A DNA stretch of 32,909 nt from Planctomycetota bacterium (GTDB lineage: Bacteria; Planctomycetota; PLA2; JAEUHO01). This document shows, one piece after another, positions 1 to 32,909 of the stretch. Every line of letters starts with the position of its first letter. The stretch's first letter is position 1. A program made the translations under genes and the position numbers. The notes below the pieces were generated by a model that made no database searches, was not told the DNA's origin, and saw nothing but the letters and a program-made list of their open reading frames with translations. The stretch covers positions 1 to 32,909 of the forward strand of contig JASJDY010000063.1 of the NCBI GenBank assembly GCA_030065025.1, given 5' to 3'.

Positions 1-874
1 CGTCCTCGGCGATGACCGCGAAGCCCGGCGCGGCGTAGCGCCAGGAGTCGGCGAAGTCCTTCATGACGGCCGTGTCGGAGCCGAGCAGCGTGCGGCCCTC
101 CGGGCCCTCCGCGACGAGCGTGACGCGCTTGGCCGGCTCACCCTTCGTCAGGAACGTCTCGTGGTGCTTGCTGCCCTTGTGGAAGACCCACAGGCGGCCC
201 TCCTCGGCGCCGTAGACGGCGTAGCCGGGCAGGGTGAACTTGGCGCTGGCGGCGTAGGCCCTCATGACGTCTGCGTTCGAGCCCATGAGGGTGACGCCGT
301 CAGGCCCCTCACCGACGAGCGTGACGCGCTTCGCGGGCTCGCCCTTCGTCATGTACGTCTGGTGGTCCTTGCTGCCCTGCTCGAAGACCCAGAGACGGCC
401 CTCCGTGGCGATGACCGCGTACCCGTCCATGCGGTACTTCATCGTGTGCGCGTAGTCGCGGAGGTCCTCCGAGTCGGAGCCCATCAGTGTGCGGCCGCCG
501 GGGCCGGTGCCGATCTGGGTCACGCGCTTGGCGGGCTCGCCCTTCGTCAGGAACGACGCGAGGCCCTCGCTGCCGCTGCGGAAGACCCAGAGGCGGCCAC
601 CTTCGCCCTCGTACACGTTGAAGCCGTCGAGCGCGAACCCGGCAGCTTGCGGCTTGGCGCCGCCCGGGCGGGCGACGACGCGCGGCGCGGGCTTGCCCTC
701 GACCGCCCGCGGGGCGGGGGCCGGCATCATGGTCGGCGCAGCATCGGCGACGGGTGCACTGTCCGCCGAGCGGACGACGACCTGCTGGGAGCGGCGCTGG
801 CCGGTGGCGCAGCCGATGAGTGCTACGGCAATCAGCGCAACGAGGGCTGTACGAATGGTTGCGGACGGGCTCAT
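1..874 (-). CDS. Putative lipoprotein with ~65-aa tandem repeats (partial, C-terminus runs off the window)
   Basis: Read by hand on the minus strand: open from ATG at 874 to position 1; AGGAGG-like RBS; MSPSATIRTALVALIAVALIGCATG lipobox; repeated GRLWVF..GS.....KGEPAKRVT..G.GP.G.TL.GS units. Missing from the ORF track because it is truncated at the edge. Confidence 0.85.
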   Translation of the reverse strand, partial: MSPSATIRTALVALIAVALIGCATGQRRSQQVVVRSADSAPVADAAPTMMPAPAPRAVEGKPAPRVVARPGGAKPQAAGFALDGFNVYEGEGGRLWVFRSGSEGLASFLTKGEPAKRVTQIGTGPGGRTLMGSDSEDLRDYAHTMKYRMDGYAVIATEGRLWVFEQGSKDHQTYMTKGEPAKRVTLVGEGPDGVTLMGSNADVMRAYAASAKFTLPGYAVYGAEEGRLWVFHKGSKHHETFLTKGEPAKRVTLVAEGPEGRTLLGSDTAVMKDFADSWRYAAPGFAVIAED

Positions 875-939
875 CCCGTTCCTCCTCTTGCTGGAACTTG
901 CTGGTGGGACCGGATGCTGGAGATGGACGATGCGCCGGA

Positions 940-1914
940 CTAGCCGAAGCGCCCCGTCACGTAGTCTTCCGTCTCCTTGAGATGCGGATTGACGAACAGG
1001 TCCTGCGTGGGACCGAACTCGACCATGCGGCCGAGGTACATGAAGGCGACGTAGTCGCTGGCGCGCTGCGCCTGCTGCATGTTGTGCGTCACGATCAGGA
1101 TGGAGTAGTGACCCTTGAGCTCCTGGATGAGGTCCTCGATGCGCCCCGTGGCGATCGGGTCCAGCGCGGAGCAAGGCTCGTCGAGGAGCAGGATCTCGGG
1201 CTCGCCGGCGATGGCGCGACCGATGCACAGGCGCTGCTGCTGACCACCGGACAGGCGTAGCGCGTTGTCGTCGAGGCGGTCCTTGACCTCTTCCCACAGG
1301 CCGGCACCGCGCAGGCTCTTCTCGACGACCTCGTCCAGGATCGCCTTGTCCCGCAGGCCATCGATGCGCAGCGGATAGACGATGTTCTCGTAGATGCTCA
1401 TCGGGAACGGGTTCGGCTTCTGGAACACCATGCCGATGCGCTTGCGGAGCTCGATGACGTCGACCCCCGCCCCGTAGATGTCATCGCCACTGAGGCGCAT
1501 GTTGCCCTTCGTCGTGACGGTGGGGATCAGGTCGTTCATGCGGTTCACGCAGCGGAGCAGCGTGGACTTGCCGCAGCCCGACGGCCCGATCAACGCCGTG
1601 ACCTCGCCCTTGGGTACGCCCATGCTGTTGTCGTACAGCGCCTGCGCCGAGCCGTACCACAGGTTGAAGTTCTCGATCTCGATGACGCAGTCCTTGTCGA
1701 CCATCCCGTCGTGGACGTCGGTGTCGAAGGCGACCCCGCGCGAGACCGACTCGAACACGCCACCGATGCGAGCACCGTGCTGCCCCTCGGGCATCGGTGC
1801 AAGCGGTCGCTCGCTCGCGCTCTCCGGCACACTCCGCGCGGTGTCATCCGCAGGGTTGTTCTGGACAGGGATCTGAGCGTTCTCTTCGCGTTGCATGTCG
1901 TTGTCCTCGACCAT
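940..1914 (-). CDS. pstB: Phosphate ABC transporter ATP-binding protein PstB
   Basis: Walker [10 protein letters not shown], signature LSGGQQQR, Walker [32 protein letters not shown] is typical of PstB. Start chosen at MVEDND (1914), just after the pstA stop. Confidence 0.95.
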
Positions 1915-1918
1915 TCGA

Positions 1919-3658
1919 CTATCCGCCCTCGATGTACGCACGGCGGAGGCGTGCACGAACCCAGATCGCCACGACGTTGAGGACGATGACGATCCCGATC
2001 AGAAGCAGTGTGGTGGTGAACACCAGGGGCTCCGCCGCCTTCGCGTTGGGACTCTGGAACCCGACGTCGTAGATGTGGAAGCCCAGGTGCATGAAGCCCC
2101 GCGTCGGATGGACGAAGGGGAACTCGCCATCGACGGGGAGATCCGGCGCCATCTTCGCGGCGCCGACGAGCATGATCGGCGCCACCTCGCCGGCTCCTCG
2201 TGCGATGGCCAGGATCATGCCGGTCATCACGCCTGGCATGGCGCGCGGCAACACGATCCGCCGGATCGTCTGCCACTTGCTGGCCCCACACGCGTATGAA
2301 CCCTCGCGCATGGAGTTGGGCACGGCGGCGAGCGCCTCTTCCGTGGCCACGATGACGACAGGCAGCGTGAGCAGGGCGAGCGTCAGCGACGCCCACAGGA
2401 TCGCGCCCTTCCCGAACGTCGGGTTGGGCAGCTGCTCGGCGAAGAAGATCTCGTCGATGCCCGCACCGATCGTGTAGCAGAAGAAGCCCAGGCCGAAGAC
2501 GCCGAACACGATGCTGGGCACGCCCGCCAGGTTGTTGACGGCGATGCGCACGAGGCTCACGAGTGCGCCCTGCTTGGCGTACTCGCGCAGGTAGAGCGCG
2601 CCGAGCACGCCGAACGGTACGACGAGGATCGTCATGATCATCGTCAGCACGATCGTGCCGAGGATGGCGGGCCAGACGCCGCCCTCGGTGTTCGCCTCAC
2701 GCGGGTTGGCCGTGAGGTACTCCCACCAGCGCGAGATGTAGATCCCCACCTTGTCGAAGAAGTCGAGACGGTTGGCGGGGTAGGCGCGAATGATGTCGAC
2801 GAGTCGCACCGGCTCCTCGGAGCCGTACGACGTCTTCATGAGGAGCGCGTACTTGCCGGCCTCCGCGCGCAGCTCGTCGACCTGGGCACGGAGCTTCGTG
2901 CGCTCGGGATTCTGCGCGCTCTCGAAGGCGGCCCGAGCCTCGAGCGCCTTCACGTGCTCGGGCGAGTTCGTGCCATGCTCGAGCTCGACACTTCGGGCGC
3001 GAAGGCGCTCCTTCTCGAGCGCGGCGTCCAGGTCTCCGATCGCCTCCTTCTCGATCTCGGAGGCCTGATCCCACATGTCGAGCGCCTTGTCGTGGTTCTG
3101 CTCGAACAGCTCCCACGCCGTGGCGGGATCCTCGGCTGTGCGTTCCTCGCCCGTGAGGAAGGCGATCGGCTCGCCGTAGAAGCGCCCCCACTCGCTGCGC
3201 TCGATCGTGACAGCCCACTCGGGGAACGTCTCGGACTTGACCTGGAAGTCGCTGACCTCCGTGAAGCCCTGGGTCCGCCGCTCGGGGCTGTTGTTCCCCG
3301 TGCGCCACAGGTAACGGGTGCTGCGGCCGCGGTTGTCCTCGACCATCTTCTTCGCGGCCGCCCGATCGGCCTCGGGCAGCGCGTCGAAGACGAAGGCCTC
3401 GGGCTTGTACTCCTCCGTGCGCGTGAGCTCGCCCATCAGCGCGCGACCGTCGACCAGATTGATGACCTTGAGCTTCTGCGGCCAGAAGGTCGTACCTCCA
3501 CGCACGAGCACGATGCCGAGCAAGCCCAGGATCATGGCGATGCTCACAACGAGCGCAGCGCCCGTCATCCACACCATGGGCTCACCGCGCGCGAACAGCG
3601 ACGACCGTCGCTTGATCAAGCGGCGCTTCATCTTGGTTCCCGGTGCGTCGGCCATCAC
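1919..3658 (-). CDS. pstA: Phosphate ABC transporter permease PstA with long N-terminal/periplasmic extension
   Basis: Permease core with [31 protein letters not shown] (EAA loop); ~300-aa extension after the first TM helix; gene order pstSCAB. Confidence 0.92.
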
Positions 3659-3664
3659 CTACTC

Positions 3665-6283
3665 CTAGAGATCCGCAAACCGCTTGCGGAAGTGGCGTCG
3701 AACCAGCTCGGCAATCGTGTTGATGACGAAGGTCATGGCGAAGAGCACCAGACCGCACATGAAGAGCACGCGGTAGTGCGTGCTGCCGACCACCGCTTCA
3801 GGCAGCTCCGTTGCGATGTTGGCGGAGAGCGTGCGGAACCCGTTGAACATGTTCCAGTCCATGATTCCGGTGTTGCCCGCCGCCATGAGCACGATCATCG
3901 TCTCGCCGACTGCGCGGCCGAGACCCACCATCATGGCGCCGAACAGGCCGCTCATCGCGGCCGGCACGACGATGCGGATGCCGGTCTGCCAGGGCGTCGC
4001 GCCACAGCCGAGCGAACCCTCACGCAGCTGCTGGGGGACGCTGCTGAGCGCATCCTCGGCCAGGGTGTAGATGATCGGGACGATCGCGAACCCCATGACG
4101 AAGCCGACGATCAAGGCGTTGCGCTTCTGGTACTGGCCGACGATCGACTCGCGCGGATCGAGGCCGCCGCCGAGCAGGGAGCCGAGCGCCCAGGCGATGA
4201 ACACGCCGCCCGCAATCACGATGGCGAAGCGGACGACATCGGCAAGTGCGCACTGCGCGCGGCTCCAGCCGGCCGAAGCCGAACGCAGCCACGGCCCCGC
4301 GAACCGCGCGAAGGCGATGGCGGCCCCGACCATGCAGAGGGGAATGAGCAGGAAGGTCCAGCCTCCCGCGTTGGTGCCTTCGCCGCGGTTGAGCCACCCG
4401 TCGATGTCGCCGTTGAAGCACAGACTCTCGATGCCGGGCGCGATCCACTGTGCCATCAAGACGGCCAGGGGCAGCGTGAGGCAGATCGCCAGGAAGCGCG
4501 GCATGCCCGACCAGCGAATGGCGTATTGGCCGGGCAGGAACTGCCACAGCCTGGCTCCCAGGATGACCGTCACCGGCAGGGTGACGAACACGCACAGCAC
4601 GGTGATCAGCACGCTGTCCACGAAGGGCGCCAGCACGATGGCCGCCAGGAAGCCGAGCACCACGCTAGGCAGGCTGGCCATCATCTCGATGACCGACTTC
4701 AGGGGCGCCCGCCAGCGCGGCGTGAGGAACTCGCTGGTGAAGAGTGCTGCCAGCAGCGCGATCGGCACGGCGATCAGCATCGAATAGAGCGTGGCCTTCA
4801 GCGTGCCGAACACGAGGACCATCACGCCGAGCTTCGGCTCGAAGTCGTCGGAGCCACCCTCGGACTGCCAGGTGTAGGCGGGCCCCTCTTGTCCCTCGTA
4901 CCAAACACGCCCGAAGAGCGACGAGAGCGTCGCCGCGGGGTGACCGGGATCGACGAGCCAGCGCTGCAGGGAGCCGCCGAACCAGGCGACGAGGCCGTCC
5001 TCCTTCGGCGTGAGGGCGAGGCCTTCGATGCGCACCTGGCTGTCGGCGCTCACCTCGAGGAGCAGCTGGTCGGTGGTGACGTGGAACAGGCGGACGGTGC
5101 CGTCGTCGAAGCCCACGGCCAGCTGCCTACTGCGGAGGGACGTCGAGAAGGCAGTCGCGCGTGCGCCCACCCCGTCGTCTCCGGTCAGCCGGTGGCCCTG
5201 CGCCATCTGGATGCCGTCCCTCGCGTAGGCACCCGCGGGACGCGTGGGGAACCAGGCGGTCAGGGCGCCTCGTTCGTCGGCGGCGATGAGCGTCGTCTTG
5301 CCGATGAGGAACTCGATGCGGTCGAGCGTGCGTCCCTCGGGGACGACCTGGACGGTCTCGACGACCTCGAGTTCCCCGCCGGCGGCCATCACGGTCTCGC
5401 GCGCGTCGAAGCGCATCCCGTAACCGTCCGCCCAGAGCAGCATGAGCGAGTTGCCCTGGCCGAAGAGCCTGAGGAACGCCGGCTCGCCGCGGTCGGCCTT
5501 CGGGCGGTAGACGATGGGCTTGTCGAAGGGATCCTCGACCCAGGCGTCCATCATCGGGTTGAAGCGCCGGAAGTACTGCCGGATACCGAGCTTGCCGTCG
5601 GCGGTCAGGTAGCCGAAGGCGCGACCGTTCGACGGCAGCGAGTAGTCGATCAGGCGAATCGCGCTCTGGGCGATCGCATCCGGAGCGGACATCTCGACGG
5701 CGAGCCGATCGAAGCGCCACTGGTCTTCCGGGGTCTTCGACAGGACGCCGTTCTGGAAACGGACGGAGCCGCCGACGCGCAGCTTGAGCGCCTCCTCGGT
5801 CAGGTTCTCGTCGTTGCGCTCGAGGAACGACTCCTCGAACTGGATGGTCCCTGTGCGGACCGTGCCGTCCTCGAAGCCGAAGGCGCAGTCGGGCCCATCC
5901 GGCGAGAAGGACCAGCAGGTCGGCCGCTTGCCGTCGAAGAGGTCGAGGTCGTCGACCAAGGCTCCGTCCTGGAGGCGACGAACGCGCAGACGCCCATCCG
6001 CGTGGAGGCTCCAGCCCAGGAGCTGCGCGTCGTCGACGCCCGTGCGAATGATCTCGGCGGCCTCGCCGCGAGTCTTCAGGTCGAGCGTCGAGGCGGGCTC
6101 GACGTCCGCGTCGGAGAAGAGCGGGACGACGACCCACAGGAGGAAGACGAAGATCAGCAGAACGGCGAGGATCGTGCCGATGCCGCCGGCCGTGATGGCG
6201 GTACGCGCGACCGTCTCGGCCGTCTTGACGCTGCGCGGGGTGGTGCGTTCGCGATTGAGACCAGTGAACGTCTTGTCAGCCAT
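3665..6283 (-). CDS. pstC: Phosphate ABC transporter permease PstC with large inserted, propeller-like domain
   Basis: EDALSSVPQQLREGSLGCGATPWQTGIRIVVPAAMSG EAA loop; large soluble region after TM1 containing repeats such as DGTVRTGTIQF and DGTVRLFHV. Confidence 0.92.
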   Translation of the reverse strand: MADKTFTGLNRERTTPRSVKTAETVARTAITAGGIGTILAVLLIFVFLLWVVVPLFSDADVEPASTLDLKTRGEAAEIIRTGVDDAQLLGWSLHADGRLRVRRLQDGALVDDLDLFDGKRPTCWSFSPDGPDCAFGFEDGTVRTGTIQFEESFLERNDENLTEEALKLRVGGSVRFQNGVLSKTPEDQWRFDRLAVEMSAPDAIAQSAIRLIDYSLPSNGRAFGYLTADGKLGIRQYFRRFNPMMDAWVEDPFDKPIVYRPKADRGEPAFLRLFGQGNSLMLLWADGYGMRFDARETVMAAGGELEVVETVQVVPEGRTLDRIEFLIGKTTLIAADERGALTAWFPTRPAGAYARDGIQMAQGHRLTGDDGVGARATAFSTSLRSRQLAVGFDDGTVRLFHVTTDQLLLEVSADSQVRIEGLALTPKEDGLVAWFGGSLQRWLVDPGHPAATLSSLFGRVWYEGQEGPAYTWQSEGGSDDFEPKLGVMVLVFGTLKATLYSMLIAVPIALLAALFTSEFLTPRWRAPLKSVIEMMASLPSVVLGFLAAIVLAPFVDSVLITVLCVFVTLPVTVILGARLWQFLPGQYAIRWSGMPRFLAICLTLPLAVLMAQWIAPGIESLCFNGDIDGWLNRGEGTNAGGWTFLLIPLCMVGAAIAFARFAGPWLRSASAGWSRAQCALADVVRFAIVIAGGVFIAWALGSLLGGGLDPRESIVGQYQKRNALIVGFVMGFAIVPIIYTLAEDALSSVPQQLREGSLGCGATPWQTGIRIVVPAAMSGLFGAMMVGLGRAVGETMIVLMAAGNTGIMDWNMFNGFRTLSANIATELPEAVVGSTHYRVLFMCGLVLFAMTFVINTIAELVRRHFRKRFADL

Positions 6284-6326
6284 GGAACCCAGCGCAGGCT
6301 AGCGAAGGGTCACAAGGGGGAGAGAG

Positions 6327-6354
6327 GGTGCCGGCGGCCGAAGCCGCCGACACC
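6327..6354 (-). terminator. GC-rich hairpin between pstS and pstC (attenuator or mRNA-stability element)
   Basis: ggtgccggcggc-cgaa-gccgccgacacc: 12-bp stem with one mismatch in the pstS/pstC intergenic region. Confidence 0.5.
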
Positions 6355-6437
6355 GAGGGAAGACAGTCCGCAGTGTGACCGGATGCTGCAGACTGCAACT
6401 GTGGAAGCCCATGAGGGGCCATGGACACGCTTCGCGC

Positions 6438-7421
6438 CTAGTTGCTGGAGAGCGTGATACCGACCTTGGCGAGCTCGGCGCGCGCGATCGAGTTCGGGAC
6501 GGGGAAGTAGCCGTCCTTGGCCACGATCTTCTGGCCCTGCTTGCTGAAGATCAGCTTGATGAACTCGCGGCGAAGCGGCTCGAGCTGGCTGCCCGGCTTG
6601 TAGTTGACCGCGCACCACAGGAAGCGCGCGAGCGGGTAGCGGCCGCTGTAGGCGTTCGCGGGCACGGCGGCGATGAACTGGCCCGGACGGACGCCGAGGG
6701 GCACGGTGGCGACGTCGGCCGTCTTGTAGCCGATGCCGCTGTAGCCGATACCGCCCAGGTCGTTCGAGACGGACGTCACGACGGCCGAGCTGCCCGGCTG
6801 CTCCTTGACGGTGTCCTTGTAGTCGCCCTTGAAGAGCGCGTGCTTCTTGAAGTAGCCGTACGTGCCGGAAGCGGAGTTACGGCCGTAGATCGTGATCGGA
6901 CGGCTGGCCCAGGCGCCGGTGAGACCGACGTCACCCCAGGTCTTGATGTCCTTGGCGAAGCCGCCCTTGCGCGTCTTCGAGAAGATCGCGTCGACCTGCT
7001 GCAGCGTCAGGCCCGTCTTGGCGATCGGGTTGTCCTTGTGGACGTAGACGGCGAGCATGTCGATCGACGTGCGGAGCTGGACGGCCTTGTAGCCGAACTT
7101 GTCGACGAACTTGTCCATCTCCTTGTCCTTCATCTTGCGGCTCATGGGGCCGAAGGTGGAGGACCCGGCGATCAGCGCGGGCGGCGCGGTCGAGGAGCCC
7201 TTGCCCTCGATCTCGATGCCGACGCTGGGGTAGTACTTCTTGAACAGCTCGGCCCAGAACGTCATCAGGTTGTTCATGGTGTCCGAGCCGACGCTCTTGA
7301 TGTTGCCCGACACGCCGCTGCTCGGCTTGTACTCGGGCAGGTTCTTGTCGAGGTCCGCAGCGGCGAAACCGCCGGTCACCAGGAGCACGATGGCGCTGAT
7401 CGCGACCACTCTCTTGAGCAT
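6438..7421 (-). CDS. pstS: Phosphate ABC transporter substrate-binding protein PstS
   Basis: Signal peptide; GSDTMNNLMTFWAELF..., YGRNSASGTYGYFKKHAL, GGIGYSGIGYKT motifs typical of PstS; adjacent pstCAB. Confidence 0.95.
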   Translation of the reverse strand: MLKRVVAISAIVLLVTGGFAAADLDKNLPEYKPSSGVSGNIKSVGSDTMNNLMTFWAELFKKYYPSVGIEIEGKGSSTAPPALIAGSSTFGPMSRKMKDKEMDKFVDKFGYKAVQLRTSIDMLAVYVHKDNPIAKTGLTLQQVDAIFSKTRKGGFAKDIKTWGDVGLTGAWASRPITIYGRNSASGTYGYFKKHALFKGDYKDTVKEQPGSSAVVTSVSNDLGGIGYSGIGYKTADVATVPLGVRPGQFIAAVPANAYSGRYPLARFLWCAVNYKPGSQLEPLRREFIKLIFSKQGQKIVAKDGYFPVPNSIARAELAKVGITLSSN

Positions 7422-7533
7422 GGATCGATTCCTCTGTCGGGTTCGTTGAGGCGGGGAATCGCCCCCGCCCGGCGAGAGTGGAACCGTGAGCGATGAACGC
7501 TTGATAGCTTGGCGGTGATCTTTATATAAAGAC

Positions 7534-7560
7534 GTAAGTCGATATCTGACAGCAACTTAC
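7534..7560 (-). promoter_or_regulatory. Candidate regulatory inverted repeat (possible degenerate Pho box) upstream of pstS
   Basis: GTAAGT...ACTTAC inverted repeat flanking a minus-strand CTGTCA (Pho-box half-site-like), next to AT-rich tttatataaag, in otherwise GC-rich sequence upstream of pstS. Confidence 0.3.
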
Positions 7561-7572
7561 GGAGACAGGCGC

Positions 7573-8484
7573 CTACTCGACGGCGCGCTGTACGCGCGTT
7601 CCCGCCTCGCCCCGCAGGATGCGCGCTGCGTCGGCGAGAGCGCCGATGCCGGCGATGCCACCGCTGGAGCGCACGAAGCGGCAGGCGGCCTCGACCTTCG
7701 GCCCCATGCTGCCGCGCTCGAGGCGCATGTCCTCGAGCTGCTCCGGCGTACACGTGGTGATCGGAGGTGTGTCGCCGGGCGGCCATGAGGGATACACGCC
7801 CGGCACGTCGGTCAGCAGCAGGAGGGCGTGCGCGTTCAGGCGCGCGGCCAGCAGCGCGGCGGATCGGTCCTTGTCGATGACGGCCTCGACTCCGCGCACC
7901 GCCCTTGCGGGCGTGACCACCACCGGGATACCTCCGCCGCCGGCGCACACCACGATGCGGTCGGCCTGGAGCAGCACGCGGATCGTGTCGAGCTCGCGGA
8001 TGCGGCGCGGCTCGGGCGACGGGACGATGCGGCGATAGCCCGCGTCGAACTCGGCGAACGACCAGCCGCGTTCCCCCTCGAGCTCGCCGGCCCGGTCGGC
8101 GTCGTAGAAGGGACCGATCGGCTTGGTCGGATCATCGAACGCGGGATCGTTCGCGTCGACCTCCACCTGCGTGAGCAGTGTGACCACCTGGCGATCGGGC
8201 AGGGCGTTGGACAGCTCCTGATCGATCAGGTAGCCGACCATGCCCTCGCTCTCCGCACCGAGCACGTCGAGCGGCGGCTCCGGCGCGTCCTCGTAGGCGG
8301 CGGCCTGCAGCGCGAGCAGTCCGACCTGCGGACCGTTGCCATGCGTGACGACGATCTGGTGCTCGTCGGCGACCTCCGCGATCGCGCTGGCCGCTTCCCG
8401 CAGGTTGGCGCGCTGGAGCTCCGTGTCCAGCGGCTGACCGCGACGCAGGAGGGCGTTGCCGCCCAGGGCGATGACGACGCGCAA
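7573..8484 (-). CDS. arcC: Carbamate kinase
   Basis: MRVVIALGGNALL, VVTHGNGPQVGLL, GGGGIPVV, ACRFV motifs of carbamate kinase. Confidence 0.93.
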   Translation of the reverse strand: MRVVIALGGNALLRRGQPLDTELQRANLREAASAIAEVADEHQIVVTHGNGPQVGLLALQAAAYEDAPEPPLDVLGAESEGMVGYLIDQELSNALPDRQVVTLLTQVEVDANDPAFDDPTKPIGPFYDADRAGELEGERGWSFAEFDAGYRRIVPSPEPRRIRELDTIRVLLQADRIVVCAGGGGIPVVVTPARAVRGVEAVIDKDRSAALLAARLNAHALLLLTDVPGVYPSWPPGDTPPITTCTPEQLEDMRLERGSMGPKVEAACRFVRSSGGIAGIGALADAARILRGEAGTRVQRAVE

Positions 8485-8499
8485 CGCGTGATCTCCTAC

Positions 8500-9444
8500 C
8501 TAGCTGGGATCGTAGCCCTCGAGGCGCCCGGCGAGCACGGCGTAGAGGATGCCTACGGCCGCGTGCAGGCGGTTCTCGGCCTGATCGAACACGACGGAGC
8601 GCGGACCGTCCACGACCTCCGCGGTGACCTCCTCGCCCCGGTGGTCCGGCAGGCAGTGCATGAAGATCGCCTCCGGGCGGGTGAGGTCCATGAGCGCGTC
8701 GTTGACCTGGTACGGCTCCAGGTCGTGGAGCCGCTTGGCGCGCTCCTCGTCCGGGTCCCCCATCGACACCCACGTGTCCGTGTAGATGGCCTGGACGCCT
8801 TCGACGGCCGCCTTCGCATCGTCCGTGAAGATCAGCTTGGCGCCGCTGAGCGCGGCGCGTGCCTTCGCGACCTCGACGACCTCGGGCTCCACCTCGTAGC
8901 CGGGCGGCGTCGCGACGCGCATCTCCATGCCGACGATGGCCGCAGCCTCGAGGAGGCTGTGCGCCACGTTGTTGCCGTCGCCGACGTAGGCGATCACGAC
9001 GTCGCTGAGATCGCCGAACCGCTGCAGTAGCGTCTGCAGGTCGGCGAGGCTCTGACACGGATGATGGCCGTCCGTCAGCGCGTTGACGACGGGCACGCTC
9101 GCGGTCTTCGCGAAGCGACGCACCTCGTCGTCCGAGTACGTGCGGATGGTGATGGCGCGCGCGTAGCGGCTCATCACCTCGGCCGTGTCCTCGATCGTCT
9201 CGCCGCGGCCGAGCTGCAGGTCGTTGGGACCGACCATGATCGGCACGCCGCCGAGACGCGCGACGGCCGTCTCCAGGGAGAGCCGCGTTCGCGTCGAGGG
9301 CTTGTTGAAGTACAGCACCGCCGTGTCCCCTTCGAGGATGTGGCGGAAGCCGTACGGGTCATCCTTGGAGCGCTGGGCGTACTCGAGCACGCGCTCGATG
9401 TCCGCGAGGTCCAGGTCGGCAGTGCGGAGCAGGTCCTTCAGCAC
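8500..9444 (-). CDS. argF: Ornithine carbamoyltransferase
   Basis: FNKPSTRTRLSLE (carbamoyl-phosphate site), HPCQ.LAD, FMHCLPDHRGEEV. Confidence 0.94.
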   Translation of the reverse strand: MLKDLLRTADLDLADIERVLEYAQRSKDDPYGFRHILEGDTAVLYFNKPSTRTRLSLETAVARLGGVPIMVGPNDLQLGRGETIEDTAEVMSRYARAITIRTYSDDEVRRFAKTASVPVVNALTDGHHPCQSLADLQTLLQRFGDLSDVVIAYVGDGNNVAHSLLEAAAIVGMEMRVATPPGYEVEPEVVEVAKARAALSGAKLIFTDDAKAAVEGVQAIYTDTWVSMGDPDEERAKRLHDLEPYQVNDALMDLTRPEAIFMHCLPDHRGEEVTAEVVDGPRSVVFDQAENRLHAAVGILYAVLAGRLEGYDPS

Positions 9445-9457
9445 GGTCCGGTCCTCC

Positions 9458-10792
9458 TCAGCTCTGCACCGTGGGAAGGAAGCGCTCGCGCACGACGCCG
9501 GCCAGGCCCGGCTCCTCCGTCTCGGCGTAGTCGTAGGTCACGCGGACGGCCGGCTGCGGGATGTCGACGATGCGACCCAGGTCGATCGGCGTGCCGATGA
9601 CCACCGCGTCGCAGGGCACGGCGGCGATCGTCTCCTGCAGATCGGCGACCTCCTCGGCGCCGTAGCCCAGCGCCGGCAGGACGTCGTGGAGGTGCGGGTA
9701 GTGCTCGAAGGCGTCGGCGATCTGGCGCACGGCGTACGGCCGCGGATCCACGATCTCGGCCGCCTCGGCGCGCTTCGCGGCCAGGAGGCCGGCGCCGTAG
9801 CCCATGCCGCCATGGGTGACGGTCGGGCCGTCCTCCACCACGAGGACCTTCTTGCCCTTCACGGCCGCCTCGTCGGCGAGTCCGATGGGCAGGCGTCCCA
9901 GCAGGAAGGCCGCGTCGGGGTTGTGCTCGCGGGCGGCGCCGCGAAGCGCCTCGATCGCCTCGGGCGTGGCCTCGTCGACCTTCGTGACGAGCAGCACGTC
10001 CGCGTGGCGCAGGTTCCAGCGCGAGGGGAACCAGCTCGTCTCGTCGCCGGCACGCAGCGGATCGAGCAACGTGATCATGAGGTCGGGCTTCACGAAGGGC
10101 GTGTCGTTGTTGCCGCCGTCCCAGAGGATGACGTCGGCCTCCTTCTCCGCTTCCTCGAGGATGCGGCCGTAGTCCACGCCGGCGAACAGGAGGTCGCCCG
10201 CCTCGATGTGCGGCTCGTACTCCTCCATCTCCTCGATCGTGCACTCGTGCGTCTCGAGGTCTTCGAGCTTCTCGAACCGTTGCACGATCTGCTTGTCGAG
10301 GTTGCCGTACGGCATGGGATGCCGCAGCACGGCGATGCGTAGGCCGGCCTCGCGCAGCTGATGCGTGACGTAGCGCGCGACGGGGCTCTTGCCGCAGCCC
10401 GTCCGCACCGCGCAGATGGCGAGCACGGGCTTGCTGCTCTTCAGCAAGCAGCGCTCGGCGTCGAACGTCGTGAAGGTCGCGCCGGTCTTGCGCACGCGCT
10501 CTTCCTGTTCGGCGAGGAAGTCCATCGAGACGTCGCTGTAGGCGAAGACGACGTGCTCGACCTTCTCCTTCTCGATCGTCGCCTCGAGGTCGTCCTCGGG
10601 CACGATCGGAATCCCATCCGGATACTGCGGACCGGACAGCGCGGGCGGGTAGCGCCGATCGTCGATGTTCGGGATCTGCGCCGCGGTGAACGCGACGACA
10701 ACGGTGTCCGCGTCCTCCCGGTAGCACGTGTTGAACACGTGGAAATCGCGCCCTCCGGCGCCCATGATCAGCACACGCTTCGCGTGAGACAT
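9458..10792 (-). CDS. Cyclic 2,3-diphosphoglycerate synthetase-like / COG2403-type predicted P-loop NTPase
   Basis: MSHAKRVLIMGAGGRDFHVFNTCYRED..., P-loop-like AVRTGCGKSPVARYV, DVILWDGGNND; start at 10792 with GGGAGGA RBS. Confidence 0.75.
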   Translation of the reverse strand: MSHAKRVLIMGAGGRDFHVFNTCYREDADTVVVAFTAAQIPNIDDRRYPPALSGPQYPDGIPIVPEDDLEATIEKEKVEHVVFAYSDVSMDFLAEQEERVRKTGATFTTFDAERCLLKSSKPVLAICAVRTGCGKSPVARYVTHQLREAGLRIAVLRHPMPYGNLDKQIVQRFEKLEDLETHECTIEEMEEYEPHIEAGDLLFAGVDYGRILEEAEKEADVILWDGGNNDTPFVKPDLMITLLDPLRAGDETSWFPSRWNLRHADVLLVTKVDEATPEAIEALRGAAREHNPDAAFLLGRLPIGLADEAAVKGKKVLVVEDGPTVTHGGMGYGAGLLAAKRAEAAEIVDPRPYAVRQIADAFEHYPHLHDVLPALGYGAEEVADLQETIAAVPCDAVVIGTPIDLGRIVDIPQPAVRVTYDYAETEEPGLAGVVRERFLPTVQS

Positions 10793-10892
10793 CGGGTCCT
10801 CCCTTGGGTTGAGGCCGTAGGATCCCGCCGGAATCGTGGGCCACCTAGAATGTCCGGAGCGCGATATCGGAGGCGGTAAGGAGGGCCTGGCG

Positions 10893-12347
10893 ATGCAGCT
10901 CGGCGCCTTCCTCGGACGCCTCGCGGGGGCACTGGGCCTCACGCTGGATCGCCGCGGACTGGTGCGAACCGGAGCGCTGCTCGCCGTGCTCCTGGGGGTC
11001 TATGCGGCGGCCTTCCCCGAGCGTCCCGAGCGGCTCCTGCGACACCTCTTCGGCTGGTTCGGCACCGGGGCCTTCCTCTTCCTGTGGTGGCGCGGCGCGC
11101 AGCAGATCCATGCGCTGGAGATGCGCCAGGAGGTCCCGTGGCGGCTCCTGGTCGGCTTCTTCGTCGTGTTCGCGGCCCTGGCGACGGCCATCCGGCCGTT
11201 CCACTCCTCCGACGTCTACGCCTACGTGACCGTGGGCCAGCTTCAACACGCCTACGACCTCGATCCGTACGTCCACACCGCGGCCGACGTCGAGGACTGG
11301 GAGGCGGATCCGCTGCTCTCGGGCACGTGGAAGGACGTGCCCTGCACGTACGGCGTGCTCTTCGCCTTCGTCACGAAGAAGGTCGTGCAGCTGGGCGGCG
11401 ACCTGGCGTCTTCGATCCTGCTGTTCAAGCTCCTGGGGATCGTCGTGCTGGCCGCCTGCGCGTGGCTGACGCTGGACACGATGCGCAGGCTCGGCGTCGG
11501 GGGGCGCGCCTTGGCGCTCTTCACGCTCCTGTGGAGCCCCTACGTCCTGCTCCACTTCGTATCGAACGCACACAACGACCTGTGGATGGCGCTCTTCCTG
11601 CTCGTCGCCTTCCGCCAGCTGCTGCTGGGCGATTGGCCCAGGGTCGTGGCCGTGATCCTGCTCGCCGCCCTCATCAAGCACCTGGCCCTCGTGGCGCTGC
11701 CGTTCGCCTGGATCCTCCTGGTGCGTCGCCATGGCTGGTGGCGCACGGCCGTGTCGTCCGCCGCTGCGTTCGCGGTCGTTGCCGCGCTGCTCGTGGCCTG
11801 GTCGCCCCCGTGGAGCGACGTGCGCTGGGCGCAGATCGGCTCCATCCTGACCACGCCCTGGAACTCGTTCCAGGCGGCGATCACGTACAGCTATGCGCAG
11901 GTCGCGCAGGCGGTCGCCGGGCTGGCGGGCAGCGAGCAGGCGGTGACGACGATCGTGCGCATCGCGTTCGGCCTGGGCTTCCTCGGCTTCTACGCCTGGC
12001 GCTGGCTGCGCGCCGTGCGTCGATCGGACTACGCGGCCTCCGACGTGATCGAGGACGCCGTGATCGTGTTCTTCGTGCTGCTCTGCATCGCGAGCGCGGC
12101 GTGGCATCCCTGGTACCTGGGCATGTACCTGCCGGCGATCTTCCTGCTGCCGTGCCGCCATCCGATCCGCGAGCTGACCCTCTGGATCGCCGCCTTCCAG
12201 ATGCTGGCATTCACGCCCCTGGCGAAGGCCCGCGTGCTCGAGGCCCTGGTGATGCTGGCGCTCCCGATGCTGCTGTATTGGCGTATGGCGCGAGCATCCC
12301 GGCGGGCCCGATCATCCAGCGATGCTCGAACGGACGGGGCGCTGTAG
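10893..12347 (+). CDS. Polytopic GT-C family (mannosyltransferase/DUF2029-like) membrane protein
   Basis: Many TM helices; FHSSDVYAYVTVGQ and SPYVLLHFVSNAHNDLWMALF motifs as in polyprenol-phosphate-sugar-dependent glycosyltransferases; AAGGAGG upstream. The last 12 codons and the stop lie in a repeat element. Confidence 0.75.
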   Translation: MQLGAFLGRLAGALGLTLDRRGLVRTGALLAVLLGVYAAAFPERPERLLRHLFGWFGTGAFLFLWWRGAQQIHALEMRQEVPWRLLVGFFVVFAALATAIRPFHSSDVYAYVTVGQLQHAYDLDPYVHTAADVEDWEADPLLSGTWKDVPCTYGVLFAFVTKKVVQLGGDLASSILLFKLLGIVVLAACAWLTLDTMRRLGVGGRALALFTLLWSPYVLLHFVSNAHNDLWMALFLLVAFRQLLLGDWPRVVAVILLAALIKHLALVALPFAWILLVRRHGWWRTAVSSAAAFAVVAALLVAWSPPWSDVRWAQIGSILTTPWNSFQAAITYSYAQVAQAVAGLAGSEQAVTTIVRIAFGLGFLGFYAWRWLRAVRRSDYAASDVIEDAVIVFFVLLCIASAAWHPWYLGMYLPAIFLLPCRHPIRELTLWIAAFQMLAFTPLAKARVLEALVMLALPMLLYWRMARASRRARSSSDARTDGAL

Positions 12348-12415
12348 GGGCGGGCTGAGCGAGGCCTGCAAGGCCGAGCGGTTGCCCGCCCGGCACGGAT
12401 GCTCCAGCGACGTGC
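12308..12415. repeat. GTAGGGGC-family element copy A1
   Basis: Near-identical to 21470-21577: CCGATCATCCAGCGATGCTCGAACGGACG.GGCGCTGTAGGGGCGGG.TGAGCGAG.CCTGCAAGG.CGAGCGG...CCCGCCCGG...GATGCTCCAGCGACGTGC. Confidence 0.85.
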
Positions 12416-12437
12416 GTGGTCGGGCACCCCCACCCCG

Positions 12438-12598
12438 CTCGATGTCGTCGTGGTCTTGGAGCCTCGATCATCCAGCAATGCGCCCACCTCAGGCATTCGT
12501 AGGGGCGGCTGGGAGTCCTTCGCGCAGCGAAGGACGAATCTCCGCCCGGCCCGCTGGAACTCCCTGGGACCGTGCAGGTGCAGGTGCAGGTGCAGGTG
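12438..12598. repeat. GTAGGGGC-family element copy A2 plus (CAGGTG)4 array
   Basis: About 90% identical by eye to 13076-13236; internal GTCCTTCGC/GCGAAGGAC hairpin; (CAGGTG)4 at 12575-12598. Confidence 0.85.
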
Positions 12599-12665
12599 TG
12601 GAATTGAAACGGTCCCCTGACCCGACGCGCGAGGCGTAGGTCAGGGGACCGGATACTTGGCTTAT

Positions 12666-12684
12666 GCGAGCCCGACGGGCTCGC
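12666..12684 (-). other. Hairpin downstream of the small lipoprotein gene (terminator or candidate bSECIS)
   Basis: gcgagcccg-a-cgggctcgc perfect inverted repeat, apex starting ~23 nt after the TGA on the minus strand; no obvious U-tract. Confidence 0.5.
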
Positions 12685-12698
12685 GGTGAGTACTAGCC

Positions 12699-12869
12699 TC
12701 ACCCCTTGCCGCCGCCACCGCAGCTAGCGGGGGCAGCGCTGGGCGCGGCCTGCGGCGCCGGGGCCGGCGCGACGGCGTTGGGATCGCCACTGGAGCTGGC
12801 CTGCTGGGCGCAGGCGCTGACACAACCGAGCGCGGCCACGAGGGCCAGGACGGAGAAGACCTTCTTCAT
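12699..12869 (-). CDS. Small Ala/Pro-rich lipoprotein ending SCGGGGKG (TGA); possible extension by -?-Gly to TAG at 12693
   Basis: MKKVFSVLALVAALGCVSACAQQASSSGD lipoprotein signal; purine-rich upstream (ccagaggaagcaATG); in-frame TGA-GGC-TAG at the 3' end. Confidence 0.8.
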   Translation of the reverse strand: MKKVFSVLALVAALGCVSACAQQASSSGDPNAVAPAPAPQAAPSAAPASCGGGGKG

Positions 12870-13075
12870 TGCTTCCTCTGGGGCTGGGTGATCGTGCTGA
12901 GCATCGGCAGTTCTGATGCCAGCGCTTGTCGAAGTTTGGAAAAGTCTATCGATCGGGAAGGACGAAGCAACCGCCCACCTGCATTGCACCAACAGAGGGA
13001 CAACCTGAGAGGCCTTTGGTCCCATCCACCGGAGCCCCTGCTCAAGCGAGTTGGGTGACCGTGTCGTTCCCGCTG

Positions 13076-13254
13076 GTCGATGTCGCCGTGGTACTGGAAC
13101 CCCGAGCATCCAGCAATGCGCCCACCTCAGGCATCCGTAGGGGCGGCTGGGAGTCCTTCGCGGAGCGAAGGACGAATCTCCGCCCGGCCCGCTGGAGCTC
13201 CCTGGGACCGTGCAGGTGCAGGTGCAAGTGCAGGTGGAAGTGGAAGTGGAAGTG
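13076..13254. repeat. GTAGGGGC-family element copy B plus CAGGTG/GAAGTG hexamer array
   Basis: Paralogous to 12438-12598; hexamers CAGGTG CAGGTG CAAGTG CAGGTG GAAGTG GAAGTG GAAGTG at 13213-13254. Confidence 0.85.
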
Positions 13255-13270
13255 GAGGCCAGGTGATGGA

Positions 13271-13289
13271 AGGCGCCCGACGGGCGCCT
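13271..13289 (-). other. Hairpin downstream of the Pro-rich lipoprotein gene (terminator or candidate bSECIS)
   Basis: aggcgcccg-a-cgggcgcct perfect inverted repeat; same CCCGTCGGG apex as 12666-12684; apex starts ~19 nt after the TGA. Confidence 0.5.
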
Positions 13290-13299
13290 GGCCCTAGCC

Positions 13300-13728
13300 T
13301 CAGCCCTTGCCCCCACCACCGCAGCTGCTGCCGCCGTCGCCGGCCGGAGGCGCAGGTGCCTCCTCGACGGGCGGAGGGGCCGGCGGCGTCCAGTTCGGGA
13401 GCTCCGGGGGCGTCGGCGCCGCGGGCGCGGCAGGGGCCGGCGGCGGCTCGGTGGGCAGCGGCGGCGGCGCCGGCGGCATCGCCTGGGCCGGAGGCATCGC
13501 CTGGGCCGGCTGCCAGGTCGTCGAGGGCGCGGGCTGCACCACCGCGGGGCGCGGCACCGCATACCCGGGAGGCGGCGGCGTGGTCCAGGCGCCGGCCGCG
13601 GTCGCCGAGGTCCCGGTGATGCTCGTGGGCGCTCCACCGGCGACGCCGGGCGCGACGGCGTCGTCGCCGATGCAGCCCGTCACGGCGAGGGCGGCGCAAA
13701 GCAGTCCGAGGGTCACGAGACGGCGCAT
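13300..13728 (-). CDS. Pro/Ala-rich lipoprotein ending SSCGGGGKG (TGA); possible extension by -?-Gly to TAG at 13294
   Basis: MRRLVTLGLLCAALAVTGCIGDD lipobox; GAAGGAGGAGTGCCATG RBS; shares the SCGGGGKG-TGA-GGC-TAG 3' end with 12699-12869. Confidence 0.82.
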   Translation of the reverse strand: MRRLVTLGLLCAALAVTGCIGDDAVAPGVAGGAPTSITGTSATAAGAWTTPPPPGYAVPRPAVVQPAPSTTWQPAQAMPPAQAMPPAPPPLPTEPPPAPAAPAAPTPPELPNWTPPAPPPVEEAPAPPAGDGGSSCGGGGKG

Positions 13729-13786
13729 GGCACTCCTCCTTCGATTGCGCGGCATTCTACGCCCGCGGCCCCGCTGCGAACGAGCT

Positions 13787-15442
13787 TCACTTCGCGCGGC
13801 GGGCCTTGAGGTCGTTCAGGCGCAGCTGGCCCTCCTCGGCACGCAGGCTGAAGTTGAGCACGCCGATCACCTGGCGTCCGGCGAGCACCGTCGCGGTACC
13901 GCGGTTCACGGAGAGCACCACGCGGTCCCAGGTCGCCCCCGCGAGGCCGCCGGCCAGCGCCTGGACGTCGCCGTCGCGGCGGGCGATGGCCGCGCCGACA
14001 CTGCGGTGGGCGAGCTGCGGGAAGTACGGCAGCACGGCTGCGGCATCGGCCGTGGGGATCCCCCGCAGGCCGTAGCGCTTCGTGACGTCGAATAGCGCCT
14101 CGAACCACACGCGGAAGAGCGCGCCGTCACCGGCCGCGAAGGGGTCGACGGCGAACGGCACGAGCGTGCCGGCCGCACCGCCGGACTCGGGCGTCCACTT
14201 GCCAAAGATCAACCGCATGCGGTCCCCGACGACCAGCAGCGTGACGTCGGCGCGCCCCACGAGCCGTCCCTTGTTGAAGAGCAGCGTGTTGAAGAGCACG
14301 GTCGACGGCACCACGCTCGTGGCATCCGGGAAGGCCTGGCGCACGGGCGTCGTGTAGGTGGGCAGCACCTCCTTGCGACGGAGGCCGATGGCGAAGCGCT
14401 CCTTCAGGTTGGTGGTGCCGCGGATGCCGGCCAGCAGGTCGGCGCCGAGCTTCTGCATCCACGCGCGTGCACGCCCGTCGGCGCTACGCCACACCTGCCC
14501 GGGAACGCCGGACGGCTGCGCCGCGTAGTTCGGCTCCGGCCGGGGCCCGGCCTTGGGCGCCGGGCCGGCGCCGTCGAGGGCGGGCAGCTTCTCGCTCACG
14601 AAGTCGACCCAGCCGGGCTCGGACGCGCCGAGCAGGCCCCACGGGCGGTCGCGCGGCATGACGGGTTGAGGCTGTAGCGACTGCGGCAGGCGCGAGGCGA
14701 CGCCGCCCTGGATCTCCAGCACCGTCACGGGGGTCGCCGTCAGCCGCGGCACGTGCATGCCGCTGCGCAGCTTCACGCCGGACACGCCGGCGCGGTAGAG
14801 CAGGTCGAGCGTGGTCAGCGCGTACTGCAGCGGAGCGTTCGTCGCGATCCAGACACTGGCGACGACCTTCTGCACCCCGAACGTCGCGCGCTTCTCGATC
14901 GCGCGACGCACGGCGGCATACGCATGCCCGGGATCGGAGGAGGCCTTCCGCGTGCCGGCCGCCACGGTGTTGATGCGCATCTCGAGCAGCCCCGCCTTGG
15001 GGCCGGGCGTGCCGGTGCGACCCGGCGGCAGGAACAGCGGGAACCCCATCACCCGACCCGTCGCCTGGCTGCGCACGCGCAACCCAATGCGGTAGATCCC
15101 CGCGGCGGCCGCGGCCTCGCGAACGCGCTTCGCGTGGATCCAGGCGTGCTGGGCGGACGCGCTGATCCAGACCCCGTGCGGGCTGGGACGCGCGGTGCCG
15201 GCGCGCTGCTTGAGCACCGCGATGAGGCCCTGGAAGTCGACGGGCTGCGCGACGCCGCTGACGTGGAACCAGCTGACCTCCGTGCGCTTGCCGACGGTGA
15301 CCACGCTGACGTTCTGGGCCTGGATCGGAGCACAGGTGCCTACGACAGGCAGGTCCCGATCGGCAACGGGCGGAACCCGCTCGTCCGCCCAGGCAGGTGC
15401 GGCGGCGAGGACGAGCAGGAGCAAGGCGGTGGTGCGCAACAT
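13787..15442 (-). CDS. Secreted protein of unknown function with two possible ExbD/TolR-like segments
   Basis: Signal peptide MLRTTALLLLVLAAAPAWA; GGGAGG RBS; segments VDFQGLIAVLKQRAG..VWISASAQHAWIHAKRVREAAAAAGIYRIGLRV and VWIATNAPLQYALTTLDLLYRAGVSGVKLR. Confidence 0.7.
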   Translation of the reverse strand: MLRTTALLLLVLAAAPAWADERVPPVADRDLPVVGTCAPIQAQNVSVVTVGKRTEVSWFHVSGVAQPVDFQGLIAVLKQRAGTARPSPHGVWISASAQHAWIHAKRVREAAAAAGIYRIGLRVRSQATGRVMGFPLFLPPGRTGTPGPKAGLLEMRINTVAAGTRKASSDPGHAYAAVRRAIEKRATFGVQKVVASVWIATNAPLQYALTTLDLLYRAGVSGVKLRSGMHVPRLTATPVTVLEIQGGVASRLPQSLQPQPVMPRDRPWGLLGASEPGWVDFVSEKLPALDGAGPAPKAGPRPEPNYAAQPSGVPGQVWRSADGRARAWMQKLGADLLAGIRGTTNLKERFAIGLRRKEVLPTYTTPVRQAFPDATSVVPSTVLFNTLLFNKGRLVGRADVTLLVVGDRMRLIFGKWTPESGGAAGTLVPFAVDPFAAGDGALFRVWFEALFDVTKRYGLRGIPTADAAAVLPYFPQLAHRSVGAAIARRDGDVQALAGGLAGATWDRVVLSVNRGTATVLAGRQVIGVLNFSLRAEEGQLRLNDLKARRAK

Positions 15443-15555
15443 GGAGCCTCCCAGACCTCGTAGTGTCCGCTGCAGGGGCTTCAGGGCCAGCTTCGGGCGT
15501 CCTGCGGCATCTCCGGCGTGTCATCGCGAGCCTGCTATGGCCTAGGATCTGGCCC

Positions 15556-17994
15556 ATGCATCGCACGCTCATCACGGTCACGGCCATCCTGCTTGTGACC
15601 TTGCCCGCCGCCGCGGCTCCGACGGACGGTCCCCTCGACGCCACCACGCGCGACTTCGACCAGCTGCACATGCGCATCATCGTGCGCCCCGACATCGCGA
15701 AGGGCACGGTCGAAGGCAAGGTCACGCTGCGGTTCGCGTCGCTCGCAGACGGGCTCTCCGTGCTGCGGCTCCACTGCCAGGACACGAAGGTCAAGGGTGT
15801 GAAGGACGCCAGCGGACGCACGCTGAAGCACCGGCACGCGCGCAACATCCTGGCGATCGACCTACCGGGGCCCCTGGCAATGGGTGCCCAGTCCGAGGTC
15901 ACGATCGACTACAAGAGCACGCCACGGCATGGGTTGCTCTTCCACCGGCCGACCGAGCGGGATCCCGACACCCCGCTGTTCATGTACAGCCAGGGCCAGG
16001 GCACCAACAATCGGCGCTGGATCCCCTGCTACGACGAGCCCGACGATCGCCTGAGCTGGGACCTCACGGTCCACGTGCCGCCCGGCATGGACTCCGTCTC
16101 GAACGGCGAGCGCGTGCAGAGCGTGACGATCCCCAACGTCGAGGGCTCCATGCACCACTGGCGCTTCGCCGACCGCGCGCCGACGTACCTGATCTCACTG
16201 ATCGTCGGGGAACTCCAGACGATCACGAAGGAACACAAGGGCGTCCAGCTCGACTACAGCGCCGTGCCGGGCAACAAGGAGAAGCTCGAGGCGTCGCTAC
16301 GCGAGACGGGCAACATGCTCGACTTCTTCGGGGAGTACCTGCAGGCCCCGTATCCGTGGAAGCGCTACGCGCAGACCTACGTCTGGGACTTCCTCTACGG
16401 CGGCATGGAGAACGTCACCGCGACGACGCTCAACATGCGCGCGCTGCACACCAACGCGATTCGCCCCAACTACAGCGCCGACGGCCTCGTCGCACACGAG
16501 CTGGCGCACATGTGGTTCGGCGACCTGATCACGTGCCGCACGTGGCAGCACATCTGGCTCAACGAGGGCTTCGCGACGTACTTCACCGACCTCTTCTTCG
16601 AGTGGCGCTACGGCCCCGAGGAGTTCCTGCTCAGGCGACGCCGGCAGAACCACGGCTACATGAAGGGCACGCCCAAGGCGAGCGAGCTCAAGCTCGAGCG
16701 CGACCCGCGCGGCGACATTCCGCTGGAGCTCTTCGGGGGCAAGCAGTACAGCCGCGGCGCGGCGATCCTGCACAACCTGCGCCGCCACCTTGGCGATGAG
16801 GTCTTCCGCGAGGCGATCCGCGCCTACGTGAAGCGACATCGCGACAGCGCCGTCACGTCCGAGGATCTGCTGACCGTCTGCGAGGAGGTCGCTGGCGAGG
16901 ACCTGCAGTGGTTCTGGGATCAGTGGGTCTACGGGCTCGGCTATCCGAAGCTCGACGTGAGCGTCGTGGACTACGAGCGGCAGATCGTCGTCCGCCAGAC
17001 GCAGAAGCAGGCAGGCGGCCAGGGTCTGTTCCGCCTGCGCGTGCCCATCCGCTTCGGCAAGGACGGCGTCGTCCGCACGGTCACCATCTACCGGGAGCGC
17101 CACACCTTCCCGCTGCTCGAGACGGAGGATCCTCTCCAGCACCTCCGCTTCGGCGTCGGCGGCGACCTGCTCATGCAGGTGAATCAGGTGCAGTCCTTCG
17201 CGCGGTGGGGTGAGCAGGTGCTGACGGATCCCGACGTGACCGGACGTGTCGATGCCGCCGAGGCGCTCGAGGAGTTCGGCAGCGTCTCGGTCCCGGCGTT
17301 GCGCAAGGCCTTGGAGGAGGACGGCTCGTACGCCGTCCGCAAGGTCGCGGCGGAGGTGCTGGGACGCATCGACGATGCTGCGGCGACCGAGGCCCTGCTG
17401 GCGGGCGTGAAGGACCCGGATCCGCGCGCGCGCGAGGCGGTCTTCGATGCGCTCGGCTCGAAGAACCGTCGTGCGGCCGGCGCGGTCGTGCTCGCTGCGG
17501 TGTCGAGCGAGCGCCATCCGCGCGTTCGCGCCGCGGCTGCGAGGTCCGTCGGCAAGCTCAAGGTCACGGGCGCCTATGACGCACTCGTCGCACTGCTTGC
17601 CGTCGACTCGGATCAGGACGCCGTGCGCACGGGAGCCGTCGACGGCCTCAAGAGCCTGGGCGACGTGCGCGCGGTCGAGCACGTGCTGCCGTTCCTCGAC
17701 TACGTGTGGGGCAAGGGCGGCAACCACAGACTGCGGCAGGCGGCACTGGGTTGCGTGACGCACCTGAAGCCCGACGACCGCACGCTTCACGCGGTCGTGG
17801 TCGAGCTGCTGGAGGATCCCTTCCACCGGATGCGTAGCTGGGCGGCGGACGCGTGTGGCACCTACAAGATCACGTCGGCCATCCCGCGGCTACGCCACCT
17901 GCGCGACAACGACTGGCGTGGCGGCGTGAAGGGCGCGGCGCGTCAGGCGCTCAAGCGGCTCGGGTGGCAGGAGCCGAAGAAGAAGGCGGGGTAG
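15556..17994 (+). CDS. M1 family metallopeptidase with C-terminal HEAT repeats
   Basis: GGMEN, HELAHMWFGD-x(n)-NEGFATY zinc motif; signal peptide MHRTLITVTAILLVTLPAAAA; C-terminal HEAT-like repeats. Confidence 0.92.
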   Translation: MHRTLITVTAILLVTLPAAAAPTDGPLDATTRDFDQLHMRIIVRPDIAKGTVEGKVTLRFASLADGLSVLRLHCQDTKVKGVKDASGRTLKHRHARNILAIDLPGPLAMGAQSEVTIDYKSTPRHGLLFHRPTERDPDTPLFMYSQGQGTNNRRWIPCYDEPDDRLSWDLTVHVPPGMDSVSNGERVQSVTIPNVEGSMHHWRFADRAPTYLISLIVGELQTITKEHKGVQLDYSAVPGNKEKLEASLRETGNMLDFFGEYLQAPYPWKRYAQTYVWDFLYGGMENVTATTLNMRALHTNAIRPNYSADGLVAHELAHMWFGDLITCRTWQHIWLNEGFATYFTDLFFEWRYGPEEFLLRRRRQNHGYMKGTPKASELKLERDPRGDIPLELFGGKQYSRGAAILHNLRRHLGDEVFREAIRAYVKRHRDSAVTSEDLLTVCEEVAGEDLQWFWDQWVYGLGYPKLDVSVVDYERQIVVRQTQKQAGGQGLFRLRVPIRFGKDGVVRTVTIYRERHTFPLLETEDPLQHLRFGVGGDLLMQVNQVQSFARWGEQVLTDPDVTGRVDAAEALEEFGSVSVPALRKALEEDGSYAVRKVAAEVLGRIDDAAATEALLAGVKDPDPRAREAVFDALGSKNRRAAGAVVLAAVSSERHPRVRAAAARSVGKLKVTGAYDALVALLAVDSDQDAVRTGAVDGLKSLGDVRAVEHVLPFLDYVWGKGGNHRLRQAALGCVTHLKPDDRTLHAVVVELLEDPFHRMRSWAADACGTYKITSAIPRLRHLRDNDWRGGVKGAARQALKRLGWQEPKKKAG

Positions 17995-18109
17995 GGGCGG
18001 TCGGAGCCCTGAGACGGAGTCGAAGGGCGAACGCCCGCCCGTCGAGCACCGGTTGCGATCCGCGGGCGGGCCTGCGGCGGCGCTTCGCGCCGCCTTGGGC
18101 CGCCCCTAC
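17991..18109. repeat. GTAGGGGCGG...CCGCCCCTAC inverted-repeat element
   Basis: Terminal 10-bp perfect inverted repeat (17991-18000 / 18100-18109) with internal GC-rich palindromes; overlaps the M1 peptidase stop codon. Confidence 0.85.
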
Positions 18110-18150
18110 AGGCTCTCCGATTGCGCGAACGTCAGACTGCAGGCTCGCCG

Positions 18151-18180
18151 GGCAGAGGCACCGGCACGGGCAGAGGCACG
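18151..18180. repeat. Degenerate GGCAGA/GGCACG hexamer array
   Basis: GGCAGA GGCACC GGCACG GGCAGA GGCACG. Confidence 0.65.
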
Positions 18181-18193
18181 GCGCGGCCCGGAG

Positions 18194-18210
18194 GCCGGCC
18201 GAAGGCCGGC
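18194..18210 (-). terminator. Hairpin at the 3' end of the ferredoxin gene
   Basis: gccggcc-gaa-ggccggc perfect inverted repeat adjacent to the TAG stop. Confidence 0.6.
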
Positions 18211-18569
18211 TAGTCGGCGGCCTTGCTGGGCTCCTCGATCTCCCAGCCCTTCGCCTGCTCCTCCTCCTGGATCTCGTCGAGGAGCTTGGCGCTGTCGAGG
18301 GGATCGCTGCCCTCGGTGATGTTCTCGCCGCCCTCCCAGAGATCGGCGTTCTTCTGCTCCCAGTCGGCGTACTCCGGCGGCAGCTCGTAGTCAGGCCAGA
18401 TCGCGTTGATGGGACACGCCGGGACGCAGGCTTCGCAGTCGATGCAGGTGTCCGGATCGATGACGAGCATCGCCGGATCCTTGACCTCCCAGAAGCAGCT
18501 CACGGGACACTCGACGACGCAGTAGGTGTAGCGGCAGTCGACGCAGCGACCGGTGACGACATGGGTCAT
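18210..18569 (-). CDS. 7Fe-type (3Fe-4S/4Fe-4S) ferredoxin with acidic C-terminal extension
   Basis: MTHVVTGRCVDCRYTYCVVECPVSCFWEV...LVIDPDTCIDCEACVPACPINAI, FdxA-like. Confidence 0.9.
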   Translation of the reverse strand: MTHVVTGRCVDCRYTYCVVECPVSCFWEVKDPAMLVIDPDTCIDCEACVPACPINAIWPDYELPPEYADWEQKNADLWEGGENITEGSDPLDSAKLLDEIQEEEQAKGWEIEEPSKAAD

Positions 18570-18670
18570 GGATCTCTCCTCGCGATTCCAGCCTCGAGGA
18601 CGCGAGCATACCCAACGGGGCCCGCAGGCCTAGCCCGGTCCGGCCTCCGTCGACCTGTTGAGAATCACTC

Positions 18671-19387
18671 TCAGTTCGTGGAAGGGCAACCGCAGTCGAG
18701 TGCCTTCTTCGGCGGGCACTTCGGCTTGCACTCGTTCTTGAGCGTGTAGCTACGGAACTCGCGCTTGTCCTCGGTGGGCTTGCAGACCTTCTCGGCCTTC
18801 CACTCCCAGCGGCCGGGCGTGAACTCCTGCTTCACCCACTCGACCTCGTACTTCGGCGGCACGTAGTTGTAGCGCGCGCGCTGCACGGGCTTCGAGGTGA
18901 CGACGGTCTTGTACTCCGGCGGATGCTCGTAGCAGAACTCGATGCCCTCTTCCTTGCGGGTCTTCTCGCACCACTTGTACTCGGGCGAGCGGTAGCGGTA
19001 CTGCCAGCAGCAGTCGCCGTCCTTCTCCCAGCGGTAGCCACCGGGCTTGACCATCACGAGCGTCTTCTCGCACTGCTCGTCGCAGGCGGTGACCGTGCGG
19101 CGGACGGGAGGCGCAACCATGACCTCCTTCGCCTCGGTGCGCATGACGGTGACGTTCTCGCACTCGACGCCGCCCTTCGACACCTGGCGCATCACGGGCA
19201 CCTTGCGGTACGTCGGCGGCACCCAGACCTTGCAGTACTTGGTGTCGGGCGACGGGTTCGCCGGCAGGTCGGGGTTCAGCGCGCGCACCTGGTCTACGCC
19301 ACAGCCTTCACCTTCGCAGCGGCTGCCACTGCAACCGGCCAGGGCGATCGCGGTCACGGCCACGAACACCAGTGCGAGCGTACGCAT
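18671..19387 (-). CDS. Cys-rich lipoprotein with PP.Y.TV-like repeats
   Basis: MRTLALVFVAVTAIALAGCSGSRCEG lipobox; AAGGAGG RBS; VPPTYRKV, HPPEYKTV, VPPKYEVEWV, ending ECKPKCPPKKALDCGCPSTN. Confidence 0.8.
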   Translation of the reverse strand: MRTLALVFVAVTAIALAGCSGSRCEGEGCGVDQVRALNPDLPANPSPDTKYCKVWVPPTYRKVPVMRQVSKGGVECENVTVMRTEAKEVMVAPPVRRTVTACDEQCEKTLVMVKPGGYRWEKDGDCCWQYRYRSPEYKWCEKTRKEEGIEFCYEHPPEYKTVVTSKPVQRARYNYVPPKYEVEWVKQEFTPGRWEWKAEKVCKPTEDKREFRSYTLKNECKPKCPPKKALDCGCPSTN

Positions 19388-19665
19388 CGTCATCCTCCTT
19401 CGACCCCAAGGGCCCTCGGCTGCCCGCCGCACCTCGGCGGCGCGACGGACAGTCCCTCCCCCTCCCAGGGGAGCCCGATTTCTACCACCCCGGCGCTGAC
19501 GGCGGAAGACCGGCAGACCCTGGCGTTGGAGGTTGATGGGCATGCGGTCCGCCTGCTTCGGTCACGGCACGGTCATACCGGGGCTGGGGCGCGCGGACGG
19601 CAGGGCCGCACGGTAGGATCCGACCCAGTCGGCCGGGCGGTCCTCGCCCCGCATCGAGGTCGAGC

Positions 19666-20775
19666 ATGGCGAGTCAGGCACCGCAGCCCCCCGGGTCTTC
19701 TCCCATCGATCCGCTCGACGAGAGCGGCTGCTACACCCTGCACAACGAGCTCTCGCTCAAGCAGGTGTTCACCAACCGCGAGGTGAACGTGATCGAGCGG
19801 CTGCAGGCCTTCTGCCGCTCGGCCAACAGCGAGATCACGCGCGACGTCTTCAGCGCCCTCTCGCAGGGGTTCCGCGGCCTCGGCGCGATCGCCACGGCGC
19901 TGGACGCCTACCCGTCGCTCCACGACCGCGCCAAGCTCGGCGGCATCGTGCGCTCCGCCGACACGCTCATGCGCAATCTCCTCGAGGCCGGCGAGCACGG
20001 TCTGGAGTGGACGCTGCCGACGAAGGGCGTCTTGTCGCGCAGCTTCGGCATCGCCAAGGTGAACTTCTGGACGTCGTTGCGCTACGCACTCAAGCCGAGC
20101 GACGAGCCAATCGCCATGGAGCTGCGCGCGGCGGTGCGCGAAGCGATCGAGGAGGCGGTGTACACGCGTCTGGCGGAGGAGCTCTACGCGTCATTCGTCA
20201 CCTCGCGCGTCATGGACATCGAGGTGAAGCGGCGCGCCATCGAACAGATCATGGAGCTGTGGGAAGGCCGCGTCGGCTTCGCGACCTACCGGTTCTGCCC
20301 GATCCTGCGCTCGGCGTGGGTGGCCCGCTGCCGCGCGCCGCGCGTCTTCGGCACGATGATGGGCGCCAGCGAGATCGCCAGCCTGCTCTTCCAGGACTGC
20401 GACGCGCGCTTCGTCGAGTGGTTCGCCCAGGTCGAGCACGACTCCTCGCAGGTGCAGGCCTTCGAGGAGTTCGTCTTCGATCTCGCGTTCGAGGACCTCG
20501 AGAAGGTGCGCGGGATGATGGCCGAGGACGGTCGCGATGCCGTTGGCCCCGACGAGGTCGCCCGCTACCTGGGCTTCCCCAAGGGCACCCTGCGGCCGCT
20601 CCTCGAGGACCCGAAGGCGCTCTACTCGTCGTTCCGCACCCGGCGTACGAAGGCGCAGTACCGCACGTCGCTCCGCATGCCCGGGCCCAAGCGCACGGCC
20701 GAGTCCTACGTGCTCGAGGGCCTTCTGATGAGCGAGGCGACGGACGACCGCGAGCTGCAGGAGCAGACGAGCTGA
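19666..20775 (+). CDS. Hypothetical protein, translationally coupled to yceH
   Basis: Long ORF with high-GC codon bias; its TGA overlaps the next ATG (TGATG at 20773-20777). Confidence 0.8.
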   Translation: MASQAPQPPGSSPIDPLDESGCYTLHNELSLKQVFTNREVNVIERLQAFCRSANSEITRDVFSALSQGFRGLGAIATALDAYPSLHDRAKLGGIVRSADTLMRNLLEAGEHGLEWTLPTKGVLSRSFGIAKVNFWTSLRYALKPSDEPIAMELRAAVREAIEEAVYTRLAEELYASFVTSRVMDIEVKRRAIEQIMELWEGRVGFATYRFCPILRSAWVARCRAPRVFGTMMGASEIASLLFQDCDARFVEWFAQVEHDSSQVQAFEEFVFDLAFEDLEKVRGMMAEDGRDAVGPDEVARYLGFPKGTLRPLLEDPKALYSSFRTRRTKAQYRTSLRMPGPKRTAESYVLEGLLMSEATDDRELQEQTS

Positions 20776-21467
20776 TGAGCATCGAGCTGGACACGCTGGA
20801 GCAGCGCATCATCGGTGTGCTGATCGAGAAGGAGCTGACCGTTCCGGACACCTACCCGCTGTCCGTCAACGCGCTCGTCGCCGGCTGCAACCAGAAGAGC
20901 AACCGCGATCCCATGATGGAGGTCGAGGACTTCGACGTCGAGGGGGCCCTGCGCTCGCTCATGGACAAGGGCTGGGTCACGCGCCGCGAGGAGCTCAGCG
21001 CGCGGGTGATGAAGTACGCCCACGAGGCACGCAGCCAGCTCGGCGTCGACGTCCCGGACCTCGCGATCCTCTGCGAGCTGCTCTGCCGCGGCCCGCAGGC
21101 CCCGGGCGCGCTCAAGACGCGCTGCGCGCGCATGCATGCCTTCGCGAGCCCCGCGGAGGTCGAGGCACGCCTGGCGCAGCTGGCGGCCCGACCGGTGCCC
21201 TACGTCGGGGAGCTCGCGCGGCAACCGCGCGAGCGTCAGGCCCGCTGGGCGCACCGGCTGGGGAAGGAGGCGCCGGCGGCGGCTCCGTCCCCCACCTCCG
21301 CTTCCAGTTCCACTTCCACTTCCACTCCCGCTGCCGCGCCCGCACCCGCGCCCACGTCCACTCCGACGCCCACGAGCGAGGACCTCAACCTCGAGGCGCG
21401 TGTGGAGGCGTTGGAGCAGGAGGTGCTCGAGCTGCGGGACCTGATCGAGCGACTCAAGGGCATGTAG
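20775..21467 (+). CDS. yceH: YceH/DUF480 family protein with Ser/Thr/Pro/Ala repeat linker and C-terminal coiled coil
   Basis: MSIELDTLEQRIIGVLIEKELTVPDTYPLSVNALVAGCNQKSNRDPMMEVEDFDVEGALRSL; VEALEQEVLELRDLIERLKGM tail. Confidence 0.92.
   Translation: MSIELDTLEQRIIGVLIEKELTVPDTYPLSVNALVAGCNQKSNRDPMMEVEDFDVEGALRSLMDKGWVTRREELSARVMKYAHEARSQLGVDVPDLAILCELLCRGPQAPGALKTRCARMHAFASPAEVEARLAQLAARPVPYVGELARQPRERQARWAHRLGKEAPAAAPSPTSASSSTSTSTPAAAPAPAPTSTPTPTSEDLNLEARVEALEQEVLELRDLIERLKGM
21292..21375 (+). repeat. In-frame degenerate hexamer array inside yceH
   Basis: CACCTC CGCTTC CAGTTC CACTTC CACTTC CACTCC ... encoding SASSSTSTSTPAAAPAPAPTSTPTPT; reverse complement of the GAAGTG unit at 13237-13254. 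Confidence 0.75.
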
Positions 21468-21469
21468 GA

Positions 21470-21577
21470 CCGATCATCCAGCGATGCTCGAACGGACGAG
21501 GCGCTGTAGGGGCGGGTTGAGCGAGTCCTGCAAGGACGAGCGGAATACCCGCCCGGAGCGGATGCTCCAGCGACGTG
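21470..21577. repeat. Repeat copy homologous to 12308-12415 (left part of composite element C)
   Basis: Direct near-identity to element A1. Confidence 0.85.
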
Positions 21578-21704
21578 CTCGGTCCGGTGGGCGTCCTTGC
21601 CCGGTTGCGTCGAGGGTAGGCCTCACCCGAAGCGAGTGACGCGGCGTATGCGCGGGCGACCATTCCGGCCCGCCACAGGCGGACCTCAGGTCGCCCCTAC
21701 AGCG
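21502..21704. mobile_element. MITE-like element with 13-bp perfect terminal inverted repeats
   Basis: CGCTGTAGGGGCG (21502-21514) and CGCCCCTACAGCG (21692-21704); no coding capacity. Confidence 0.6.
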
Positions 21705-21717
21705 GATTGGGTCGCGA

Positions 21718-22356
21718 TCAAAGCACCCTCCGCAACCGCTCCGCCAGCTCGCTGAGCGCCATCGCCGTCGCGCCCCAGAGGAAGAGGTCCGCGACGTCGA
21801 CGTAGGGCACGTCGATTTCGCGATCGTGGATCCAGAGGTTGCGACGCTTTCGGCGCGCGGGATCGAGGAACGCGTGGAGCGGCACGACCTCGACGCGCTC
21901 GACCTCGCCGGGGTTGGCGCGGAGCGGACCCGGATCGGACCCGTGAGCGACGTGCACGTGCAGGCGCGTGTGCGTCACCGGGATGTAGACCGGCGTCAGC
22001 TGCCCGAGCGGCTCGCCGACTCCCGTCGGGAGCCCGATCTCCTCCTCGGCCTCGCGAACCGCCGTCTCCCAGAGGGTCTCATCGCCGTGGGGACGTCCCC
22101 CCGGCAGGGAGACCTGCCCGCGATGCTCGCGCAGCTCGGCCGTGCGCAACGTCAGCGGCAGGTGCAGGACGTCGTCCCGCTCGAAGACGAACGCGAGGGC
22201 CGCTGCATCGCGCGGCTCGCGGCCGCCTGACCCGGCGGGCCGCGGTCCCCGCGACACGGGTTCGAGGATCCGCTGCGCCGCGCGACCGTCGAAGTCGTCG
22301 AGGGCGAGCGCGGCGCGTAGATGCTCGAGGTTCGGAGCGGGTCGATCGGCGTTCAC
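21718..22356 (-). CDS. NUDIX hydrolase, CoA-pyrophosphatase-like
   Basis: Nudix box GGRPHGDETLWETAVREAEEEIG; EHRGQVSLPGG upstream motif. Confidence 0.9.
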   Translation of the reverse strand: MNADRPAPNLEHLRAALALDDFDGRAAQRILEPVSRGPRPAGSGGREPRDAAALAFVFERDDVLHLPLTLRTAELREHRGQVSLPGGRPHGDETLWETAVREAEEEIGLPTGVGEPLGQLTPVYIPVTHTRLHVHVAHGSDPGPLRANPGEVERVEVVPLHAFLDPARRKRRNLWIHDREIDVPYVDVADLFLWGATAMALSELAERLRRVL

Positions 22357-22436
22357 GCAGGGATCCCAGGTCGCGAGGAGAAACCCGGAGGGTACCCTTC
22401 GACCCAGCGGCCGCGCGACGCGGCAGGAGGCTCTCG

Positions 22437-23915
22437 ATGCCGGAAGTTCGCTTTGCTCGCACCGCCGCGGCGGCCCTCCGTGGGGCCGGATCGGCGGTCT
22501 TCTTCGCCCCCGAGTCCCGTCTTCGCAAGGGCTGGCTCCGCAAGGCAGCCGACGGCGCCGACTGGGCGCGCCTGCTCGCGGGAGTCGCCAAGCAGGCCGC
22601 GGCGGGGCCGCGCGGCAAGCTGGTCAGCGCCCAGAACCCGGACGCGGGCCCGGCCGCGCTCGCGCTCGGCGTGCTGCCGGACAGGGTCTCGCGCCACAAC
22701 TGTCCGGCGCGCTCGACCATGGCGGATGACCTCATGCGCCGCGTCGAGGTCCGCCCGGGGACGACCGCCGTCGTGCTGTGTGTCGAGAAGCCGGCGCATG
22801 CGCTGCCCCTGGCGCGGGCGATCGGACGGGCACTGCCCGAGTACACGCGAGCGACGGGCAACAGCGGCAAGGCGACGATCCGCATCGCCTGCGTGCGTCC
22901 GGATGGCTCGGCGCACGCGCTGTCTCGGCTGGAGCAGGAGATCGTGCGCTGCGGTCGCTGGGCTGCGCGGCTCTATGACATGCCCACGGCCGAGATGAGC
23001 ACGACGCAGTTCGTCAGCGAGACCCGCAAGGCCGCGCGCGGTGTCGCGCATCTCAGCGTGTCGGTCATCTCCGGCGCGAAGGTGCTCGAGAAGAAGATGG
23101 GCGGACTGCACGCCGTCGGCCGTACGGCCATGCATCCGCCGAAGCTGCTACTCCTGCGCTACAAGCCGCCCGGCGCCAAGCGCATGGGCGCGCTCGTGGG
23201 CAAGGGCATCGTCTACGACACCGGCGGGCTCTCGCTCAAGAACAGCGCCGGCATGTACGGCATGAAGGGCGACATGGGCGGCGCAGCCGGCGTCGTCGGC
23301 GCCGCACTGGCGCTGGCCAAGGCCAAGCACAAGGACGCGTTCATCTGCGCCGCCGCGCTGGCCGAGAACGCGATCGGTCCGGACGCGTACCGTCCCGGCG
23401 ACATCCTCGGGATGCACTCCGGGAAGACCGTCGAGATCAACAACACGGACGCCGAGGGCAGGCTGGTCGTCGCGGACGGGCTTTCCTATGTGGCGCGCAC
23501 GTACAAGCCGGACGTCGTGATCGACATGGCCACGCTCACCGGCGCGCAGCTCGTCGCCACGGGCCACCGCCACGCCGCCGTCGTCAGCAACCGCGCGGGC
23601 CTGGAGGCCCTCGCTGTCGAGGCGGGGCGCGCCGGCGGAGACCTGACGCATCCGCTGCCCTTCGCACCGGAGATGTACCAGGCCGAGTTCGCTTCCAAGG
23701 TCGCGGACATGCGCAACTCCGTCGCGGACCGCATGAACGCGCAGACCTCCTGCGCGGCGCAGTTCATCTATAGTCACATCGAGGACCTCGACCTGCCGTG
23801 GCTGCACGTGGACATGGCCGGTCCCTCGGGCACATCGGAGCGCGGCACCGGCTACGGCGTGGCGCTCGGCGCGATGCTGCTGCACACCATGACGGAGAAG
23901 GCCCTCAAGGCCTGA
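22437..23915 (+). CDS. M17 family leucyl aminopeptidase
   Basis: GKGIVYDTGGLSLK, NNTDAEGRLVVADGL, DMATLTGA motifs. Confidence 0.93.
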   Translation: MPEVRFARTAAAALRGAGSAVFFAPESRLRKGWLRKAADGADWARLLAGVAKQAAAGPRGKLVSAQNPDAGPAALALGVLPDRVSRHNCPARSTMADDLMRRVEVRPGTTAVVLCVEKPAHALPLARAIGRALPEYTRATGNSGKATIRIACVRPDGSAHALSRLEQEIVRCGRWAARLYDMPTAEMSTTQFVSETRKAARGVAHLSVSVISGAKVLEKKMGGLHAVGRTAMHPPKLLLLRYKPPGAKRMGALVGKGIVYDTGGLSLKNSAGMYGMKGDMGGAAGVVGAALALAKAKHKDAFICAAALAENAIGPDAYRPGDILGMHSGKTVEINNTDAEGRLVVADGLSYVARTYKPDVVIDMATLTGAQLVATGHRHAAVVSNRAGLEALAVEAGRAGGDLTHPLPFAPEMYQAEFASKVADMRNSVADRMNAQTSCAAQFIYSHIEDLDLPWLHVDMAGPSGTSERGTGYGVALGAMLLHTMTEKALKA

Positions 23916-23969
23916 TCCCAACGCAAGGCCTGTCCCCACCGACGACCGCCAACCACTCCCTGGGTCTCC

Positions 23970-25319
23970 ATGCCGCAAGAACCCGCCGCCCTGACCGCCC
24001 TCGAGCGCCTGGTCCGCCAGGGCTCGGATGCGGACCTGCGCCGGTTCCTCCTGCTGCTGCAGCCGCCGGAGATCGCGGACCTGATCGAGGCACTGCGGAC
24101 ACCGTCGGATCGCTCCCGGGCGTTCCAGGCCATCGTCGGCATCGACGAGAAGGCCGACGTCATCGGCAGCATGGAAGAGGAAGAGGCGGCGGACGTCCTG
24201 GAGGATCTGGCGCCGTCCGAAGCAGCGGACGTCCTCGAGGAGATGCAGACGGACGACGCGGCGGACGTGCTGCAGGCCATGGAGGAGGACCGCAAGGAAG
24301 AGGTCCTGCGTGAGATCGAGCCCGAGGAGCGCGAGGAGATCTCCACGCTGCTGGAGTACCCCGAGGAGAGCGCCGGCGGGATCATGCAGACGGAGCTGGT
24401 GCGCGTGCGCATCCGCCATCGCGCGCGCGCGGCGGTCGAGGAGATCCGGCGCACGCGGGACGAGGTCGGCGAGCTCCACGAGGTGTTCGTCGTAGACGAC
24501 CAGGGCCGCCTGAAGGGCTGGGTCAAGGAGCGCGCGCTGATCCTCGCCGAGGACAGCACCCCCATCGAGGCCATCACGATCCCCGTCCAGATCAAGGTGC
24601 CGGTCACGATGGACCAGGAGGAAGTCGCCGACCTGGTGCGCGACTACGACCTGTCCTCGGTGCCCGTCGTGGACGATCACGACCACCTGCTGGGCCGCAT
24701 CCTCGTGGACGACATCGTCGACGTCGTCGTCGAGGAGGCCACGGAGGACATCGCGCGTGCGGCGGGTACGGATCCCGAGGAGATCTACGAGCCGTCGGTC
24801 GCGGTCGCCTTGAAGTCGCGTTCGCCGTGGCTCCTGGCCACGTTCCTCGGCGGACTCGTGGCCGCCATCGTGATCAACGCCGGCGACGAGCTCGTGAAGG
24901 ACGCCGGCAAGCTGTTCATCTTCATCCCCGTGATCATGGGCATGGGCGGCGGCTGCGCGACCCAGACGGCGACGGTCACGGTGCGCTCGCTCGCGCTGGG
25001 CCGCATCGGGCTCGGCAGCGTATGGCCCGTGGTGCGCAAGGAGGCGCTCGTCGGGCTCGTGCTGGGCGCGGCGACCGGCCTGCTCGTCTGGGTCACGGCG
25101 GCGGTGCTGAACCACGAGAGCCTGTCGGTCGCGTGGATCGCCGCGTTCGCGATCTTCGGCACGATCTGCCTGGGCACGCTGTTCGGCGTCGTGACGCCGC
25201 TGGTCCTGGACCGGACGGGCGTCGATCCGGCAGTGGCGACGCATCCGCTGGTCACCACGGCGAACGACATCATCGGATCCCTGCTGATACTGGCGTTCTG
25301 CTTCCTTGTGCTGATGTAA
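23970..25319 (+). CDS. mgtE: Magnesium transporter MgtE
   Basis: MgtE N-domain repeats, CBS pair, C-terminal TM region FIPVIMGMGGGCATQTATVTVRSLALG. Confidence 0.94.
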   Translation: MPQEPAALTALERLVRQGSDADLRRFLLLLQPPEIADLIEALRTPSDRSRAFQAIVGIDEKADVIGSMEEEEAADVLEDLAPSEAADVLEEMQTDDAADVLQAMEEDRKEEVLREIEPEEREEISTLLEYPEESAGGIMQTELVRVRIRHRARAAVEEIRRTRDEVGELHEVFVVDDQGRLKGWVKERALILAEDSTPIEAITIPVQIKVPVTMDQEEVADLVRDYDLSSVPVVDDHDHLLGRILVDDIVDVVVEEATEDIARAAGTDPEEIYEPSVAVALKSRSPWLLATFLGGLVAAIVINAGDELVKDAGKLFIFIPVIMGMGGGCATQTATVTVRSLALGRIGLGSVWPVVRKEALVGLVLGAATGLLVWVTAAVLNHESLSVAWIAAFAIFGTICLGTLFGVVTPLVLDRTGVDPAVATHPLVTTANDIIGSLLILAFCFLVLM

Positions 25320-25328
25320 TCGCGCAGC

Positions 25329-26642
25329 TCAGCGAGCGCGCTTCAGACGACGCTGCATGCGCTCGATCACCTCGCGCATCTCCTCGAGCTCTTCGCGCAG
25401 CTCTTCCAGCTCTTCGCGAAGATCCTCGATCTGCTCTTCTTCCTCGTCGTCGTCATCCTCGTCATCGTCGTCGTCTTCGTCACGCGCCCGGTGCTTGTAG
25501 TAGCGCGCCAGCCGCGCAGAGAGCTCGGCCTTGTCGCCGTCCTCGAAGCGCTTCCATAGCTCTGCGGCCATCCACAGCACCTCGGCCAGCTCGAGCAGCT
25601 CGGGCGTGTCCTCGAGGATCTCGCGGGCTTCGTCGTCCTCTCGGTCGGCGAGGAGCACGCGGGCCGATCGGATGCCCCGCTCGAGGATCTCCATCGCCTC
25701 GCGGCGCTCCGCCTCACGCAAGGCCGGCATCGCCAGCTTCATGATGCGGATGCGCGTCTCGAGTTCATCGATGTCCCACTCGCCGCGCAGTTCCTTCTCG
25801 CGGCGTTCGGCGCGCCGCTGGTCCTGCTTCTGCCACATCCGACCCAGGTCCGCCATCAGCTTCGCGTGGCGCTTGTCGCCACGGTCGTGCAGGAGCTCGG
25901 CGGCGAGCAACATGCAGGCTGCCATCTTCTCGCGCGACGGCGCGCTCTCCAGGATGCGGGCGGACTTCTCGTCGCGCTTGTCGTGCAGCCGGATCTCGAG
26001 CGCGTGCTTCCCGTGCTCGAGCGCATGCGCGTGGTCGCGGCGGCCTGCCTTGACGAGCACCTTGACCGCGTAGCCCATCAGCTCGATCCACTCCTCGGCG
26101 CGCTCGCGCTCCGAGCGCTCACGGTGCGCGCCGGGGCGGACGCCGTGGCGCTCCACCTCTGCGTAGATGCGGCGAAGGTGATGGGCCTCGTCCTCACGGC
26201 CCAGGGCGAGCAGCGCCTCCATGCCCTGCTTCAGTCCACGCAGAATGGCGTGGCGTCGCTTTTCGGCATGCTCTGCATCCTCGTGGCCGTGGTGGCGACG
26301 CTCGTCGTGCTTGTGGTCGTGATGCTTGCCGTCGTGGTGCTTGCGGTCGTGATGCTTCTCGTCGTGATGCTTGTCATCGTGGCCGTCACGACGCTTGCGC
26401 CGCTCGAGGTACTCGGCGATGTGCCGCCGCAGCTCCATCGCGCGCTCATGGACCTCGCGCGCCTCCTTGGCGTGCCCTTCCGCGCGTAGCCTCTTCGCCT
26501 CCATCACGAGCTGCTCGAGCTTGGTCATCACGGCGCGGTACTCGCGCTCTTCCTCGTCGGCGCCGGCCGGCGTGACGAGGACGCTCCCCAGGATCAAGGG
26601 CAGCAGCAGGACGACGAACCACGGGAACAAACGCGCACGCAT
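25329..26642 (-). CDS. Secreted His-rich, alpha-helical protein with acidic coiled-coil C-terminus
   Basis: Signal peptide MRARLFPWFVVLLLPLILGSVLVTPAGA; (KHHDX)n block; C-terminal DEDDDDDEDDDDEEEEQIEDLREELEELREELEEM; GGAGG RBS. Confidence 0.82.
   Translation of the reverse strand: MRARLFPWFVVLLLPLILGSVLVTPAGADEEEREYRAVMTKLEQLVMEAKRLRAEGHAKEAREVHERAMELRRHIAEYLERRKRRDGHDDKHHDEKHHDRKHHDGKHHDHKHDERRHHGHEDAEHAEKRRHAILRGLKQGMEALLALGREDEAHHLRRIYAEVERHGVRPGAHRERSERERAEEWIELMGYAVKVLVKAGRRDHAHALEHGKHALEIRLHDKRDEKSARILESAPSREKMAACMLLAAELLHDRGDKRHAKLMADLGRMWQKQDQRRAERREKELRGEWDIDELETRIRIMKLAMPALREAERREAMEILERGIRSARVLLADREDDEAREILEDTPELLELAEVLWMAAELWKRFEDGDKAELSARLARYYKHRARDEDDDDDEDDDDEEEEQIEDLREELEELREELEEMREVIERMQRRLKRAR
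26277..26372 (-). repeat. 15-bp tandem repeat encoding (KHHDX)4-5
   Basis: KHHDE KHHDR KHHDG KHHDH KHDER RHHGHED. Confidence 0.8.
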
Positions 26643-26758
26643 CGCTCTCACCTCCAGGGCCTCGGGTTGAGGGCCCGTGCTCAAGGTAGATCCGCGGCCG
26701 GGTGCGGGGCAATCGGGTGCGCGGGAATCGTGAGGGGGCCCACGAGGGGAAGGACGCG

Positions 26759-26925
26759 GTAGGGGCATCCCGATGCCGACCGCAGGTCGGCAGAGTGGTT
26801 GCCCGTTGCGCCTCCCCGGGACCGGTCGCAACGGAGATCCGGACCTGCAATGGAACGCTCCCCGAGGCCGGGACGGGTCGGGCAACCACTCGCCCTTGCT
26901 ACGCAATGGCTCGGGATGCCCCTAC
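26759..26925. mobile_element. Cloverleaf-like MITE with 15-bp perfect terminal inverted repeats
   Basis: GTAGGGGCATCCCGA (26759-26773) / TCGGGATGCCCCTAC (26911-26925); nested AGTGGTTGCCCG (26794-26805) / CGGGCAACCACT (26879-26890); hairpin TGCCGACC-GCA-GGTCGGCA at 26774-26792. Confidence 0.7.
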
Positions 26926-26984
26926 AGGCAACCGACCGAGGGGCAGGTCACCTCATGCGCGGACGCGGCTGGAGCATGTGTAAC

Positions 26985-27033
26985 CGGGCGGGCGTTCGTC
27001 GGCCCTGCGGGCCTCCTCCGGCCGCCCCTACAG
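26985..27033. repeat. Right-half remnant of a GTAGGGGC-family element
   Basis: gggcgggcgttcgtcggccctgcgggcctcctccggCCGCCCCTACAG. Confidence 0.6.
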
Positions 27034-27069
27034 CCCCCCGCGAATGGGAAGGCCATTGGATGATCAGGG

Positions 27070-27912
27070 CTACTTGGTGGCGCCGGTCACCGCAGCGACG
27101 GGCTTCTTGACGTAGTTCGAGTACGTCGTCGTGATCTTCATGTCACGGCCCATCATCTTGCTGTTCATGACGGACTTGAGCGTGCCGCCCGGGAAGCTCG
27201 GCGCCATGATCATCGTCACGGTCGAGTTGCCCATCTGCGTTCCCGTCGTCATCTTCATCTCGCGACAGTTGAACGTGTGCTTCCCGATGGTGTGCGAGAC
27301 GCTCAGGCGGTTCACCTGCCAGCTCATCGTGGCGTTCTGTCCCATGATGTTGGCCGTGGTCTCCATCTTGAGGACGCCCAGCGTCGGATGCACCCAGACC
27401 TTGCCCTTGCTGAAGGTGGGCTTCATGGAGCCGCCGCGGCCAGGGGGGCCCTTCGGCATGGAGTCACCGAAGAAGGCCTCCATGCTCTTCACGGTCTTGA
27501 CCTTGCACGTGTAGGTCTTGCCCTCGACCTTGACCGTGCCCTCACCGGCGTCCACGACCTGGTCCTTCATGTTGAGGGTGCGCACCTTGGGCTCGGTCTG
27601 CGTGTTCGTCATGGTCCGACCCATGGTCGTCGTCTCGACCTTGATCGTGTAGCTGTCCTTGTTGATGGCGGTCAGCGTGTACTTCGCCGTGGTGGTCATC
27701 TTGCCGCCCTTGGGCATGCCGGGCATATCCGGCATGTTGGGCATGTTCGGCATGGGGATCGTGGTCGTCGTGGTGTAGCTGCTGCCCACGCCGTGACCCT
27801 TCCAGCCGGACTCACGCTTGGCCCACTTGTCGAGGCCCCACTCGCTGGCATCGGCAGGGGCGGCGGACAGACAGATGGCAAAGACGAGAGCTAGTGATGC
27901 AAGCGTGCGCAT
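27070..27912 (-). CDS. Secreted protein of unknown function with Met-Pro-rich N-terminal segment
   Basis: Signal peptide MRTLASLALVFAICLSAAPADA; MPNMPNMPDMPGMPKGGKM. Confidence 0.8.
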   Translation of the reverse strand: MRTLASLALVFAICLSAAPADASEWGLDKWAKRESGWKGHGVGSSYTTTTTIPMPNMPNMPDMPGMPKGGKMTTTAKYTLTAINKDSYTIKVETTTMGRTMTNTQTEPKVRTLNMKDQVVDAGEGTVKVEGKTYTCKVKTVKSMEAFFGDSMPKGPPGRGGSMKPTFSKGKVWVHPTLGVLKMETTANIMGQNATMSWQVNRLSVSHTIGKHTFNCREMKMTTGTQMGNSTVTMIMAPSFPGGTLKSVMNSKMMGRDMKITTTYSNYVKKPVAAVTGATK

Positions 27913-28095
27913 GGGGACCTCCGGGTTCCTTCCAAGGCGGTGTTATAGCCGTTCCCGGGGGCTTCGTCCGAACTCGCCGGCCCGGTGTGTGGGCCCGTGC
28001 GGCCCGCGCGGGCGCTGGTAGGCTGGAAGCCGTCGGATCCCGGTGCTCCCCGGCACGGCTCCGGGTCCTTTTGCTCCACCGAAAGGACCTCTCCC

Positions 28096-28515
28096 ATGCG
28101 CACCATCCTCTTGACCGGAGGAGCCCTACTCCTCCTGGGCGTCGCGGCCCTGCTCGCGGCGCCGGACGCCTCGGCGACGACGATCGTCCGCGACACGGCC
28201 GTGACCGTGACCGACGGCTCGAGCTTCGGCTACCGCTGCGCGCCCCGCCGCCGCGTCGTCGTGCGGCGCCACTACGTTCGCCGCGGATGCCAGCCGACGA
28301 CCGTGCGGCGCGTCTACTACCGCCCCTCCTGCTACCGGACCACCTACTACCGTCCGTACTACTACCGCCCCGCCGTGCACGTGGGCGTCGGCTTCGGCTA
28401 CCACTATGGCCATCGCCATTACTACGGCCACCGGCACCACTACGGGCATCGCCACTACGGCCACCGGCACCACGGACACCGCCACGGCGGCCGCTACGTA
28501 GGACGCAGGCGCTGA
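28096..28515 (+). CDS. Small secreted His/Tyr/Arg-rich protein
   Basis: MRTILLTGGALLLLGVAALLAAPDASA signal; C-terminal (YGHRHHYGHRHYGHRHHGHRHGGRY); GAAAGGA upstream. Confidence 0.75.
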   Translation: MRTILLTGGALLLLGVAALLAAPDASATTIVRDTAVTVTDGSSFGYRCAPRRRVVVRRHYVRRGCQPTTVRRVYYRPSCYRTTYYRPYYYRPAVHVGVGFGYHYGHRHYYGHRHHYGHRHYGHRHHGHRHGGRYVGRRR

Positions 28516-28618
28516 CATCCCCACCGGGGGCGCTTGCCGGCGGCGCCCCCCCATCGTTCTGCCATCCCGAGGCCGGATCCGGTAGACTCCCGGCTGGTTG
28601 ATCGGGCTGGGAGAACCC

Positions 28619-29665
28619 ATGGGATATCGGACTGCAGGCGCGCTGCGCGCCGCCCTCTTCATCGTGCTTGCCGCGGGCTGCTTCGGACTCGGCGCGGACG
28701 TCGCGTGGGCCCAGGGCGCAGGTGAGGTCATGGAGGTCGTCGAGGCGCCGCCGCCCGCGGACGAGGTGCGCTTCGTCCGGCACGCTTCGTCTCGCACCGT
28801 CTGGGACGTGACGGCCGAGGTCGGCCTCACCCTCATCGAGGATCCCGAGGGCATCCTCGGCGAGCCGGTGCCCGGGGGCGTCACGCCCTTCGACTACGGC
28901 GTCAACAGCTACGACCCCGCATTCGCCGCTCGCTTCACGGTCGGCTACCGGGACGGCCGCGGCACGCGCTGGGAGGGCCGCTTCGCCTGGCTCGGCAGCG
29001 CCGACGACAGCTCGCGCCAGACGGGCCAGTTCGGCTTCCGCACGCAACCGGGCGGCACGCTGCTGCTCTCGCCGACTGCCACCACGACGCTCTCCACCGA
29101 GACCGAGGCGTGGAGCGGCGAGATCAACTGGTGGCGCCAGTGGAGCTGCGATCCCTGCGCGCTGATCGAGTACGGCATCGGCGCCCGCGTGATCGCGATC
29201 GACGACGAGGTCACGGCCACCAACTGGGCCGGCCTGGCACCCAACGCCTTCCTCAGCGCCGAGGCGCAGAACCGCTTCATCGGCGCCCAGCTCATGGCCG
29301 CGTACCGCAGCCAGCCGACGGGCTCGTTCTCGTGGTCCGCGAGCGGCAAGGTGCTGCTGGGTTGGATGAACCGCGACCTGACCGAGAGCGACACCTCGAT
29401 CGTCACGGGCGGCACCACGACGAACGGCTCCCGCGAGGAGACCGACTTCACGTGGGGCTTCGAGCTCGAGGTCTCCGCCCTCTGGCGCGTGATGAACCGC
29501 ATCGGCATCACGGCCTCCTACACGCTGCTCTACCTGGACGAGGTCTCGCGCGTCGAGGACGTGCTCGACTTCTCCCAGGCCGCGACCGGCTCCTTGCAGA
29601 TGAAGGACGCCAGCGACTCCGCACTGATCCACGCGTTCTTCGTGGGCGTGCGCCTCGACATCTGA
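28619..29665 (+). CDS. Putative outer-membrane beta-barrel protein
   Basis: Signal peptide; amphipathic strands, tail ALIHAFFVGVRLDI; GGGAGA RBS. Confidence 0.7.
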   Translation: MGYRTAGALRAALFIVLAAGCFGLGADVAWAQGAGEVMEVVEAPPPADEVRFVRHASSRTVWDVTAEVGLTLIEDPEGILGEPVPGGVTPFDYGVNSYDPAFAARFTVGYRDGRGTRWEGRFAWLGSADDSSRQTGQFGFRTQPGGTLLLSPTATTTLSTETEAWSGEINWWRQWSCDPCALIEYGIGARVIAIDDEVTATNWAGLAPNAFLSAEAQNRFIGAQLMAAYRSQPTGSFSWSASGKVLLGWMNRDLTESDTSIVTGGTTTNGSREETDFTWGFELEVSALWRVMNRIGITASYTLLYLDEVSRVEDVLDFSQAATGSLQMKDASDSALIHAFFVGVRLDI

Positions 29666-29722
29666 CCTGTTGACGATCTGAGCGAAGGGACAACGGCCAT
29701 GGGGCCGTGGGAGATGAATGTC

Positions 29723-31837
29723 ATGAAGCGCTACTCGATGAGCCTCTGCGTACTGCTGATGATCGCGTGTGCCGGCTGCGGCTCGGGCTTCACGCTCGGT
29801 GAGGGCACGGTCACCGTGAACGGCCTCGCCCCGGGCCAGGCCATCCTCTGCGGCGACACGTCGACGCTCGTGTCGTTCACGGGCAGCGGTTTCCAGAGCG
29901 AGCACGGCCTCGAGCTCAGGATCCTGTGGACGGCCGTCTCCGGCACCCCGTTCGACGAGGGCACCTCCGCCACCGCCGAGACGACGGGCACGGCGGTCAG
30001 CGACACCCTCTTCCAGTGCACCCTGCCCGAGGCGTTCGGCACGTTCCCCGTCCTGATCACGGTCATCCTCCCGGGTGGCAACCAGGGCACCTCGCCGCCC
30101 GTGACCCTCGCGGTCGGCGGCGAGCTCGGCCCGCCTGACGCCATCGACGATGTGTACGGCGCGATCGGCAACGTACCGCTCACCGTTCCCGCCGGCACGG
30201 GCGTGCTCTTCAACGACGAAGACGGCGACTGCAGGCCGAGCATCGACACGGAGGATGCCAAGATCAGCGTGTCGGGCTCGCAGGCCCTCACGAGCGGCAG
30301 CGTCGTGGCCTACGACTCCACGACCACGCTCGGTGGCAGCGTGGTCATGCAGCCCGACGGCAGCTTCGTCTACACACCGCCGCTCGGTGTCGGCGCGCCC
30401 GCGGAGGTCATCGAAAACACGACGGACACGTTCACCTACACGCTCGAGCAAAGCGGTGGGCAGGACGTGGCCACGGTCCGCATCGACATCTGCGAGGTCG
30501 TCTGGTTCATCGACGACAGGGCCGCGCCGGGCGGCAACGGTCAGTTCCAGAGCCCCTTCAACTCGCTCACGTCCTTCATGGCGCAGCAGTTCGCGGGCGA
30601 GAGCGACGACCCCGAGGAAGGCGACTGGATCTTCGTCTACCAGGGCAACTCCTCGACCTCGAACCCCTACGACGACGGGATCACGCTCAAGTCGTTCCAG
30701 AAACTGATCGGTCAGGGCGTGGACCTCGTCGTCTGCGGCCAGACGATCGTGACGGCGACCGACCGTCCCGTGCTGACCAACTCCGGCATCTCGATCGGCG
30801 AGACGATCGGGGGCCCGGTGATCGTGCTGGGTGACGCGAACGAGGTCCGGGGCCTGTCGACGGACGGCGGTCAGTTCGGCATCTACGGCTTCGGCGTGAG
30901 CGGCTCGACGATCGTCGACGAGGTCGACATCCAATTCCCGATTATCGACGGCATCCGGCTCGACAACACGTCCGGCAACTTCCAGATCGGGGATCCGGCG
31001 GGAACGGGGAATCCGGCAGTCGACATCATCGGCGGCGGCGGCAACGGGATCCGCATCGGCGGTGTGAACGGCCCCACGGCCAATGCTCGTGCCCTCACCG
31101 GGGGCGGGCCCACGGTCAACGTCTACAGCACGGACATCGAGGACTTCCCCAGCGCCGGCATCCGCTGCATCGACGCGAACCTCAACATCAACTTCCTCAT
31201 CGTCGACGCGGTAGAGACGGGCGTCCTGTTCCACACGCTCAACCCGGGCTCCGGCTGCACGCTCGACATGATCAACTCCAACATCGGTCTGCAGCAGCAG
31301 GTCCGCCTCCACGGTGTGGACCTGCAGAACTTCGGCGCCGACATCGACGCGAACGTCTCGTTCAACGACATGAACTGCCTTGAGCCCTGCATCTACGCGC
31401 AGGCGCAGGCAGGCCCCGGCATCTTCCTGGCGTTCGACTCCAACTCGTTGACGACGGGTCTTGCGCTCGACGCCGACGCGTTCCCCACGGTGTCGCTGCA
31501 GGGCGTGGAGGGCGGCATCACCGTGACGTCGATGCAGAACAACACCATCGTCGGCACGGGCTTCGCCAAGGGCATCCAGGCGGTCGCCTGCATCTTCGAC
31601 GCCAATCCGGCGACGATGGGCTTCGAGGCCGTCCCCGGCGGCACGCTCGGGCTCGGCCAGAACGCGACGTCGCGCATGGAAGGCAACTCGCTGGAGTTCG
31701 CCAGCTGCTTCGGCGCCCTCGACCTGGGCGCGACGACGATCTGGCAAGAGGGCGGCGATCCCGCCGGCTTCGTGAACAGCGGCGGCGGCCTGACGCTCAC
31801 GTTCACCCCGGCGCCGACCGTCAACCACGTGCCGTAG
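29723..31837 (+). CDS. Large lipoprotein: IPT/Ig-like and cadherin-like domains followed by parallel beta-helix
   Basis: MKRYSMSLCVLLMIACAGCGSG lipobox; FTGSGFQSEHGLEL; PDAIDDVYGAIGN..LTVPAGTGVLFNDEDGD; GNGQFQSPFNSLTSF. Alternative start at 29714. Confidence 0.78.
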   Translation: MKRYSMSLCVLLMIACAGCGSGFTLGEGTVTVNGLAPGQAILCGDTSTLVSFTGSGFQSEHGLELRILWTAVSGTPFDEGTSATAETTGTAVSDTLFQCTLPEAFGTFPVLITVILPGGNQGTSPPVTLAVGGELGPPDAIDDVYGAIGNVPLTVPAGTGVLFNDEDGDCRPSIDTEDAKISVSGSQALTSGSVVAYDSTTTLGGSVVMQPDGSFVYTPPLGVGAPAEVIENTTDTFTYTLEQSGGQDVATVRIDICEVVWFIDDRAAPGGNGQFQSPFNSLTSFMAQQFAGESDDPEEGDWIFVYQGNSSTSNPYDDGITLKSFQKLIGQGVDLVVCGQTIVTATDRPVLTNSGISIGETIGGPVIVLGDANEVRGLSTDGGQFGIYGFGVSGSTIVDEVDIQFPIIDGIRLDNTSGNFQIGDPAGTGNPAVDIIGGGGNGIRIGGVNGPTANARALTGGGPTVNVYSTDIEDFPSAGIRCIDANLNINFLIVDAVETGVLFHTLNPGSGCTLDMINSNIGLQQQVRLHGVDLQNFGADIDANVSFNDMNCLEPCIYAQAQAGPGIFLAFDSNSLTTGLALDADAFPTVSLQGVEGGITVTSMQNNTIVGTGFAKGIQAVACIFDANPATMGFEAVPGGTLGLGQNATSRMEGNSLEFASCFGALDLGATTIWQEGGDPAGFVNSGGGLTLTFTPAPTVNHVP

Positions 31838-31847
31838 CCGCACCGGC

Positions 31848-32711
31848 GTGAGCGAAGCGCCGGCCCTGTACGACCCGTCGGCGCTCGTGCGCTTCGGGAC
31901 CTCGTCTTTCTCGTCGAAGGACTGGGTCGGCCCCTTCTATCCTCGCGGCATGGCGCCGGGCGCGTTCCTCACGGAGTACGCCCGGCACTTCGATACCGTC
32001 GAGGTGGACGCGACGTACTACGCGCTGCCGAGCGCGCGGCTCGTCGACGGCTGGCGCGAGAAGGTGCCCGACGGATTCCTGCTCTCCGCGAAGTTCCCGA
32101 AGTCGATCGTGCACGCCGGCAAGACGTACAAGCCGGATCCCACGCGCATCCTCGACCCCGACGCCACGTACGAGGACCGCGACGTCTTCCTCGAGCAGAT
32201 GCGTCGCATGGGCGACAAGCTCGCGTACCTGCTGATCCAGTTCCCGTACTTCAACCGCGCCACGTTCCCCTCGGCAGGGCCGTTCCTCGAACGCCTGGAC
32301 ACCTTCCTGCGCGACCTGCCCAAGGACGACCTGCGCTTTGCCGTCGAGATCCGGAACAAGGCCTGGCTCAAGGAGGACTTCGTCGAGCTGCTGCGGCGGC
32401 ACGGCGTCAGTCTCGTGCTCGTCGACCAGGCCTGGATGCCGCACGGCGACGAGGTCACGCCGCGCTTCGACGTGCTGACGGGCACGGACTGCTACATCCG
32501 CCTCCTCGGCGACCGCAAGGAGATCGAGAAGATCACCAAGTCGTGGGGTGAGGAGGTCATCGACCACACCGACCGCATGCTGCGCTGGGCGACGCTCATC
32601 CGCGGCATGATGAAGCAGGGTGTGCGCAGCTTCGTGTACGTGAACAACCACTACGCCGGACACGCGCCCACGACGGTGAGGCGCCTGCGCGAGATGGTGG
32701 AGATGGAGTAG
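31848..32711 (+). CDS. DUF72 (YecE family) protein
   Basis: VRFGTSSFSSKDWVGPFYP..., FDTVEVDATYYALPS, FLLSAKFPKSIVH, VYVNNHYAGHAPTTVRRL. Confidence 0.92.
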   Translation: MSEAPALYDPSALVRFGTSSFSSKDWVGPFYPRGMAPGAFLTEYARHFDTVEVDATYYALPSARLVDGWREKVPDGFLLSAKFPKSIVHAGKTYKPDPTRILDPDATYEDRDVFLEQMRRMGDKLAYLLIQFPYFNRATFPSAGPFLERLDTFLRDLPKDDLRFAVEIRNKAWLKEDFVELLRRHGVSLVLVDQAWMPHGDEVTPRFDVLTGTDCYIRLLGDRKEIEKITKSWGEEVIDHTDRMLRWATLIRGMMKQGVRSFVYVNNHYAGHAPTTVRRLREMVEME

Positions 32712-32909
32712 GGGCCGCTGGGAGGCGGACGCGAAGCGTTCGCCGAATCTCGGCCCGGCCCGTTCATCCTCCCTGGGACCTCACGAAACAACGACGCGGC
32801 TGGGGCGACGCGGCCGAACGACGAGCCACCCCAACGCCCGTGTCTCAGGCGACCCTCGTAGCAGCACGGGTCGGGCCGAGATTCGGCGCGCGCGAAGCGC
32901 GCGCCTCCC
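32708..32909. mobile_element. GTAGGGGC-family inverted-repeat element, right end cut by window edge
   Basis: Left CGCCGAATCTCGGCCCG (32741-32757) is the exact reverse complement of CGGGCCGAGATTCGGCG (32872-32888); GGGAGGCG near the left end versus CGCCTCCC at the window end. Confidence 0.65.

Follow-up and report, generated by a model that had tools for sequence, protein, structure and literature searches.

A GTAG-class REP copy very probably supplies the protein tail and TAG stop of a planctomycetal glycosyltransferase gene

Does the end of a gene belong to the gene, or to a mobile repeat that has settled on it? The question is raised by a membrane glycosyltransferase gene in the window (the whole 32,909-nt stretch of Planctomycetota DNA analysed here), whose coding sequence enters a repeat in frame, so that the 12 C-terminal residues and the stop are encoded by the repeat. 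The codons at 12309-12347 read CGA TCA TCC AGC GAT GCT CGA ACG GAC GGG GCG CTG TAG, giving RSSSDARTDGAL*. In profile searches the product matches PF09594 just below the cut-off (E 3e-5) and, weakly, TIGR03459, far below the cut-off (E 7e-14). ATG 10893 is the likely start, with GTG 10836 as an alternative. Alignments to orthologues, which reach residue 474-481 of the 487-residue query, show that the reading frame is real.

A preliminary description had proposed that this tail is repeat-derived and that the same DNA recurs, intergenically, after the yceH stop. Consistent with this, 12305-12381 matches 21467-21543 over 77 nt at 94% identity, and the second copy is intergenic because it begins just past the TAG stop of the DUF480/YceH gene (Table 1). 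The window contains 12 instances of the box GTAGGGGC, where 0.53 would be expected, and 43 BLAST matches to the query 12305-12415 were found in the genome; the two copies therefore belong to a dispersed family and are no chance pair. In an alignment of 30 copies, the layout of the repeat is a left arm CCGATCATCCAGCG, about 20 variable nucleotides, GTAGGGGCGG, a hairpin whose loop and inner stem vary, CCCGCCCG and a right arm ATGCTCCAGCGACGT. The left arm is common to most of these 30 copies elsewhere in the genome, and it lies about 37 nt upstream of the GTAG, with a spacing fixed at 32-35 nt in every one of the 32 copies possessing both parts. The left and right arms of long-form copies (GATCATCCAGCG and GATGCTCCAGCGACG) resemble imperfect direct repeats around the hairpin.

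Folds of 12344-12392 and 21506-21555 leave the GTAG unpaired and close an 8-bp outer stem directly after it; the hairpin of the second copy reaches -28.4 kcal/mol (z -4.70). By the published definition, an unpaired GTAG head with a hairpin, the element is a GTAG-class REP. Repeat alignment and fold agree with the earlier proposal that the TAG at 12345 is part of the element's GTAGGGGC box, and they refine it: the box consists of the GTAG head, which stays unpaired, and the opening stem bases of a RAYT-linked REP hairpin. Members of this class are usually described as 20-40 bp long with the palindrome alone repeated, which is not an exclusive criterion. Here head and hairpin measure about 48 nt, the long form has conserved arms on either side in addition, and copies that have no left arm also exist. 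Copy number is high, with 433 occurrences of GTAGGGGC against 355 of the reversed control word. An Rfam search of 12000-13300 yielded no hit with E of 1 or less, and similar DNA was not found in phage records.

Table 1. Positions of the repeat, its parts and the genes it meets, in window coordinates unless another locus is named
Feature	Position	Strand	Remarks
Membrane glycosyltransferase gene, GT87-like / alpha-(1->6)-mannopyranosyltransferase-like	10893..12347	+	stop TAG 12345-12347
Left arm, long-form repeat	12308..12343	+	with base 12344 codes RSSSDARTDGAL; 30-copy alignment
GTAG head of REP	12344..12347	+	TAG 12345-12347 is the stop codon; head unpaired in fold
REP hairpin	12348..12391	+	RNA fold -33.2 kcal/mol, z -3.35, 0/200 shuffles as stable
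Right arm ATGCTCCAGCGACGTGCG, similar to left arm	12399..12416	+	alignment of copies
Intergenic long-form REP	12467..12560	+	duplicated with its surroundings at 13077-13236
GTAGGGGC box, M1 peptidase/HEAT-repeat gene (15556-17994)	17991..17998	+	TAG 17992-17994 is the stop; hairpin z -3.2
Native TAG stop of DUF480/YceH gene (PF04337)	21465..21467	+	3 nt before second repeat copy
Second long-form copy, intergenic	21470..21579	+	left arm 21470-21505, GTAG 21506-21509, hairpin 21510-21554, right arm 21562-21579
GTAGGGGC box, DUF72 gene (31848-32711)	32708..32715	+	TAG 32709-32711 is the stop; hairpin z -3.7
RAYT-like gene	L068 1333-1791 (region 1200-1860, G000:C102)		inverted GTAGGGGC hairpins on both sides

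Two further repeat arrangements were seen in the window. A 160-nt block carrying a long-form REP is present at 12439-12598 and at 13077-13236 (94% alike) and brackets a small lipoprotein-like gene on the minus strand (about 12705-12870). This gene ends SCGGGGKG and the next minus-strand gene ends SSCGGGGKG, and the arrangement suggests that gene and REP near 12439-13236 were duplicated in tandem. At the window's left end, a unit of roughly 200 nt occurs three times in tandem at 51-643 (70-72% identity), in or overlapping a coding frame.

If the tail came with the repeat, then relatives of the glycosyltransferase may end differently. We compared the C-termini of four orthologues, from genomes G002 (69% identity), G004 (55%), G006 (52%) and G007 (38%). 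All share the protein to about ...LPMLLYWRMARA, and the common helix ends ...ALPM or similar. Past the helix they end in RRFRSAPRDGPRLKHGSP (G002), REQRAKGGPTQESEA (G004), YYAREREDAPD (G006) and RRRQNKPVPLIDG (G007). A tail like RSSSDARTDGAL is absent from all four, and their ends also differ among themselves. Conservation of the tail residues, which would speak for a native end, was not found, since homology ends just before the repeat and 0/4 orthologues have the tail. The closest orthologue, that of G002, likewise has its stop, again a TAG, at a palindromic repeat's foot (CCGTAGGGAAGGGCGGCAATGTATGCCGCCCCTAC; CCG TAG GGAAGGGCGGCAATGTATGCCGCCCCTAC), and the unit GGGCGGCAATGTATGCCGCC recurs in G002 downstream of its RAYT gene. 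Given this TAG at a palindrome foot, REPs may already have been present at this gene end in the common ancestor of the two lineages.

The whole source genome contains one match to a Y1 transposase, a 152-aa RAYT-like protein with a PNHVHAII motif. It scores above the cut-off for Y1_Tnp (PF01797) and reaches 62 bits against NF047646, under the curated NCBIfam cut-off of 80. A PDB search by sequence with this protein returned no match. The gene for this protein likewise ends on a GTAGGGGC TAG (...GCGCCG TAG GGGC), and RAYT genes stopping on the same TAG were found elsewhere, two in G002 and one in the more distant G027. Across 31 genomes, GTAGGGGC relative to the reversed control is higher where a clear RAYT relative is present (Mann-Whitney p = 2e-4), a correlation that ignores shared descent.

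To place the boxes relative to genes, we used genes called by a simple codon-usage caller in 61 stretches of the source genome (862 kb, 670 genes). Because these stretches were partly picked for holding repeats, the counts describe the boxes and not their density in the genome. Of 183 boxes, 137 are intergenic, 21 lie inside genes, and in 25 a called gene stops on the TAG; in the congener G004, the same holds for 14 of 91 boxes (1.14 Mb). All but one of the 21 boxes inside genes are antisense and probably chance words, and the remaining one is in another sense frame. Downstream of a same-strand stop, four of the 183 boxes lie at 1-10 nt and ten at 11-20 nt. GGGC follows 25/184 GTAG stops compared with 3/342 TGA stops (p = 1e-9). 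By eye, a well-closed REP hairpin is present in about 16 of the 25 stop boxes, and part of the stop boxes are probably chance words, not REPs. A loose hairpin filter passed nearly all boxes and was thus uninformative, and a count of TGTAGGGGC was set aside as a pattern-offset artefact. Three of the 25 stop boxes fall within the window (TAGs at 12345, 17992 and 32709), and the case at 12345 is the only one among the 25 with the left arm within the coding sequence. TAG stops are unusually frequent for GC-rich genomes in both species, at 299/670 called genes in the source genome (G000: window plus L069-L128) and 485/874 in the congener (G004: L190-L249); the boxes account for a small part of this frequency.

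Other genes also end on the repeat's TAG. The M1 peptidase gene ends AAGAAG TAG GCC GGG TAG GGGC (AAGAAGTAGGCCGGGTAGGGGC) in G004 and AAGAAG AAG GCG GGG TAG GGGC (AAGAAGAAGGCGGGGTAGGGGC) in this genome. The first TAG has been lost here, or gained in G004, and the stop therefore moves to the in-frame TAG of the REP. The genes for the DUF72 protein, RdgB, quinolinate phosphoribosyltransferase and a dioxygenase stop within a few codons of their relatives' stops, some of which are another codon. By comparison with these relatives, the four stops are consistent with a REP landing on a gene end.

Collectively, these observations make it very probable that 12308-12416 is a GTAG-class REP copy with arms, spread by RAYT, which sits on the 3' end of the glycosyltransferase gene and supplies its tail and TAG, the native stop being gone and the change tolerated. 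The genome's RAYT transposase would spread REP copies, one of which, in the long form, would have come onto the 3' end of this gene. The native stop would have been deleted by the insertion or lost later; with it gone, translation would pass through the left arm, in one frame ending at the TAG of the GTAG head. The twelve arm-coded residues would then replace a poorly conserved tail, and the change would be tolerated. That RAYT moved this particular copy, the order of events and the neutrality of the outcome are what we infer from the arrangement.

Could the hairpin instead be kept as a functional gene end, stabilising or terminating the mRNA, with the adjoining TAG under selection? Strong hairpins do stand directly 3' of stops, intergenic boxes are in sense after the upstream gene in 97 cases and opposite in 30, and REPs are believed to have a role at the ends of mRNAs (PMC3733652). 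However, most genes have no hairpin, and a conserved element at the glycosyltransferase end was not seen in the orthologue set, and we regard this account as rather unlikely.

Alternatively, the insertion machinery might target existing (G)TAG stops, in which case the stop would be native and the repeat would merely follow it. The boxes peak exactly at the stop, with 25 there and 14 in the next 20 nt. Among sense boxes, 25 are in the stop frame and one is in another frame (p = 2e-11 under random phase), the corresponding numbers in G004 being 14 and two. In some element-free orthologues (DUF72, L106, L070), a TAG stands at the same place or at most one codon away. However, the codons ahead of the stop at 12345 are repeat sequence, and TGA is found in element-free relatives of RdgB (the nearest six), of the dioxygenase at L096 (two of the nearest) and of L110 (in G004). 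Genes with a box show, if anything, weaker conservation of stop position (2/9 versus 72/125, p = 0.08). The orthologues do not favour pure targeting of native TAG stops, and we consider it unlikely that targeting explains the glycosyltransferase end.

That insertions into coding ends pick up in-frame TAGs at random was rejected as the sole cause of the stop association, as the other two sense frames are nearly box-free: for each stop case, chance should produce about two in other frames, and almost none were seen. Chance capture alone does not account for the precision of the association, and TAG targets older than the insertion are not clearly apparent in the orthologues. A broader proposal is that REPs spread by RAYT in Planctomycetota are aimed at translation stops, with the GTAG guide picking or rebuilding a TAG, so that gene ends would be reset recurrently and would occasionally gain repeat-coded tails; we hold this to be a doubtful generalisation. 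Finally, a chance match or an assembly artefact is highly improbable: this is a metagenome assembly and repeats can cause misjoins, but a glycosyltransferase orthologue aligns in frame to about 10 residues from the repeat, the same arrangement is found at many loci in two genomes, and GGGC favours GTAG over TGA stops as counted above.

A stop supplied by a repeat is already a known kind of event, because GTAG REPs were reported often to supply TAG stops (Di Nocera, De Gregorio and Rocco, 2013; PMC3733652). In the available portion of that report, GTAG superfamily REPs share with the present element the unpaired GTAG head, the palindrome, dispersal mainly at gene 3' ends and occurrence in Planctomycetes; unlike the cases described there, here the arm upstream of the GTAG also codes a protein tail. 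The GTAG REPs of Stenotrophomonas and Pseudomonas, SMAG among them, likewise combine GTAG with a hairpin and high copy number, but have other stem sequences, and such arms are not noted in the accounts available. Within the accessible GTAG REP literature, we found no description of the sequence of this Planctomycetota family or of its conserved left and right arms. In the parts available of the work on RAYT/REP units, or 'REPtrons' (Nunvar et al., 2010, PMC2817692; TnpAREP, 2021, PMC8266576), a RAYT gene likewise stands between inverted REPs and has one at its stop codon. In contrast to those units, the RAYT model score here is under the curated cut-off.

The locus offers a concrete example, open to counting, of protein ends being rewritten by mobile repeats; the phylum is uncultured and the repeat is tied to a RAYT. 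The qualitative remark of 2013 can now be put in figures, the stop-associated share of boxes being about 14-15% in each of two species. With a narrow peak at the stop and near-empty other sense frames, whether insertion or selection places REPs at gene ends becomes testable.
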